The notes below the pieces were generated by a model. It saw only the letters and a list, made by a program, of their open reading frames with translations, searched no databases and was not told the origin of the DNA. From Ensifer sp. IC4062 (lineage in GTDB: Bacteria > Pseudomonadota > Alphaproteobacteria > Rhizobiales > Rhizobiaceae): DNA of 64,000 nucleotides. The position numbers and the translations under genes were made by a program. Positions within the stretch are counted from its first letter, which is position 1. Each line of letters opens with the position of its first letter. The stretch is taken from positions 1 to 64,000 of the forward strand of contig NZ_JADYVD010000014.1 in NCBI RefSeq assembly GCF_020193575.1. The letters are read 5' to 3'. Below, piece after piece: positions 1 to 64,000 of this stretch.

Positions 1-858
1 GCGATCCCCATGGCTAGCAATCCGATGAGCGCCAAGCTTTGCACCTGGGGGCGGGATCGCACCACCGCGGTCGAGGCGATGGCGAACGCACTCGACGAGT
101 TCGAGGTCGAGGGCATCGGGCACAACCTGCCCTTCCTTTCCGCCGTCATGCAGCAGCAGCGCTTCCGAGAAGGGCGTCTCACCACCGCCTATATCGCCGA
201 GGAATTCGCCGACGGTTTCCAGGGCGTCTTGCCGGACGAGGCGGACGCACGCAAGCTCGCGGCCGTCGCCGTCACGATCAACCAGGCGCTGCAGCAGCGC
301 GCGAGCGAGATCTCCGGCACGATCGGCAACCACCGCCGCGTCGTCGGCCATGACTGGGTCGCAAGCCTTGGCGATCGCGCCTTTGCCGTGACCGCCGGCA
401 ACTCGGCCGACGGAGCCTTCGTTCGCTTTGCCGACGAGAGAGCGGTGACGGTCGCAACCGACTGGACGCCCGGCCGTACGCTTGCCACCTTCAACATCGA
501 CAATCGGCCGATGAGCGTGAAAATCGATCTCGTCGGCACCGGGATCCGGCTGCGCTGGCGCGGGATCGACGTGATCGCTCGCGTCAGGAGCCCGCGCGTT
601 GCCGAACTTGCCCGGCTGATGCCGAAGAAGCTGCCGCCGGACACGTCGAAGATGCTGCTCTGCCCCATGCCAGGTGTCGTGACCTCGATCACCGTCAAGG
701 CCGGCGACACCGTCGGGGCCAGGCAGGCAATTGCCGTCGTCGAGGCAATGAAGATGGAAAACATCCTCCGCGCGGAAAAGCGTGCCACCGTCAAGCGCGT
801 CGCGATCGCCGCCGGCGCGAGCCTTGCGGTCGATGAGCTGATCATGGAGTTCGAGTGA
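1..858 (+). CDS. pccA: Propionyl-CoA carboxylase alpha subunit, C-terminal part (5' end outside window)
   Basis: The reading frame is open from the first base, so this is the C-terminal part of a gene that starts upstream of the window. The last ~80 residues form a biotinyl (BCCP) domain with the motif EAMKMEN; the Lys between the two Met (codon near 750) is the expected biotin attachment site. The region before it fits the BT linker domain of biotin-dependent acyl-CoA carboxylases. The enzyme makes (S)-methylmalonyl-CoA from propionyl-CoA and bicarbonate with ATP. The methylmalonyl-CoA mutase gene follows about 150 nt downstream on the same strand, so propionyl-CoA is channelled to succinyl-CoA; this context favours PccA over acetyl- or methylcrotonyl-CoA carboxylase. 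Confidence 0.88.
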   Translation, partial: AIPMASNPMSAKLCTWGRDRTTAVEAMANALDEFEVEGIGHNLPFLSAVMQQQRFREGRLTTAYIAEEFADGFQGVLPDEADARKLAAVAVTINQALQQRASEISGTIGNHRRVVGHDWVASLGDRAFAVTAGNSADGAFVRFADERAVTVATDWTPGRTLATFNIDNRPMSVKIDLVGTGIRLRWRGIDVIARVRSPRVAELARLMPKKLPPDTSKMLLCPMPGVVTSITVKAGDTVGARQAIAVVEAMKMENILRAEKRATVKRVAIAAGASLAVDELIMEFE

Positions 859-914
859 TGATGCCCGCCGGACTTTTGGCCGCGTTACGGGAGCTGGAAG
901 TGGCGAGAGACGGC

Positions 915-970
915 GCCTCCCCTATCTCCCCCTTGTGGGGAAGATGCCCGGCACGGCAGAGGCGGTACCG
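915..970. repeat. Dispersed rhizobial intergenic repeat between pccA and bhbA
   Basis: The segment has a run of the type CTCCCCCTTGTGGGGAAGAT followed by GCCCGGCACGGCAGAGG. It contains the short inverted repeat CCCC-ttg-tGGGG and matches from memory the intergenic element found many times in Rhizobiales genomes. It lies in the spacer of a two-gene operon, where such elements often form mRNA hairpins. Copy number could not be checked here. Confidence 0.5.
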
Positions 971-1009
971 ACAGTCTTGCACCGAAATGCGCTTTGAATG
1001 GAGCGGCCG

Positions 1010-3148
1010 ATGACTGACAAAACCATCAAGGACTGGGCGGCTCTCGCCGAGCGCGAGTTGAAGGCCTCACCCGACAGCCTCACCTGGCACACGCCGGAAG
1101 GCATCGAGGTCAAGCCGCTCTATACGCGCGACGACCTCGCTGGAATCGGCCACCTCGATTCGTTGCCCGGCTTCGAACCCTTTGTGCGCGGTCCCCGCGC
1201 CACCATGTATGCGGGCCGACCCTGGACGATCCGGCAATATGCTGGTTTCTCGACGGCGGAAGCGTCAAACGCCTTCTACCGCAGGAACCTCGCCGCCGGC
1301 CAGAAGGGCCTGTCGGTCGCCTTCGATCTTGCCACCCATCGCGGTTATGACAGCGACCATCCCCGTGTCGAGGGTGATGTCGGCAAGGCGGGTGTCGCGA
1401 TCGACTCGGTCGAGGACATGAAGATCCTCTTCGACGGCATCCCGCTCGATCAGATGTCGGTGTCGATGACCATGAACGGCGCTGTGATCCCGATTCTGGC
1501 CTCCTTCATCGTCGCGGGCGAGGAGCAGGGCGTTGCGCGCGCCGATCTGTCGGGCACGATCCAGAACGACATCCTGAAGGAGTTCATGGTCCGCAACACC
1601 TACATCTACCCGCCGGAACCCTCGATGCGGATCGTCGCCGACATCATCGAATATACGGCGAAGGAGATGCCGAAGTTCAACTCGATCTCAATCTCCGGCT
1701 ACCACATGCAGGAGGCGGGTGCGACGCTGGTGCAGGAGCTTGCCTTTACCCTTGCGGACGGGCGCGAATATGTGCGCGCGGCGCTCGCCAAAGGTCTCAA
1801 TGTCGATGACTTCGCCGGCCGGCTCTCCTTCTTTTTCGCGATCGGCATGAACTTTTTCATGGAAGCGGCAAAGCTCCGCGCGGCGCGGCTCCTCTGGACG
1901 CGGATTATGAAGGAGTTCGAGCCCAAGAAGGCCTCCTCGCTGATGCTAAGGACCCACTGTCAGACGTCCGGCGTCTCGCTTGCCGAGCAGGATCCCTACA
2001 ACAATATCATCCGCACCGCCTTCGAAGCGATGTCGGCGGCGCTCGGCGGCACGCAATCGCTGCACACGAACTCCTTCGACGAGGCGATCGCGCTGCCGAC
2101 CGATTTTTCTGCCCGCATCGCCCGCAACACCCAACTGATCCTGCAGCACGAGACCGGGGTGACCAAGGTCGTCGATCCGCTTGCAGGTTCCTATTATGTC
2201 GAGAGCCTGACCAACGAGCTTGCGGAAAAAGCCTGGGCGCTGATCGAGGAGGTGGAAGCACTCGGCGGCATGACCAAGGCGGTCAATGCCGGCCTGCCGA
2301 AGCGGCTGATCGAGGAGGCCGCTACACGCCGCCAGGCGGCGGTGGACCGCGGTGAGGAGGTCATCGTCGGCGTCAACAAGTACAGGCGCGAAAACGAAGA
2401 GCCGATTGACATCCTCCAGATCGACAATGCCGCAGTCCGAACGGCCCAGATCAAGCGGATCGAGGAGACCAAACGCCGTCGCGACTCGCAGAAGGTAAAG
2501 GAAACGCTTGCAGCGCTGGCCGAGGTGGCGCGGAGCGGCAAGGGCAATCTGCTCGCAGCCGCGATCGAAGCCGCGCGGGCGCGCGCAACCGTCGGCGAGA
2601 TCTCCGACGCAATGCGGCAGGCCTTCGGCGACTACACCGCGGTGCCTGAGGTCGTCACCGACATCTATGGCAAGGCCTATGAGAGCGATCCCGAACTCGG
2701 CGTGCTCGCCGGGCGTCTCGGCGATGTTACCAAGCGGCTCGGCCGCAAGCCGAAGATCATGGTGGCGAAGCTCGGGCAGGACGGGCATGACCGTGGCGCC
2801 AAAGTGATCGCCTCTGCCTTCGGCGATATCGGCTTCCATGTCGTCGCCGGGCCGCTATTCCAGACGGCGGAAGAAGCCGCCGACCTTGCGCTTGCCGAAG
2901 AAGTCACCGTCGTCGGCGTCTCCTCGCTTGCCGCCGGCCACAAGACGCTGATGCCTCAGCTGGCGCAAGCGCTGAAGAAGCGCGGCGGCCAGGACATCAT
3001 CGTCGTTTGCGGCGGCGTTATTCCGCGACAGGACTATCAATACCTGATGGATAACGGCGTCGCCGCAGTCTTCGGTCCCGGTACACACGTACTCGACGCC
3101 GCACGCGCAGTGCTCGACCTGATCGAGGGCAAACGGCGGAACATTTAA
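1010..3148 (+). CDS. bhbA: Methylmalonyl-CoA mutase (adenosylcobalamin-dependent)
   Basis: The protein is 712 aa from the ATG at 1010, which has GGAG six bases upstream; an in-frame ATG at 998 would add four residues. It interconverts (R)-methylmalonyl-CoA and succinyl-CoA in the cytosol, the last step of propionate assimilation. The N-terminal ~550 residues form the substrate-binding TIM barrel. The C-terminal ~130 residues are the B12-binding domain with the base-off motif DGHDRG (DxHxxG, His near residue 593) and later GVSSLAAGH and VVCGGVIP segments. Catalytic and B12 domains are on one chain, as in the large subunit or homomeric forms; no small subunit is adjacent. It follows pccA in the same direction. 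The symbol bhbA is the Sinorhizobium name; mutA/scpA would be equivalent. Confidence 0.95.
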
Positions 3149-3164
3149 ATGGTGATGCGGTCCG

Positions 3165-3791
3165 TCAGGCCACGACAAGGATGACGCCGGTCGCGACCAG
3201 CGCCAGGGTCCAGATGAGGTCGAAGTTGATCCATGCGGAGCGCAGGACTCCAAGGTCGAACCATTCCATGATGGCGAAGGCAACCGCAGCGGTGACCACG
3301 AGCGTCACCGCGATATGGAGTGCGACGGCCGCCAGCGAGATCGGCAGCGAACTGCCGAGAGGGATGGTGGCTGATGGATCCGCAAGACAGAGGCCCAGCA
3401 CCGCAGGCATCAGCATCAGCCCCGCGCCATGCCCCGTCGCCATCAGGAAGGACCAGATTGCCAGGCCAGCCATTCCCGTCCGCATGCCGATCCTGACCCG
3501 GTGGCGGTGCCCGTAGAAGGCATAGTAGCCGGCGAGGCCGAGAATGAGCGCGGCCGCGAAGAGCTTGAGGCTCCGCAGGTCGACGACCGTGCCGAAGGCC
3601 ACAAAAACTGCCAGCACGACTGCAATGGCGGCGGCATGGCCGGCCGCGATCGGCAAGAGCGACAGCCACACGATCCGCGAATTTTGTCGATGAAGCCCCA
3701 GCGCCACGGCAAAAAGCCAACCCATTGCCGGATTGACGCCATGAAAGGCACCGAGGCCGGCAAGCGAGAGCCACGGCCAGAGATCCGTCAT
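3165..3791 (-). CDS. Polytopic inner-membrane protein downstream of the SBP56 gene
   Basis: A 208-aa hydrophobic protein with about five to six membrane segments. The N-terminal block contains FHGVNPAMGW and AAGHA, His-Gly motifs in helices that recall NicO/HupE-like transition-metal or small-solute transporters; this is only a resemblance. The ATG at 3791 has GGAG five bases upstream and is preferred over a GTG at 3821 that directly follows the upstream stop codon. It is cotranscribed with, and immediately downstream of, the SBP56/methanethiol-oxidase-like gene, so a role in export of a product or in metal supply to that enzyme is possible. Function not recognised. Confidence 0.75.
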   Translation of the reverse strand: MTDLWPWLSLAGLGAFHGVNPAMGWLFAVALGLHRQNSRIVWLSLLPIAAGHAAAIAVVLAVFVAFGTVVDLRSLKLFAAALILGLAGYYAFYGHRHRVRIGMRTGMAGLAIWSFLMATGHGAGLMLMPAVLGLCLADPSATIPLGSSLPISLAAVALHIAVTLVVTAAVAFAIMEWFDLGVLRSAWINFDLIWTLALVATGVILVVA

Positions 3792-3824
3792 CTGCTCCAG
3801 TGCGGCCGCACGGTCCTGCACCCC

Positions 3825-5219
3825 TCAGGGATAGCAATAGGAATCGGAGGAGCAGTCGCCGCCTTCCAGCCGAACCTGATGCGGACGATGGCTCTTCGGC
3901 CAATCGACGAAGAAGTTCTCGTCGAAGGAGATCCCGCCGTTGTCGCCGACGTCGAGCTTCACCATCCAGCCGTCGAGGCCCTCCGGATAGAATTGCGAGT
4001 CGATCGCGCCATAGAGCGAATTGGTGAAATAGACCCGCTTGCCGTCGCGGCTGATTTCCACCATCTGCGGTCCGCCATTGAGCGCACCGTTCGAGGCTTT
4101 CGGATGCGTCGCGCGGGAAACGATCCCGCCGATCCTGACGCGGCCTGTCTCCTTCGGCGCGAAGGGATCGGAAACATCATATTGGATCATGTCGCCAGTG
4201 CCCCAGCACGAGACGTAGAGGAACCGGTCGTCCATCGAGAGGTCGATGTCGGTCACGAGCGGCGCGACCGCATTGAATCCCTTGAGCACGGGCGGCAGCA
4301 GGTCCGGATCGGCGGGCTCCGCCGGAATCTCGATCACCTTCTTCACCGCCCATTGGCCACCCTCGCGATACCAGGTCCAGATCGATGCGGAGAGGTCCTT
4401 GAGGCTGATGACACAGCCGACGAAACCGTAAGCCTTGGTCGGATCGTGGGCTGGGCGCAATTCGAAGACGAGCTGGTGTTCCTCGCCGAAATCGATCTCC
4501 TGCAGATGCTTGCGCTTGTGGAGATCCCAGAAATGCAGCCGGCGGCCATATTTCGAGCCGAGGAGTACTTCCGGCACGAGCCCGTTCTCGAAAGTCTCCG
4601 GCGTACCCCACTCGCTGGTGATCATCGTCTCGTGGCCGAGGTGCCACCAGAAATCATAGGCGAGCTTCTGCGGTCCGCGATCCATCTCCCATTGCCCGAG
4701 GACGTCGAAGCTGTCGTGATCGAGCAGGAAGATGCCACCGGGGGCGTTGCCGTCACGGTCGGCGAGCGCATTGACATAAATGCCCTCCGGTCCGCAATGG
4801 ATCGTGTGCAGTCGGGAGTAGTTTGCCTTCTCGGCGATTTCCGCCGGATCGATCACGCGGACGATCCGCGGACTTTTTGGGTCCGGCTTGGTGTCGATGA
4901 TATGAAGCCGCGACGACCTCAGCCCCGGCACAACCAGATAGCGGCGCTCGACATGCGGGTGCGGCGCATTGGGGCAGAGGCATGACGAGCAGGCATTCCA
5001 GCCGAAATGATGCAACTCGTCGCCGACATTCGGCATGTCGACCTGCCCGACGATCTGCGAGTAGCTCGTGGACGTCGGATCGACATCGACGACAGCGATC
5101 GCATCCGGCCGCTGTCGATCCGGATCGAAAGCTGCCACGTAGGCGATGGTTTCCTTAGGGGCCTTTGCGGCCATGCGCGGTGATGGGTAGAAGGAAGGAT
5201 CGGGTCGCCACGTCGCCAT
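3825..5219 (-). CDS. Selenium-binding protein 56 / methanethiol oxidase family
   Basis: A 464-aa protein matching the SBP56 family along its length (human SELENBP1, bacterial MtoX, both about 460 aa). Conserved features visible are the Cys-rich stretch CSSCLCPN near residue 80, the His-rich segments LHTIHCGPEGIY and FWDLHKRKH, and the C-terminal SHRPHQVRL region. In characterised bacterial homologues this beta-propeller is a copper-dependent enzyme that oxidises methanethiol to formaldehyde, H2S and H2O2. No signal peptide is seen, whereas MtoX of methylotrophs is periplasmic, so the physiological substrate here is uncertain. The start has an excellent site (GGGGGAG about nine bases upstream of the ATG). 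It forms an operon with the membrane protein that follows. Confidence 0.9.
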   Translation of the reverse strand: MATWRPDPSFYPSPRMAAKAPKETIAYVAAFDPDRQRPDAIAVVDVDPTSTSYSQIVGQVDMPNVGDELHHFGWNACSSCLCPNAPHPHVERRYLVVPGLRSSRLHIIDTKPDPKSPRIVRVIDPAEIAEKANYSRLHTIHCGPEGIYVNALADRDGNAPGGIFLLDHDSFDVLGQWEMDRGPQKLAYDFWWHLGHETMITSEWGTPETFENGLVPEVLLGSKYGRRLHFWDLHKRKHLQEIDFGEEHQLVFELRPAHDPTKAYGFVGCVISLKDLSASIWTWYREGGQWAVKKVIEIPAEPADPDLLPPVLKGFNAVAPLVTDIDLSMDDRFLYVSCWGTGDMIQYDVSDPFAPKETGRVRIGGIVSRATHPKASNGALNGGPQMVEISRDGKRVYFTNSLYGAIDSQFYPEGLDGWMVKLDVGDNGGISFDENFFVDWPKSHRPHQVRLEGGDCSSDSYCYP

Positions 5220-5351
5220 TTCGTTTTCTCCCCCAGGGAAGACAATGCGTGGATCCTGATGCGAGGTTTAGTAGATGCGGCAAAAACGCGTCGGAAATGC
5301 GGCGCCTTTGCCTTATTCGGGCGGCGACGCCCTGACAAAGCGAGGCAATGG

Positions 5352-5678
5352 ATGGAAGTCTTCGAACTCGAAGCGGAGCTTTGGCTCTATCCGGGAAAAG
5401 GCGGGTGGCACTTCGTCACGCTGCCGACGGAGGTTGCCCGCCAGATCAGGTTCACGGCGGAACCGAAGAAACGCGGCTGGGGCAGCGAAGCTGTGATTGC
5501 ACGCATCGGCAAGACCGAATGGATGACCTCGATCTTTCCCGACAAGGCCTCGGGCTCGTTTCTCCTGCCGGTGAAGGCGGAGGTTCGACGGCGCGAGAAC
5601 CTCGCCACCGGCGAAACTGTCCGGGTTAACCTGATTTTGGGCGGCAGCACGGATGGTGAAGCTGAAACGCTCCGCTAG
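5352..5678 (+). CDS. DUF1905 domain protein
   Basis: The protein is 108 aa from the ATG at 5352 (GAGG a few bases upstream). The open frame extends back to 5259, but the family starts with a strand like FELEAELWLYPGKGGWHFVTLP, so the internal start is preferred. DUF1905 proteins are small beta-rich proteins, sometimes fused to YdeI/OmpD-associated domains; the WHFVTLP and GSFLLPVKAEVRR segments are typical. No catalytic role is established. It is divergent from the SBP56 gene. Confidence 0.75.
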   Translation: MEVFELEAELWLYPGKGGWHFVTLPTEVARQIRFTAEPKKRGWGSEAVIARIGKTEWMTSIFPDKASGSFLLPVKAEVRRRENLATGETVRVNLILGGSTDGEAETLR

Positions 5679-5839
5679 TAATGAGAAGTAATGCTTGGTG
5701 TGGAGCTGGAACATCGGACAATCACTGGCGAGGTCCGGACTTTCGCTCCCGGCGCTCGGCCAGTTTTAGGCATACCGGCTTGCCCCTGCCTGCGAAGCAC
5801 ATTAGGCCTCTCATGGGCCCACACACTTCAGGAGAGCTC

Positions 5840-6214
5840 ATGTTTGACCACGTCAAATTCGGAGTGAGCGACTATGCAGCGAGCAAAGCGTTCTTCCTCA
5901 AGGCACTCGAACCGCTTGGCGTAACCGTTGTCGCGGAGGGGCCGCCGACATACGGCGTCGAGCTTAGTCCAAAGGGTAAGGCTTCATTGTGCCTGTACCA
6001 GACCGAGGAGAAGCCGGCGCATCTTCACTTGGCTTTCACGGCCGAGAAACGCGAGCAAGTCGAAGCTTTCTATCGCGCGGCTCTGGAGGCGGGCGGCAAA
6101 GACAATGGTGCTCCCGGTCTGCGCCCGCACTATCACGCGAACTACTATGCAGCTTTCGTCATTGGTCCGGACGGGCACAACATCGAAGTGGTATGCCACG
6201 AGCCCGAGGCCTGA
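5840..6214 (+). CDS. VOC (glyoxalase/bleomycin-resistance) family protein
   Basis: The protein is 124 aa from the ATG at 5840, with GGAGAG seven bases upstream; the longer frame from 5681 has no support. It opens with FDHVKFGVSDYAASKAFF and ends with PDGHNIEVVCHEP, the two beta-alpha-beta-beta-beta units of the vicinal-oxygen-chelate fold. Metal-ligand-like His (DHVKFG), His (LHLAF) and Glu (NIEVV) residues are present. Members include lactoylglutathione lyases and dioxygenases; the substrate cannot be told from sequence or context. Confidence 0.85.
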   Translation: MFDHVKFGVSDYAASKAFFLKALEPLGVTVVAEGPPTYGVELSPKGKASLCLYQTEEKPAHLHLAFTAEKREQVEAFYRAALEAGGKDNGAPGLRPHYHANYYAAFVIGPDGHNIEVVCHEPEA

Positions 6215-6309
6215 ATTAACCCTTCGATCGGTGCACCGCCGGTGGGCGTGAACGCGCCGAGGACGGACGACGGTTGCAGTGGCGGCTATCAAGCGTCAAA
6301 TTTTTGCCG

Positions 6310-7047
6310 CTAGGTCTCGATCCTCAGCTTCATCCGGTCGGCGGCAAAGCGTGTGCGTGAATATTCGACGGGCCTGCCGTCGAGATCGGCGTTGAGGGAT
6401 TGCGCCTCCATGACGATTGCGCCGGGCGAGAGCTTGAGCAGCGCGAGCTCCTCCGCCTCGGCATGCCGCGCGACGATCTCGGTCGAGACCCGGACATAGT
6501 CATCGAGCCCATGCGCGGCGAAGGCCTTGGTGACGGAGCCGAGACGCGCATATTGCTCGGCCATCCGCGGAAAGCGGTCGGCGGGATAGTAACTGATGGC
6601 CGTTGAGAGTGGCCGGCCGTCACCGCTGCTCACCGTGCGTAGTTCGATGAGCGGCGTGCCGGGAGAAACATCGAGTGCCGCAGCGATTTCGCCGCTCGCC
6701 GGCACCTGGCCGTGGCCCAAGAGTTCGGTGCCGATTTCCTTTACTTGACGACCCAGTCCCGCGGAGAAGCGGGTGCGGCGGGAGATCGGATAGCTTACCC
6801 GCTCCTTGCGCTCGATCAGCGTGCCACGACCCTGTACCGCGCGCACCAGCCCTTCCTCCGCAAGCGCGGCGAGCGCACTGCGAACCGTATGCCGGTTGAC
6901 GCCGAACTCGGCCGCTAGTGCCGTCTCCGGCGGCACCATGCCGGTCGCGTCGTAGTCGCCATTACTGATCCCCAGCCGAATGCGATCGGCGATCTGCCGC
7001 CACAGCGCTACGCCCATCTGCCGCTCGATCATTGTTTTCACCGTCAT
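6310..7047 (-). CDS. phnF: Phosphonate-metabolism regulator, GntR family HutC/PhnF type
   Basis: A 245-aa transcription factor from the ATG at 7047; an in-frame GTG at 7065 is also open. Residues ~15-80 are a GntR winged helix-turn-helix (PPETALAAEFGVNRHTVRSALAALAEEGLVRAVQGRGT, abridged), and residues ~95-240 form the UTRA ligand-binding domain. It is transcribed away from phnG across a short shared promoter region that carries a Pho-box-like repeat and a TGTCTA-n6-TAGACA palindrome, the sort of site HutC/PhnF regulators bind. It is probably a repressor of the phn operon and possibly of itself. Confidence 0.9.
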   Translation of the reverse strand: MTVKTMIERQMGVALWRQIADRIRLGISNGDYDATGMVPPETALAAEFGVNRHTVRSALAALAEEGLVRAVQGRGTLIERKERVSYPISRRTRFSAGLGRQVKEIGTELLGHGQVPASGEIAAALDVSPGTPLIELRTVSSGDGRPLSTAISYYPADRFPRMAEQYARLGSVTKAFAAHGLDDYVRVSTEIVARHAEAEELALLKLSPGAIVMEAQSLNADLDGRPVEYSRTRFAADRMKLRIET

Positions 7048-7058
7048 TTTCTTCACGG

Positions 7059-7078
7059 ATGTCACAAGCCTGTCATTT
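7059..7078 (+). promoter_or_regulatory. Pho-box-like direct repeat (candidate PhoB site)
   Basis: The sequence ATGTCACAAGCCTGTCATTT contains two TGTCA half-sites exactly 11 nt apart, the arrangement of rhizobial and enteric Pho boxes (consensus CTGTCAT-n4-CTGTCAT). It lies between divergent phnF and phnG, 64 nt before phnG, so phosphate starvation through PhoB may activate the C-P lyase genes. Confidence 0.6.
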
Positions 7079-7111
7079 GCGAACGTTAAGGAAAGATATA
7101 AGATGTATAGT

Positions 7112-7129
7112 TGTCTAGATCAATAGACA
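7112..7129. promoter_or_regulatory. Candidate PhnF operator (perfect inverted repeat)
   Basis: TGTCTA (7112-7117) and TAGACA (7124-7129) form a perfect 6-bp inverted repeat just upstream of the phnG ribosome site (GGAG at 7134). The half-sites resemble the TATAGACA-like operators of HutC-subfamily GntR proteins, which makes PhnF repression of phnG plausible. Confidence 0.5.
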
Positions 7130-7141
7130 TTTTGGAGTGAA

Positions 7142-7618
7142 ATGATGGATGCAATTGAGGAGAGAGAGGCGTCGCCGGAAGTCGCCTCTCAGCGCCGCGA
7201 AGGCATGCGGCTGTTGGCCCGCGCCACCCTGGCGGAACTTGTCGGCGCCTGGGAGGCGATCGCCGACAAGCCGGAGGTCGCACCGGTGCGCGGACCGGAA
7301 ACGGGGCTCGTCATGGTGCGCGGCCGGATCGGCGGTGGCGGCGATCCCTTCAATCTCGGCGAGGCGACCGTGTCGCGAGCCACCGTCCGGCTTTCGACCG
7401 GCGAGATCGGCCACGGACAGTTGCTCGGCACCGACAAGGAACGCGCCCGCCATGCCGCGATCTTCGACGCGCTCTTCCAGAGCTACGCGCATCGCGCCGC
7501 CGTCGAGACGCTGCACCGGCAAATCGCCGCCCGCATCGACGCCGAGGATCATCGCAAGGCCGAGGAGACGGCCGCGACCCGCGTCGACTTCTTCACAATG
7601 GTCCGGGGAGAGGATTGA
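7142..7618 (+). CDS. phnG: C-P lyase core subunit PhnG
   Basis: A 158-aa protein with the PhnG-type central motif RGRIGGGGDPFNLGEATVSR. PhnG is part of the PhnG2H2I2J2 core complex that breaks carbon-phosphorus bonds in alkylphosphonates; with PhnI, PhnH and PhnL it supports formation of ribose-1-methylphosphonate-5-triphosphate from ATP and phosphonate. It is the first gene of the operon, with GGAG upstream of the ATG, and its stop codon overlaps the phnH start by one base (TGATG), indicating translational coupling. Confidence 0.95.
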   Translation: MMDAIEEREASPEVASQRREGMRLLARATLAELVGAWEAIADKPEVAPVRGPETGLVMVRGRIGGGGDPFNLGEATVSRATVRLSTGEIGHGQLLGTDKERARHAAIFDALFQSYAHRAAVETLHRQIAARIDAEDHRKAEETAATRVDFFTMVRGED

Positions 7619-8220
7619 TGACTGCCCAATCGCAAATCTACGCCGGCGCCTTTGCCGATCCGGTCTTCGAGGGGCAATCCGTGTTTCGCACCTTGATGGA
7701 CGGCTTCGCCCGGCCGGGCACCATCGGCCGCCTCGCGACCGCGGTCTCTCCGCCTGCGCCCCTGGGCAAGGCGAGCGGCGCAGTCGCGCTTACCCTGTGC
7801 GATCACGACACGCCGGTCTGGCTTTCGCCGGCGCTGTCAAAATCCGCCGTGCCGCAATGGATCGCCTTTCACACCGGCGCCGGCGTGACGGAGATCAAGG
7901 ACGAGGCGCGTTTCGCCTTCGTTGAAAAGGGGGCGGCCGTGCCCGGTTTCGACCAGTTCGCCCTCGGCACGCAGGAATATCCCGACCGCTCGACGACGCT
8001 GGTGATCGAAGTCGAAGCGCTGAAGGGCGGTCAACCGCTTATCGCCCGCGGCCCGGGCATCCGGAGCGAGGTCGTCATTGCCCCGAATGGCCTGCCCGAC
8101 GTGTTCCTCGATTTCTGGACGGCCAACCAGGCGATCTTCCCGCGCGGCATCGATCTCATACTGACGGCACGGGACGCGGTGCTCTGCCTGCCGCGCACGA
8201 CCAAACTCGAGTGGGAGTAA
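7618..8220 (+). CDS. phnH: C-P lyase core subunit PhnH
   Basis: A 200-aa PhnH family protein (E. coli PhnH is about 194 aa). The opening IYAGAFADPVFEGQSVFRTL and the segment LCDHDTPVWL are characteristic. PhnH is a PLP-transferase-like fold without PLP that packs in the C-P lyase core and is needed with PhnG, PhnI and PhnL for the nucleophilic displacement of adenine from ATP by phosphonate. The ATG at 7618 shares its first base with the phnG stop; a TTG one codon upstream is unlikely to be used. Confidence 0.95.
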   Translation: MTAQSQIYAGAFADPVFEGQSVFRTLMDGFARPGTIGRLATAVSPPAPLGKASGAVALTLCDHDTPVWLSPALSKSAVPQWIAFHTGAGVTEIKDEARFAFVEKGAAVPGFDQFALGTQEYPDRSTTLVIEVEALKGGQPLIARGPGIRSEVVIAPNGLPDVFLDFWTANQAIFPRGIDLILTARDAVLCLPRTTKLEWE

Positions 8221-8224
8221 GAGC

Positions 8225-9331
8225 ATGTACGTAGCCGTCAAGGGCGGAGAAACCGCCATTGCCAATGCCCACCGCCTTCTTGCCGATCGCCGCCGCGGCG
8301 ACCGGGCGCTGCCCTCGATCACCATCGAGCAGGTCGTCGAACAGCTCGGTCTTGCCGTCGACCGCGTGATGGCCGAGGCCTCGCTCTACGATTGCTCGCT
8401 TGCGGCCCTTGCCGTGCGCCAGGCGCGCGGCGACATGATCGAGGCGATCTTCATCCTGCGCGCCTACCGCACGACGCTGCCGCGCTTCGGCTATTCCGAG
8501 CCGATCGACACGGCGACGATGAAGGTCGAGCGGCGCGTCTCGGCGACCTACAAGGACCTGCCCGGCGGACAGCTTCTCGGCCCCACCTTCGACTACACCC
8601 ATCGCCTGCTCGATCCTTCGCTGATCGTGGACGAGACGGTCGTGGAGCCGGCGGCCAAGGAACCCGGCGAACACGTCATGCGGGTTTCCGACATTCTCGA
8701 TGGCGAAGGTCTGATCGAGGGAGACGGCGAGATGCCGGAAGGTCATGTGGCCGGCGACCTCACCCGCGAGCCGATGGAGTTCCCTATGCCGCGGGACCTC
8801 CGCCTGCAGGCGCTCGCCCGCGGTGACGAGGGCTTTCTGCTGGCGCTCGCCTATTCCACCCAGCGCGGCTACGGCCGCACCCACCCCTTCGTCGGCGAGG
8901 TCAGGATCGGTGAGGTCGAGGTCGAACTCGACCTGCCGGAGCTTGGCTTCGCCGTGTCGCTTGGCACAATCCGCGTCACCGAGTGCCAGATGGTCAACCA
9001 GTTCAAGGGCTCGGCGAAGCAGCCGCCGCAGTTCACCCGCGGCTACGGCCTTGTCTTCGGTCAGAGCGAGCGCAAGGCGATGTCGATGTCGCTCGTCGAC
9101 CGGGCGCTCCGGACCGACGAATTCAGCGAGGACATCGTCGCCCCCGCCCAGGACCAGGAATTCGTCATCTCGCATGCGGACAATGTCCAGGCGACCGGCT
9201 TCGTCGAGCATCTGAAGCTGCCGCACTACGTCGACTTCCAGGCGGAACTCGATCTGGTGCGGCGCATGCGCCGGGAATACGAGGCCGCCCGCACAGGCGG
9301 CGAGGACGGCATGAAGGAGGCCGCCGAATGA
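8225..9331 (+). CDS. phnI: C-P lyase core subunit PhnI
   Basis: A 368-aa protein of usual PhnI length. It opens with MYVAVKGGETAIANAH, the conserved PhnI N-terminus. Within the core complex PhnI acts as the nucleosidase-like subunit that, with PhnG, PhnH and PhnL, attaches phosphonate to the ribose C1 of ATP. The gene starts four bases after phnH and overlaps phnJ by four bases (ATGA), consistent with stoichiometric translation of the complex. Confidence 0.96.
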   Translation: MYVAVKGGETAIANAHRLLADRRRGDRALPSITIEQVVEQLGLAVDRVMAEASLYDCSLAALAVRQARGDMIEAIFILRAYRTTLPRFGYSEPIDTATMKVERRVSATYKDLPGGQLLGPTFDYTHRLLDPSLIVDETVVEPAAKEPGEHVMRVSDILDGEGLIEGDGEMPEGHVAGDLTREPMEFPMPRDLRLQALARGDEGFLLALAYSTQRGYGRTHPFVGEVRIGEVEVELDLPELGFAVSLGTIRVTECQMVNQFKGSAKQPPQFTRGYGLVFGQSERKAMSMSLVDRALRTDEFSEDIVAPAQDQEFVISHADNVQATGFVEHLKLPHYVDFQAELDLVRRMRREYEAARTGGEDGMKEAAE

Positions 9332-10221
9332 ACGACCTTGCCACCTACAATTTCGCGTATCTCGACGAACAGACGAAGCGGATGATCCGCCGGGCGATCC
9401 TGAAAGCGATCGCCATTCCCGGCTATCAGGTGCCGTTCGCGTCTCGCGAAATGCCGATGCCCTATGGCTGGGGCACCGGCGGCGTACAGGTGACCGCCTC
9501 GATCCTCGGGCCGGACGACGTCTTGAAGGTGATCGACCAAGGCGCCGACGACACCACCAATGCCGTCTCGATCCGCGCCTTCTTCCAGAAGGTCGCCGAT
9601 GTCGCCGTCACCACGAAGACGAAGGAGGCGACGATCATCCAGACCCGCCACCGCATTCCCGAGGAGACGCTGAAGGAAGGGCAGACGCTCGTCTATCAGG
9701 TGCCGATCCCCGAGCCTCTGCGCTTCCTCGAGCCACGCGAGACCGAGACACGCAAGATGCATGCGCTCGAGGAATACGGGCTCATGCATGTGAAGCTCTA
9801 CGAGGATATTGCGCGCAACGGTCACATCGCCACGACCTATGCCTATCCGGTGAAGGTCGAGGGTCGCTATGTCATGGACCCGTCGCCGACACCGAAATTC
9901 GACAATCCGAAGATGCACATGTCGGAAGCCCTGCAGCTCTTCGGCGCCGGCCGCGAAAAGCGTATCTATGCCGTGCCGCCCTATACCGAGGTGGTCAGCC
10001 TCGACTTCGAGGATCATCCCTTCGAGATCCAGAAATTCGACAAGCCCTGCGCGCTCTGCGGCGCCGAGAACGTCTATCTCGACGAAGTAGTGCTCGACGA
10101 CAAGGGCGGGCGCATGTTCGTCTGCTCCGATACCGACCATTGCGAAGACCGGCGCGCGCACGGCCATGCCGGACACATGCTCGCCCGTCCAACGCCAGAA
10201 AGCCAGGAGGCCGCAGAATGA
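9328..10221 (+). CDS. phnJ: Alpha-D-ribose 1-methylphosphonate 5-phosphate C-P lyase PhnJ (radical SAM)
   Basis: A 297-aa protein, starting with MNDLATYNFAYLDEQTKR at the ATG overlapping the phnI stop. The C-terminus has the PhnJ cysteine pattern C-x2-C-x21-C-x5-C at residues 241, 244, 266 and 272. In the characterised enzyme three of these hold the 4Fe-4S cluster for S-adenosylmethionine cleavage and the other forms the thiyl radical that breaks the C-P bond, releasing methane (from methylphosphonate) and a cyclic ribose phosphate. All four Cys are present, so the enzyme should be active. Four-base overlaps flank it on both sides. Confidence 0.97.
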   Translation: MNDLATYNFAYLDEQTKRMIRRAILKAIAIPGYQVPFASREMPMPYGWGTGGVQVTASILGPDDVLKVIDQGADDTTNAVSIRAFFQKVADVAVTTKTKEATIIQTRHRIPEETLKEGQTLVYQVPIPEPLRFLEPRETETRKMHALEEYGLMHVKLYEDIARNGHIATTYAYPVKVEGRYVMDPSPTPKFDNPKMHMSEALQLFGAGREKRIYAVPPYTEVVSLDFEDHPFEIQKFDKPCALCGAENVYLDEVVLDDKGGRMFVCSDTDHCEDRRAHGHAGHMLARPTPESQEAAE

Positions 10222-10994
10222 GCGCCGTTCCGCTTCTCAAAGTCAACGACGTCTCGAAGTTCTACGGCAGCCGTATCGGATGCCGTAACGTCTCGTTCGA
10301 GCTCTATCCGGGTGAGGTGCTGGCGATCGTCGGCGAATCCGGTTCCGGCAAGACGACGCTTCTGTCGTGCCTCTCGACCCGGCTGATGCCGACCTCGGGC
10401 ATCGTCGAATACCATATGCGCGACGGGCAGTACCGCGATCTCGCCCGCATGGGCGAGGCCGAGCGGCGCTTCCTGATGCGCACCGACTGGGGTTTCGTCC
10501 ACCAGAATCCGGCCGACGGATTGAGAATGACGGTTTCGGCCGGCGCCAATATCGGCGAGCGGCTGATGGCCGTCGGCGACCGCCACTACGGCAACATTCG
10601 CGCGACGGCAAAAGACTGGCTCACCCGCGTCGAGATCGACGACGACCGGATTGACGACCAGCCGCGCGCCTTTTCCGGCGGCATGCGCCAGCGCCTGCAG
10701 ATCGCCCGCAATCTCGTGACCTCACCTCGCCTCGTCTTCATGGACGAGCCGACCGGCGGCCTTGACGTCTCGGTGCAGGCTCGCCTGCTCGACCTCGTGC
10801 GCGGGCTCGTTCATGACCTCAGGCTTGCGGCGATCATCGTTACCCACGACCTCGCCGTCGCCCGCCTTCTGTCGCACCGGATGATGGTGATGAAGGATGG
10901 TGCCGTCATCGAGCAGGGCCTCACCGACCGGGTGCTCGACGATCCGCGCGAGCCCTACACCCAGCTTCTCGTCTCTTCGATTTTGCAGGTCTGA
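10218..10994 (+). CDS. phnK: C-P lyase complex ABC-type ATPase PhnK
   Basis: A 258-aa ABC-family ATPase from the ATG at 10218, overlapping phnJ by four bases. Visible are Walker A GESGSGKTT, the signature FSGGMRQRLQ, Walker B RLVFMDEPTGGLD and the H-loop VTHD. Despite its transporter-like fold, PhnK docks on PhnJ of the C-P lyase core; no permease gene is nearby. Members also resemble oligopeptide transporter ATPases, but the operon position settles the assignment. Confidence 0.95.
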   Translation: MSAVPLLKVNDVSKFYGSRIGCRNVSFELYPGEVLAIVGESGSGKTTLLSCLSTRLMPTSGIVEYHMRDGQYRDLARMGEAERRFLMRTDWGFVHQNPADGLRMTVSAGANIGERLMAVGDRHYGNIRATAKDWLTRVEIDDDRIDDQPRAFSGGMRQRLQIARNLVTSPRLVFMDEPTGGLDVSVQARLLDLVRGLVHDLRLAAIIVTHDLAVARLLSHRMMVMKDGAVIEQGLTDRVLDDPREPYTQLLVSSILQV

Positions 10995-11041
10995 CGCATG
11001 ATCCCGAAAAGTGATTTCCGGTCTTCGGACAAGTTCATGGG
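10995..11041. repeat. Rhizobial palindromic intergenic repeat between phnK and phnL
   Basis: The spacer holds GCATGATCCCGAAAAGTG...TTCCGGTCTTCGGACAAGTTCATG, an imperfect palindrome bounded by CATGA and TTCATG. It matches from memory the CATGATCCCGAAAAGTGG/CCGGTTTTCGG element scattered through Rhizobiales intergenic regions. It interrupts an otherwise overlapping operon and could form a processing or attenuation hairpin. Confidence 0.65.
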
Positions 11042-11059
11042 CAAAGGAAAGTAAAAGTC

Positions 11060-11767
11060 ATGGCTACTCCACTTGTTGTTTCAGAAGTCGCCAAAAGCTT
11101 CACCATGCACTTGCGTGACGGCGTCCGCCTGCCGGTGGTCGCCAATGTCTCCTTCTCGGTGAAGGCCGGCGAATGCGTCGTGCTCGGCGGGCCCTCGGGC
11201 GTCGGCAAGAGCTCGATCCTCAAAATGCTCTACGGCAACTACGGCGTCGACGAAGGCCAGATCCTGATGGAGCATGACGGCCGATTGGTGAACCTTGCGA
11301 CGGCGGAGCCGCGCACCGTGCTCGAAGTGCGTCGCACGACGCTCGGCTATGTCAGTCAGTTCCTGCGCGTCGTGCCGCGGGTCTCTGCGCTCGATATCGT
11401 TGCTGAACCGCTGCAGGCGCGTGGCGTCGCCGCCGAGGAGGCACGCGAAAGGGCGGCCGAACTGCTTGCGAAGCTCAACTTGCCAAAGGAACTCTGGGCC
11501 TTGCCGCCGGCCACCTTCTCCGGCGGTGAGCAACAGCGGGTCAATATCGCCCGTGGCTTCATCACCGACCATAAGATCCTGCTGCTCGACGAACCGACCG
11601 CCTCGCTCGACGCGAAGAACCGCGCCGTCGTCGTCGAGATGATCGCCGAGAAGAAGGCGGAAGGCACGGCGCTGGTCGGCATCTTCCACGACGAAGAAGT
11701 GCGAGACGCGGTTGCCGACCGCATCATCGACGTCTCCGAATTCTCGCCAAGGAAGCAGGCGGCATGA
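11060..11767 (+). CDS. phnL: C-P lyase complex ABC-type ATPase PhnL
   Basis: A 235-aa ABC-type ATPase with Walker [10 protein letters not shown], signature [10 protein letters not shown], Walker [13 protein letters not shown] and an H-loop HDEEVRD. PhnL is required with PhnG, PhnH and PhnI for the first ribosyl-transfer step. AAGGAAAG upstream gives a good ribosome site. It follows phnK after a 65-nt spacer filled by a palindromic repeat and overlaps the next gene by four bases. Confidence 0.94.
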
Positions 11768-12378
11768 GCCAGAAACTCGGGATCGAACCCTTCATCCACC
11801 CGACCGCAAGCGTCGTGAATTCGACGCTCGGCCGCTACACGGAAGTCCAGGAGCGCTCGCGTCTCGACGAGGTCGACTTCGGCGACTATTCCTACATCAT
11901 GCAGGACGGCTCGATCTGGTGCGCAACGATCGGCAAGTTCGTCAACGTCGCCGCCGCGGTACGCATCAATGCCACCAACCATCCGACCTGGCGTGCGACG
12001 CTGCACCACTTCACCTATCGCGCACCGATATATTGGGACGATGCCGACCTCGACCATGACCTTTTCGCCTGGCGGCGCCAGAACCGGGTGACGATCGGCC
12101 ATGATGTCTGGATCGGCCACGGCGCGACGATCCTGCCGGGGGTTACAGTCGGCAACGGCGCCGTTATCGGCGCCGGAGCCGTGGTATCCAAGGACGTCGC
12201 CCCTTACACGATCGTCGGCGGCGTTCCGGCAAAACTCATCCGCGAGCGATTTACCGCCGAGATCGGCCGAGGCATGGATCGGCTCGCCTGGTGGGATTGG
12301 GAGCACGCAAAGCTACGGCGCGCGCTCGACGATTTCCGCCATCTGACCGCCGAGGAATTCCTCGTCCGCTACGGTTGA
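11764..12378 (+). CDS. Phosphonate-cluster hexapeptide-repeat acetyltransferase
   Basis: A 204-aa protein of the LbH acyltransferase fold. Irregular hexapeptide repeats run from residue ~10 to ~165 (e.g. [40 protein letters not shown]), with a conserved catalytic-type His in the NATNHPTWR region. It belongs to the hexapeptide family often linked to phn operons, whose members resemble xenobiotic or chloramphenicol acetyltransferases. It may acetylate aminoalkylphosphonates for detoxification or to prepare them for C-P lyase; that is inference. The start ATGA overlaps the phnL stop. Confidence 0.88.
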
Positions 12379-12379
12379 T

Positions 12380-12976
12380 CTACTGCCCGTTCACCAGCTT
12401 CAGGATAAGCTGGTGAACATTGCCCCCGTCGCTCATCTCGACACGGTCGAAATCACGACTGCGCTGCCGCTGGGCGAGAGAAAGCGCGCCGAGGCGCTTT
12501 GTCAGTTCGGTCCTGATTTTGCTGCAGGCCGGATCATCGGGCACAGTCAGGCCGACTGACGTGCTTTCGATCTGGCGCACCATGTCCTTGATGAAATCGC
12601 CATGCACCCGCTCATGCTGGTGCACCCCGGCGATGAACGTCTCCCAATTCTCCCGCGCACCTTCCGGCAATGCCTTTGCCGGCTTGGGCAGCATATAGGT
12701 GATCGTAAGCTTAGGCCGCGCGGTCGAGAGGACGCAGGCGTCGCCCTGCGGCTCGTATTTCCGCGTCCAAGTCAACTTGAAATCCGTATGCGCGATTGCG
12801 CGAACCGGGCCCAGCTTCGGCCCCCGCTCACCGATCGATGCGTAGAGCTCGGCGCCGGTCTCTCCCGAAATGGCGTAGGTTCGCACTTTCTCGACGGCCT
12901 GCCATTCGGCGCGCGCAACGGCAGGCAATGCCGCCACGCAAGCCGCCACCAGACAAGAACGAACGGCTGCCCCCAC
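12380..12976 (-). CDS. Secreted DUF922 protein with HExxH motif
   Basis: A 198-aa protein with an N-terminal signal peptide (cleavage around VARA-EW, residue 23). The body matches DUF922, a family of putative zinc proteases; residues 121-125 read HERVH, a full HExxH motif. Two Cys (about 81 and 150) could form a disulfide in the periplasm. It converges on the phn operon, with stop codons two bases apart, and has no evident partner. Substrate unknown. Confidence 0.8.
   Translation of the reverse strand: MGAAVRSCLVAACVAALPAVARAEWQAVEKVRTYAISGETGAELYASIGERGPKLGPVRAIAHTDFKLTWTRKYEPQGDACVLSTARPKLTITYMLPKPAKALPEGARENWETFIAGVHQHERVHGDFIKDMVRQIESTSVGLTVPDDPACSKIRTELTKRLGALSLAQRQRSRDFDRVEMSDGGNVHQLILKLVNGQ
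12389..12418. other. Perfect 12-bp hairpin at the convergent phn / DUF922 junction
   Basis: GTTCACCAGCTT and AAGCTGGTGAAC form a perfect 12-bp stem with a six-base loop, inside the last codons of the DUF922 gene and just past the phn operon end. No T-run follows on either strand, so it is not a classical intrinsic terminator, but it may block transcription or protect the 3' ends of both convergent messages. Confidence 0.6.
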
Positions 12977-13045
12977 GAAATTCCCCCTACAAACCGATAC
13001 GGCACTCTATACGTTCATCCCTGCCGGACGAGCCCCGGTGCGAGT

Positions 13046-13585
13046 TTAGTTGACGGCGTTGAGCGTCATCGACGTGCCGGCAGCAGCGATATTGAGCCCG
13101 AGCTGACCGGTTACGCTGATCGCCTGCAGATGGATCGAACCGGCGGTTCCGCCGATGAGCACATTGGCACCAACGCCGGCGCCGACGGTGGCTTCAGCCG
13201 ACGCACCTTGGTAGATGCCGCCCAGGGATCCGCGGTGATAGCCGGCGGTCGGCGCCAGCACCGCCCAGATCAGCCGGCTGCGCGTGGTGAAACCGAGATC
13301 GACGCCGAGTTTCCTGATCTCGCCCTGATAGTGATCCGAAGCCTCGCCGGCGAGGGTAGACCGGAAGACGCAATCGACTTCCTTGGCAGAGCCAAGAACA
13401 TAGCCGGCGCCAGCGCCGATGTTGCAGTCGAGATAGCCGATCTTCACGCCCCCATGCAGATCCGGCTCCAGCGCCGGCGCCGGTGCCGGAGCCGGATAGC
13501 TTGGGAAGTCGGCGGCATTGGCGGCCGTCGCCCCCGCGAGAACCAGCGCCGCGACCGACGCCTTCACGGCAAAACTCTTCTTCAT
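13046..13585 (-). CDS. Exported DUF992 protein
   Basis: A 179-aa protein starting at the ATG at 13585 with GGAGA six bases upstream; the longer frame to 13717 is not supported. Signal peptide residues 1-23 (KKSFAVKASVAALVLAGATAANA, abridged) are followed by a Pro-Ala linker (APAPAPAL). The rest is Gly-rich with repeated amphipathic strands (GVKIGYLDCNIGAGAGYVLGSAK), matching the alphaproteobacterial DUF992 family, probably an envelope beta-sheet protein. Function unknown. Confidence 0.85.
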   Translation of the reverse strand: MKKSFAVKASVAALVLAGATAANAADFPSYPAPAPAPALEPDLHGGVKIGYLDCNIGAGAGYVLGSAKEVDCVFRSTLAGEASDHYQGEIRKLGVDLGFTTRSRLIWAVLAPTAGYHRGSLGGIYQGASAEATVGAGVGANVLIGGTAGSIHLQAISVTGQLGLNIAAAGTSMTLNAVN

Positions 13586-13818
13586 AATGGTCTCCTTTTC
13601 GGGATCGGCAACGGTGGCCCGCGCTCGGTCGTCAGCAAACAAAGCGCAGGAAGGGTGGTAGGAATCGCATCGTTGGCTGCCGATTGGGCTTTTCCAAGGC
13701 AAGCCGATCCGCGACAACGAAAAGACGCTACCGGCCTGCCCTCATGAGCGTTTTCCACAACGCCACATGAGCTTACGAGGTCGCCGCCCCTTTTTGGGGC
13801 GCTATGATGAAGGTGATG

Positions 13819-14364
13819 TCAACCGGTCGCCAGGATCGCCACGTAGGCAAGCACCGTGACAATCAATCCCCGAAAAGCAAGATTGACGAAGCGGTATTTG
13901 CTGCACGCGATCGACGCGAGGGCGTCAGCATTGTCGATATATTGCTGAAACAGATAGGCCGTTTCGCCGCCCGTCGCCGCTTTGCGAAACGCATCGCGAT
14001 GCGACAGCCAGCCGCCCCAGAAGAGTGTTGTCGACGTCGCGCTTTTTCGTGGCAGAACGACGAGGATCGCCGAAATGATCGAAAAGATTGAAGCAAGCGC
14101 CAGCAATGCCGATAAAATCATCGCCAATGGATCATCGCCCAGATAACGTTGCCAAGTAAATACGTTTCTTCCCTCAGCCGAACTGATCAGAAAGGCGAAC
14201 ATGAAGGTGAAGATGTAAGCCGCCTTCTGGTCCGACATCTTTATTTGGTCGTAAAAGACGTCGTTAATCTTTCGGATATGATCGTAATAGGCGCTTGGTC
14301 CTAGCTCCAGCGGCAATACTTCATCCGAAAGGTCAATGTTGTATAGATTTTCGCTAATCCCCAT
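13819..14364 (-). CDS. Three-TM protein resembling the Pycsar effector TM family (PycTM / DUF5706-like)
   Basis: A 181-aa protein with three predicted membrane helices at residues ~46-62, 80-104 and 161-179. A cytoplasmic N-terminal segment ends in DQKAAYIFTF; helix 2 ends LVVLPRK; a segment with LFWGG, a Tyr/Gln-rich helix (YLFQQYIDNADALASIACSKYR) and a last helix follow. This order, the D-x-KAA entry to helix 1, the LP-R exit from helix 2 and the KYR before helix 3 agree with the membrane effector family of Pycsar anti-phage systems, which depolarise the membrane when bound to cyclic pyrimidine nucleotides. No pyrimidine cyclase is adjacent; the divergent neighbours are a FecR protein and a CHASE2 cyclase. 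Assignment is by memory of family layout. Confidence 0.5.
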   Translation of the reverse strand: MGISENLYNIDLSDEVLPLELGPSAYYDHIRKINDVFYDQIKMSDQKAAYIFTFMFAFLISSAEGRNVFTWQRYLGDDPLAMILSALLALASIFSIISAILVVLPRKSATSTTLFWGGWLSHRDAFRKAATGGETAYLFQQYIDNADALASIACSKYRFVNLAFRGLIVTVLAYVAILATG

Positions 14365-14497
14365 TTAAACCAGTCCCCTCGCACTGTTTCCCTCTTAATA
14401 CACCGTCGCGATAAAAAAAGCCGTCGCACCACAGGGAACTTGACTTTTTTCTCCTAAAAATCCACTGGATTCGCAAGAACGAGGGTGGGACTCGGCA

Positions 14498-17400
14498 ATG
14501 AGGGGACGTTTTTCGGGGGTCATGTTTGCCGCCACGGTGGTGCTTGCGCCGTGGCCGACGCTTGCCGAGCCGATTCCACGACCGGCCCCCTCAGCCGGCT
14601 CCGTCATCGCCCGCAAATCCGGGGAGGAGGTGCGCTTCGTCGACGTCTCCAAGTGGCGGGTCGTTGACCTCGCGCAGGACCTGCTCCCAGGCGACGTCTT
14701 GCGCACCAACGCGGTGGGCGCGCTCGCCGTCCTCTTCAAAGACCACACCCAGATCCGACTCGGACGCAACACCGCCTTGCGCGTCAAACAGATCGGCGCG
14801 GGCGAGTCCAACCTGGAACTGCAGTCAGGCACGATCTGGGCGCGCGCGGAGCGTGGCGGCGAAGGCCTGAAGATCGACACGCCCGCCGCAACCGCCGCCA
14901 TCCGCGGAACGGACTGGACGCTCACCGTCGGCGGCGACGGCAAGACCTCGCTGGTCGTTCTCGAGGGTGTTGTCGAGCTCAGCAACGCCTATGGCAGCGT
15001 GACGGTGAAGCAGGGCGAAGGCGCCGTCGCGGCGATCGGCAGCGCGCCAACGAAGATCGTGATCATCACGCCAAAGGACCGCGAGCAGATGCTCTTCCAT
15101 CTGTCGCTGCGCAACGCTTTCGTCTGGATGCCGGCGACACCGCTTAGCGTTCCGCAGATGCGGCGTGAGCGCGCACGGATCGAGGCAGAGCCGGAAGCCT
15201 CACGCTCGACCGAGGACTGGCTAGCGCTTGCCGAAATCTATCTGTCGCTGAACGGCCGCCAGAAGGCGCAAGCCGCGCTTTCGGAAGCGACCAGACGTGG
15301 CCTTACTGGCACACAGGTTGCTCGTGCCGACCTCATCCGCGCGTTGATCGCCGGCTCCTCGAACCAGTATCGGGAGGCGGCTCGTCTGTTTTCGAAAGCC
15401 GAACGCGGCCTCGACCCGAGCCGCCGGACGATCGCTGCCTATGGCGGCTATTTCGCGCGCGGGCTTGCTGACCCCAATCGGGTGGAGGAGCCGCCGCGCA
15501 ACGCAAGCGGCCGCTATGCTGGCATGGCACAGGCCTGGACCGCAGGTTTCCGGGAAAACATTCCCGCAGCGATCGAGGTGATCAAAAGGGCCGAGCAGAA
15601 ATATCCCGACGATCCGACATTGCCGGCAGCGCGCGCGCAGCTTGCCATGCTGCTCGATGACCGCGACGAGTTGCGCGACGGCGTCGAACGGGCGCTTGCG
15701 ATCGATCCGAACGATCCGACCGCACTCGAGGCCCGCGCCCACTATCGCTATCATATCGACAACGATCTCGAGGGCGCCCTCGCCGACCTCAACAAGGCGC
15801 TGGAGACTGCCCCGGGCTCCTCTTCCATCTGGAATTCCCTGGGTCTGGTTCAGGGTGTGCGCGGCGACAACCGGGCCGCAGAGGCCGCCTTCAAGCAAGC
15901 GATCGCGCTCGACCCGCTGGACCCGGTCGCGTATGCGAACCTTGCCGTCCAGTATCTCGACGAAACGCGGATGGCCGAGGCAAAGCGTGAGCTCGATACC
16001 GCCCTTGCCGTCGATCCTTCTTTCGATATCGCTCTGGTGGCGCGCGGCCGTTATCACCTGCAAAACGGCGACGTAGACAAGGCGGTCGAGGACCTGCTCG
16101 CGGGCTCGACGGCCAATCCTTCCTATTCCAATGCCCAACTCCTGCTCGCCGCTGCACATTATGAAAAGGGTGACCGCGTCCCGGCGGCTCAGGCACTCGA
16201 CAATGCCGACAGGCTCGATCCGAATGATCCGGTCGTGGCCACGGTCAGAACTGCCATCGCCATCGACGCCTATGACGCCGACGCCGCGATCCGCAACGCC
16301 CAGGAGGCGATGCGCCGAACCCGCGCCAAAGGCGGCGACACGGCGGCGCTCGGCGCCAACCAGGAGGAGGGATCGACCCTCAACGACGCGTTTCGCCTCC
16401 AGGGACTCGATGCCTGGGGACAATTTTACGGTGATGCCGTCTTTGATCCCTTCACCGCCGCAAGCTATGTTGACCAGGCGGTCCGCGGCAGCGTCAATCC
16501 GTTCTTCAACACGTTCGATTTCGCCGCCAACGCGATCACGAACTCGGTGAACCCCACCAGTTTCTCGGCTCTGATCCAAGGGCTGCTGATCGATCCGCAC
16601 ATGCTCGCCAGCCGCGAACGCACGGTCAATTTACTGCGTTCGCCTTTCTTTGAACTGGAGCTTGGCGGGGGCATCACAGCAAATGAAGACCAGGTAGGCT
16701 GGATTGGCGAGGCGGCGGTTCGGGGATTCACGGTCTCTCCGTTCCCGATCAGCATCTTTGCTACCCTGCAATGGGAAGAGCCACGCGACACGATCGACCG
16801 CGACGCGGGACCGGCGATCGATCGCGAAACGCGCGTCATCGGCGGCAACGGTTACCTGACGGCGACGCCGTCCCCCGATGACAGGATCGTCGCGTTTCTG
16901 AACATGGCCGACGTGGACGACAGCCAAAATATTTTCGACCAATTTGATCCGGACTTCTTCGTGAACACTGACCGGCTGAAGGACATCGACTCCTCGAACC
17001 TCATCTCGGGGGTCGCCTGGAGCCACACTTTTGGCTTCCGAAATGTCGCCAACGCGGCCTTCTTCTTTAGCGACCGGGACATCCTTGATACGTCGCGCGT
17101 GGTTCTGTCGGACGTAGCCTTCCCCGATCTGGGTCGCATCAGGAGTGAGCAGAGCGAGACGAGTTACATCGGTGCGTTGAACCACCTATATGGCGACGGT
17201 GATCTGACGTGGCGCTACGGTATCGAGGCCGGAAAGGTCGACACGGACCTTAGAACAGATATCAGTGTTCTGACAGTTCCGCTTCCGCCTGACATCAACT
17301 CCTCGATCCAAGCCGTGGCCAAAGCCTACGTCGACGGCCTCTACGAAATCACGCCGGATCTTAAGGTCGAAGGCGCGCTGTTCGCCCGCTATATCGAGGA

Positions 17401-18118
17401 CGTCAACGACAACAATATCAGGCTCGAACCCAAGCTCGGTGTCGCCTGGGCGCCGGTCGAGCGCCATTGGCTGCGTGCCGCCATCCAGCGCGAAGGCTAT
17501 AATTTCGGAGCGGCCACGCTCGCTCCGGTCGCCATTGTCGGGCTTCAGCCCAATCAGTTCCTGATCGGCACAGACGGCTATGCCGACACACTGGCGCTAC
17601 GCTGGGACGCGGAATGGAACGACTGGCTCTTCACCGCTGTGGATTATCAGCATCAGGAAATCCGTAACGGCTCGATTGATATTCCCTTCTCGGCGACGGA
17701 CTTTGGCTTCGATAAGGGCCGAGTTGATCGGCTTGCTTTGACCGCCAACTTTGCACTCGGCCACGGCCTCGGCCTATCGGCGACGGTTGCCCGCACCGAG
17801 AGCGATGACCTGTCGGCAGGCAGAGACGGCGATCTCCCGTTCCTGCCGGAAAACTCGGGCCAGGTGGCGCTGACGTGGGTGAACACCGCGAATATCAAGA
17901 CGACTATTGCGGCAAATTACGTCGGCGAACGTGTCGACGGCGCGACAACCTTGGACGATTTCTGGACCCTCGATGCCTCGCTCCAATGGGAGCCCTTCGA
18001 CAAGCGCATTGAGGTGGAACTCGCCGGCTTCAACCTTCTTGACGAGGAGTTCGACGTGCGTCGGGGCCTACCTGGCTGGGGCCCCACCGTCACAGGCACC
18101 GTTAAAGTGCGGTTCTGA
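14498..18118 (+). CDS. FecR-domain / TPR / outer-membrane beta-barrel protein
   Basis: A 1206-aa protein. Residues 1-23 are a signal peptide. Residues ~60-170 are a FecR domain (PGDVLRTNAVGALAVLF, TPAATAAIRGTDWT). Residues ~230-620 are TPR repeats with regular A-x3-NP/DP spacing (e.g. AIALDPLDPVAYANLAVQY). From ~690 to the end there are alternating amphipathic strands with aromatic ends and a terminal VKVRF, as in outer-membrane barrels. It is coupled to a CHASE2 cyclase gene by a TGATG overlap, so the likely design is an outer-membrane sensor whose periplasmic FecR/TPR part touches the cyclase's CHASE2 domain. Ligand unknown. Confidence 0.82.
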   Translation: MRGRFSGVMFAATVVLAPWPTLAEPIPRPAPSAGSVIARKSGEEVRFVDVSKWRVVDLAQDLLPGDVLRTNAVGALAVLFKDHTQIRLGRNTALRVKQIGAGESNLELQSGTIWARAERGGEGLKIDTPAATAAIRGTDWTLTVGGDGKTSLVVLEGVVELSNAYGSVTVKQGEGAVAAIGSAPTKIVIITPKDREQMLFHLSLRNAFVWMPATPLSVPQMRRERARIEAEPEASRSTEDWLALAEIYLSLNGRQKAQAALSEATRRGLTGTQVARADLIRALIAGSSNQYREAARLFSKAERGLDPSRRTIAAYGGYFARGLADPNRVEEPPRNASGRYAGMAQAWTAGFRENIPAAIEVIKRAEQKYPDDPTLPAARAQLAMLLDDRDELRDGVERALAIDPNDPTALEARAHYRYHIDNDLEGALADLNKALETAPGSSSIWNSLGLVQGVRGDNRAAEAAFKQAIALDPLDPVAYANLAVQYLDETRMAEAKRELDTALAVDPSFDIALVARGRYHLQNGDVDKAVEDLLAGSTANPSYSNAQLLLAAAHYEKGDRVPAAQALDNADRLDPNDPVVATVRTAIAIDAYDADAAIRNAQEAMRRTRAKGGDTAALGANQEEGSTLNDAFRLQGLDAWGQFYGDAVFDPFTAASYVDQAVRGSVNPFFNTFDFAANAITNSVNPTSFSALIQGLLIDPHMLASRERTVNLLRSPFFELELGGGITANEDQVGWIGEAAVRGFTVSPFPISIFATLQWEEPRDTIDRDAGPAIDRETRVIGGNGYLTATPSPDDRIVAFLNMADVDDSQNIFDQFDPDFFVNTDRLKDIDSSNLISGVAWSHTFGFRNVANAAFFFSDRDILDTSRVVLSDVAFPDLGRIRSEQSETSYIGALNHLYGDGDLTWRYGIEAGKVDTDLRTDISVLTVPLPPDINSSIQAVAKAYVDGLYEITPDLKVEGALFARYIEDVNDNNIRLEPKLGVAWAPVERHWLRAAIQREGYNFGAATLAPVAIVGLQPNQFLIGTDGYADTLALRWDAEWNDWLFTAVDYQHQEIRNGSIDIPFSATDFGFDKGRVDRLALTANFALGHGLGLSATVARTESDDLSAGRDGDLPFLPENSGQVALTWVNTANIKTTIAANYVGERVDGATTLDDFWTLDASLQWEPFDKRIEVELAGFNLLDEEFDVRRGLPGWGPTVTGTVKVRF

Positions 18119-20106
18119 TGAACACGCCTGCTCCAGCGCTCGTCCCCCAGCGCTTCTCCGCGGCGGTCGATCGAATTCGCCGCTCCACGCGGCGGATGAA
18201 GCTTGCCGTCTTGACCGCCTTTGTCGCCGCCGTCGTCTCGCTTGTCTCGCTGACGGGCAGCTGGTCGCTCGTCGATCTGCGCACCTATGACTATCTCTCG
18301 ATGATCGGCCGCCCCCCGCTTCCGGAAGATGGCCCTGTTATCGTCGCGATCGACGAGCCGTCGATGGCGGAAATCGGCAGCCAATGGCCCTGGCCGCGTG
18401 CTCTGCACGCGCGCCTGATCGAATCGCTGAGGCGCGCCGGCGCACGAGCGATCGCCCTCGACGTCATCTTTGCCGAGCCAGCCGCCGCCGTGGAAAACGA
18501 TGCGGCACTGGCGGCGGTCCTCGGGCCGGACGTCGTGCTTGCCGGCGACCAGTCGGTGATCGAAACGCCACAGGCCGACCAGTTCGTCCGCACCGAACCC
18601 CTGCCGCTTTTTTTGAGCACGGGAGCGAAAGTGGGCATCGCCTCGGTCAATCTCAGCGGCGATGGTACGCTGAGGCAGATTCCGCCCTATGCCGACGGCT
18701 TCGCTGTGACGCTTGCGACCGTCGCCGGAGCAGAGCCAGCGCCGCCGCCGACGCGAGCCCTGATCCAGACCTTCGGCCCGGCGCGCACCTATCCGACCGT
18801 TTCCTATTACCAGGCGCTCGATCCGGAAAATTTCCTGCCGGCAGGCATCTTTCGTGATCGCGTCGTCATCGTAGGCCTGAGCCTGCAGAATGCACCGTCG
18901 CTCGCGGCTGGAGGTGTCGATGCCTTTGCCATCTCCGACACGGTCTTTTCGCGCAACCTCGTCGCCGGCGCGGAAATCCAGGCGACGATCTACGACAATC
19001 TCGTCCACCGGCTGTTCATCAAGCGGGCCGGCGCAACGATCGCCATACCGGCGATTATCCTCGCAAGCCTGGCCGCGGCTTTGGCAGTCTCCAAATCGAC
19101 AAGCTGGAGAACACTCGGCTACGGCGCCGCTGCCCTCACGCTGATCTTCCTGGCGAGCTACGTGTTGATGCGTCTCGGCCACGTCTTCGTCTCGCCGGTC
19201 GGCCCCGGACTGGCTTTTTTCGGCGTTGCGGTCGGACAAGCGGGTCTCGACTATGCCGAGGAGCGCAGACAGCGACGGGAGATCACGCGCGCCTTTTCAC
19301 AATATCTCTCGCCGGCACTCGTCGAACGGCTGGCCCAAGATCCTTCGCGGCTGAAGCTCGGCGGCGAGAGGCGCATGCTGTCGATCCTCTTCTGTGACGT
19401 TCGCGGCTTTACGACGATTTCGGAGGACATGAAGGACGATCCGGAGGGGTTGACGACGCTTATCAACAGGCTGCTGACGCCGCTTTCGGAGGCGGTGCTC
19501 AACCGAGGCGGCACGATCGACAAGTATATCGGCGACTGCCTGATGGCCTTCTGGAACGCCCCGCTCGACGATCCGGACCACGCGGTCAACGCCGTCCAGG
19601 CGGCGCGCGACATGCTTACAGCCCTTGCGAACCTCAACGCAGAACTCGAAGCCGAGGCAAGAGCGGCAGGACGCCCGCCGAAGACGTTGCGCATCGGCAT
19701 CGGCATCAACACCGGTGAATGCATCGTCGGCAACATGGGCTCAGCCCGCCGCTTCGACTATTCGGCGCTTGGGGACGCGGTCAACCTCGCCTCGCGCCTC
19801 GAAGGAGCGTCGAAGGATTACGGCATCTCACTGCTGCTCGGAGAGCGGACGGCGAAGCTTGCAGCGGCGCGATTTCCCACCGCCGAAATCGACCGGATCA
19901 CCGTCAAAGGCCGAAGCGAGGTCTCCCCGGTGTTCACGGTCGCGGATGGTGCCAGCAAGGCCGCGCTCGAACACCATCACCGCTTCATCGAAGCGAAGTA
20001 TCGCGGCGCGGTTACCGCCGATGACCCGTTGTTCGATCAGCTCAAGACGGAACTACCATCGCTTGAACGCTACTACGAACGCGAGCGGCAACGGCTTTCG
20101 CATTAA
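18118..20106 (+). CDS. CHASE2-domain class III adenylate cyclase
   Basis: A 662-aa protein. A membrane helix near residues 25-48 is followed by a periplasmic CHASE2 sensor (~50-300), three further helices (~303-378), and a cytoplasmic class III cyclase domain (~415-610). Catalytic positions visible are the metal Asp in CDVRGFT, the second Asp and adenine-contacting Lys in DKYIGD, and the transition-state Asn/Arg in AVNLASRL. The DYSALGD segment has Ser where class IIIb enzymes usually carry Thr. This set suggests cAMP rather than cyclic pyrimidine synthesis. It is translationally coupled to the FecR-barrel gene, which probably controls it through CHASE2. Confidence 0.9.
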   Translation: MNTPAPALVPQRFSAAVDRIRRSTRRMKLAVLTAFVAAVVSLVSLTGSWSLVDLRTYDYLSMIGRPPLPEDGPVIVAIDEPSMAEIGSQWPWPRALHARLIESLRRAGARAIALDVIFAEPAAAVENDAALAAVLGPDVVLAGDQSVIETPQADQFVRTEPLPLFLSTGAKVGIASVNLSGDGTLRQIPPYADGFAVTLATVAGAEPAPPPTRALIQTFGPARTYPTVSYYQALDPENFLPAGIFRDRVVIVGLSLQNAPSLAAGGVDAFAISDTVFSRNLVAGAEIQATIYDNLVHRLFIKRAGATIAIPAIILASLAAALAVSKSTSWRTLGYGAAALTLIFLASYVLMRLGHVFVSPVGPGLAFFGVAVGQAGLDYAEERRQRREITRAFSQYLSPALVERLAQDPSRLKLGGERRMLSILFCDVRGFTTISEDMKDDPEGLTTLINRLLTPLSEAVLNRGGTIDKYIGDCLMAFWNAPLDDPDHAVNAVQAARDMLTALANLNAELEAEARAAGRPPKTLRIGIGINTGECIVGNMGSARRFDYSALGDAVNLASRLEGASKDYGISLLLGERTAKLAAARFPTAEIDRITVKGRSEVSPVFTVADGASKAALEHHHRFIEAKYRGAVTADDPLFDQLKTELPSLERYYERERQRLSH

Positions 20107-21596
20107 GACAGCCCATCATCGCGACAGCGTTGCGCGTCCGACGGGACGCGCAACGGTCGCTGTAGCAAAGTCGAAGCGATCGCGCTTGCCACCTTTTGCG
20201 CCTGGACCCGGATATCCGGAACGGCGGTGATTTCCCAGAACTGCCCCGCCGTCAAAGCGCCGACCGCGTAAAGTCCTGGCGGCGGCTCCCCGTTGCGGTC
20301 GAGCACGCGGGAGTCCTTGTCAACAGAAAGGCCGAGGCCAAGCTCGTCGGGGCTGATCAGCCCCTGCCGCTGCATCTCCCGCAGCAGCGGCGAATGGGCG
20401 ACGCCGGCCCGCTCCATGCCGGTGCAGTTGACGATCCAATCCGCATTGAACGATCGCGGCCGGTGGCTTTGCCTTTCTCGATACGTGACCAATGCGCCGC
20501 GAGGTCCTTCCTGGATCGTCTCCAGAAACCCGGCATGGGTGGTGACGATGCCATCTCTTCTCAAGGTCTCGAAACGTGAAGCTATTTGCGGGGCGATCCG
20601 ATGGCGGTGTACGTTCCACCACGCCAGGCCATGACGCAGGAACCGGGCACGTTGCTCATTCGTCAGTTCCTGCCACAGCTTTTGCGTCACTGGCCTCAGG
20701 CCGTCCATCAGACCGCGCCAATCGGCACCGTTGCGAACCTGCCTGCGAAACCCCGCAAGCAGGGCGCTGATCTCTCGCGAACTTCCAAGCTCCGCCTCGA
20801 TGGCCGGCGCCCGACGGTCGGCGGGCGGATGCGCATGCGGAAGCAGGCCACGGCGCGACAGGACGCGGAAACGCCCTCGATGACCATGGACCCGCAAGGC
20901 AAGCACCTGATCGATCATCGTCAATCCTGATCCGAGAATGCAGATCGTGTCGCTCGCGCCCACCTTCGAGCGCCAGTTTAGCCGCCACGGATTGCGCACG
21001 ATGCGCCTTTCGACGCTGGCGTCGGTTTTCCCCGCCGCAAGCGGCAGATCGGCATTGCCGACGCCGAGGCAGAGCACAACGTTTCGCGCACTCAGTCCAC
21101 CGCCGTTGTCGAGATGAAAGACCAATCCAGCCTCGCTGGAATGAACGCAGTCCGTCGCCTTAGCCTTGACGAAATCTACCCTTGCGGGCCGCTCGTGACC
21201 GCGCAACAACGATGCCAACCGGTCGCGCAAGTAAAGGCCATAGTCTCCGCGTGACGCGAAGCCGTCCGCGGAAACCTGCCTCATATGCTCTCCAAGCCAC
21301 TCGACAAAATCGTCGGGCTTCTCGGGAAAGAGGCTCATGCGCCCGGCAGGGACATTCAACCGATGGATATAAAATTCCGTCCGATAGGCCGTGCCCCTTC
21401 CAAACCCCGGGTCATCGCCGACGACCGCAATCGAAGTGGAGGCTGGCAGCATCCTGAGTAGGTTGATCGTCACCGCGATCGCTGAAAAGCCCGAGCCGAC
21501 AACAGCGACATCGTAGAGCAACGCGTCCCCCTGATCCGTTGTCCCAAGTACCGGAATGCGTAAGCGTGCGCCAAGACCGACCCGAAGTCCCTGCAC
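20103..21596 (-). CDS. FAD/NAD(P)-binding protein, HpyO-like / NAD_binding_9 family
   Basis: A 497-aa frame; the start is uncertain because the first GTG at 21596 lacks a clear ribosome site and the Rossmann motif begins ~28 residues in. VVGSGFSAIA is the FAD-binding GxGxxA motif. Later VVLCLGVGNADLP, CILGSGLTMIDQ (second dinucleotide motif) and VNCTGM are typical of FAD-dependent proteins related to the urate hydroxylase HpyO and to lysine/ornithine N-oxygenases. It probably acts as an NAD(P)H-dependent flavoprotein; the substrate is unknown. It converges on, and overlaps by four bases, the cyclase gene. Confidence 0.78.
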   Translation of the reverse strand: MQGLRVGLGARLRIPVLGTTDQGDALLYDVAVVGSGFSAIAVTINLLRMLPASTSIAVVGDDPGFGRGTAYRTEFYIHRLNVPAGRMSLFPEKPDDFVEWLGEHMRQVSADGFASRGDYGLYLRDRLASLLRGHERPARVDFVKAKATDCVHSSEAGLVFHLDNGGGLSARNVVLCLGVGNADLPLAAGKTDASVERRIVRNPWRLNWRSKVGASDTICILGSGLTMIDQVLALRVHGHRGRFRVLSRRGLLPHAHPPADRRAPAIEAELGSSREISALLAGFRRQVRNGADWRGLMDGLRPVTQKLWQELTNEQRARFLRHGLAWWNVHRHRIAPQIASRFETLRRDGIVTTHAGFLETIQEGPRGALVTYRERQSHRPRSFNADWIVNCTGMERAGVAHSPLLREMQRQGLISPDELGLGLSVDKDSRVLDRNGEPPPGLYAVGALTAGQFWEITAVPDIRVQAQKVASAIASTLLQRPLRVPSDAQRCRDDGLS

Positions 21597-22080
21597 AAAA
21601 CGCTCATCAGGGACAGTGGTTGCGGCCTAAAACTATTTCTACAGAAATTATCAATTTTGGAAAGACCCAGCGGGAGCCACGTGAGAACATCAGAGCAACC
21701 CGGCCAATGGCCGCTCCTATGATCGCTCGGGAGCGAGTTGTCGGCATAGGAATGTCTGTCGGTCGCGACGACGCTCCAAATTCAAGCAGATAGAAGTCCG
21801 AGCCCGGGCCACAGGGGTTGGAGAGGAGTTTTGCAAAGCGCGCTGCCTCTTCGCAGCCCATGCGGTGGTCGATCTTTTGTGCCCATTGACGGTCTCCAAT
21901 GTCCTGGCGACCGTGTTACGCCGACGCGTCCCGCTCCTCTTTGTGCCGCCGCAAGCAATCTTTGGCAAAGGTGGAACGTCCCAGGCGTAGCCGACCCAAA
22001 TGCCGCCGGCAGGCGAGGGTGCGCCGGTCTGCCGAGATGATTGAAACGAACGGGCTTGGCAGTGAGCGCCTGATCAGGGT
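21597..22080. other. 484-nt gap without a convincing gene
   Basis: All frames here are short or broken. On the minus strand a frame reading CEEAARFAKLLSNPCGPGSDFYLLEFG (abridged, ~21770-21850) looks protein-like but meets a stop about 25 codons upstream and has no start with a ribosome site. It may be a decayed gene remnant. No RNA gene, terminator or repeat was recognised. Confidence 0.4.
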
Positions 22081-23136
22081 TCACGCCCCGCCCAGGCGCC
22101 TGATATTGCCCGCCAGTTCCGCCGCAAGCCTGGTGGCGGCCGCGGCGGCGCCAGCCATCTGCGGGAGGAGCAGCCATTCGAGCGTCCAAGCGGAACCGGA
22201 GCGTTCCTGCTCATGGACGAGCGCCTGATGCACGCCCGCTAGCAGGGTAGCATTGAACCGTGCCAAGGTGACAAGCACCTCCGCCGCAACCGGATTGTGC
22301 TTGTGCGGCATGGCGGAGGAGCCGCCGCCGCCGGAAAGCACGATCTCCTCGCCGGTTTGCGCCATCAGCGCCACATCTTGGCCGAATTTGCCGAGGCTGC
22401 CCGTGATCAGCGACAGCCGATTGGCAAAATCCGCCACCGCCGAGCGCTGGCTGTGCCATTGCGGACAATCGACCAGCGTAAGCTCCTCGGCGAGGGTCTC
22501 GCGAACGGCCTCCGCCATGTCTCCGAGTTTCTCGAGCGTGCCGGCGGCGCCACCGAACTGTACGGCGAACAGGTCGCGGTCCATGGCCTCGAGGCGGTCC
22601 TGGTGGTCGAGAAGCGGCTCGATCCAGGTACGCAGGCGATCCGAAACCGTGACCGGTATCGCCGCCTGCATGCGCGTGCGCCCCACCAACGGGCGAAACC
22701 CCCATTGCCGATCGCATTCTTCGAGCACCGCCACGACATCGCGGAGACGGCGGCCGAAGAGCTCGGCGATCGCTTTCAGCCGCAGCATCAGACTGGTGTC
22801 GATGACGTCCTGGCTGGTGGCTCCGAAATGCACGTGGTGTGCAGCATCGCCTCCGACTGCCGCACGCAACTGCCGGACCAGTTCCGGAACGACGACGCCG
22901 TCTGCCGCCGTCGCGCGGCGCAGCGCAACGACGTCCGGGGAAAAGGCGCGACAGGCTTCGGTGATGCGATCGGCCGCAGAACGCGGAATGATTCCGTGTT
23001 CCGCTTCGGCCCGCGCGAGCGCTGCCTCGAAGGCGAGCATGGCGCGGATATCGGCCGCGGCGGAAAATTCCGCCGCCACGGCCTCGTCACCAAGAAGGCC
23101 GGAAAGATAGGGATGATCAAAGGCCGAGTAGGTCAT
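22081..23136 (-). CDS. pcaB: 3-carboxy-cis,cis-muconate cycloisomerase
   Basis: A 351-aa protein from the ATG at 23136 (GGAGATGTGG upstream); the longer frame to 23235 would run into the pcaG end and is rejected. It belongs to the fumarase/aspartase superfamily with the signature GGGGSSAMPHKHNP (GSSAMPxKxNP) near residue 260 and an upstream GATSQDVIDT segment. It cyclises beta-carboxy-cis,cis-muconate, the ring-cleavage product of protocatechuate, to gamma-carboxymuconolactone. Last gene of pcaDCHGB. At 351 aa it is shorter than the ~450 aa of Pseudomonas PcaB but usual for rhizobia. Confidence 0.94.
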   Translation of the reverse strand: MTYSAFDHPYLSGLLGDEAVAAEFSAAADIRAMLAFEAALARAEAEHGIIPRSAADRITEACRAFSPDVVALRRATAADGVVVPELVRQLRAAVGGDAAHHVHFGATSQDVIDTSLMLRLKAIAELFGRRLRDVVAVLEECDRQWGFRPLVGRTRMQAAIPVTVSDRLRTWIEPLLDHQDRLEAMDRDLFAVQFGGAAGTLEKLGDMAEAVRETLAEELTLVDCPQWHSQRSAVADFANRLSLITGSLGKFGQDVALMAQTGEEIVLSGGGGSSAMPHKHNPVAAEVLVTLARFNATLLAGVHQALVHEQERSGSAWTLEWLLLPQMAGAAAAATRLAAELAGNIRRLGGA

Positions 23137-23231
23137 TCCACATCTCCAGGATCCCGCGTTCCCGCGCGAGGCCGGAACGGCGACGTCAAAGGCTAGAACC
23201 AACGCGGGGGCATGCGGCGGCCACGCGATGA

Positions 23232-23846
23232 TCATATATCCAGGAAGACCGTTTCCTTCTCGCCCTGGAGATGAATGTCGAATGTATAACTAGGCGCCGT
23301 GCCCGCGGCGACAAGCGTCTCGGCCCGATGACGATATTCGATCCGGGCAAGCAGCGGATCTTCGGCGTTTGCCTCCGCCTCGTCCGGGAAATACATCCGT
23401 GTGTGAAGACCGATATTGATGCCGCGCGCAACGATCCAGAAGGTGATGTGCGGTGCCATCAGGCGACCATCCTTGAACGGCACCCGGCCCGGCTTCACCG
23501 TCTCGAAGGTGAAGACGCCATCCTCGGCGCTCGTCGGGCACCTGCCCCATCCGGTAAAATTCGGGTCAGCCGTGCCGCGCATTTCCGCGGGCGAATTGTA
23601 GAGGCCGCCAGCATCGGCTTGCCAGATCTCGATGAGCGCGTCCTTGAGCGGCATTCCCGCTCCGTCGATCACTCGACCCTTAACGGTAATGCGCTGCCCG
23701 AGCGTCTTGTCGTTGACCATCGAAGCGCCGAGATCGGATTTATAGACGCCGGGAATGCCGCAGAAGTTCGGTGTCAGACCGATATGGACGTAAGGTCCGG
23801 CGGTCTGCGAGGCGGTCTCCTTGAGGTAGCCAAGTTCCTGAACCAT
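23232..23846 (-). CDS. pcaG: Protocatechuate 3,4-dioxygenase alpha subunit
   Basis: A 204-aa intradiol dioxygenase alpha chain. It opens with LKETASQTAGPYVHIGLTP, conserved in PcaG, and contains the GRVIDGAGMPLKDALIEIWQADAGG core shared with the beta chain. It lacks the complete iron-ligand set found in PcaH, as expected, since iron is held by the beta chain. With PcaH it cleaves protocatechuate between the hydroxyls. It lies 10 nt after pcaH, with a 95-nt spacer before pcaB. Confidence 0.95.
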   Translation of the reverse strand: MVQELGYLKETASQTAGPYVHIGLTPNFCGIPGVYKSDLGASMVNDKTLGQRITVKGRVIDGAGMPLKDALIEIWQADAGGLYNSPAEMRGTADPNFTGWGRCPTSAEDGVFTFETVKPGRVPFKDGRLMAPHITFWIVARGINIGLHTRMYFPDEAEANAEDPLLARIEYRHRAETLVAAGTAPSYTFDIHLQGEKETVFLDI

Positions 23847-23856
23847 CTGTTGCCCC

Positions 23857-25017
<1,161 letters not shown>

Positions 25018-25025
<8 letters not shown>

Positions 25026-25827
25026 CTTTGTCTCCATGCATGACGAGTTCGAAGAACGGCCGGAGAATCGCGGTCAGGATCTCCGGCTGTTCGACACAGG
25101 GGATATGACCGGCTTCGCGGATCACCTCGTAGCGTGCGCCGGGAATCAGCTTGGCCATCGAGAGCACGACGTCCGGCGGCGTCGAACCGTCGTCCTCCCC
25201 GACCACGCACAGCACCGGAACGGCAATCTTCGTGGCCGCTTCCGTGTAATCGGCGTCGCGAACGGCAGCACAGGTGCCGACGTAGCCTGCCACCGGCTGC
25301 CGAATCAGCATGTTACGATAGCCGGTGAAAGCGACATTCTCCGGCCGCCGGAAAGCCGGCGTGAACCAGCGCTCGAGTACGGCGTCGGCGACCGCCCCGA
25401 TGCCGTTGGCCTCGATCGCGGCGATGCGCGCGTCCCACATCTCCGCCGTGCCGATCTTGTGCGCCGTGTCCGAAAGCACGAGCGCACGCACCAGATCCGG
25501 GCGACGCTGATAGAGCGATTGCGCGATCAGCCCGCCGACGGAGAGCCCGCAGACAATCGCCTGGCGGACGGAAACCAGGTCGAGCAGGGCAGCAAGGTCG
25601 GTCGCATGGTCTTCGATCGAATAGGGAACCTGGCCGACATCGGAAAGGCCGTGCCCCCGTTTGTCGTAGAGCACCATCGCGAACTCGCCGGCAAGCCGGA
25701 CGACGACATCGCGCCAGATGCGGAAATCCGTGCCGAGCGAATTGACGAAGACAAGGACAGGCTTTTCCCCCGTCGCACCAATCACCTGATAATGAATCGT
25801 GATGTCGTTGATACGGGCGAATTGCAC
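25018..25827 (-). CDS. pcaD: 3-oxoadipate enol-lactone hydrolase
   Basis: A 269-aa alpha/beta hydrolase. Nucleophile elbow GLSVGG (Ser near residue 97), oxyanion region FVNSLGTDFRIW, acid GEDDGSTPP and the C-terminal His in EAGHIPCVEQPE form the expected catalytic triad. It hydrolyses beta-ketoadipate enol-lactone to beta-ketoadipate. First gene of the pcaDCHGB operon, with GGAGGAGA before the ATG, and divergent from pcaQ across an ~90-nt region holding the PcaQ operator. Confidence 0.95.
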
Positions 25828-25897
25828 GGCAGATCTCCTCCGTCACCAAATTGGATGTTTGATCTGGTTAGGTAAAATGATATTTCATGGCTTTCCA

Positions 25898-25913
25898 ATA
25901 ACTCATGGGTTAT
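25898..25913. promoter_or_regulatory. PcaQ operator between pcaD and pcaQ
   Basis: ATAACTCATGGGTTAT is a near-perfect match to the PcaQ site known from Sinorhizobium and Agrobacterium (ATAACC-n4-GGTTAA). It lies in the divergent promoter and touches the upstream in-frame ATG of pcaQ at 25912, which argues that translation starts at 25921. PcaQ is expected to activate pcaD through it with beta-carboxymuconate as inducer. Confidence 0.85.
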
Positions 25914-25920
25914 GGATCTC

Positions 25921-26847
25921 ATGATCGACGCTCGTGTCAAGTTTCGCCATCTACAGACATTTGTCGAGGTCGCGCGCCAGAAGAGCGTGATGAAAGCGGC
26001 CGAACTCTTACATGTCAGCCAGCCAGCCGTCACCAAGACGATCCGCGAACTGGAGGAGGTGCTGGGCGTCGCCGTATTCGAGCGCGAAGGGCGCGGCATC
26101 AGGATTACCCGGTACGGCGAGGTCTTTCTCCGCCACGCGGGTGCTGCGCTGACTGCGCTCCGGCAAGGGCTCGATTCGGTCTCGCAGGAACGCTCCGGCG
26201 ACGGCCCGCCCATCCGGATCGGCGCCCTTCCGACGGTTTCTACCCGCGTCATGCCTCGCGCCATGGCGCTCTTTCTCAAGGAGGAAACCGGTGCCCGCAT
26301 CAAGATCGTTACGGGCGAAAATGCGGTGCTCCTGGAGCAGTTGCGGGTCGGTGACCTGGATCTCGTCGTCGGCAGGCTGGCCGCGCCCGAAAAGATGACC
26401 GGGTTTTCCTTCGAGCACCTCTATTCCGAACAGGTGGTGTTTGCGGTGCGCGTCGGCCACCCGCTTATCGCCGGCAGGCAGTCGATCTTCGCCCATCTCG
26501 GGGACTATCCGGTTCTGATGCCCACCCGTGCCTCGATCATTCGCCCCTTCGTCGAACGCTTCCTGATCGCCAACGGCATCGCCAGCCTGCCGAACCAGAT
26601 CGAGACCGTCTCGGATTCCTTCGGCCGCGCCTTCGTGCGTTCGAGCGATGCGATCTGGATCATTTCGACCGGCGTCGTCGCAACCGATATCGACGACGGC
26701 CTCCTAACGACGCTGCCGATCGACACCAGCGAGACTAAGGGGCCGGTGGGCCTCACCGTGCGCGCCGACGCAATCCCCTCGTTGCCGCTCACCATTTTGA
26801 TGCAGACCATCCGCGAGGCGGCTGGGGTCGCGATGCTGAAGGGCTGA
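25921..26847 (+). CDS. pcaQ: LysR-type activator of the pca genes
   Basis: A 308-aa LysR regulator from ATG 25921 (MIDARVKFRHLQTFVEVARQ); a start at 25912 would add three residues but overlaps the operator. The winged HTH occupies residues ~8-66 (AAELLHVSQPAVTKTIRELEE) and the effector domain the rest. The sequence around RHLQTFVEVARQKSVMKAAE is typical of PcaQ, which activates pcaDCHGB in response to the pathway intermediate. The gene is divergent from its target operon. Confidence 0.95.
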   Translation: MIDARVKFRHLQTFVEVARQKSVMKAAELLHVSQPAVTKTIRELEEVLGVAVFEREGRGIRITRYGEVFLRHAGAALTALRQGLDSVSQERSGDGPPIRIGALPTVSTRVMPRAMALFLKEETGARIKIVTGENAVLLEQLRVGDLDLVVGRLAAPEKMTGFSFEHLYSEQVVFAVRVGHPLIAGRQSIFAHLGDYPVLMPTRASIIRPFVERFLIANGIASLPNQIETVSDSFGRAFVRSSDAIWIISTGVVATDIDDGLLTTLPIDTSETKGPVGLTVRADAIPSLPLTILMQTIREAAGVAMLKG

Positions 26848-26889
26848 ACGCAACGTTTTACATTTCGCGGATCGATACCGAGAACCGTC

Positions 26890-27426
26890 ATGACCGAGAC
26901 AGAACTGCAGCTTCAAGATTTCGCAAAAGAGCATGCTCGGGACCTGCCGACTTGGTTCCCGACGCTGCAATCGCTCATTCAATGGGGCGGTCCGGATGTC
27001 CGCTTTCCGCTCGACAAGGGCCAGATCGAGGCGATGGTTGCGGAAACGGGCGGATTGCAGCCCAAGCGCTGGATCTTTTCCGGCGTCGTGCGGGGCGCCG
27101 CTGCGGGCCATGCACAGGTCGCTCTCAACTGGCAAAACGGCGTCGCGCGCCTCGCCCGGGTCGCCGTCAATCCGCGCTTTCGCGGCCAAGGACTCGCCCG
27201 CCCCTTCTTGGGGCTTGTCGTTCAGCGTGTCTTTGCAGTTCCTACATTCGAGCGGCTGGAACTCAACGTCTACACCTTTAACGGCCCGGCAATCCGCACC
27301 TATCGTAGCCTTGGCTTTGTCGAAGAAGGCGTGCGGCGCTCGTCGGTGAAAGTCGGCGACGAGCGGTGGGACACGGCAATTTTCGGTCTGCTGCGGAGCG
27401 ATCTTCCCGATGGCAACGTTCAGTAG
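26890..27426 (+). CDS. GNAT-family N-acetyltransferase
   Basis: A 178-aa protein with the GNAT core: strand-rich LARVAVNPRFRGQGLARPFL, where RGQGLA is the acetyl-CoA pyrophosphate-binding motif A, and a C-terminal FNGPAIRTYRSLGFVEEGVRR motif B. It is related to RimJ/RimL-type and amino-acid acetyltransferases; substrate unknown. It starts 42 nt after pcaQ in the same direction and could be cotranscribed. Confidence 0.85.
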   Translation: MTETELQLQDFAKEHARDLPTWFPTLQSLIQWGGPDVRFPLDKGQIEAMVAETGGLQPKRWIFSGVVRGAAAGHAQVALNWQNGVARLARVAVNPRFRGQGLARPFLGLVVQRVFAVPTFERLELNVYTFNGPAIRTYRSLGFVEEGVRRSSVKVGDERWDTAIFGLLRSDLPDGNVQ

Positions 27427-27464
27427 CCGGTGAAACTCGCGCGGGCAACGCTCGGGATGCCAGA

Positions 27465-29209
27465 CTAATACCCCCTCGCCGCACCTGCCCCGATGCGGCT
27501 GTCGACGGCGCCATTGTAGCGAGCGCCGCCGCCGGCCCCGATCTCCTCCAGGTTTTCGCCGCCGACGAGGATGCCGGTTGCCTGTCCCCAGATCTTCCAG
27601 CTTTCGTCGATCTCTACGTCGTGCCCCATGGCGGCGAGAAGCTTGCGGGTATCCGGCGAGAGCGCATAGGGCTCCATGAACACCTTGTCCGGCAACCATT
27701 GATGGTGAAGGCGCGGCGCATCGACCGCCTCCTGGATGTTCATGCCGTGGTCGATGACATTGATGATCGCTTCCAGCGTGATCGTGATAATGCGCGCGCC
27801 TCCGGGGCTGCCGATCACCATGAAGGGCTTGCCGTCCTTGGAGATGATCGTCGGGCTCATCGACGAAAGCGGCGTCTTGCCGGGCGCAATCGCATTCGCT
27901 TCGCCCTGGACGAGACCGTAGAGATTGGGCGCGCCGGGCTTGGCGGTGAAATCGTCCATCTCGTTGTTGAGCAGGATCCCGGTTCCAGGCGCCACCACCC
28001 CGGCGCCGAACGAGCCGTTCAGCGTATAGGTGACGGCGACGGCATTGCCCTCGTCGTCGATGATCGAATAGTGGGTCGTCTCCTTGCTCTCCGCGAAGCC
28101 CTCCGGCATCAGCGCCTGCGACACGCCTGCCCTGAAAGGTTCGATCTTCTCGCGGATTTCTTTCGCATAGGCCTTGTCGGTGAGTTTGCTGACCGGATTT
28201 TCGACGAAATCCGGATCGCCGAGCGCGGTGTTGCGGTCAACATAGGCATGCCGCATGGCCTCGATCATCGCATGCACCGTCTCGGCCGAACCGTAGCCGA
28301 GATAGGAAAGCGGGTAACCCTCGAGAATGTTGAGGATCTCGCAGATGATGACGCCGCCTGATGACGGCGGCGGCGAGGACACGATGTCATAGCCACGGTA
28401 GTTGCATTTGACCGGTTCCAGCTCGCGAACGGCATATTGCTCGAAATCCTTCTTGGCGAGGATTCCGCCCTTGTCCGCACTCGCCTTGACGATCGCGTCG
28501 GCGATCGCACCCTTGTAGAAGGCATCCGGCCCCTTCTCCGCGATGCTTGACAGCGACGCGGCAAGATCGGCCTGAACCAGCTTCTCGCCGACCGCGAAAG
28601 GCTTGCCGTCGGGCTTCAGGAAGATCGCCGCCGCGGCAGGATCCTTCGCCAACCTCTCCGTTTTACCGTCGAAAGAGTCGACATCGCCCTGCTTCAGCAC
28701 GAAGCCTTCCTTGGCGAGCTTGATCGCCGGCGCGATCAGTTCCTTGAGCGGGCGCGTGCCGTAGCGGCTGCGCGCGTGCTCGAAGCCCATCACCGGCCTG
28801 GCACCCCGACAGCGAGATAGCCATTGGTGCTCAAGCCTTTGACGAGATTGCCCTTGTCATCGAGATACATGGATTTGGTGGCGGCAAGCGGCGCACGCTC
28901 GCGAAAATCGAGAAAGGTGGTCTTGCCGTCCTTGAAGCGGATGGTCATGAAACCGCCGCCTCCGATATTGCCAGCTGTCGGGTAGACAACGGCGAGTGCA
29001 TAGCCGACGGCAACCGCCGCATCAATGGCGTTGCCGCCCTTCTTCAGAACTTCGACGCCGATATCGGAGGCGAGATGCTGGGCAGTCACGACCATGCCGT
29101 GCTCGGCCTTGACCGGCTCCGGCGACGCCGCCTGCGCCGTCCACGGCGATGCCGCCCCAAGCGCAAATAAGAAGGCAAAGGACAGGCTCTTCAAGCTCGG
29201 ACTGCGCAT
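27465..29209 (-). pseudogene. ggt: Gamma-glutamyltranspeptidase, frameshifted
   Basis: Two frames together make one GGT. The first (from ATG 29209, GGGAGG upstream) has a signal peptide ending WTAQA and the N-terminal large-subunit region, and stops after GYLAVGVPGR at 28790. The second (27465 to ~28793) continues with MGFEHARSRYGTRPLKELI. Intact GGTs read VPGSV-x-GF here, so one missing base near 28796 explains the break. Downstream, the catalytic Thr motif ETTHYS, the GSFGAGVV region and the GSPGGARI motif are intact. GGT is a periplasmic autoprocessing enzyme that cleaves the gamma-glutamyl bond of glutathione. Either a recent natural frameshift or a sequencing error; the rest of the gene shows no decay. 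Confidence 0.88.
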
Positions 29210-29312
29210 GCTTTCCTCCCGAAACTCAAGATGATTGCCCCGCTGGATGACGCCCTCAACCGGCGACTGTAGCATCAAAATTCACCGGCTGCAGTTCCGA
29301 AAGCAGCGCTCA

Positions 29313-29975
29313 TCAATCGCCGGAATAGCGCTCCTCGCGCCACGGGTCGCCGCGCATATGATAGCCGTTCCGCTCCCAGAAGCCGGCGCTGTCGGCGGCG
29401 CGGAAGTCGATCCGCGTCAGCCATTTGGCGCTTTTCCAGAGATAGAGGTGCGGCACGATCAGGCGCATCGGACCGCCGTGGGCACGGCTGATCGGTGCGC
29501 CTTCCCAACTAGTCGCGAGGATCGCGTTCTCTGCGGCGAAGTCGACGAGCGGAAGATTGGTGGTGTAGCCGTCGTAGCTGGTCAGCAGGACGTATTCTGC
29601 CTCAGGTTTCGGCATCGCCCGATCGAGGAGTTCGCGCGTCAGCACGCCCTGCCAGCGATTGTCGTAGCGCGACCAGGTCGTCACGCAATGTATGTCGGAG
29701 AGACTGTCACTCTGCGGCAACGACTGGAACGCCTCCCAGTCGAGTGACAGCGGCTGCTCGACGAGGCCGGTCAGGTCAAGCCGCCAGGTCTCCAGCGCAA
29801 TGTGCGGCTGCTGTCCAAGATCCAGAACCGGCCAGTTGTTCACGAGATGCTGGCCGGGCGGCAGACGGTCGGTTTCCGGGCGCGTCACACGGCCCGTCAG
29901 GAACTTGCCACCCGCGGCCCATTGCCGCTTGGTGGATGTCAGTTTCGTCTCCAGTATCGGTTCGTCATCGCCCAT
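29313..29975 (-). CDS. Sulfite-oxidase-like molybdopterin oxidoreductase
   Basis: The protein is 220 aa from the ATG at 29975 (MGDDEPILETKLTST); the frame continues to 30041 but lacks support. It is a single oxidoreductase molybdopterin domain (SUOX fold). Cys97 in DIHCVTTWSRYDNRW is the expected molybdenum ligand, and HGGPMRLIVPHLYLWKSAKW is the conserved cofactor-binding stretch. No signal peptide, haem domain or dimerisation domain is present, so it is a short cytoplasmic form, closer to the YuiH/sulfite-oxidase-like family than to periplasmic MsrP. Substrate unknown. Confidence 0.88.
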   Translation of the reverse strand: MGDDEPILETKLTSTKRQWAAGGKFLTGRVTRPETDRLPPGQHLVNNWPVLDLGQQPHIALETWRLDLTGLVEQPLSLDWEAFQSLPQSDSLSDIHCVTTWSRYDNRWQGVLTRELLDRAMPKPEAEYVLLTSYDGYTTNLPLVDFAAENAILATSWEGAPISRAHGGPMRLIVPHLYLWKSAKWLTRIDFRAADSAGFWERNGYHMRGDPWREERYSGD

Positions 29976-30363
29976 GAAGCACCCCGTCGTCGTACTTGTT
30001 ATGGGACGATTTGAGGCGCGAAAGGCCGCGGCGTCAAGCAAGCTGCCGATACCCCATCAGAGCTAGATCGAACGGGTGAGTCTCGATTGACTATCTGCTC
30101 CCGCCGTGAGAATCTCTGCTGCAGTGCAGCAATTGCTGCGCGCCTGTCTGGCACGGTCACCCTGCTCGGTGGAGGACTGTTCTCTTGCGGCTGGATCGAC
30201 ACATTTTCACAAACCCGCGCACCTCCGTGCCAGGCCTGTGGCCTTTGCACCGGTGCGCCCTGATATCGCAGGTTGCGCCGACCCAAGGGCGACTGACCCA
30301 ACAATTGCCGTCATTCTGGAGTTGATGCCTTTCTCCTCGCCCGTTCGCGTGAGGTGCAAGCCT
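29976..30363. other. Intergenic region, no gene recognised
   Basis: About 390 nt between the sulfite-oxidase-like gene (leftward) and the polysaccharide locus (rightward). Frames on both strands have poor codon use and no family resemblance. Promoters for both directions are expected here but no clear consensus was seen. Confidence 0.4.
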
Positions 30364-30450
30364 ACTGCATGTTTCCTTAAATCGTAGCCGCTTTAAGGAT
30401 AAGAATATGCAGCAATTCAAAGTGTTACAGCGTCCTTTGCGCGCCTTGCG
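30364..30450 (+). repeat. Dispersed repeat copy 1 (TGCAT...CCTTAAA hairpin type), with a micro-ORF
   Basis: The segment ACTGCATGTTTCCTTAAATC...TTTAAGGAT...ATGCAGCAATTCAAAG...TACAGCGTCC recurs in reverse complement at 41294-41364. It folds with CCTTAAA/TTTAAGG inside and TGCAT/ATGCA outside. An ATG in its right arm (30407) opens a 28-codon frame MQQFKVLQRP... that stops at 30493, just before the GGAG of the following glycosyltransferase, so it could act as a leader frame. The element matches from memory a common rhizobial intergenic repeat. Confidence 0.75.
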
Positions 30451-30505
30451 GGACACGCGGCGCTGTATCGGCCGCGGCGAAATGCCTGTATGAAGGAGAA
30501 GCGGT

Positions 30506-31591
30506 ATGAAGGTTCTGTTTGCCGGCGGAAACGGTTACTATCCGGAGTTCAGCGGCGGCGTTCAGTCGAGCACGCACCACCTCGTCCAGCAGTTGCGTGA
30601 CCGCGGTCACGAGGCCGGCGTATTGGCCGCCTTGTTCGGCGACGGCATGTTCGGTTTCAAGGCGCGAGTCAAGCTCAAGTTGTCCGGAGAGCGTGGCGTG
30701 ATGGACAGCTTTCCCGGCTATCCCGTCGTTCGGGCCTGGCATCCCTGGGAGGCGGCAACTTTCGCCGTGAACAAGCTCCGCCCCGACGTCGCCGTTGTGC
30801 AGTGCCACAAATCGGTCCCGATCGGAAAGGCGCTGCAGGTGCACAACGTGCCGCTGGTGATCTATCTTAGAAACGTCGAATTTCACGAACTGGCCGGCGA
30901 TCTCAGGGAACTGACCGCCGCCCACTACATCGCGAATTCAGAATTCACCGCCCGGACCTACAAGCAGAAATACGGCATCGACTCGGTGGTCATCCCGCCG
31001 ACGATCAATCCCGAAACCTACAAGACGCCGACGACGCGGGAATATGTGACCTTCATCAATCCTTACAAGGAGAAAGGATTCGAACTGGCGGTCCGCATCG
31101 CCGAGCAATGCCCCGACATTCCCTTCCTGTTCGTCGAAAGCTGGAAGCTCGCCGACGATCACCGGGCGGAAATCGAGAAGATCATCGCGCCGTTGAAGAA
31201 CGTGCGCCTCGAAAACCGCACCAGCGACATGAAGACTGTCTACGGACGGACGAAGATCCTGCTTGCGCCGAGCAAATGGGAAGAGGCCTGGGGGCGGGTG
31301 GCGTCCGAGGCACATTGCAGCGGCATTCCGGTGGTCGGATCGACGCGCGGCGGGTTGCCGGAAGCAATCGGCGAAGGGGGCATCCTTCTCGACCACGATG
31401 GACCGCTCGAGGAATGGACCAGCGCCATCCGTCGTCTGTGGAGCGACGATGCCGAATATGAACGGCTGTCGGCAGCGGCCTCGAAATTCGCCGAACGGCC
31501 GCTGATGCGGCCCGATCGCCAGTTTGCGGCATTCCTCGATGTTCTGGATCGCGCTGCCGCGAGCCGCGCCTCTGCGCTCAAGGCCTCTTGA
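30506..31591 (+). CDS. Glycosyltransferase family 4
   Basis: A 361-aa GT-B fold transferase. The N-terminal GGNGYYPEFSGGVQSSTHHL is the acceptor-side Gly loop typical of GT4, and the C-terminal EAWGRVASEAHCSGIPVVGSTRGGLPEAIGEGG contains the E-x7-E donor motif. It uses a nucleotide sugar at the cytoplasmic membrane face to extend a surface glycan. GGAGAAG precedes the ATG. First gene of a four-gene polysaccharide locus, 11 nt before the next transferase. Confidence 0.9.
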   Translation: MKVLFAGGNGYYPEFSGGVQSSTHHLVQQLRDRGHEAGVLAALFGDGMFGFKARVKLKLSGERGVMDSFPGYPVVRAWHPWEAATFAVNKLRPDVAVVQCHKSVPIGKALQVHNVPLVIYLRNVEFHELAGDLRELTAAHYIANSEFTARTYKQKYGIDSVVIPPTINPETYKTPTTREYVTFINPYKEKGFELAVRIAEQCPDIPFLFVESWKLADDHRAEIEKIIAPLKNVRLENRTSDMKTVYGRTKILLAPSKWEEAWGRVASEAHCSGIPVVGSTRGGLPEAIGEGGILLDHDGPLEEWTSAIRRLWSDDAEYERLSAAASKFAERPLMRPDRQFAAFLDVLDRAAASRASALKAS

Positions 31592-31602
31592 GACCGGCAA
31601 AC

Positions 31603-32805
31603 ATGCGCGTCGGTTTCATAGTCGGTCAGTTTCCGTCGCTTTCGGAAACTTTCGTCATCGGCCAGATGGCCGGCCTCTTGCGTCGCGGCTTCGAAGTCGA
31701 TGTCGTTTGCAACGGGATATCGGATTACAACTTCGCGGATCGGCGGCAGGAGCCGCTCGCCACCCTTCTGGCACGAACCCGTGACTGGTGGGGCGCAGCG
31801 GCGCCTACGCGTCCGGTGATAGAACGGCTGCCGGCGAAACTTCGCGACAAGGTCTCCACCGCGCTCGATATCTCGTCGGTCGCCCGCCTGAATGAATGCG
31901 ACGTCCTCGTCGCCCATTTCGGACACAACGGCGTCCGTGCCGCGAGGCTGAAGAAATGGAAGCGGCTGAAGCCGCCGATCATCACGATCTTCCACGGCTA
32001 CGACGTCGGAGTGCCGCTCTACGAGCGGGGCCTCGGCCGATACAATGATCTGTTCGAATACGGCGCGCTCAACCTAACCGTGAATGGCTTCTTTCGCCGC
32101 GTTCTGGTGGAAGCCGGAGCACCGGAAAGCAAGGTTGCCGTGCACCATATGGGGATCGATCTCAAGAAGATCCCCTACGAGTGGAAATCCTGGCGTGGCG
32201 CACCGCTGCAATTGATTTCGGTATGCCGGCTGGCCGAGAAAAAAGGCGTGGAATACGCGCTGCGCGCGCTCGCACGCCTTGGTGCCGACGCGCCGGAACT
32301 CGCCTGGCACTACACGATCATCGGCGACGGCCCCCTTCGCCAAAGCCTCGAGGCGCTCGCCTCCGAGCTCGGTATCGCAGGACGAGTTTCCTTCCTCGGC
32401 AGCCTCGCCCATCAGGATGTCAAGGAGTGGCTGCGGCGCTCGCACGCCTTCGTGCTGCCGAGCGTTACTGCCAAGAACGGCGACGTCGAAGGGATCCCTG
32501 TGGCTCTGATGGAAGCGATGGCCGCCGGTCTGACGGTGGTGAGTTCCAACCATTCCGGCATTCCCGAACTGATCGAGGATCGGAAGACCGGCTTCCTCGC
32601 AGACGAAAGAGACGTCGAGACACTTGCGAGCCGGCTGCGCTTCGTCGCGCAGCATCCTGAGCAGTGCGAGGGCGTAGCGCTGCAGGCAAGGAAGAAGGTC
32701 GAGGCCGAATTCGACATGGAGGCGCTCGACAACGATTTCGCCGAAATCGTCAGCCGGTTCGCTGCAGCGCCGGGCGTCTCATCGGACGCGCAACGGACAC
32801 CGTAG
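31603..32805 (+). CDS. Glycosyltransferase family 4 (WcaL/AmsK-like)
   Basis: A 400-aa protein from the ATG at 31603 (MRVGFIVGQFPSLSETFVI); the TTG at 31588 overlapping the preceding stop is less likely. N-terminal FPSLSETF is typical of exopolysaccharide GT4 enzymes such as WcaL and AmsK. HFGHNGVRAARL and FHGYDV line the acceptor side, and EGIPVALMEAMAAGLTVVSSNHSGIPELI carries the E-x7-E donor motif. It probably adds a hexose to the same repeat unit as its neighbour. Confidence 0.9.
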   Translation: MRVGFIVGQFPSLSETFVIGQMAGLLRRGFEVDVVCNGISDYNFADRRQEPLATLLARTRDWWGAAAPTRPVIERLPAKLRDKVSTALDISSVARLNECDVLVAHFGHNGVRAARLKKWKRLKPPIITIFHGYDVGVPLYERGLGRYNDLFEYGALNLTVNGFFRRVLVEAGAPESKVAVHHMGIDLKKIPYEWKSWRGAPLQLISVCRLAEKKGVEYALRALARLGADAPELAWHYTIIGDGPLRQSLEALASELGIAGRVSFLGSLAHQDVKEWLRRSHAFVLPSVTAKNGDVEGIPVALMEAMAAGLTVVSSNHSGIPELIEDRKTGFLADERDVETLASRLRFVAQHPEQCEGVALQARKKVEAEFDMEALDNDFAEIVSRFAAAPGVSSDAQRTP

Positions 32806-32936
32806 CATTTTTGAAAGGCCGCGGGATGTGGAGTGTGCGCGGTTTCCGCCCGCCTCCCGCTCCAACTCTTTGAAACGACGCAATTCCGGATGGAAGACAC
32901 ACGTTTCCTGGAATTGCCCCAGTCGAGGCAAGTCGC

Positions 32937-34400
32937 TTGAACGCAGAAAACATCCAATTCGGTCGGCTCGCACTGCGTGGCGGGCTGGTGACAGGTGGCG
33001 CCCAGGCCATTCGCATGGTCATCCAGTTCGTCTCCGTCGTCGTGCTCGCACGTTTGCTGGCGCCGGAAGATTTCGGCCTCGTCGCATCGGTCAGCCCGGT
33101 CGTCGCCTTCGTCGGTCTTTTCCAGAACCTCGGGCTTCAACAGGCGGTCATCCAGCGCAAGGAGATCGGAGAGAGAGAGCTCAATCAGGTCTTCTGGATC
33201 AGTACCCTCGTCGGTCTTATCTGCACGCTCGTCGTTATCGCGCTGTCGCCCGCCATCGCGGTTTTCTACGGCGACCAGCGCATGACGGCCATTGCGATTG
33301 CCGCAGCACTGCCGCTACTCCTCGGCAGCCTCGCCGCGTTGCCGCTCGCTTTGATGAACCGGCACCTGAAATTCGGGCAGTTGGCGTTGAACGATGTTTA
33401 TGCCGCAGTGGTAGGTCTTCTCGTCACGGCCGGGGCCGCCTATCTCGGCCTCGGCTATTGGTCGCTTGTGATCGGGCCTGCAGCTTCCGCTGCAGTCGCC
33501 CTCATGGCTGCGTGGTGGGCCACGCGCTGGATGCCGGGGCGGCCGGCATTTGCAATCGACCGCGACATCATCTCGTTCGGCGCCAATCTCACCGGCTTCA
33601 ACCTGGTCAACTTCTTCTCGCGCAATCTCGACAACGTCCTGATTGGCAAGTTTTCCGGGCCGATCGAGCTCGGTTACTACGACCGCGCCTACAAGCTTCT
33701 CCTGTTCCCCCTGCAGAACATCACGCAGCCGCTGTCGCGCGTGATGATCCCGCTGATGAGCCGCATCCAGGAGGACAAGCCCCGGTTTCGCGATATCTAC
33801 ATGCGCACCAACTGGCTGCTCGCCGCGGTCACCATGCCCGGCATTGCGGCGCTGACTTCAGCCGCCGAGCCAACCGTCAGCATCCTCTTCGGCGAGAAAT
33901 GGTTGCCGGTTGCGCCGATCTTCGCCTGGCTCGGAATAGCTAGCCTGATGCAGCCGGTTTCGAGCACGACGGGCTGGATCTTTATCTGCCAGGGCGAAAC
34001 GAAAACGATGTTCCGCTGGGGCATCTATTCGTCGCTGACGACGGTGCTCTCCTTCGTCGTCGGCCTGCAATGGGGCGCGATCGGTGTCGCAGCCGCCTAT
34101 GCGATCAGCGGCTACGTCCTGCGCGTCCCGGTGCTTGCCTGGCTGCTGCAGCGGGTGGGACCGGTCTCGGCGATGGATTTCCTCTACGTCCAGGGCCTCT
34201 TTCTCGTATCGGCCCTGGTCGCTTGGATCTGCTATCGGCTGCTTCCAGAGGCGTTGACCGGAAGCTCGGACCTTTTGGCCCTGGTTTCCGCGATCTGCCT
34301 CAACTACGGACTGGCGCTCGTTTTCGCCCTTGCGTTACGCCAACCGCGCAGCGTCGTGCTCGAAACCCTCTCGAAGGCCGTGAGCGCCATTCGCCGGTAG
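32937..34400 (+). CDS. Polysaccharide flippase (WzxC/ExoT type, MATE-like)
   Basis: A 487-aa protein with about 12-14 membrane helices. The N-terminus GGLVTGGAQAIRMVIQFVSVVVLARLLAPEDFG and the DNVLIGKFSGPIELGYYDRAYKLL motif are characteristic of the polysaccharide transporter family (RfbX/WzxC/ExoT). It flips lipid-linked oligosaccharide repeat units across the inner membrane. The start is a TTG at 32937, the only candidate before the conserved N-terminus. Its 3' end overlaps the convergent pyruvyltransferase gene by 66 nt. Confidence 0.92.
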   Translation: MNAENIQFGRLALRGGLVTGGAQAIRMVIQFVSVVVLARLLAPEDFGLVASVSPVVAFVGLFQNLGLQQAVIQRKEIGERELNQVFWISTLVGLICTLVVIALSPAIAVFYGDQRMTAIAIAAALPLLLGSLAALPLALMNRHLKFGQLALNDVYAAVVGLLVTAGAAYLGLGYWSLVIGPAASAAVALMAAWWATRWMPGRPAFAIDRDIISFGANLTGFNLVNFFSRNLDNVLIGKFSGPIELGYYDRAYKLLLFPLQNITQPLSRVMIPLMSRIQEDKPRFRDIYMRTNWLLAAVTMPGIAALTSAAEPTVSILFGEKWLPVAPIFAWLGIASLMQPVSSTTGWIFICQGETKTMFRWGIYSSLTTVLSFVVGLQWGAIGVAAAYAISGYVLRVPVLAWLLQRVGPVSAMDFLYVQGLFLVSALVAWICYRLLPEALTGSSDLLALVSAICLNYGLALVFALALRQPRSVVLETLSKAVSAIRR

Positions 34401-35678
34401 GCCTTCGATTACGGGGCGGAGCAAATCCGCCGCTGACATCGCCGAGGCGTGCTCCTCGAGGACCGCCTTGAGGCTGACTTCGCGATAAAGGTCGAGCTCG
34501 CCGACGAAGCGGTCGAGCTTGCCGCTCGCCTCTTCTGGCGTCACCGTGTCGATATCGAGCAGGACATCGTCCACGCCGACGCGCTTGGCGACTTCCTTCG
34601 TCTTGAACTCATAGGCGATCGGCAGCACTGGCGTACCGGTGCAAAGCGACATGATCATCATGTGCATGCGCGTCGCCACGACGAAGTCGAGACCTTTGGC
34701 GAGTGCCATCAATTGCTCCGGCGTGTGGAACGAGGCGTCGACGTTCACATGCTCGGCAATCTCCGGCGCCAGTCCCGAGACGATGAGGTTCGCCGTCTTC
34801 GAATCGTCATGCGCATATTCCGGCACGCCCTGGCAGGTCGAAATGAACGTGATCTTCTTGCCATGGTCGCGGACGAGCTTCGTCGCCATCTCGCGAACCG
34901 AATCGATGTATCGGCCCATGCCGCCGTCGCCGCCCTTGACGTAATGCCAGTGCCGTACGGAGATGCCGACGCGGCCGGTCGGTGCCGGGCGGCCAATCAT
35001 CAGCAGCGCCTTGATCCGCTCGACGTCCGCCAGCGCGAAGACGGAATCGGCGACCACATGGCACTTCGACGGATCGTCGACGAGACCGAGGATATGGTCG
35101 CGTGAACGCGCGTCGCGCAGGAGGATCAGCGGACTGCGGGCAAAAATCGGCGGTAGCATCCGGAGATTGTAAGGCTTCTCGAACGGGCCAAGCGACTGGG
35201 TGAAGAAGATCGTCTTCTTGCCAAGCATCTCGCCGAGCTTGAACTGGTTGATGCGCCGCTCGAGCGAATAGTTCTCGACGAGATAGGTGCCGCCGGTGGT
35301 GATCACCAGATCGGCGTCCTTGTAGAGTGCAAGACTCTTCCGGTCCTCGTCGCTGAAGAAGCGCCTGTCGAGATAGTTGCCGCTGCCGAGATGGCGGAGC
35401 GCCTGGAAGGCTGCCTGGTTATAGACCTGCTTCAGCGCATTCTTGACGGTGTTGTCGTCGTATTTGTACTTGAAGATCGATTCCGACGGGAGTTTGCGAA
35501 GCTCGATGTCGGGATATTGTTCTTTCGGATACAGTCGCGCCGCGACCTCCGGCTGGCTGTCGAACACCAGGAATTCGACCTTCTCGCCCAGTATCGATTT
35601 CAGGATGTGCCTGATCGCGAAAAGAATGGCCGCGTCGCCCGTGTTCAAGCAGACGGTATTTTCGACTACAACTTTCAT
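34335..35678 (-). CDS. Polysaccharide pyruvyltransferase family protein
   Basis: A 447-aa protein of the PS_pyruv_trans family (CsaB/ExoV/WcaK-like). N-terminal ENTVCLNTGDAAILFAI and a central TTGGTYLVENYSLERRINQFKLGEMLGKKTIFFTQSLGPFEKP are typical, as is the late VATRMHMMIMSLCTGTPVLPIAYEFKT block. It should transfer pyruvate from PEP to a sugar of the surface polysaccharide, or be a related nucleotide-binding transferase. The last 22 codons overlap the flippase gene end on the other strand; a stop this deep in a neighbour is unusual. Confidence 0.87.
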   Translation of the reverse strand: MKVVVENTVCLNTGDAAILFAIRHILKSILGEKVEFLVFDSQPEVAARLYPKEQYPDIELRKLPSESIFKYKYDDNTVKNALKQVYNQAAFQALRHLGSGNYLDRRFFSDEDRKSLALYKDADLVITTGGTYLVENYSLERRINQFKLGEMLGKKTIFFTQSLGPFEKPYNLRMLPPIFARSPLILLRDARSRDHILGLVDDPSKCHVVADSVFALADVERIKALLMIGRPAPTGRVGISVRHWHYVKGGDGGMGRYIDSVREMATKLVRDHGKKITFISTCQGVPEYAHDDSKTANLIVSGLAPEIAEHVNVDASFHTPEQLMALAKGLDFVVATRMHMMIMSLCTGTPVLPIAYEFKTKEVAKRVGVDDVLLDIDTVTPEEASGKLDRFVGELDLYREVSLKAVLEEHASAMSAADLLRPVIEGLPANGAHGLREGFEHDAARLA

Positions 35679-36176
35679 GTTCCGTCATCCCCGTGTGAAA
35701 GTCTCGCCAGACATGGGAGGGTGGTGCCGGCCGACTTGCCGCTTGCGAGCGCTATCCGTGCCCGACGGACAACCCGCAATAGCCTTCTGTCGCGAAGTTT
35801 TGGTGAATTCATGGCCGATGGCGCGATATTTGCCGCAATGCAGCATAAGGGCGGACCTGGCCTGATGAGGCGAAGCGGTTCCAGTGGTGAAGCCTTGACG
35901 CTTGAGACCGATTTGCCGGTTTCGACCCATTGTCGGCGGTAGCCATCGGCTCGGCGCCGAGTGGCAAGTGCCCATATTTGGTGCTTGATGATGGTATAAT
36001 AGTTTACTCGCTGCCTTAGGCCGTGCGGACGAATTTGACCAAGCACAGGCCTGCGACGACCGGCTTGCCCGGACTATCCACTCGAACTTCGCCATATGGC
36101 GAGGCATCACCCGCATGCCGTCGTCGAGGAACGAGCAAGCACTGGCTGGCGTGGATGGCCACATCGGGGTGAACCC
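35679..36176. other. 498-nt region without a recognised gene
   Basis: The stretch between the pyruvyltransferase (leftward) and the MscS gene (rightward) has lower GC and an A/T-rich patch near 35990-36005 (ATGGTATAATAGTTTACTC). Long minus-strand frames exist but resemble no family and run antisense into the MscS gene. Possibly the site of a past insertion; nothing firm is visible. Confidence 0.4.
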
Positions 36177-37256
36177 ATGGAACGACGCGACAAGGAACAG
36201 GAGAACCTTTCCCGGCTTGAACGGGCCGCGCAACAGACTGCTGATCCAAAAGCGATGCAGCAGAAGGCGAACAAGCCCGAGGAAAAATTTCGCTTCAGCT
36301 ATCGCAAGGCAGACCTCTGGTGGACGGTTAGTTTCGCTGCCATCGCCCTGCTGCTTTTTGGCATCCAAGTGCTGCTCAATTGGCGCATAGAATGGCTTGA
36401 CGCGCCTTTGCAGGTTCGGATGCGGAACTACGTCAGGGGCGGCCTTGTCATTTTCGTTCTGCTGACAGTGGCGAATGTTATCGAAGTCTTTCTGATAGGC
36501 CGAATTCCCAATCGTGTTTCGCGTTTCAACCTGAAACGTATTTTTCGATTGGTCGTCGTCATCGCCATCGTCTTCGTGGCCATTTCAATTTTATTTGTGA
36601 ACTGGTACGGAGCGGTTGTTTCGCTCGGCCTGATTTCATTGATTCTCGGCTTTGCGCTGCAAATGCCGATCTCCAGCTTCATCGCGTGGATTTATATTCT
36701 GGCCAGGGCGCCTTATCGCGTTGGTGACCGCATTCGCATCGGCGATGCCCATGGCGATGTCGTTGATGTCAGCTATCTCGACACGACGTTGTGGGAATTC
36801 GGCGGCGAATATCTTTGGACCGATCATCCGAGCGGACGCATCATCAAGTTTCCGAACTCCACCGTGTTTGACACGCCGGTCTTCAACTACTCCTGGCCGC
36901 TGTTTCCCTATGTCTGGAACGAAATCAAGTTCCAGCTCGCCTATGAAAGTGATCTGGAATTCGTAGCACGAACGATGAGACAGGTGGTCGAAGAGCAGAT
37001 CGGCGACATCATGAGCCAGAAAGTGAAGGTCTATAAGCACATGCTATCGAAAACGCCGGTGGACGAACTCGAAGTGAGGGAGCATCCCGTGGTTCATTTT
37101 CGCGTGAGTGAAAACACCTGGCTCGAGGCCATCGTGCGTTACCTCGTGCCGCCGAAGGAAGCGGGGCGCACGAAAACACGCTTGATCAAGGAAATGCTGG
37201 CGCGAATGAATGCGGAACCCGAACGTGTGCTGTTTCCGAAGAGCAATTTGAGGTGA
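36177..37256 (+). CDS. MscS-family mechanosensitive ion channel
   Basis: A 359-aa protein from the ATG at 36177 (GGGGTGA upstream). After a charged N-terminus (MERRDKEQEN...) there are three to four membrane helices (~residues 50-70, 83-105, 120-170), including the pore-lining helix SLGLISLILGFALQMPISSFIAW. The cytoplasmic beta domain has RVGDRIRIGDAHGDVVDVSYLDT and FPNSTVFDTPVFNYS, as in MscS. It would release solutes on hypo-osmotic shock. The YLWTDHPSGRIIKFPNS insertion marks a subgroup different from E. coli MscS. Confidence 0.93.
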   Translation: MERRDKEQENLSRLERAAQQTADPKAMQQKANKPEEKFRFSYRKADLWWTVSFAAIALLLFGIQVLLNWRIEWLDAPLQVRMRNYVRGGLVIFVLLTVANVIEVFLIGRIPNRVSRFNLKRIFRLVVVIAIVFVAISILFVNWYGAVVSLGLISLILGFALQMPISSFIAWIYILARAPYRVGDRIRIGDAHGDVVDVSYLDTTLWEFGGEYLWTDHPSGRIIKFPNSTVFDTPVFNYSWPLFPYVWNEIKFQLAYESDLEFVARTMRQVVEEQIGDIMSQKVKVYKHMLSKTPVDELEVREHPVVHFRVSENTWLEAIVRYLVPPKEAGRTKTRLIKEMLARMNAEPERVLFPKSNLR

Positions 37257-37458
37257 CTTTCCTTACTTTTCTCTGCGGTGCGTTGAAGGCGCGCAACTGA
37301 GTGTGATGTTCGCAATCGGCACGTTGGCGGACGTTCAAGACGCTAATGGATACGCGGCCGCCTCGAACGCGATGCGGTCATGATGGCTGCCTCAAATTAC
37401 GGCTCTCCATCCAAGGCGGAAACCGAGCCGTGCGCGCGGCGTAAGTTTTTTGGCCACA

Positions 37459-38214
37459 CTATTGTATAAGCGGCCGTAAAGCACCTTGCGTCTCCTTGAG
37501 CAACGGCAGGTAGCGCTCCGCGAGTTCGGAGGCTGCTACATGGGCGGCCGGGGCACCGACATTGAGTGCCGCGACCACCTGCCCACGCGCGTTCATCAAC
37601 GGCACCGCGATTGAGCAAAGTCCGAGCTCGAGCTCCTGGTCGATCACGGCATAGCCCTGCTCGCGAACCCGGCGCAGTTCCCCCACCAACTCTTCCGGAT
37701 CGGTCTTCGTGTGCGGTGTGTTGGCCTTGAGCTCGGTGCGTTTCAGGATCTCCCGCGCTTCCGCTTCAGGAAGTGCGGCGAGCAGCACGCGGCCCATTGA
37801 GGCGCAGTAGGCGGGAAGGCGCGACCCGGGCATCAGATTGATCGAAATCACCCGCCGCTGCGAGGCGCGGGCCACATAGACGACCTCGGTTCCGTCGAGC
37901 ACGGAAGCCGAGGCGCTCTGGCCCGCCTTTTCCGAAAGCTGGTCCAGATAAGGCTGGACGAGCGCAGGCAAAGGTGTCGCCGACAGATAGGCGTGGCCGA
38001 GCCGCAGGATTTTCGGCGTCAGTGTAAAGAACTTGCCGTCGTAGTCGGCATAGCCGAGCTCGGAGAGCGTGAGCAGCGAGCGCCGCACCGTGGCACGGTC
38101 GAGATTAGTGACCTTCGAGACCTCCGCAATCGTCAGCCGCGGCTGCGCCTCCCCGAAGGCCTCGATGACCTTCAGGCCCCGCGCGAAGCCGCTGACGAAA
38201 TCCGTTTCCCGCAT
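37459..38214 (-). CDS. pcaR: IclR-type regulator of the pcaIJF operon
   Basis: A 251-aa IclR-family protein. Residues ~8-70 form the HTH (SGFARGLKVIEAFGEAQPRLTIAEVSKVTNLDRATVRRSLLTL, abridged), and the rest is the effector domain with the TKTDPEELVGELRRVREQGYAVIDQELE block. The sequence type is PcaR/PobR/PcaU. In relatives PcaR activates pcaIJF with beta-ketoadipate as inducer. It is divergent from pcaI across a region containing an imperfect inverted repeat. Confidence 0.93.
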   Translation of the reverse strand: MRETDFVSGFARGLKVIEAFGEAQPRLTIAEVSKVTNLDRATVRRSLLTLSELGYADYDGKFFTLTPKILRLGHAYLSATPLPALVQPYLDQLSEKAGQSASASVLDGTEVVYVARASQRRVISINLMPGSRLPAYCASMGRVLLAALPEAEAREILKRTELKANTPHTKTDPEELVGELRRVREQGYAVIDQELELGLCSIAVPLMNARGQVVAALNVGAPAAHVAASELAERYLPLLKETQGALRPLIQ

Positions 38215-38244
38215 GGTTCGCTCCCCGCGTGCACTTCACCATTC

Positions 38245-38279
38245 TGTGCGGTATACGAACAAATGTCAAATATCGCACA
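38245..38279. promoter_or_regulatory. Candidate PcaR operator upstream of pcaI
   Basis: TGTGCGGTAT (38245-38254) and ATATCGCACA (38270-38279) are inverted repeats with 9 of 10 positions paired, separated by 15 nt, in the pcaR-pcaI divergent region. IclR proteins bind repeats of this kind upstream of targets and of their own gene. Assignment rests on position and symmetry only. Confidence 0.55.
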
Positions 38280-38399
38280 ATATGTTTGACGAGCGGCTGA
38301 AACAAGCGCTTATCTTCCGCCATCGCCGATGACGAAAATCGCCGGGGATCGCGGGTCCTCTGCTCGACAATTCGGCAACATCAACGGAGGAGGGCCAGG

Positions 38400-39257
38400 A
38401 TGGCTCGCATATTGTCGCTCGCCGAGGCGGTCGCCGAAAACGTGAAGGATGGCGACACCGTCGCCATGGAAGGCTTCACCCATCTCATTCCCTATGCCGC
38501 CGGCCATGAGGTGATCCGCCAGGGCAGGAAGGATCTCTTCCTCGTCCGCATGACGCCTGACATTCTCTATGATCAGTTGATCGGCGTCGGCGCCGCACGG
38601 GGCATGAAATTCTCCTGGGGCGGCAATCCCGGCGTCGGTTCGCTACACCGCTTCCGCGATGCGGTGGAAAATCAATGGCCGCGGCCGCTCGAAATCGAGG
38701 AGCACTCCCATGCGGCGATGGCGAACGCCTATGAAGCAGGTGCGGCAAACCTGCCTTTCGCGATGCTCAGGGGCTATATCGGCGCCGACCTGCCGAAGGT
38801 GGATTCGAACATCAGGAGCATCACTTGCCCCTTCACCGGCGAGGTGCTTGCCGCCGTGTCCGCGATCCGTCCGGACGTGACGATCATTCATTCCCAGCGC
38901 GCCGATCGGAAGGGCAATGTGCTTCTAGAAGGCATCGTCGGCGTGCAGAAGGAAGCGGTGCTTGCCGCCAAGCGCTCGATCGTGACCGTCGAGGAGATCG
39001 TCGACGAACTCAACCCGCCTTCCCCCAATTCGGTCGTGCTGCCGACCTGGGCGGTGACGGCAGTCGTCCACGTGCCGGGCGGCGCCTTTCCCTCCTACGC
39101 GCACGGCTATTATCCGCGCTCCAACGCCTTCTACATCGCCTGGGACGAGATCGCCCGCGACCGGGAAACGTTCACCGCCTGGATCAAGGAAAACGTGCTC
39201 GACGCGAAGCCCGAGGACTTCGCCAGACATGCCGCAAAGTCGGCAAAGGCCGCGTAA
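38400..39257 (+). CDS. pcaI: 3-oxoadipate CoA-transferase subunit A
   Basis: A 285-aa CoA-transferase family I alpha chain. It begins LSLAEAVAENVKDGDTVAMEGFTHLIP and has GMKFSWGGNPGVGSLHRFRDA. With PcaJ it transfers CoA from succinyl-CoA to beta-ketoadipate. GGAGGA precedes the ATG. It is ten nt ahead of pcaJ. Length fits the ~285-aa alphaproteobacterial form rather than the ~230-aa Pseudomonas PcaI, so a glutaconate-CoA-transferase-like subfamily is likely. Confidence 0.94.
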   Translation: MARILSLAEAVAENVKDGDTVAMEGFTHLIPYAAGHEVIRQGRKDLFLVRMTPDILYDQLIGVGAARGMKFSWGGNPGVGSLHRFRDAVENQWPRPLEIEEHSHAAMANAYEAGAANLPFAMLRGYIGADLPKVDSNIRSITCPFTGEVLAAVSAIRPDVTIIHSQRADRKGNVLLEGIVGVQKEAVLAAKRSIVTVEEIVDELNPPSPNSVVLPTWAVTAVVHVPGGAFPSYAHGYYPRSNAFYIAWDEIARDRETFTAWIKENVLDAKPEDFARHAAKSAKAA

Positions 39258-39267
39258 GGAGGCGACG

Positions 39268-40058
39268 ATGACGGATTTCACCCCCACGGAAATGATGACG
39301 ATCGCGGCGGCACGCGCGCTTTCGAACGATGACGTCTGCTTCGTCGGCATCGGCGCGCCCTCGGCCGCCTGCAACGTCGCGCGGCTGACGCATGCACCGG
39401 ACATCACGCTGATCTATGAGAGCGGCACCGTCGGCACCAAGCCGGACGTTCTGCCGCTGTCGATCGGCGATGGTGAGCTTTGCGACACTGCGCTCTTCAC
39501 CGTCTCGGTCCCGGAAATGTTCCGCTATTGGCTGCAGGGCGGGCGCATCACGACCGGCTTTCTCGGCGGCGCTCAGATCGACCGCTTCGCCAACCTCAAC
39601 ACCACGGTCGTCGGACCCTATGATCATCCGAAGGTCCGCCTGCCGGGCGGCGGCGGCGCGCCGGAGATCGCCTCGAACTGCGGCCGCATCTTCATCACCA
39701 TGGCGCTCTCGAAGCGCGGCTTCGTCGAGAAGCTGCCCTTCATCACCTCCATGGGCCATGGCGAAGGCGGCAACCACCGCGAACGGCTCGGCATGAAGAC
39801 GAAGGGGCCGACCCGCGTCATCACAGATCTCTGCATCCTCGAGCCCGATCCTGAGACGAAGGAATTGACCGTCGTCTCCATCCACCATGGCGTCACGCGC
39901 GATGAGATCGTCGAAAACTGCGGCTGGGCGATCAAGTTCGCCGAGACCGTCATCGAGACGCCGATGCCGACGGAAACGGAACTTTCGGTGCTGCGCGACA
40001 TCAACGCCCGCACCAAGAAGGCCCATCAGGGCACCGAGAAGGGTAAGGAGGCCGCCTG

Positions 40059-40059
<1 letters not shown>
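39268..40059 (+). CDS. pcaJ: 3-oxoadipate CoA-transferase subunit B
   Basis: The protein is 263 aa from the ATG at 39268, with AAGGAGG eight bases upstream; the longer frame from 39229 is rejected. It opens MTDFTPTEMMTIAAARAL and contains CFVGIGAPSAACNVARLTHAPDITLIYESGTVG, where the Glu in YESG is the catalytic-type residue of the CoA-transferase beta chain. It forms the PcaIJ heterodimer or tetramer. Its stop overlaps the pcaF start by one base. Confidence 0.94.
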
Positions 40060-41261
<1,202 letters not shown>

Positions 41262-41293
41262 TCGGCGCCGGCACCTACAGCGCCGTCGCACGG

Positions 41294-41364
41294 CGGACGC
41301 TGTATCACTTTGATTTGCTGGATGCTTTTTCTTAAATCGGCTCCAATTTGAGGAAACATGCAGT
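41294..41364 (-). repeat. Dispersed repeat copy 2 (reverse complement of the 30364 element)
   Basis: Read on the minus strand it runs ACTGCATGTTTCCTCAAATT...GATTTAAG...CAGCAAATCAAAGTGATACAGCGTCC, closely matching the copy at 30364-30450. It sits downstream of pcaF, between that gene and the convergent acylphosphatase. The ATG of the micro-ORF in copy 1 is ATC here, so a coding role is not conserved. Confidence 0.75.
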
Positions 41365-41387
41365 GGGCGGATGTCGAGACCGCTCCG

Positions 41388-41672
41388 TCAATCGGTGATG
41401 TGAAACCCCACCGGCGCATGCACGGACGAGGCATCTTCGCTCGCGACGTTTGACACCCGTGCTGCGGGCGGGCCTTTCCAGAAGCGGCTCAGCATCATTG
41501 AAATCGCCGCCTCGGGTCCGGCAATGAGGGCCGTGACGGAGCCGTCGCGCTCGTTGCGGACCCAGCCCGCAAGGCCGAGCCGTACCGCTTCGTCGCGGGT
41601 CCAGATGCGGAAGGCGACGCCCTGCACCCTTCCAGTGATCCGGACCAGAGCTGCTTTGCGATCCTCCGCCAT
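41388..41672 (-). CDS. acyP: Acylphosphatase
   Basis: A 94-aa protein, the usual size. VRITGRVQGVAFRIWTRDEA carries the active-site Arg (VAFR), and LAGWVRNERDGSVTALIAG the active-site Asn (RN-x2-DGSV). It hydrolyses carboxyl-phosphate bonds such as acetyl phosphate and 1,3-bisphosphoglycerate. It is a single gene with GGAGG upstream, converging on pcaF. Confidence 0.93.
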   Translation of the reverse strand: MAEDRKAALVRITGRVQGVAFRIWTRDEAVRLGLAGWVRNERDGSVTALIAGPEAAISMMLSRFWKGPPAARVSNVASEDASSVHAPVGFHITD

Positions 41673-41876
41673 GGCCGCCTCCTTCCTGTTCGGTCCTCTG
41701 AATCTGGCGCAGAAAGCGGCGAATGCAAGCGCATCGCCCGGGGTGGGCGTTGACGCGCATCAGGCCAGGTGTGCAGGCTAGTGTGTGCTGGCCCATGTGA
41801 GCGGAGCTATGTGAGCGGGCCATGCATGCGCCACCACGCCGGCATCGTTGCCGTTCAGAAAATCTGCCCTCTCGGA

Positions 41877-41906
41877 CTTGAAGGCACTCCATCGCAACAC
41901 CATTGT
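41877..41906 (+). promoter_or_regulatory. RpoH-type (sigma-32) promoter for the anti-SD sRNA
   Basis: CTTGAA at 41877-41882, a 17-nt spacer, and CCATTGT at 41900-41906 match the rhizobial heat-shock sigma consensus CTTGAA-n16/17-CCANNT at all but one position. It ends about six bases before the first hairpin region of the sRNA, the correct distance for initiation. Confidence 0.7.
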
Positions 41907-41911
41907 ATGAG

Positions 41912-42030
41912 TTATCGATGGGGCCTCCTCCTCCCGGCCCTATCGTGTGGGATCGGCAACGCTCCTCCTCCCAGTTGCCGATCAGATTCGAAAGCCCGGT
42001 GCCCCTCCTCCCGCGCCGGGCTTTCTCTTT
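41912..42030 (+). ncRNA. Three-hairpin anti-Shine-Dalgarno sRNA (alpha-r14 / cuckoo type)
   Basis: About 119 nt with three successive hairpins. Hairpin 1: arms 41916-41925 and 41936-41945 (10 bp, one G-U), loop TCCTCCTCCC. Hairpin 2: arms 41951-41960 and 41974-41983 (perfect 10 bp), loop GCTCCTCCTCCCA. Hairpin 3: arms 41991-42002 and 42013-42024 (12 bp), loop CCCTCCTCCC, followed by TCTCTTT, so it also serves as the terminator. Each loop displays CCUCCUCC(C), complementary to ribosome-binding sites. This is the hallmark of the rhizobial alpha-r14 (NfeR1) and Rhodobacter CcsR/cuckoo sRNAs, which bind many mRNAs under stress. The RpoH-like promoter agrees. Ends are estimates. Confidence 0.88.
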
Positions 42031-42125
42031 GGAGGCTCCATGCAGCAATTCAAAAAGAAGCGCGCGGCGCGGTAGGGTCGAACCGCGCAGACGATCGCGA
42101 TAAAATGCCGTTTGCTGCACAGTTG

Positions 42126-42151
42126 GGAACGTTTGAGCGGGTCCGGCATCC
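42126..42151 (+). promoter_or_regulatory. ECF-type promoter of the sigma-factor gene (autoregulatory copy)
   Basis: GGAAC (42126-42130), 16 nt, CATCC (42147-42151). The extended form GGGAACGTTT-n11-GCATCCAA is repeated exactly, spacing included, at 42862-42890 before the next operon. The GGAAC -35 is the usual ECF motif. The predicted start site lies a few bases before the AAGGAG of the sigma gene. Confidence 0.75.
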
Positions 42152-42175
42152 AATGTGCAACAAGGAGCCTCGACC

Positions 42176-42859
42176 ATGCCCATCGCTGAGAAATTCCCCT
42201 CCCGAACACGCGAGTCATCACCGCAAGACATCGAAGCCTTCCGTGTGATCATGCAGGCGCACAATCGCAAGCTCTATCGGATTGCCCGAAGCATCGTACA
42301 GAACAACAGCGATGCCGAGGACGTCCTCCAGGAGGCCTATGTCCGCGCTTTCACGCATTTTTCCGAATTCCGCGGCGACTCGGCCATCACCACATGGCTC
42401 TCGCGCATCGTGATCAACGAGGCCTTGGGCCGGCTGCGCCAGAGGCGACGCAGGCGACGGCTCGCCGAAGATATGTTGCAGACCCATCAGGCGGAGATCA
42501 TCGCCTTCCCGCGCAATGCAGACACGGACGATCCGGAAAAGACAATGGCACAGCGACAGATTCTCGACCTTGTCGAAAAGGCGACCGATCAGCTTCCGGT
42601 CATCTACCGCACCGTCTTCGTCATGCGCGTGATCGAGGGGCTCAGCAACGAAGAGGCTGCCGAGTTGCTGGCGCTTCGCCCCGAGACCGTGCGAACACGG
42701 CTCTTTCGCGCGCGACACCTCATCAAAGAGCAACTGGAGAAGCAGATCGGCCCGCTTCTGCTCGACGCCTTTCCCTTCGCGGGCAAGCGTTGCGAGCGTC
42801 TGACCGAAGCCGTGCTCGCGCGCATCTCCCAGCAGGAACCGGAGGATGGCGGCAAGTAA
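42176..42859 (+). CDS. ECF-family RNA polymerase sigma factor
   Basis: A 227-aa protein from the ATG at 42176 (AAGGAG eight bases upstream); the frame to 42155 is not needed. Region 2 spans residues ~20-90 (NNSDAEDVLQEAYVRAFTHFSEFRGDSAITTWLSRI, abridged), and region 4 spans ~135-190 (LPVIYRTVFVMRVIEGLSNEEAAELLALRPETVRTRLFRAR, abridged). A 35-residue C-terminal tail (LLDAFPFAGKRCERLTEAVLARI) exceeds typical ECFs. No anti-sigma gene is adjacent. Identical GGAAC-n16-CATCC promoters precede this gene and the DUF4142-cupredoxin operon, so it probably drives both. Confidence 0.92.
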   Translation: MPIAEKFPSRTRESSPQDIEAFRVIMQAHNRKLYRIARSIVQNNSDAEDVLQEAYVRAFTHFSEFRGDSAITTWLSRIVINEALGRLRQRRRRRRLAEDMLQTHQAEIIAFPRNADTDDPEKTMAQRQILDLVEKATDQLPVIYRTVFVMRVIEGLSNEEAAELLALRPETVRTRLFRARHLIKEQLEKQIGPLLLDAFPFAGKRCERLTEAVLARISQQEPEDGGK

Positions 42860-42862
42860 TCG

Positions 42863-42888
42863 GGAACGTTTCGACCTGCGAAGCATCC
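42863..42888 (+). promoter_or_regulatory. ECF-type promoter of the DUF4142-cupredoxin operon (second copy)
   Basis: GGAAC (42863-42867), 16 nt, CATCC (42884-42888), the same sequence and spacing as the promoter of the sigma gene itself. It lies in the short spacer directly after the sigma stop codon and about 50 nt before the DUF4142 start. Confidence 0.75.
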
Positions 42889-42940
42889 AAAGCACGTCAA
42901 TTGCACATTCCGCTTTGATCTTCGAGGAAAGGAACATCCG

Positions 42941-43465
42941 ATGACCATACGCTTAACCACCGCAGCCGCTGCAATCGCCCTGTTGCTCGGGGGCAATTGG
43001 GCGCTCGCCGGCGACAAGCCGACGGATCCACAGATCGCGCATATCGCCTACACCGCAGGCGTGATCGACGTCGAAGCGGCAAAACAGGCCATCGCTACGT
43101 CGAAAAACAAGGCCGTCCTCGAATTCGCCGAGAGCATGGTGCGCGACCACGAGTCGGTGAACGAGCAGGCACTCGATCTCGTCAAGAAGCTCAATGTTAC
43201 CCCCGAGGACAACGACACCAGCAAAGCCCTGTCGCAGGCGGCCGAAGCCAAACGCTCGGAACTGGCGAAGCTGACGGGGGCTGATTTCGACAGGGCCTAT
43301 GTCGAGAACGAGGTCGCCTACCACAAGCAAGTCAACGGCGCGCTGGAGACCCTGCTGATCCCGTCTGCGCAAAATGCCGAGCTCAAATCTCTGCTCGAGA
43401 CCGGGCTGAAGCTGTTCCAGGGCCATCAGCAGCATGCCGAACATGTCGCGACGGAGCTGAAATGA
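42941..43465 (+). CDS. Periplasmic DUF4142 protein
   Basis: A 174-aa protein with signal peptide residues 1-22 (LLLGGNWALAG). The mature part is helical, with the DUF4142 pattern FAESMVRDHESVNEQALDLVKKLNV and YVENEVAYHKQVNGALETLLIPSA; the paired His residues (RDH, YHK, GHQQHAEH) suggest a ferritin-like four-helix bundle able to bind metal. Members are stress-induced periplasmic proteins. GAGGAAAGG precedes the ATG, and the gene overlaps the following cupredoxin by four bases. Confidence 0.9.
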   Translation: MTIRLTTAAAAIALLLGGNWALAGDKPTDPQIAHIAYTAGVIDVEAAKQAIATSKNKAVLEFAESMVRDHESVNEQALDLVKKLNVTPEDNDTSKALSQAAEAKRSELAKLTGADFDRAYVENEVAYHKQVNGALETLLIPSAQNAELKSLLETGLKLFQGHQQHAEHVATELK

Positions 43466-43779
43466 ACGCGGTGAGACCGGCTTTTCTCGCCCTGTTGTTG
43501 GGAACGGCGGCCATCGCCGTTCCCGCGCAGGCAGAAACCATCGAGGTGACGATCGACCGCCTGGCCTACGCGCCCGCGGAGATCGAGGCCAAGGTGGGTG
43601 ATGAAGTCGAGTGGATCAACAAGGATGCGCTGGTTCACACCGCCACGGTGACGGGAGGTGCGGAAGTGCTCCTCCCTGCGAAGAAATCAGGTCGCCTCCT
43701 GCTGCAGGAGCCGGGCAGCTTCGACTATATCTGCCGCTACCATCCCAACATGAGGGGGCACATCACCGTTCGCCCCTGA
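43462..43779 (+). CDS. Periplasmic cupredoxin (amicyanin/plastocyanin-like)
   Basis: A 105-aa protein with a signal peptide (residues 1-24, ending PAQA). The type 1 copper ligands are His59 (ALVHTA), Cys91, His94 and Met97 (CRYHPNM), the amicyanin/pseudoazurin spacing. It would carry one electron or buffer copper in the periplasm. The ATG overlaps the DUF4142 stop. Its redox partner is not visible; coexpression with a helical His-rich protein points to copper or oxidative stress handling. Confidence 0.92.
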   Translation: MNAVRPAFLALLLGTAAIAVPAQAETIEVTIDRLAYAPAEIEAKVGDEVEWINKDALVHTATVTGGAEVLLPAKKSGRLLLQEPGSFDYICRYHPNMRGHITVRP

Positions 43780-43861
43780 AATTGCACGACAGGAGTGCCG
43801 GGCCGCCGGCCCTCCTCTCACTCGGGCTGGATCGCCACATCGACGGCCGGAAGGTCGCCGC

Positions 43862-44617
43862 TCAGTGGGCCGTATAGGCGCCATCCACGAGATGGACGCT
43901 TCCGGTGATGAAGCTCGCCTGGTCGGACAGGAGGAAGCACACGAGGGACGCCACCTCTTCCGGCTTGCCGCGCCTTCCCATCGGCTGCAGCGACATCATG
44001 CGCCGCGTGTTCGCGATGTCGGCATGCTCTGACAGGAGGGGTGTTTCGATCCAACCGGGAGCGACGGCATTGATGCGGATGCCCATCCGCCCATATTCGA
44101 TCGCCGCGACCTTCGTCAGCCCGACAATCCCGTGCTTGGCCGCGGTATAAGCGGCTGCGGTAGGCAGGCCGACCGAGCCGAGAATGGAAGCCATATTGAC
44201 GATCGCGCCGCCGCCCTCGGCCAGCATGGCGGCGATCTCGTGCTTCATGCAATAAAAAACGCCATTCAGGTTGACGTTCATCACCTTGTGCCACTCATCG
44301 AGCGGATAGTCGGCCGTCGGCTTGCGGATGCCATCGATGCCGGCATTGTTGACCGCCAAATGAAGGCCGCCGCATTTCTCGCGGGCGAATTTCACCAAGT
44401 TTTCCACAGCTTCGGCATCGGCCACGTCGACGACGAAGTCGTGGGCCGTGCCGCCATCCGAACGAATCTCGGCAGTGATTCGGCGGGCGGCATCAGGATC
44501 TATATCGGCCACGACGACCTCTGCTCCCGCGCTACCGAGTTGCAGGGAAACAGCCGCGCCAATTCCGGAAGCCCCACCGGTCACGATCGCAACCTTCCCC
44601 TCGAAGCCAAGTTTCAT
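43862..44617 (-). CDS. SDR-family NAD(P)-dependent oxidoreductase
   Basis: A 251-aa classical short-chain dehydrogenase from the ATG at 44617 (MKLGFEGKVAIVTGGASGIG). Cofactor motif TGGASGIGA, NNAG at ~86 and catalytic YTAAKHG (YxxxK) are present. An acidic residue after strand 2 (VVADIDPDAA) favours NAD. The C-terminal ITGSVHLVDGAYTAH is typical. Resembles FabG-like or glucose-dehydrogenase-type enzymes; substrate unknown. Confidence 0.9.
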   Translation of the reverse strand: MKLGFEGKVAIVTGGASGIGAAVSLQLGSAGAEVVVADIDPDAARRITAEIRSDGGTAHDFVVDVADAEAVENLVKFAREKCGGLHLAVNNAGIDGIRKPTADYPLDEWHKVMNVNLNGVFYCMKHEIAAMLAEGGGAIVNMASILGSVGLPTAAAYTAAKHGIVGLTKVAAIEYGRMGIRINAVAPGWIETPLLSEHADIANTRRMMSLQPMGRRGKPEEVASLVCFLLSDQASFITGSVHLVDGAYTAH

Positions 44618-44935
44618 TTGTCTATCCTTATTGTCGTGCCTCGACCTAATCGAGCGGGCACAGCGCCGCAAGATGTTTCACAGGCCGTGAAGAGCGGCAT
44701 CCACTTCAACGACCCGAAAATCCTGGCAAGTTCGCTCTGTTCATTCGCCTGAACTAGGCGCCGTTACAGATATACCACGCTTGCCCCACATATGCTTTGG
44801 CTGGCAAGCAAAGATGTAGTCCAATCCAACTTTCTATCCTCTCCAGCGGTCTTAATCGACGCGCAAGACTTGGCCGCCGCGCGCCGCAGTGTTAAAGACG
44901 AATCCGGGGCGCACCGATTTGCTCAGCAGGTAAAG
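44618..44935. other. Intergenic region between divergent SDR and L,D-transpeptidase genes
   Basis: About 318 nt. A frame continuous with the transpeptidase reaches back to 44792 but lacks family similarity and a ribosome site. Both promoters should lie here; no clear consensus, repeat or RNA was recognised. Confidence 0.4.
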
Positions 44936-45532
44936 ATGGACAATGACCAAATTACGCGCCGGATGCTCGTTTTGAGCGGTCTGGCTCTGTTGATTTCTGG
45001 ATGTAGTTCAAGCTGGCAAGGAATGGGGGTGCCCGTTCCATCGCTGTTCGGAGACTCGTCCGGCATCGATCCACGTTACCGAAGGCGGCATGTCCGCTAC
45101 GAGGGATACGAAGCGCCTGGAACGATCGTCGTCGACACCTACCAGCGTTACCTCTATGCGGTCGAAGAGGGCGGCTGGGCGACACGCTACGGGATCGGCG
45201 TCGGAGAAGAGGGCCTCACGATGAAAGGCAAGGCGGTCGTCGGCCGCAAGGCGGAATGGCCCTCATGGACACCGACAGCCAGCATGATCAAGCGCAAGCC
45301 GCACCTGGCGCAATATGCCGGCGGCGTCTCTGGCGGACCGCACAACCCGCTTGGCGCATCCGCCCTTTATCTCTACCGCGGCGGACAAGACACCATGTTC
45401 CGCGTGCATGGAACGAACGAGCCGTGGACGATCGGCCACGCGGTTTCGAACGGCTGCATCCGCATGACGAACGAGGATATCGTCGACCTTTACAGCCGCA
45501 CGCCGGTAGGCACAGAGGTATTGATCATCTGA
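44936..45532 (+). CDS. L,D-transpeptidase lipoprotein (YkuD domain)
   Basis: The protein is 198 aa from the ATG at 44936, chosen because it directly precedes the lipoprotein signal; the lipobox LLISGC puts the lipidated Cys at residue 23. The YkuD domain covers residues ~65-198, with catalytic HGTNEPWTIGHAVSNGCIRM: His158, Ser171, Gly173 and nucleophile Cys174. It forms 3-3 cross-links in peptidoglycan or anchors an outer-membrane protein to it, as shown for rhizobial relatives. It stands alone. Confidence 0.93.
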   Translation: MDNDQITRRMLVLSGLALLISGCSSSWQGMGVPVPSLFGDSSGIDPRYRRRHVRYEGYEAPGTIVVDTYQRYLYAVEEGGWATRYGIGVGEEGLTMKGKAVVGRKAEWPSWTPTASMIKRKPHLAQYAGGVSGGPHNPLGASALYLYRGGQDTMFRVHGTNEPWTIGHAVSNGCIRMTNEDIVDLYSRTPVGTEVLII

Positions 45533-45722
45533 TGGTGTTTCCCCTCAATTTTCGGTATAAACGATGAAGCTGTGTGTTTTTGGGACACCGTTGAAAGTTC
45601 GGCAACGACAAACCGAATGGCAACTGTGTCCTTTCTGCACTAGGCCGAGTCGCAAATCGCCACTATTACTTCAAATGTTGCCTTCGATAACCCATTCCGA
45701 GTATTGAGGAAAGGACTTCTTG

Positions 45723-45860
45723 ATGAGCAGAATTCTAATCGTGATGATTGCGTTGTTTTCGGTCGCCAGCCTGAGCGCTTGCGGGACGATTGGCAAAGGC
45801 AAGGGGAAGGCCCCGCCACCGGCAGCAGCGCCGGTAGAGCCGGCTCCGGTTTATAAGTAA
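45723..45860 (+). CDS. Small lipoprotein (45 aa)
   Basis: ATG at 45723 with AGGAAAGG upstream. The protein has a lipoprotein signal (residues 3-20, lipobox LSAC), then GTIGKGKGKAPPPAAAPVEPAPVYK. A strong intrinsic terminator follows 16 nt after the stop, so this is a complete monocistronic gene. Small Lys/Pro/Ala-rich lipoproteins of this kind are common in rhizobia; the function is unknown. It is too short for routine gene calling. Confidence 0.8.
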   Translation: MSRILIVMIALFSVASLSACGTIGKGKGKAPPPAAAPVEPAPVYK

Positions 45861-45876
45861 ACTAGAACTTTGCGCG

Positions 45877-45909
45877 GGGAGGGTCTTGCGACCCTTCCCA
45901 CGTTTTTTA
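45877..45909 (+). terminator. Intrinsic terminator of the small lipoprotein gene
   Basis: GGGGAGGGTC and GACCCTTCCC pair with one G-T position around a TTGC tetraloop and are followed by CACGTTTTTT. A classical Rho-independent structure on the plus strand. Confidence 0.85.
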
Positions 45910-46014
45910 ATTCATGGCCGCACCGGCTTGGGATCTACAGCGCGGAAGCCACAGGCTCACAGGCGTTGGCTTTCAACTCTGCGCTCATCAGAGCTCGGGA
46001 GATAGAGCGTACTA

Positions 46015-46605
46015 ATGACGCTTATACGAGGTCGCATATCGCTCGTGGTCCTGCTCGCAATGGCGACCACAGCATGCCAGACGGAAGACAAGAGTCCCCA
46101 ACCGCGCTTTGTTTCGAGCATAGATGCTACCGCGGCACGAACTAGCGGAAAGTCTCAACAGAGAGACTACGGCTACTTTATCGAATTCCGCTCCCGTTAT
46201 GCGCTCAGCTATGGTCACTCCTACGTGATTTTCGGGCGCACGAACAAGTCGGGAGCAATGATCAACCCAGAGGTCGCAGGACTTGCACCGGCCACGAACG
46301 ATACCACACCGTACGTGATGGGTCATTTCCTGCCGGTTCCGGCCGAGACCGGGGCAAGCGACGGCGACCTGGAAGAAGAATACAGGTCGGCAAGCTGGCG
46401 CGTTCTGCTGACGGAAGCCGAGTACCAGGAAGTCGTCGCGGACATTCGCAAGCTCAAAGCGAGGTCCCGCTTCTGGCACGCGTCACTCTACAACTGCAAC
46501 GCCTTCGTGGCGGAAATCGCGCGTTCGATGGGGTATAAGACGCCCGGCATCTGGCTCAGGCCGCAAGAATTCATTACAAAGCTTCGGGAGATGAACGGCG
46601 GATGA
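46015..46605 (+). CDS. Lipoprotein with a possible permuted papain-like (NlpC/P60-type) Cys-His pair
   Basis: A 196-aa protein. A signal with lipobox ATTAC gives a lipidated Cys at residue 21. His68 in YGHSYVIFG and Cys161 in YNCNAFVAEIARSMG are set as in circularly permuted NlpC/P60 or LRAT-like enzymes, where His precedes Cys. Such proteins cleave peptidoglycan peptides or act on lipids. Length and order fit, but no exact family was recognised. It starts with ATG 46015; no strong ribosome site. It precedes the ICMT gene by 141 nt. Confidence 0.7.
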   Translation: MTLIRGRISLVVLLAMATTACQTEDKSPQPRFVSSIDATAARTSGKSQQRDYGYFIEFRSRYALSYGHSYVIFGRTNKSGAMINPEVAGLAPATNDTTPYVMGHFLPVPAETGASDGDLEEEYRSASWRVLLTEAEYQEVVADIRKLKARSRFWHASLYNCNAFVAEIARSMGYKTPGIWLRPQEFITKLREMNGG

Positions 46606-46746
46606 GCGCAATCAGTGCTCGCCCCCGCTTGTCCGACGGTCGGGTCGTCCGACCGTAGCACTTCATCGGTCGGAGCGGAGCTATACGGCCACATGTTTGA
46701 CAGCCGTTGCGATGGCCGCGATCGCAGCGAAGCTTGGTGAGCTAGT

Positions 46747-47340
46747 GTGAACATAACGGTCGCTTCTGTCGGCGAAATCATCTGGGTCTTCGGCATCATC
46801 GCCTGGTACTTCATTCGGCGTCCTTATGAACGTCGGGCCAAGCGCGTGCGGGTCGTCAGCAACCGCCGCTCACGTTCCGAGACCATCGGGCTTGCCGCGG
46901 CGCTGCTCGGCCTTGCGATCGTCCCCGGTTTTTATGTCGCCACCGGCAAGCCGGAGGCGGCCGACTATCCAGCGCACGCTTGGGCGGTCGTCGTGGGCGC
47001 CTTGACCTTTGCCATGGCGATGTGGGTCTTCCGCAGAACTCATAAGGAACTCGGCCGCAACTGGTCCATTTCGCTGGAGATTCGCGACAAGCACGAGCTG
47101 ATTTGCCGCGGCCCCTATGCCCTCGTCCGTCACCCGATGTACACCTCGTTCCTGCTCATGGGCGTCGGCCAGGCCTTTCTGCTGGCGAACTGGGTGGCGG
47201 GCCTCGCGGGTCTGGTGGGCTTTGCCGTCCTCTTTTTCCTGAGAGTGGACAAGGAGGAGCGCATGATGATGGAAATATTCGGCTCGCAGTACCGCGACTA
47301 TATGGACAGGACCAAGCGAATTATCCCCTACGTTTACTAG
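46747..47340 (+). CDS. Isoprenylcysteine carboxyl methyltransferase-like membrane protein
   Basis: A 197-aa protein with about five membrane helices, starting at a GTG (GGTGAG upstream). The SAM-binding C-terminal motif CRGPYALVRHPMYTSFLLMGVG and the late EERMMMEIFGSQYRDYMDRTKRIIP block define the ICMT/PEMT-like family. Bacteria do not prenylate proteins in the eukaryotic way, so the substrate is probably a lipid or small hydrophobic acid. It is seven nt upstream of an E2-type acyltransferase and clearly in one operon with it. Confidence 0.88.
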   Translation: MNITVASVGEIIWVFGIIAWYFIRRPYERRAKRVRVVSNRRSRSETIGLAAALLGLAIVPGFYVATGKPEAADYPAHAWAVVVGALTFAMAMWVFRRTHKELGRNWSISLEIRDKHELICRGPYALVRHPMYTSFLLMGVGQAFLLANWVAGLAGLVGFAVLFFLRVDKEERMMMEIFGSQYRDYMDRTKRIIPYVY

Positions 47341-47347
47341 AGGTGGC

Positions 47348-48136
47348 ATGATGCGAGGCCGAGCCCTCAAGCTTTCGGCGGCACGGCGCCTTGTCGGGGA
47401 TCTGATGAGATTTTCGATCCGCGTGCCACGGGTCACGGTGCAGCGCCAGATGAACCTTGGCGTCCTGCAAAAAGCCAGATTGGCGCAGCCAAGCCGGCCG
47501 TCCTGGACGGTGCTTTTCCTGAAAGGATATGCACTCCTCTCCAAGGAGACGCCAGAGTTTCGCCGCGCCTACGTCAAATTCCCGAGACCCCAGCTCTACG
47601 AATATCCGGGAAGCGTCGCCTCGATCGCGCACGAGCGCGAACATGAAGGCGAACGAATCGTGCTCCTGAGCACCATCAAGGCCCCCGAGCAGCGTTCGAT
47701 CGGCGAATTGGGAGCGCTGATCCAGTCGGCGCGATCACGTCCCGTTCTGGAGATCAAGCAGTTCCGTCGGGCTTTGAAGCTCGCCCGCGCACCGGCGCCT
47801 ATCCGGTGGCTGCTCATGTGGCTTGGCCTCAATATCGGACGGCAGCGCGGACGCCATTTCGGTACCTTCCAACTGTCGGTCTATTCCGGCCTCGGCGCAG
47901 AGTCCCTCAATCCCCTGACGCCACTCACGACGATCTTCAATTACGGTCCGATCAGCGAGGATGGATTGGTGACTGTCCGCATCCACTATGATCACCGGGT
48001 CATGGACGGCGCCAATGTCGCGCGAGCGCTGGAGCGGTTCGAGAAGATCCTGAACGGCGAAGTCGCCGATGAAGTGGCAAGCCTTTCCGAGGGCGGAATC
48101 GCCCGAAGTGCTGAGGCACCGGGATCAGCAGCATGA
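47348..48136 (+). CDS. Stand-alone 2-oxoacid-dehydrogenase E2-type acyltransferase
   Basis: A 262-aa protein carrying only the catalytic domain of the dihydrolipoamide acyltransferase family. The C-terminal YDHRVMDGANVARALERFE holds the active-site motif H-x3-DG. There is no lipoyl domain, no E3-binding domain and no E1 gene nearby, so it is not part of a 2-oxoacid dehydrogenase. It lies between an ICMT-like gene and an SDR gene with tight coupling (7 nt and a 4-nt overlap), suggesting acyl transfer in a small lipid or fatty-acid-derived pathway. Confidence 0.87.
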   Translation: MMRGRALKLSAARRLVGDLMRFSIRVPRVTVQRQMNLGVLQKARLAQPSRPSWTVLFLKGYALLSKETPEFRRAYVKFPRPQLYEYPGSVASIAHEREHEGERIVLLSTIKAPEQRSIGELGALIQSARSRPVLEIKQFRRALKLARAPAPIRWLLMWLGLNIGRQRGRHFGTFQLSVYSGLGAESLNPLTPLTTIFNYGPISEDGLVTVRIHYDHRVMDGANVARALERFEKILNGEVADEVASLSEGGIARSAEAPGSAA

Positions 48137-49020
48137 CGTCGAACCAAGAGTTCCGGCCAGCGGTCGTCGTGGTCGGCGCCTCACGCGGCATCGGCAAGGC
48201 GATCGCCGAGGCTGCCGCAAAGGACGGCGCCACACTCGTCCTGGTCGCCCGTTCGGCAGAAGGTCTGCAGGCGGTCGCGACCGCCGTGCGGAAGGCGGGC
48301 GGAGAGGCATTCATACTTGCTCTGGATCTAATGGCCGGCGATGCGGCGGCGCGTCTCGAAGCGTTCCTGTCCAATGAGGGGTTGATGTGCGACGTTCTCG
48401 TCAACAGCGCCGGGTACGGCCTGCGTGGCGGTGCAGCGACCCTTCCGCTCAATGAGCAAATCGGGATGGTCGACCTCAACATCCGCGTCCTCACCGAACT
48501 TACGCTCCGTTTCCTGCCCGGAATGGTCGCGCGTGGCAGGGGCGGCGTGATCAATCTCGGCTCCGTCGCGAGCTTCACGCCCGGTCCCTTTATGGCCTTG
48601 TACTATGCGAGCAAAGGCTTCGTCCGTTCCTTTTCGGAGGCGCTGCATCAGGAGGTGCGCCCCGCCGGCGTGACCGTCACCTGCGTCGCCCCGGGGCCGG
48701 TATCGACGGAGTTCCTCGAAAAATCAGGTGCCAACAGGGCGGCGCTGTTCAAGATCCTGCCCAAGGTGGACTCGCAATATGTGGCCGAGCGCGCTTGGCG
48801 CGGGTTCAAGGCGGGCCGACGTCTCGTGATCCCAGGCATCTCCGCGAGGCTGGCGATCCTCGTCGCCGGACTTTTGCCTTCCACTGCCCTCCTGCCGCTG
48901 ATCGGCCGGTTACAACTGCGCGGCAATGACCCCTGCCCGTGCGGTTCGGGCAAGACGTTCAAGAGCTGCTGTCGCGCTGGCCGATCGCAAAGGCATGCGC
49001 CGCCCGGAACGAAGGCCTAA
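48133..49020 (+). CDS. SDR oxidoreductase fused to a C-terminal SEC-C zinc motif
   Basis: A 295-aa protein. Residues ~10-250 are a classical SDR: GASRGIGKA, NSAGYG, Ser-Tyr-Lys with YYASKGF (YxxxK). A hydrophobic helix near ~240-262 is followed by NDPCPCGSGKTFKSCC, a complete SEC-C zinc-binding motif. SEC-C is best known at the SecA C-terminus; on an SDR it is rare. The enzyme resembles DltE/YqjQ-like acyl reductases. The start overlaps the E2-like gene by four bases. Confidence 0.87.
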   Translation: MTSNQEFRPAVVVVGASRGIGKAIAEAAAKDGATLVLVARSAEGLQAVATAVRKAGGEAFILALDLMAGDAAARLEAFLSNEGLMCDVLVNSAGYGLRGGAATLPLNEQIGMVDLNIRVLTELTLRFLPGMVARGRGGVINLGSVASFTPGPFMALYYASKGFVRSFSEALHQEVRPAGVTVTCVAPGPVSTEFLEKSGANRAALFKILPKVDSQYVAERAWRGFKAGRRLVIPGISARLAILVAGLLPSTALLPLIGRLQLRGNDPCPCGSGKTFKSCCRAGRSQRHAPPGTKA

Positions 49021-49065
49021 TCTTCGACGCTGCTAAGGCATGTTCTTGGCAAAAGACCTGGATAT

Positions 49066-49098
49066 AGTCAAATCTAATCACTATGATTAAGATTGACT
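49066..49098. promoter_or_regulatory. Operator of the toxin-antitoxin operon (33-bp palindrome)
   Basis: AGTCAAATCTAATCA and TGATTAAGATTGACT flank CTA, with 12 of 15 positions paired. It ends 15 nt before the antitoxin ATG and covers the expected promoter. Ribbon-helix-helix antitoxins repress their own operons through such palindromes. Confidence 0.75.
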
Positions 49099-49113
49099 AA
49101 ACGGAGTGGAGCC

Positions 49114-49374
49114 ATGGAAACGAAGGTTCTGACAGCCCATGTGCCGCTGCCGCTCGCCGAGAAGGTCGATCAGATTGCGGCACGGCTTGAGCGTTCGCGC
49201 GGCTGGATCGTCAAGCAAGCGCTAACCGCTTGGATCGATCAGGAAGAGGAGCGCCGGCGCTTGACGCTGGAAGCGCTCGCCGACGTTGACGGTGGCCATG
49301 TCATCGACCACCAGTCCGTGCAGGCTTGGGCCGACAGCCTCGACAGCGACAAGCCGCTGCCGCTGCCATCGTGA
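49114..49374 (+). CDS. Ribbon-helix-helix (CopG/ParD-type) antitoxin
   Basis: An 86-aa protein from the ATG at 49114 (GGAGTGGA upstream). The N-terminal strand TKVLTAHVPLPLAEKVDQIAARLERSRGWIVKQAL (approximate) is the ribbon-helix-helix DNA-binding fold; the C-terminal half is acidic and should wrap the toxin. It shares one base with the toxin start (TGATG). It represses its own operon, probably through the palindrome just upstream. Confidence 0.9.
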   Translation: METKVLTAHVPLPLAEKVDQIAARLERSRGWIVKQALTAWIDQEEERRRLTLEALADVDGGHVIDHQSVQAWADSLDSDKPLPLPS

Positions 49375-49649
49375 TGAAGCTGCAGTGGACAACCAAGGCA
49401 GTTTCTAACCTCGGACGTCTCTATGATTTTCTTGCACCGGTCAACCGGCAAGCGGCAGCCCGCACAGTGCAGGCACTGGCGAGCGCCCCGAGGCGCCTGC
49501 TCGAGCAGCCGCGTATGGGCGAACGGCTCGAGGAGTTCGATCCCCGTGAGGTCCGCCGTATTCTCGTTGGCCAATACGAAATGCGCTATGAGATCACGCA
49601 GTCAACGATCTACGTGCTGAGGCTGTGGCATACGCGTGAGGATCGCTAG
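49374..49649 (+). CDS. ParE/RelE-family toxin
   Basis: A 91-aa protein with the ParE-type sequence LQWTTKAVSNLGRLYDFLAPVN and the late VRRILVGQYEMRYEITQSTIYVLRLWHTREDR. ParE toxins poison gyrase while RelE cleaves ribosome-bound mRNA; the sequence is nearer ParE. It is coupled to the antitoxin by a one-base overlap. On a secondary replicon the pair may aid maintenance. Confidence 0.9.
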   Translation: MKLQWTTKAVSNLGRLYDFLAPVNRQAAARTVQALASAPRRLLEQPRMGERLEEFDPREVRRILVGQYEMRYEITQSTIYVLRLWHTREDR

Positions 49650-49717
49650 ACCGCGGTGATCAAAAAGTCACTCTCGCGACACGTTCGCGCATCGGCGATG
49701 ATGCGCGAAGCGTCACA

Positions 49718-52546
49718 TCACTCCATATCGTCGCTGTCGGGCGTACCAGAATGGTCGCGTTGGCCGTAGATAATCTCGCGCTTGCCGACATGGTTGGCGG
49801 GGCCGACAAGACCCTCCTTCTCCATGCGCTCGACGAGCGAAGCGGCGCGATTGTAGCCGATGCCGAGGCGGCGCTGGATGTAGGACGTCGAGCACTTCTT
49901 GTCGCGCAGCACGACCTTGACCGCCTGGTCGTAAAGCTCGTTGCCGTCCTCGGAGGCGATCGCGCTCTTGTCGAACACGGCGCCCTGATCCTCCTCGGCC
50001 TCCTCCTCCTCTTCGTCCGCGGTCACCGTCTCGAGATATTCCGGGCGCCCCTGCGTCTTCAGGTGCGCCACCACATGCTCGACCTCGAGATCGGAGACGA
50101 AAGGTCCGTGGACGCGGGCGATGCGGCCGCCGCCGGCCATGTGCAGCATGTCGCCCTGGCCGAGGAGCTGTTCGGCGCCCTGCTCACCGAGGATCGTGCG
50201 GCTGTCGATCTTCGAGGTGACCTGGAAGGAGATGCGCGTCGGGAAGTTCGCCTTGATCGTGCCGGTGATGACATCGACAGACGGGCGCTGCGTCGCCATG
50301 ATCAGGTGGATGCCGGCCGCGCGCGCCATCTGCGCCAGCCTTTGGATCGCGCCTTCGATCTCCTTGCCGGCGACCATCATCAAATCGGCCATCTCGTCGA
50401 CGATGACGACGATATAGGGCATCGGCGCCAGATCCATTTCCTGCTGCTCGAAAAGCGGCTCGCCGGTACCCTTTTCGAAACCGGTCTGGACCGTCGCCAG
50501 GATCGGTTCGCCCTTCTCGCGCGCTACAGCCGCCCGCTGGTTGTAGCCGTCGATGTTGCGCACGCCGAGGCGCGACATCTTGCGATAACGGTCCTCCATC
50601 TCGCGCACCGCCCATTTGAGCGCCATCACGGCTTTCTTCGGGTCGGTGACGACCGGTGTCAGCAGATGCGGGATGCCGTCGTAGACGGAGAGTTCCAGCA
50701 TCTTCGGATCCACCATGATCAGCCGGCACTCCTCCGGCTTCATCCGGTAGAGCAGCGACAGGATCATCGTGTTGATCGCCACCGACTTGCCGGAACCGGT
50801 AGTGCCGGCGACGAGCAGGTGCGGCATCTTGGCAAGTTCGGCAATCACCGGTTCGCCGCCAATGGTCTTGCCGAGGCAGAGCGCCAGCTTGTAGCCGGTC
50901 TTGCGGAAATCGGCGGACTCGATCAGTTCGCGGAAATAGACCGTTTCGCGGGTGGCGTTCGGCAGCTCGATGCCGATGACGTTGCGGCCGGGCACGACGG
51001 CAACACGGGCCGAAAGCGCCGACATCGAGCGGGCGATATCGTCGGCGAGGTTGATCACGCGGGACGATTTGACGCCCGGCGCCGGCTCGAATTCGTAGAG
51101 TGTGACGACGGGACCCGGCCGCACGTGGATGATCTCGCCCTTGACGCCGAAATCTTCGAGTACGCTTTCGAGGAGCCCGGCATTCTGCTCGAGCTGCTCC
51201 TGCGTCATGAAGAATCCGCGGCCTTCCGGCGGCTCCTGCAGGAGCTCCTCGGACGGAAACTCGTATGCGTCGGTTGCCTGGACCCGCTCGATTGCGCCAA
51301 GCGGCGGCAGCGACGGGGAGGAGCGCTGCACGACGTGCGGCATGGTGACCATTGCCTTCGCCACCGGCGCCTCGGGCACCGCAGTCGACACGATCGGCTC
51401 GGCGGATGCTGGGGCGGATGCTTGCGCGACCACTGCGGCTGCCGCCGAAGTGGGTTCCTCGGCGAGCGTCCCGTCGATCACGTTAGCCGTTGGAGCGGAA
51501 ACAGGCAGTTCGGCCGCCGGCGCCGGACGCCGGCATTCGACGACCCGGAACAGCGAGGTGATTGCGGCGGTCGGCAGCGCGAGGATTTCCGCGGGCCGAA
51601 CGGCTACGGGCTGCGGTTCTACTGCAATCTCAGGCGCGATTGCCACGGCAGGGGCAACGGTTATGGGCGCGGCGACCGAGGGAGCGGCAGGGGCCACGAC
51701 CTCTGGCTGGATGAACTCGAAGAAGGCGTGGTCCGAAAGATAGGCAAGGCGCGTGTCGGGCTGAATGCCGGTCTCGGCAACCGCACCGTCAGTGATCGCT
51801 GGAGCCTCTGAAAGCACGTCCCCAACCTTTACGTCGACTGCTTCCTGTGTGGATACAGGTTGCGTTGCCGGGATTGTCGGTCCCTGCGCTACAACCGGCA
51901 CCGAAACCGACGCTGATTCGGCCGCGCCAGGGCCGTTGGCTTGAGAACTCCAGGAGGGAAGCTGCTGCACCAGTACACGCAGCAGTTCGGATGGACTGTA
52001 GTTGGGCGTCTCTGACTCAACGGCCGGCACATCGTTCGCCGGGACCGCCTCGACCGACGCCTCGCCGACCTCCTCGACTGCCGCGACGTCCGTCTCGGCG
52101 ACCTCCGCGGCCACCTCCGCTTCCGTTTCGTTCTCCTCGATCGCCGGGGCGCGGCGCTTCATGAATTCGCGTTCGGGCGTGCGGGTAAAGCGGACATTGG
52201 GCGACAGGAAGAAATGGCTTTCCCAGGTCGTATCGCCGTCATGACCGGTGATTTCGGCAAGCGTCGGCAGCGGATCTCGTGTGGAAGCCGTGACCTGGGC
52301 CGGAGCATAGGCCGAACCCTGCCCATAGAGCCGCGCCGCGCGCCCGGCATAGCCTGGGTGGTGGGCTTCCTGACTAACCGCGCACCGCGGCGCTTCCGGC
52401 GCCTCGAACAGGTGATCGTGTTCGCTGGAGCCTGCCGTGTGGCCATGAGCGCTGCTCAGGTCACCCGGCTGCGGAGCCTCGAAATCGTCCGTCTGGTTTG
52501 CATCATACAAAGCTGCCGTCGAGAAATTTGTCCGGGGAATACGCAT
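49718..52546 (-). CDS. FtsK/SpoIIIE-type DNA translocase without an obvious membrane anchor
   Basis: A 942-aa protein. Residues ~1-470 are low-complexity, Ala/Pro/Val/Glu-rich, with no clear membrane helix. The motor follows: alpha domain, Walker A GTTGSGKS (~residue 580), Walker [13 protein letters not shown] (~713). The C-terminal ~65 residues are the gamma winged helix ([26 protein letters not shown]), which reads KOPS-like DNA in FtsK. FtsK normally has four N-terminal helices; lacking these, this is probably a second, soluble translocase. It could act in segregation of the replicon. Confidence 0.88.
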
Positions 52547-52899
52547 GGCCTGAAAACTCGAAATTCATTATCGAAGGGGCTGCCTTAAGCGAATAGGAAA
52601 TGAAGGTTAACAACTCCCTTCCAGGCACATCGCCAGAAGGGCGGCATGCCCCTCGAAGGGGCTTACGACAGATCTTCCTGGCCGACCACATCCAAGGCTT
52701 TTCAGGGCTCGGCGGCGGGTTTCTGCCGCCGTTCAAATTCTGTTTCAGACCGGGAAGATTTTCGAAGCGTGAGCGCTATCTTTGCAAACATAGATTGCTA
52801 TCGCCATCCCTCCTCGCGAGGACCGGGGGAAGGCTCAATGGCGCCAGTGATGCGCGGGAGTTACAGATCCTGGCGCCACCGCTAAGAAAAGGACTCGAC
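52547..52899. other. 353-nt divergent promoter region with an inverted repeat
   Basis: This spacer lies between the ftsK-like gene (leftward) and doxX (rightward). It contains GGCGGCGGGTTTCTGCCGCC (a small hairpin near 52710) and a perfect 9-bp inverted repeat, TGGCGCCAG (52839-52847) and CTGGCGCCA (52870-52878), ending 21 nt before the doxX ATG. The latter could be an operator or a 5'-UTR stem. No gene is recognised. Confidence 0.5.
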
Positions 52900-53304
52900 A
52901 TGAGCGACAACCTTGCACTTCAGAGCGCGCTGGCCTTCATCGGTCGTCTGCTTCTCGCAGCCATTTTCCTCTCATCCGGCTTCGAAAAATTGGCAGATCC
53001 CGCAGGAACGATCGAGTATATAAGGGCGGCCAATCTGCCCCTGTCCACAGTAGCCTACGCGGTCGCTCTCGTCGTGGAACTCGGCGGTGGCATCCTCCTC
53101 GTCCTCGGCTATCAGGCTCGCCTGGCGGCACTTGCCCTGGCGGTCTTCACTCTGGCGTCGGCGCTCGGATTTCACACCAATTTCGCGGACCAAAACCAGA
53201 TGATCCACTTCATGAAGAATCTCGCCATCACGGGCGGGTTCCTTCAGGTCGTCGCCCTCGGCGCGGGCGCCTTCAGCCTCGATAGACGCGCCGGCCGCGT
53301 CTGA
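52900..53304 (+). CDS. DoxX-family membrane protein
   Basis: The protein is 134 aa from the ATG at 52900 (AAAAGGA upstream). Four membrane helices with the DoxX/DoxD pattern: FIGRLLLAAIFLSSGFEKLADPAGT, then LVVELGGGILLVLGYQARLAALALAVFTLASALGFH. DoxX proteins are linked to thiosulfate/quinone metabolism and oxidative stress. It is a single gene; a 9-bp inverted repeat lies just upstream. Confidence 0.9.
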   Translation: MSDNLALQSALAFIGRLLLAAIFLSSGFEKLADPAGTIEYIRAANLPLSTVAYAVALVVELGGGILLVLGYQARLAALALAVFTLASALGFHTNFADQNQMIHFMKNLAITGGFLQVVALGAGAFSLDRRAGRV

Positions 53305-53454
53305 GCGGAAACAGGGCCAGACGACTTGCGGCACTCCTTCAACGCCCATCGATTACTTACTCTCGCCTTAGTCAGCCTCTAGGCAGTCCCTTGTGCGTCG
53401 CAACATAGCGCGCAGGCAGTAACCTTTAGTTGCTCACAAGGACGAAGATTGCTG

Positions 53455-54609
53455 ATGGCTGATTATGATCCCCGCAAAATCCGAATCGATTGCCTGGACG
53501 GACTCCGAGGGCTGGCATCTCTCTGGGTGATGATCGGCCATGCGCTGCTGCTGACGGGTTGGCGCTTGCCGGTCTTGTCGGAACCCGACCTCGGTGTTGA
53601 TCTCTTCATCATGCTTTCCGGCTTTCTGATGGTATTTCATTATCAGTTGCGTGCCGCCAAAGAGCCGTGGGAGCTGACCTCGACCTGGAGAAGCTTCTGG
53701 ATCCGGCGTTTCCTGAGAATTGCGCCGCTCTACTACGTTCTTCTCGCCGTTGCCTTCGCGCTCGGCGCCTGGCTGTTCGAATCGAGAATGGTCATCGACG
53801 CCTTCCTCGGAAGAACGCCGCAATCACCGCAACGCTATCTCGACAACGGATTGACCAACGGGCTGATGCACGCGAGCTTTCTTTTCGGCCTCTCTCCCGA
53901 CTACGCCTACCGCACGCCGCTTCCAGACTGGAGCATAGGGCTCGAAATGCAGTTCTACGCGGCCTTCCCCTTCATCATGCTCTTGCTCAAGAAAGGCGGA
54001 TGGCTGAAGGGCGCGTTCTTTACAGGCATTATTGCGCTCGCGATCGTGTCGACGTCGAGCCTGCTGGGAGTCCACTTTCCAATGCCGGCATTCCTGCCGC
54101 TGAAGATGCATATCTTTCTTTGCGGAATGCTGTTGGCGCTTGCTCTTCACGCGGAAAGGTCGAAAGCTCTTCTACACGGCGGGGCCGCTATGGCGCTTGC
54201 TCTTCTGCCGATCGGCGGCGATATGACCGTAACCAAAATGCTGATGCGCGTCACGCTCGTCGCCGTCTTTTTCGCGCTCCTATACCATCGCCTGATCGGT
54301 AACACGGTGGGCGTCAGACTACGCGCCTTTTCCTCGTCGCTCGGAAACAGGTTCTTTCATTGGCTCGGCGAACTGTCATTCGGGGCCTATCTCTGGCACC
54401 TCATCTTCCTGCAGCCGATCGCCGCCTATTTCATTGCCGGTTTCGGCGACACCCTCACACCGGCTGCACGGTTCGCCGTCGTGACCGCCATCCTGGTGCC
54501 GTTGGTTTATGCGGCTGCCTGCATGACGTTTTTTGCGGTCGAAAAACCTGGTCAGAGGCTCGCCAAACGCTTGATCGACAGAAGAAAACTCCAGCCTGTC
54601 AGGGCATGA
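53455..54609 (+). CDS. Acyltransferase-3 (OafA/ExoZ-type) membrane O-acyltransferase
   Basis: A 384-aa protein with about ten helices. The N-terminal RIDCLDGLRGLASLWVMIGHALL holds the family's catalytic-type His and the LDGLRG motif, and the RRFLRIAPLYYV motif (R-x10-R region) follows. Such proteins acetylate or succinylate O-antigen, EPS or Nod-type glycans. The in-frame TTG at 53449 has an AAGGA six bases upstream and could be the real start. It resembles ExoZ-like EPS acetyltransferases. Confidence 0.88.
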   Translation: MADYDPRKIRIDCLDGLRGLASLWVMIGHALLLTGWRLPVLSEPDLGVDLFIMLSGFLMVFHYQLRAAKEPWELTSTWRSFWIRRFLRIAPLYYVLLAVAFALGAWLFESRMVIDAFLGRTPQSPQRYLDNGLTNGLMHASFLFGLSPDYAYRTPLPDWSIGLEMQFYAAFPFIMLLLKKGGWLKGAFFTGIIALAIVSTSSLLGVHFPMPAFLPLKMHIFLCGMLLALALHAERSKALLHGGAAMALALLPIGGDMTVTKMLMRVTLVAVFFALLYHRLIGNTVGVRLRAFSSSLGNRFFHWLGELSFGAYLWHLIFLQPIAAYFIAGFGDTLTPAARFAVVTAILVPLVYAAACMTFFAVEKPGQRLAKRLIDRRKLQPVRA

Positions 54610-54696
54610 CCGGCGCGGAAAACCGTCACAGGTTCTCCGGCGCAATCGTCAGCGAAGGCGGGAGCCGTTCCCGCTCGGGCCTCGAGCGCGTGCGGT

Positions 54697-55569
54697 TCAG
54701 GTGCTTTTTATCGTTCCGTTCATCCCGTTCGGGTAAAAGCCACCCTTGCTGGCGCCTGTCTGGTCGGTGAGATACACGATATGCAACACCTCTTGCGGAG
54801 TGCGGGTGAAGGCTATCGCATCCGGGGTGGAAGGAACGATGTTGGCTTTGCCGTCCATCTGGATGCCTTGATCCTTGTCTTCCGATCCATCGATTTTGTC
54901 ACGAGCATCGGAAACCGCATTCGCCGCTTCCCAGGCTTGCTCGCCCATTCTGTAGAGCGTGGATCGAGCCATCCCCATGTGATAGGCCTCCACAGCCAGG
55001 ATACCGGCGGCAGCGGCCAGAAAATCCTTGTTCTTCAATACTGTGGCAGCACCGGCGTAGGCAGTGACGCCGACGTCTTCGAACAGCATCCCACCAAGGA
55101 CAAAATTCATCTCGTTACCGAATGGATCGAAGTTCTCGCCTAGACCCGCCGCTTTTGCGACCGCTGTAAAGCCGGCATCGAAATCGATGGCCGGTCTGGG
55201 CACCGCCTGATCTCCGAGAGTCTTGCGGTAGAACCGGACATGAGCCAGCTCGTTTTCCGCCACCTCGCGCATGAACTCGCCGATCGCGGGTGTGTCGAAG
55301 GAAACTTGCTTGCCGCCGGTTACCGGGCCAGCTTCCGCGCCGGCATCAGAATCGTCGATTCCGTTTCCGGTCGTGCCGCGCAGATAGTACTCGGCCTCCA
55401 TGTACTCCAGGTTCAGCGCAAACTGAAAAATATCCTCGTCCATAATGTCGGTCGGCTCGTCGGCACGAGAAACCGGGGCGAGACCTGCGCTCGAAGCGAG
55501 CGTTGCTCCAAGGCCTAGCTGCAAGAGGCCACGGCGCGGAAGAAATAGTGAAGGAAGCGGACGGATCAT
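54697..55569 (-). CDS. Tat-exported ferritin-like domain protein
   Basis: A 290-aa protein with a twin-arginine signal (PRRGLLQLGLG, cleavage near VSRADE). The body is a ferritin_2 four-helix domain: LNLEYMEAEYYLRG (first Glu pair), EVAENELAHVRFYRK (E-x2-H), and EAYHMGMARSTLYR (E-x2-H), giving the di-metal ligand set. Members are called desiccation-related or ferritin-like proteins. It probably binds iron or manganese in the periplasm. GGAGACAGCC precedes the ATG. Confidence 0.88.
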   Translation of the reverse strand: MIRPLPSLFLPRRGLLQLGLGATLASSAGLAPVSRADEPTDIMDEDIFQFALNLEYMEAEYYLRGTTGNGIDDSDAGAEAGPVTGGKQVSFDTPAIGEFMREVAENELAHVRFYRKTLGDQAVPRPAIDFDAGFTAVAKAAGLGENFDPFGNEMNFVLGGMLFEDVGVTAYAGAATVLKNKDFLAAAAGILAVEAYHMGMARSTLYRMGEQAWEAANAVSDARDKIDGSEDKDQGIQMDGKANIVPSTPDAIAFTRTPQEVLHIVYLTDQTGASKGGFYPNGMNGTIKST

Positions 55570-55859
55570 GGCTGTCTCCTTGAAGCCCGCCCGGCGTCTG
55601 TTTTGGCACCTCCATCACGCGGGCCAATTAACGCCCAACATCATCGAAGGCTAAATGTTCCGAACCTCAACGGCCCCGACTAGTAGAGCCTTTAAGCGTC
55701 GGCTCCGAGGATCGAGAGCGACCTGCTCAGCGACTCACTAAACGCCCGACAGTCTGTCAGCGCCTGATACACGTCGTTGAAAATCGCCCTTGACCTCAAC
55801 TTTACTTGAGGAAGCATTGTCATGCTGTTCGAAACGAATAAGAGGGCGGAAAGACCATC

Positions 55860-56351
55860 ATGGCTGCGAAACTTCATTCAGGGCAGGGCATCGGGGCAGC
55901 GATATCAGGCATCTACGAGACACACCTGCCGGTACGGGATCTGCGCCGCGCGATAACATTCTATCGCGACCAACTCGGGCTGGAGTTTGCGAAAGAGTTC
56001 TCGGAAAGGAAGGTCGCCTTTTTCTGGGTCGGCACAAAGGCGGAAGGGATGCTGGGCCTCTGGGAGACGGGTACGGCACCGCTGCAGATGAAGTTGCATT
56101 TCGCGTTTCGAGCGCCAGCGGCGACGGTCGTGTCTTCCTGCGAAACCCTGCTCGCCGCCGGCATCCAGCCGCTCGGCTTCAATGGGGAACCGGTTCTCGA
56201 ACCCGTGGTGCTTGGATGGGTGCCGGCCATTTCCGTCTATTTCAAGGACCCCGATGGGCACAGCCTTGAGATCCTTTCCACGCTCGACGAGGCCCCGGAC
56301 GCGGAGTTTGCGGTCGGGCCGTACTCGTCCTGGATAGTGAAAGGCAACTGA
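55860..56351 (+). CDS. VOC-family protein (glyoxalase-like)
   Basis: A 163-aa protein from the ATG at 55860. ETHLPVRDLRRAITFYRDQLGLEFAKEF and VYFKDPDGHSLEIL are the VOC half-motifs, with His (ETHL), His (KLHFAF) and Glu (LEIL) as probable metal ligands. Substrate unknown. It is a single gene, convergent with repB. Confidence 0.87.
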   Translation: MAAKLHSGQGIGAAISGIYETHLPVRDLRRAITFYRDQLGLEFAKEFSERKVAFFWVGTKAEGMLGLWETGTAPLQMKLHFAFRAPAATVVSSCETLLAAGIQPLGFNGEPVLEPVVLGWVPAISVYFKDPDGHSLEILSTLDEAPDAEFAVGPYSSWIVKGN

Positions 56352-56370
56352 CGGGCACGGATGGAAGCCG

Positions 56371-56490
56371 CTCCCCACAGATGGCAGGGGCTTAACCTGC
56401 CGCGGCCCCTGTCCTACCCTCCAATAGCGCAACCGCTAAAAAAAGCCACGATCGCAACGGGCGCCAAGCCCTCCACCTGTGGGGAGGGGT
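56371..56490. repeat. Pair of inverted rhizobial repeats downstream of repB
   Basis: CTCCCCACAG (56371-56380) and CTGTGGGGAG (56477-56486) are perfect inverted copies; the match extends to about 20 positions with small differences (CTCCCCACAGATGGCAGGGG against CTCCCCACAGGTGG-AGGG). They bracket ~95 nt between the VOC and repB 3' ends, exactly where repC would be expected to follow. They may form a long stem acting as a bidirectional terminator. Confidence 0.6.
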
Positions 56491-56516
56491 ATTTTCGCGG
56501 CAAGCCGATCGAGAAA

Positions 56517-57569
56517 CTATGACTTCTGGTTCGCCACGAAGGTTGCGTGCCACTTGGCCAGCATCGACACCGCTTCCTTGAGGAAGGCCGGATGGGTGCC
56601 GGGCAGGAACTCGATCCTTGGGGCCTTCCCGTCAAGCCTCAGCCGCGCGAACACACGGCCCGCCTCGTCTCTCAACTCCTCGGGCTTCTCCGGCTCCGGC
56701 TTGTCCCTCTCAGACAGACGATTGAAGACGAGTTGGAAGCGCTGATCGGTGTCTGCAGCACGGAAGCGCGACGCGCCGATTTCCGCATCCGCTAGTTCGC
56801 GTGCCTCTTCCCTTTCGAGCAGCGTGGCGATCGCCATCCACCGCTCCCGCCCTGCCTTCGGCGCCGGGCCGATTGCGCGGGCGAGATGATGCGGCACGCT
56901 GTCGGCCACCTGGAGGAGGCGCGACAATTCGCTCTTCTGCACGGCAAGCGCGTCGCCGATCACCTTGCGATCGAATCCGCGCGCGGCGAGCGCCGAGGCA
57001 AAAAGCGCCCGCTCGATGAAGGAAAGGTTGCGCCGTTCTGCATTTTCTTTGCCCTGGGCAAGCACCAGCTCGTCGTCGGAAAGCGGCCGGACGATCGCCT
57101 TCACCTGCAGTTCGAGCCGGCGCACCGCCTTCAGCCGCCGATGGCCGTAGGCGGTCTGGTAGTGACCCTGCTTTTCCGGGTGCGGACGCACGAGGATCGG
57201 CGATTGCTGGCCGTTCTCGCGAATGCTTTCGACCAATGCTAGAAAATCGGGATCGTCCACCTCGCCGTCGGTCAGCCGGTCGTCGACGAAAGAGCCCTCG
57301 ACCAGCGCCGGGTCGAGTGCCACCACGCGCTCGCCCTGCGTGAGAGCTTCCCGCAACGCGCGCGCTTCTTCCGCCTCGCGCGTGATATTGCCGAGCGAAA
57401 GCCCCATCGCCCGGACCGCTCCCGATGCTGCGCGCGGGGCATCCGCGGTGGAGGCAGACCTCCCGTTGACAGGTGTCAACTCGCTCTCGCCCTTTTGTTC
57501 CGCCGGTGCCGCGGGAGCACCGCCCGCAAACAACGCCCGCAATTCGTTCTTTCGGTTGTTGCCAGCCAT
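56517..57569 (-). CDS. repB: Plasmid partitioning protein RepB (ParB family)
   Basis: A 350-aa ParB/RepB protein. The ParB N-terminal nuclease-like domain lies at residues ~80-165 (LVESIRENGQQSPILVRPHPEKQGHYQTAYGHRRLKAVRRL), including the GHRR CTP-binding motif. The HTH follows (ALAARGFDRKVIGDALAVQKSELSRLLQVADSVP). It should bind parS-type palindromes and, with RepA, segregate the replicon. It starts three nt after repA. No repC lies downstream. Confidence 0.93.
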   Translation of the reverse strand: MAGNNRKNELRALFAGGAPAAPAEQKGESELTPVNGRSASTADAPRAASGAVRAMGLSLGNITREAEEARALREALTQGERVVALDPALVEGSFVDDRLTDGEVDDPDFLALVESIRENGQQSPILVRPHPEKQGHYQTAYGHRRLKAVRRLELQVKAIVRPLSDDELVLAQGKENAERRNLSFIERALFASALAARGFDRKVIGDALAVQKSELSRLLQVADSVPHHLARAIGPAPKAGRERWMAIATLLEREEARELADAEIGASRFRAADTDQRFQLVFNRLSERDKPEPEKPEELRDEAGRVFARLRLDGKAPRIEFLPGTHPAFLKEAVSMLAKWHATFVANQKS

Positions 57570-57572
57570 CTC

Positions 57573-58841
57573 CTAGCGCCCCCAGGCCGCATGAATGAGA
57601 GCCTCGACTTCGCCGTTGACGGCGTTCAGCGACTCGATCGCCCGGTCGTAGGTCGCGCGGGTAAAATTCTCCCGGCCGACCTCGTATAGCGTCTGTTTCG
57701 TCAGGCCGGCGTCCGAGATCGCCGTAGATTTCACCATGGCCGAGGTCAGCACGCGATCACCGAACAGCGATCGCATAAACCCGACGATCTGTGCCTGCGG
57801 CCCGTCATTGGGCTCGAAACGGGTGACGAGATAGCGCAGGAAGTCAAAGTTGAGCTCCCCGCCGGCCTCGCGCACGACGCTGAGGAGATCCGAGGTCATG
57901 TAGAGGAACTGGTTCATCGAGGCGACGTCGAGCATCTGCGGATGCACGGTGACAATGACCGATGTCGAAGCGCAGAGCGCCGAAAGCGTCAGGTAGCCGA
58001 GTTGCGGCGGGCAGTCGATGACGACCACGTCGTACTCGTCGGCAACGGTCGCAAGCGCGGCCTGCACGCGGGCGAAGAACAGCGGCCCGGCATCCGCGCC
58101 GCTTTGGCGGGCGCTCAAGGCCTGCGGCGTCGTGTGCTCGAACTCCTGCAGTTCGAGATTGCCTGGCACGAGATCGAGCCCATCGAAATAGGTCTTGCGG
58201 ATAATGTCCTTGAGGGGCCGCGCCTCGGAATCATAGCGAATGGCGCCATAGAGCGTGTCGTTGCCGGTGAGGTCCAGCTCCGGCTGATAGCCGAACAGTG
58301 CCGAAAGCGAAGCCTGCGGGTCGAGATCGACAGCGAGAACCCGGTGACCGGTCAGGGCGAGGTATTGGGCGAGATGGACCGACGAGGTCGTCTTGCCGGA
58401 ACCTCCCTTGAAGTTGGTGACGGAAATGACCTGCAGGTGTTCGCCGTTGGCGCGGTCGCGCCATTTCAGGTAGCTGCGGGCCTTGGCAGCGTTGCCCTTG
58501 ACCAGCGCCTGGTCGGCAAGATGACGACGAAGCGCGTTGATGTCGGAAAGCGAATAGGAGCGCCGGCCGCCTGCACCCGTGTCGGGCTGGGGGCCCTCGC
58601 CCGCCAGCGACAATTGCCGAAGGTAGCCGTCGGAAACACCAATCAGCTTGGCGGCCTCTCCGGAGGTGAAGCTCCGGAGCGTCTTCATCGCCGTCGGCGC
58701 GAACAGACGGTCGCGCATCGCTTTCAACTGCTCGGATAGCGCCCGCGCGTCTGCGGCGATCGCCTCGTCCGCGGATCGCCGATAGCCCGTCCCGCTCAAA
58801 CCGCCTTCTCCGGCCGCCGCCGTCGATCCCGCCATGTCCAT
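57573..58841 (-). CDS. repA: Plasmid partitioning protein RepA (ParA family)
   Basis: A ParA-type ATPase, 422 aa if started at ATG 58841 (MDMAGSTAAAGEGG, GGGA upstream); starts at 58868 (ATG) or 58889 (TTG) are possible. An N-terminal HTH region (residues ~50-115, FTSGEAAKLIGVSDGYLRQL) is followed by the deviant Walker A FKGGSGKTT near residue 147 and Walker B VVVIDCPPQLG. RepA powers segregation and represses its own operon. Followed three nt later by repB. The promoter region holds an inverted repeat (58967-58987). Confidence 0.93.
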   Translation of the reverse strand: MDMAGSTAAAGEGGLSGTGYRRSADEAIAADARALSEQLKAMRDRLFAPTAMKTLRSFTSGEAAKLIGVSDGYLRQLSLAGEGPQPDTGAGGRRSYSLSDINALRRHLADQALVKGNAAKARSYLKWRDRANGEHLQVISVTNFKGGSGKTTSSVHLAQYLALTGHRVLAVDLDPQASLSALFGYQPELDLTGNDTLYGAIRYDSEARPLKDIIRKTYFDGLDLVPGNLELQEFEHTTPQALSARQSGADAGPLFFARVQAALATVADEYDVVVIDCPPQLGYLTLSALCASTSVIVTVHPQMLDVASMNQFLYMTSDLLSVVREAGGELNFDFLRYLVTRFEPNDGPQAQIVGFMRSLFGDRVLTSAMVKSTAISDAGLTKQTLYEVGRENFTRATYDRAIESLNAVNGEVEALIHAAWGR

Positions 58842-58966
58842 TCCCAAATTCCCTCTCGCGTTTCGCATCGCATTTGCGGCGGAAATCAACGGTGTCCGTC
58901 TCGTGGGCCACGCAAATGCGCCCGCGATATCTCCTTACAGACCCGTCGCTGAACTACGCCGAAATG

Positions 58967-58987
58967 CGGAATATGCGATCTATTCCG
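58967..58987. promoter_or_regulatory. Candidate RepA operator (inverted repeat)
   Basis: CGGAATA (58967-58973) and TATTCCG (58981-58987) form a perfect 7-bp inverted repeat 126 nt upstream of the preferred repA ATG. RepA proteins repress their own promoters through such repeats. Position and symmetry are the only support. Confidence 0.45.
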
Positions 58988-59102
58988 TTAGAAGGTGATT
59001 CATCCTCTGATTCGCGTCAAGCTATTTCGGGAAGTGCCTTCGGGTCATCTCTCTGTTTCATTGAATCGGGAGATGATCTAACGCTTTGGAATTGCTCTTG
59101 CT

Positions 59103-60095
59103 CTACCGGTTTGGCGGCGTGCGGCCGTAGAGCAGCAGCATGACGATGATGACGACACCATAGACGATCTGGCGGCCTGCTTCCGGCATCTGCATCACCG
59201 AGAGGATCGATTGCAGGAGTGTGATCAGGATCACGCCGGCGACCGTGCCCAGATAGGAGCCGCGACCGCCAAGGATCGATGTGCCGCCGAGCACGACGGC
59301 AGCGATTGCCGGCAGCAGATAAGCGTCGCCCATCGCCTGCGCTGCCTTCGAGGAATAGCCGGCGAGCAGTACGCCGCCGAAGGCGCTGAGGGCGCCCGAG
59401 ATCGCAAAGGCGATCATGACGACGCGCCGCGTATCGACCCCCGAGAGGTACGCCGCGCGTTCGCTGTTGCCGATGCCGTATACCGCTCGGCCGAAGGAGG
59501 TGCGCGTAAACAGGAACACCATCACGGCGCTGATCGCGATCCACACGAGGATGGCGTTCGGCAGGCCTGGAATGACGAACCCGGTCGCGAGCCAGCGCAC
59601 CGCCGGTGGTGCGGAGTCCTGCGGCGAGAAGCCGCCGGTGTAGACGACCATCAGGCCCTGGGCGACGACATTGGTCGCAAGCGTGACGATCATCGACGGG
59701 ATGCGCAGATAGGCGACGCCAAATCCATTCAGCAGGCCGAAGGCCGCGCCGCAGAGGATCCCGAAAGGAATGGCGATCACCGGTCCCATGCCTCCGAAAC
59801 TGGCGGCGGCACAGGCCATCATCGCGCCGGTCGTCATCACCCAAGGGACGGAAAGATCGATGTGGCCGAGCAAAATCACGACCATGATACCGGCGGCCAC
59901 CACCCCGAGGAACGAAGCGACCTTGAGCTGTTGCAGGAGGTAGTTGAGCGACAGGAAATTGCTGGAATAGAGGCTGCTCATAAAAAGCAGAAGAAGAATG
60001 CAGCCGAAGGCGGTGAGCACGGCCGGATCGGCGCGGCGGAGGAATGCCGGCAGGCGGGTCCTGATCGAGATGCGGTTTTCTGATGTGTCGCTCAT
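59103..60095 (-). CDS. Sugar ABC transporter permease 2 (RbsC family)
   Basis: A 330-aa protein with about nine to ten helices, from the ATG at 60095, which overlaps the first permease by four bases. HIDLSVPWVMTTGAMM and YGIGNSERAAYLSGVDTRRV (EAA-like loop contacting the ATPase) are typical of RbsC-type permeases, as is LGGTSILGGRGSYLGTVAG. The longer frame reaching 61064 is a shadow of the upstream genes. Last gene of the transporter operon; forms a heterodimeric channel with the other permease. Confidence 0.93.
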   Translation of the reverse strand: MSDTSENRISIRTRLPAFLRRADPAVLTAFGCILLLLFMSSLYSSNFLSLNYLLQQLKVASFLGVVAAGIMVVILLGHIDLSVPWVMTTGAMMACAAASFGGMGPVIAIPFGILCGAAFGLLNGFGVAYLRIPSMIVTLATNVVAQGLMVVYTGGFSPQDSAPPAVRWLATGFVIPGLPNAILVWIAISAVMVFLFTRTSFGRAVYGIGNSERAAYLSGVDTRRVVMIAFAISGALSAFGGVLLAGYSSKAAQAMGDAYLLPAIAAVVLGGTSILGGRGSYLGTVAGVILITLLQSILSVMQMPEAGRQIVYGVVIIVMLLLYGRTPPNR

Positions 60096-61072
60096 TGGAA
60101 CCAGTCCAGACGGTTGCGCACCCGCAGCAGAGCGATGGAGCCGATGCTGACCGCGATCATCAGGACGACACCCTGCAGCAGCGGCTGCCACAGCGGATCG
60201 ACGTCGAAGACGAACAACATATCGCCGGTCGTGCGGGCGGCGAAGGCGCCGAAGATCGCGCCGACCGCGCTGCCGCGGCCGCCATAGAGCGAGACGCCGC
60301 CCAGCACGACGGCTGCGATCGACCAGAGCGTATAGCCGCTGCCGCTGGCATAGGCCGCCTCGCCGGTATAGGTGAAGAAGGTCAGGAACAGTCCGCCCAT
60401 CGCCGCGAGCAATCCGGCGAGCGTATAGGCTGCAAACTTGCCGCGCCGGATCGGCACGCCCGACATGAAGGCCGCCTGCTCGGAGGAGCCAGCCGCATAG
60501 GCGGCCCTGCCAAGCCTCGATCGCCGGAAGGGCAGCCAGACCAGCAGAACCGCCGCCGCCAGCGCCACCAGGCTCGACGGGATCACGCCGAAGAGGCGAC
60601 CGGTCAGCGCATCCGCGAGGTCCTCGTTGACGGAGCCGCCGGGAAACGGTCTCAGCAGCAGCGCCAGACCGAAATAGACCGCCCCGGTCGCGATCGTCGC
60701 GACGATCGGCTGCAGTCGTCCATAGATCACCAAAAGCCCGTTGATTGCACCGCAGACCATGCCCGCCATAAGGACGGCAACGACGCCCAATGCGGTCGGC
60801 AGAGGTTCGCCGACGACGATCCAGGATGCCAGGCAATTGGTCAGGATGAAAATCATGCCGACCGACAGATCGATGCCCGCCGTGATCACCACCAGCGTCT
60901 GAGCCATGGCGACGAAGGCGAACAGCACACCCTTGTTGGCGGCGGTCTGGGCTACGTTTGCCGTCAGGCCGGCCGGGTGGTTGGCGATGTAGACGGCAAA
61001 CATCAGGAGAAAGATCGCGAGCCCCATGAGTGTCCCACGCTGCTCGTTCAACCAGTAGCGCCATTCACTCAT
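60092..61072 (-). CDS. Sugar ABC transporter permease 1 (RbsC family)
   Basis: A 326-aa permease. GIDLSVGMIFILTNCLASWIV and YAAGSSEQAAFMSGVPIRRGK are the conserved RbsC motifs, with LGGVSLYGGRGSAVGAIFGA near the end. It overlaps the ATPase gene by four bases and the second permease by four bases, so all three are translationally coupled. Two different permeases rather than one homodimer is common in rhizobial ribose/xylitol-type systems. Confidence 0.93.
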   Translation of the reverse strand: MSEWRYWLNEQRGTLMGLAIFLLMFAVYIANHPAGLTANVAQTAANKGVLFAFVAMAQTLVVITAGIDLSVGMIFILTNCLASWIVVGEPLPTALGVVAVLMAGMVCGAINGLLVIYGRLQPIVATIATGAVYFGLALLLRPFPGGSVNEDLADALTGRLFGVIPSSLVALAAAVLLVWLPFRRSRLGRAAYAAGSSEQAAFMSGVPIRRGKFAAYTLAGLLAAMGGLFLTFFTYTGEAAYASGSGYTLWSIAAVVLGGVSLYGGRGSAVGAIFGAFAARTTGDMLFVFDVDPLWQPLLQGVVLMIAVSIGSIALLRVRNRLDWFQ

Positions 61073-62622
61073 GCCGCCGTTCCCTCCCGGTCGCCGCTGT
61101 CGACGTTGAGAGCGCTCGCGATCAGCGCATGCTCGGTGATGTCTCGGCCTTCGAGCTCGCGGACGATGCGGCCGTCATAGAGAACGAGAACCCGGTCGCA
61201 GCAGCCGATCAACTCGTCGTAATCGGTCGAATAGAACAGGATCGCCGCGCCGACGTCGGCCAGCCGGCGCAGAAGCTGGTACATCTCCTGCTTGGTGCCG
61301 ACGTCGATACCGCGTGTCGGATCATTGAGCAGAACGATGCGCGGCTTGCGCATCAGCCACTTGGCAATCACCACCTTCTGCTGGTTGCCACCCGAGAGCG
61401 CGCCCACCGGAACGTCGAGCCCGGCCGTCTTGATCGCGAGCAGCCGCACCATTTCATCGATCAGTTGCCCTTCCGCGGTGCGGTCGATGATCCCACCGCG
61501 CGAAACGTGATCGAGTGCGGCGAAGGACAGGTTTTCCCGCACGGTCATCGGCAGCATCAGCCCCTCGGTCTTGCGGTCTTCCGGAATGAGCGCCATAGCA
61601 CTGCGCGAGGCGCGAGCGACCGCGGGGCTCGCGATCGCCATCGGCGCGCCGTCAATGAGCACCGAGCCCGTGGTTCCGCGCAACACGCCGAAGAGAGCAA
61701 GCAGCAGGTCGCGCTGGCCCTGGCCGTCGAGCCCGCCCAGGCCCACCACCTCACCTTCGGCGACCGAGAGCGAGATGTCGCGCAGCCGATCGCCCCAGCC
61801 GAGATTCCGGCACTCGAGGCGGGGAGGTTTGGCGATGGCCGCACGCTGCGGCTTCGGCGGAAAGACGTTGCTGTATTCACGTCCGATCATCATTTCGACG
61901 ACTTCGCTGCTGCTGCGGGTGCCGGCGCGGAAGCTTGCGACATTCCGGCCGTTGCGGAAGACGGTGCAGGTGTCGGCGAGTTCGGCGATCTCATGCATGC
62001 GGTGCGAGATATAGAGCAGGGCCAGACCTTCGGAACGCAGGCGCTTCAGCACCGCAAACACCTTGGCGACGTCGCCGGCCGTCAGCGCCGACGTCGCCTC
62101 GTCGAGGATCAGGATGCGCGGCTTTGATGCCAGCGCCTTGGCTATCTCGACCATTTGCCGGCGGGATAGCGGCAGGTCCTTCACCGCCGCACGCGGGTGA
62201 ATGTCCTCGGCGCCCGCCCGCGCCAGTGCCTCTTCCGCGATCGCGCGCTGAGCCCGCCGGTCGATCAAGCCGAAACGGCGCGGCGGATCGGCAATGGCGA
62301 TATTGTCGGCGACGCTAAGGTCGGGGATCAGGGACAGTTCCTGAAAGACGCAGGCGATGCCCGCGGCAGCGGCGGCGGCCGGCGACCGGAAGGTGATCTC
62401 GCGGCCATCGAGCAGCATACGGCCCTCATCCGCTGCCACTACGCCCGCCATGATCTTGATCAGCGTCGACTTGCCGGCGCCGTTTTCGCCAAGGATCGCG
62501 TGGATATGGCCCGCTTCGACGTCGAGCTTGGCATTCTCCAGGGCGCGCACGCCGCCATAACGCTTGGACACACCTTCCATCCGGAAGAGCGGGGACGTTG
62601 CCTGTATCTCTGCCGTGGTCAT
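61069..62622 (-). CDS. Sugar ABC transporter ATP-binding protein (RbsA family)
   Basis: A 517-aa double ATPase. The first domain has Walker A GENGAGKST, signature LSRRQMVEIAKAL and Walker B ILILDEAT. The second has degenerate Walker A GLDGQGQRD, signature LSGGNQQKVVIAKWL and Walker B IVLLNDPTRGIDVGTK. This is the CUT2 layout (ribose, xylose, galactose importers). The substrate sugar is not determined. It starts 61 nt downstream of the binding protein, across a hairpin. Confidence 0.95.
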   Translation of the reverse strand: MTTAEIQATSPLFRMEGVSKRYGGVRALENAKLDVEAGHIHAILGENGAGKSTLIKIMAGVVAADEGRMLLDGREITFRSPAAAAAAGIACVFQELSLIPDLSVADNIAIADPPRRFGLIDRRAQRAIAEEALARAGAEDIHPRAAVKDLPLSRRQMVEIAKALASKPRILILDEATSALTAGDVAKVFAVLKRLRSEGLALLYISHRMHEIAELADTCTVFRNGRNVASFRAGTRSSSEVVEMMIGREYSNVFPPKPQRAAIAKPPRLECRNLGWGDRLRDISLSVAEGEVVGLGGLDGQGQRDLLLALFGVLRGTTGSVLIDGAPMAIASPAVARASRSAMALIPEDRKTEGLMLPMTVRENLSFAALDHVSRGGIIDRTAEGQLIDEMVRLLAIKTAGLDVPVGALSGGNQQKVVIAKWLMRKPRIVLLNDPTRGIDVGTKQEMYQLLRRLADVGAAILFYSTDYDELIGCCDRVLVLYDGRIVRELEGRDITEHALIASALNVDSGDREGTAA

Positions 62623-62641
62623 CTATCGCCTCAGGTTTCGC

Positions 62642-62667
62642 GCATGCCGCGCCTGAGCGCGACATGC
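62642..62667. other. 11-bp hairpin between the binding-protein and ATPase genes
   Basis: GCATGCCGCGC and GCGCGACATGC pair at 10 of 11 positions around a CTGA tetraloop. The stem lies in the 61-nt spacer after the substrate-binding-protein stop. Such stems often protect the upstream message and raise binding-protein expression relative to the membrane components. Confidence 0.6.
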
Positions 62668-62683
62668 GGATCAGGAAGGGCCT

Positions 62684-63808
62684 CTACTGGTTTTCCTTCG
62701 TCTGCCCCATGATCTCCTGGGCGGTGAAGTTGATGCCGCAGGTCGGGAAGGCGTTGCCGACGAAGAAGTTGTCGGACTGGTCGGGATAAAAGTCCTGGCC
62801 TTCCTTGAAGTTCGGATCCTCGACGATCGCCAGAGGCAGCTTGATCGATTGCGGCACCACCTGTCCCTCGAGGGCCGCGATCGCCGTCTTGATGGCAACG
62901 GCCACCTGCGCCGGGCCGGTGCCGGCCGACGAGCACTTCAGCCCTTCGCTGGCATGCTTGGCGCAGAACTTGCGGAAGCCGTTCTCGGTCTCGCCGCCGA
63001 AGGGAACGAAGGGATGGCCGGCGTCGATCATCGCCTGCACCACACCGGTGTCGCCGCCCTGTGCGGTGATGCCGTCGAATTTCTTGTGAACGGCAATCGC
63101 ATCGGCCGTCGCCTTTTGCGCCGTCGGGTCGTCCCATTTGCCGATCACCTCGACGACGTCCCATTTCTTGCCGGTCGAAGCGAAGGTCTCATGAATGCCG
63201 TTGTGGCGATCGGTATCGACCGACGTGCCGGCGACACCACGCACCTCAAGGATCTTGCCGCCCTCCGGAAGGTGCTTGGCGAGCCAGTTCGCCCAGAGCA
63301 CGCCGAGGCCCTTCTGATCGACGTTGACATTGATGGCGTCCTCGGTGTCGAGGATATTGTCGAAGGCGACGAGGACCACACCGGCTTCCTTGGCGCGCTT
63401 GATGACCGGCCCGAAGGCGGTTGGGTTCTGGGCGTTGACGATGATCGCGTCATAACCGGAGTCGATGAAATTGTTGATCGCGGAGATCTGCGCCGGCACG
63501 TCCTCGCCGGTGGAGACGACCTTGAACTCCTTGAGCTTCGCCGCGACGTCCGGCTGCGCGGCATAGGCCTTGGCGGTCTGGATCATCTGGATGCGCCAGG
63601 TATTGGCGATGAAGCCGTTAGCGAGCGCGATCCGATACGGGCCATCCTTTTTGGGAAACTTGAAGAATTTGGTTTCAGCCGTCCAAGGCGCGAAACAATC
63701 CGGTTCGGCCGCCGGACCGCTGACGATTTCGGGTTCGGCATATGCTGTCGTCGATAGAAGCATTAGCGCAGCGGCCGTGAGAATGCCGCTGACGAATATT
63801 CTGGTCAT
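62684..63808 (-). CDS. Sugar ABC transporter periplasmic substrate-binding protein (CUT2)
   Basis: The protein is 374 aa from the ATG at 63808 (GGGAGGG upstream). Signal peptide residues 1-24 (cleavage after AYA). The body is a periplasmic-binding-protein-like domain 4: YRIALANGFIANTWRIQM, IDSGYDAIIVNAQNP, and TAQGGDTGVVQAMIDAGH. Two Cys, CFAPW near the N-terminus and CGIN near the C-terminus, may form a disulfide. It binds a sugar or polyol and delivers it to the coupled permeases. First gene of the operon; no regulator visible. Confidence 0.93.
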   Translation of the reverse strand: MTRIFVSGILTAAALMLLSTTAYAEPEIVSGPAAEPDCFAPWTAETKFFKFPKKDGPYRIALANGFIANTWRIQMIQTAKAYAAQPDVAAKLKEFKVVSTGEDVPAQISAINNFIDSGYDAIIVNAQNPTAFGPVIKRAKEAGVVLVAFDNILDTEDAINVNVDQKGLGVLWANWLAKHLPEGGKILEVRGVAGTSVDTDRHNGIHETFASTGKKWDVVEVIGKWDDPTAQKATADAIAVHKKFDGITAQGGDTGVVQAMIDAGHPFVPFGGETENGFRKFCAKHASEGLKCSSAGTGPAQVAVAIKTAIAALEGQVVPQSIKLPLAIVEDPNFKEGQDFYPDQSDNFFVGNAFPTCGINFTAQEIMGQTKENQ

Positions 63809-63859
63809 CGAATTCCCTCCCAATTGTGGTTATGAGGGACAGGGCATCGAAACAGGGGG

Positions 63860-63930
63860 CCGTTAGAGCGTCCCGCTTTGGGTGGAATCACGAAAAGCGT
63901 CCTAGTGCGTTCACTCGAACGCACCAGGAT
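63860..63930. repeat. Rhizobial intergenic repeat with a GTGCGTT/AACGCAC stem
   Basis: GGCCGTTAGAGCGTCCCGCT... is followed by GTGCGTT (63905-63911) and AACGCAC (63918-63924), a perfect 7-bp stem with a six-base loop. The phrase TAGAGCGTCC...GTGCGTTC-n3-GAACGCAC recurs in rhizobial intergenic DNA, to my memory. It is upstream of the substrate-binding protein gene. Confidence 0.5.
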
Positions 63931-64000
63931 CTAGACGTCGAGCATTCGCCGCAGACAGCGCCTGCGCTCGTTGCCAATCCGGCACGACATGTCGATACGC

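Follow-up and report, generated by a model that had tools for sequence, protein, structure and literature searches.

Paired promoter-like elements conserved at the RpoE8-type (group ECF29) sigma factor locus of Ensifer sp. IC4062 and its relatives

Introduction

The locus described here raises the question of whether an ECF sigma factor reads two copies of one promoter-like element, the first in front of its own gene and the second in front of the short operon that follows, and by what means its activity would be held in check. In the window (the whole stretch of DNA analyzed, 64,000 nucleotides of Ensifer sp. IC4062), GGGAACGTTT-N11-GCATCCAA occurs at two places, 42125 and 42862, 5' of an ECF sigma factor gene and 5' of a DUF4142-cupredoxin gene pair. 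The original prediction regarded this arrangement as direct evidence of a positive autoregulatory ECF circuit with a defined periplasmic metal or stress output. RpoE8 of S. meliloti has been assigned to group ECF29, and of the two transcript starts mapped 5' of its gene, one lies at a GGGAAC/GCATCCAA element (Lang et al., 2018; PMC6180224). The same authors reported a second motif match 5' of SMb20593, listed both copies in their Table 1, and left the significance of the second open. The promoter map that they cite as the source of the motif (PMC3817407) does not use the term ECF29 in its main text. In this study, we compare the locus with its counterparts in the genus, the order, and beyond.

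Results

The locus and its two elements

The features of the locus are as follows.

41388..41672, minus strand: counterpart of acyP, encoding an acylphosphatase and divergent to the sigma factor gene (PF00708, E 8.5e-24)
41909..42028, plus strand: small RNA gene ar14 (CCUCCUCCC-loop), in the interval from acyP to P1 (Rfam RF02344)
42125..42153, plus strand: P1, promoter-like element GGGAAC-N15-GCATCC(AA) 5' of the sigma factor gene (pattern scan, conservation)
42176 (ATG)..42859, plus strand: ECF sigma factor of 227 aa, RpoE8/ECF29 orthologue (NF008888, Pfam, identity)
42743..42859, plus strand: C-terminal tail of the sigma factor past region 4, with Cys206 (TGC 42791-42793) (alignment)
42862..42890, plus strand: P2, second copy of the element, 5' of DUF4142-cupredoxin (pattern scan, conservation)
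42941..43465, plus strand: DUF4142 protein, SMb20593 counterpart (PF13628, E 4.5e-38)
43462..43779, plus strand: cupredoxin, AmcY counterpart (PF13473 and PF00127)

The identity of core and spacing claimed for the two sites was confirmed, since GGAACGTTT-N11-GCATCCAA is present in two exact copies at 42126-42153 and 42863-42890 (GGGAAC from 42125 and 42862), and it never turned up in 100 dinucleotide-shuffled versions of the window. P1 is separated from the sigma ATG by 24 nt, counted from the end of GCATCC, and P2 begins 2 nt past the sigma stop codon. When the whole draft genome (7.12 Mb in 175 contigs) was scanned with GGAACGTTT-N10..12-CATCC, there were two matches, both at the sigma locus, and none for the reversed-pattern control. 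A chance origin of the pair was rejected on the strength of the shuffles together with the genome and order-wide counts.

The looser pattern GGAAC-N16-CATCC, which had been put forward to define the regulon, did not hold up in that role: with one mismatch allowed it matches 12 times in the window against 5.4 expected and is therefore too weak. Besides P1 and P2, it matches the window exactly once more, on the minus strand at 50671-50696; this match lies inside a same-strand frame of 942 aa, FtsK-like by eye, and is most likely a chance occurrence. A relaxed motif found six sites in the draft genome, two of them at the sigma locus and three of the other four within long frames, sense or antisense; the last (L161) ends 12 nt 5' of the ATG of a transporter-like ORF and, as it overlaps the ribosome-site region, was also taken as chance. 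Another motif pattern gave four sites, two at the sigma locus and two within long frames. A wider regulon in the draft genome, made up of such off-locus sites in long frames or of L161, was accordingly rejected.

The sigma factor scores 304.6 bits against NCBIfam NF008888 (cut-off 204), contains the Pfam domains Sigma70_r2 and r4_2, and has 73% identity over residues 1-227 with its counterpart in S. meliloti 4H41 (L090); the nearest relatives that bear a name come from Ensifer and Sinorhizobium and are at best 94% identical. Pfam recognized no known anti-sigma family among eight proteins encoded around the sigma locus, as the original prediction had stated for the adjacent genes; the five neighbors scanned besides the sigma factor and its two downstream products are an acylphosphatase, an SDR protein, an L,D-transpeptidase, an ICMT-like protein, and one protein (46015-46605) with no Pfam match. 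On sigma identity, NF008888 score, the GGGAAC/GCATCCAA element, neighborhood, and absence of an anti-sigma gene, the locus is that of Sinorhizobium RpoE8, a member of group ECF29. The rpoE8 (SMb20592)-SMb20593-amcY locus of S. meliloti has the same gene order, the same divergent acyP, both elements at the same two places and no known anti-sigma gene (PMC6180224), but it belongs to another species and has other spacer letters. Because both motif copies are in Lang et al. (2018), the pairing of P1 and P2 is not new, and its finding in the window is a rediscovery in a related species.

A simple positive loop fails to explain three observations that Lang et al. (2018; PMC6180224) report for S. meliloti: 126-fold overexpression of RpoE8 activated no target, no transcript start was found 5' of SMb20593, and nodule amcY was raised 2.6-fold in an all-ECF deletion strain and 3.2-fold in an rpoE8-SMb20593 deletion strain. 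To speak of "direct" positive autoregulation was thus an overstatement.

Upstream region

The stretch between acyP and P1 contains ar14, which scores 104 bits against RF02344 (cut-off 58.8), lies 96 nt upstream of P1 on the same strand, and folds much better than its shuffles (z -5.55). It is present upstream of the sigma gene in 29 of 30 loci of the genus (missing in L016) and, at the Rfam cut-off, in none of 48 loci outside the genus, within flanks of about 1.5 kb (except L094). This small RNA may explain the second start mapped upstream of S. meliloti rpoE8. For S. meliloti, a site bound by PhaR has been described in the rpoE8-acyP interval (PMC12542648). The core of the site given there has no match within three mismatches near the sigma locus (41672-42176) and three elsewhere in the window; PhaR control as in S. 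meliloti was consequently not adopted for this locus.

Products of the downstream operon

Judged by eye, both downstream proteins are probably exported. The AlphaFold2 model of the DUF4142 protein (mean pLDDT 86) predicts a helical bundle of the ferritin-like type. The nearest structures are DUF305, YciF-type, Dps and copper-binding CopM proteins (Z 13-15.5), and the best VIA comparison has a Z of 15.5, with an rmsd of 2.6-3.6 over 144-154 residues (DUF305 and YcfI structures), all scores to be read with the knowledge that helical bundles score high by default. Foldseek with this model returned no match at E 0.001 or better, a PDB sequence search with the protein returned none, and among the papers listed for TTHB210 and DUF4142 none dealt with this sigma system. 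In the cupredoxin, H59, C91, H94 and M97, which we take to be the type 1 copper ligands, line up with all four type 1 copper-site residues of the solved amicyanin 1sfd. The protein reaches 46.2 bits against the amicyanin equivalog TIGR02657, below the cut-off of 110.2, and we therefore call it amicyanin-like and do not file it as an amicyanin. A role of the pair in periplasmic redox or metal handling is plausible, and to this extent the predicted periplasmic metal or stress output stands; it is not "defined", its basis being a predicted fold and copper ligands.

It might be asked whether the DUF4142 protein or the cupredoxin is itself an anti-sigma-like negative regulator that closes a negative feedback loop. 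The rise of amcY upon joint deletion of rpoE8 and SMb20593 would fit, and repression is among the options that the authors considered (PMC6180224). However, both proteins look exported by eye while the sigma factor is cytoplasmic, relatives of the locus have Ferritin_2 and cytochrome c or TTHB210-like and cupredoxin genes instead, SMb20593 is described as lacking the features of known anti-sigma factors, and the deletion may, as the authors' alternative has it, have moved amcY nearer to an upstream promoter (PMC6180224). We regard such a negative loop as highly improbable.

Conservation within the genus

The sigma factor is above the cut-off in 30 of 33 genomes of the genus. At these 30 loci P1 has lost none of its 12 fixed letters, and P2 is kept throughout, in 25 exactly and in five with one mismatch (L012, L013, L016, L017 and L030), against a background of variable spacers (17 distinct P1 and 21 distinct P2 29-mers). 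Counted from the first nucleotide of the sigma stop, P2 begins 4-9 nt downstream, the exceptions being L032 (at 176 nt) and L003, whose sigma frame reads on through P2. The strict motif GGGAACNTTN-N11..13-GCATCC gave 51 sites in the 33 genomes, 50 of them at the sigma locus, and two for the reversed control; the three sigma-negative genomes, one of which is just 70% complete, had none. The looser motif GGGAACNTNN-N11..13-CATCCAA gave 56 sites and none for the reversed control, with five off-locus sites, one in the sigma-negative genome G015, all inside long reading frames. A close cupredoxin (56-100% identity) accompanies the sigma locus in the 30 sigma-positive genomes and is absent from the three sigma-negative ones, two of which gave no match and one a 34% match.

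The spacers of the two elements differ in one respect. A TTCG-N5-CGAA dyad is found in the spacer of P2 at 22 of 30 genus loci and in that of P1 at none; since it is confined to P2 in the Sinorhizobium loci, it would be a possible repressor site there, and hence a possible operator that separates the control of P2 from that of P1.

Loci outside the genus

Beyond the genus, we collected 48 loci with similarity of the sigma factor as the sole criterion; the class search gave 12 of them, the order search 28 and the phylum search 7, and one is a named record. They are not all of the positives, as 23 of 53 sigma-positive genomes of the order yielded no locus (one later gave L197), and 62 of 80 loci (28-38% identity) were excluded from the motif counts. 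The test was for GGAAC-N16/17-CATC within fixed stretches, with module families identified by phmmer from one query each. Among all 48 loci, P1 was found in 31 and P2 in 25; Markov shuffles of the same stretches gave means of 0.105 (P1) and 0.12 (P2) loci of 48, with maxima of 1 and 2, and reversed patterns gave none.

In the 24 loci arranged sigma-DUF4142-cupredoxin, P1 is present in 21 and P2 in 23, and where the arrangement is flipped to DUF4142-cupredoxin-sigma the motif heads the operon in 5/5 loci and precedes sigma in 0/5. P1 is also present at the single locus with a divergent DUF4142-cupredoxin pair and in four of the five loci where no module family was recognized in the flank (L185, L191, L193, L194 and L195). 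Two further modules place, as here, a small protein and an electron-transfer protein beside an NF008888-family sigma factor, but with different Pfam families in place of DUF4142 and cupredoxin. Sigma-Ferritin_2-cytochrome c (eight loci) has P1 in two and P2 in the same two (L070 and L071, where the elements are thus again paired), with neither at the tested positions in the other six. Sigma-TTHB210-cupredoxin (two loci) and sigma-TTHB210 (one) have P1 in 3/3 and P2 in 0/3, and TTHB210-cupredoxin-sigma has an operon-head element in one of two. For Ferritin_2, cytochrome c, TTHB210-like and cupredoxin, one example of each family was confirmed by Pfam. The 92-aa protein that follows TTHB210 in L068 was considered as a high-potential iron-sulfur protein; it has no Pfam match and we do not claim it as such.

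These counts bear on the possibility that P1 is a real RpoE8 promoter and P2 is inactive, under repression in the conditions that were used, or at most a weak site or a decoy, with DUF4142-cupredoxin transcribed from elsewhere. The missing start 5' of SMb20593, the lack of induction by overexpression and the rise of amcY in the deletion strains (PMC6180224) all speak for it, as does the dyad of the P2 spacer, which could bind a repressor. Against it stand the retention of P2 at every genus locus and at 23 of the 24 same-order outside loci, the position of the motif before DUF4142 at all flipped loci, and a DUF4142 gene unlinked to sigma that has a motif of its own (L233). We consider this reading of P2 unlikely.

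Co-occurrence of the motif with the sigma factor

We took 397 genomes of the order, searched for the sigma factor and for the motif at the same settings and with matching handles, as one set, in which 53 were sigma-positive (E 1e-60 or better). The looser motif occurred at 60 sites in 41 genomes, compared with nine reversed-control matches, and was found in 36/53 sigma-positive versus 5/344 sigma-negative genomes (Fisher p 1.0e-32, nominal, as order genomes share ancestry). All five of these sigma-negative genomes have the motif spaced one base shorter, so that at N16 spacing the split is 36/53 versus 0/344 (Fisher p 1.7e-38, likewise nominal and with the split made post hoc). The pattern searched was not found in 17 of the 53 sigma-positive genomes, all 17 of which score below 300 bits, and the sigma-negative genus genome G015 shows that N16 sites can arise by chance within genes. 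To our knowledge, EcfG-type sigma factors are nearly universal in the order.

The split of 36/53 versus 0/344 speaks against a reading in which P1 and P2 are served by another GGAAC-type ECF sigma factor, for instance the general stress factor RpoE2/EcfG, with RpoE8 as a bystander. Several RpoE2-associated promoters of S. meliloti do carry GGAAC (PMC6180224, Table 1), but further on they have CGTT and not CATCC, and the motif tracks the RpoE8-type factor across genomes. We judge the bystander reading to be quite improbable.

Candidate targets beyond the locus

In 40 genomes of another genus, the looser motif was present in 28, with two reversed-control matches. The gene 3' of the motif at 30 inspected loci was sigma in 11, DUF4142 in 13, folE in four, globin-like in one and nothing in one. 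A further six sites were selected for the resemblance of their letters, and two of these lie in genomes of that genus from the order search; they added two folE and three globin-like loci and one (L264) that is a globin-type site with no ORF by our rule. In total, the element precedes folE at six loci (L203, L204, L212, L222, L262 and L267), with starts 42-52 nt downstream, and a globin-like gene at four (L225, L263, L265 and L266). Pfam identified one folE product as GTP cyclohydrolase I (3.7e-52) and placed one globin-like protein marginally above the cut-off (22.9 bits versus 21); by eye, the globin-like protein may be exported.

In distant members, the same genes recur near the sigma factor, with Pfam applied to the L193 folE, the L185 globin-like gene and the L191 pair. 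FolE adjoins sigma in L193 and L195, L185 has a globin-like gene beside sigma and, by eye, folE, and folE lies two genes onward in L074 and 3.4 kb onward in L094 (by eye). No gene was recognized in the flank of L194. In the distant genome of L191, NnrS and SirB genes adjoin a sigma gene of the same family, and these neighbors, together with the globin-like gene, give a hint of nitrosative stress.

The C-terminal tail of the sigma factor

Region 4 of the sigma factor spans residues 132-180, and the tail beyond it carries F-P-F-A-G-K-R-C, ending in Cys206, the only cysteine of the 227-aa protein. Cys206 is present in 78/78 aligned relatives (30 from the genus and 48 others) and is the sole cysteine in 57/78, a count biased toward its conservation, as nearly all 78 were retrieved with a full-length profile that spans the tail. 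The predicted sigma structure, the alignment for which included 15 of the 62 loci at 28-38% identity, has a mean pLDDT of 69, with residues 194-227 mostly below 50, and is too uncertain for any structural claim on the tail. A review of ECF factors lists ECF29 with no anti-sigma factor, a regulatory extension and the mechanism "Others" (PMC8999054). The listed extension agrees with the tail seen in the window; in its account of the group the review does not name a sensor residue, and the invariant cysteine is an observation of the present analysis, which could already be in print elsewhere. Its constancy makes Cys206 a candidate sensor.

Discussion

Taken together, the data suggest that P1 and P2 have been kept by evolution and belong to the RpoE8-type sigma factor. 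The explanation that we favor overall, with a probability of about 0.72, is that the ECF29 sigma factor reads P1 at its own gene and P2 at the operon and is restrained after translation. Motif, gene content, conservation and co-occurrence are matters of direct observation here; what we infer is recognition by the sigma factor, positive feedback, a sensor function of the tail, export of the products, and their periplasmic redox or metal role. Of the original claim, the conserved promoter-like elements tied to the sigma factor stand and the direct evidence of autoregulation does not.

The proposed mechanism would run as follows. The sigma factor would recognize GGGAAC-N15/16-GCATCCAA; through P1 its gene would come under its own control, and through P2 it would drive a short operon whose two products, a ferritin-like DUF4142 protein and a blue-copper protein, would both be exported. 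In Sinorhizobium, P1 and P2 would make up the regulon as the strict motif defines it, and the other genus would add folE and an exported globin-like gene. Its activity would most likely be restrained post-translationally, perhaps via the tail that carries the invariant Cys206. With no anti-sigma candidate known for group ECF29 according to Lang et al. (2018; PMC6180224) and no adjacent anti-sigma gene here, restraint after translation is likely, and expression alone would then leave the targets off. Such control would reconcile the favored reading with overexpression that activates no target, and the promoter-proximity idea of Lang et al. would reconcile it with the raised amcY.

A more specific version may be offered tentatively, as one that we think possible but less likely than not. 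ECF29 would be a one-component redox or metal switch in which sensing of the signal by Cys206 releases the sigma factor to switch on its own gene and a periplasmic module made up of a ferritin-like protein and an electron carrier, joined in some genera by folE and an exported globin. A switch of this kind would explain why overexpression was silent in unstressed S. meliloti.

Part of the comparative results may already be published. Lang et al. (2018; PMC6180224) raised two questions, the role of the second motif and the control of RpoE8, and the comparison bears on the first: P2 is kept across genera and stands before the output genes even when the gene order is flipped, and the exact spacing occurs only together with the sigma factor in the order-wide sample. 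As to the control of RpoE8, a single tail cysteine provides a concrete target, and folE and the exported globin-like gene are candidate targets outside the sigma locus.
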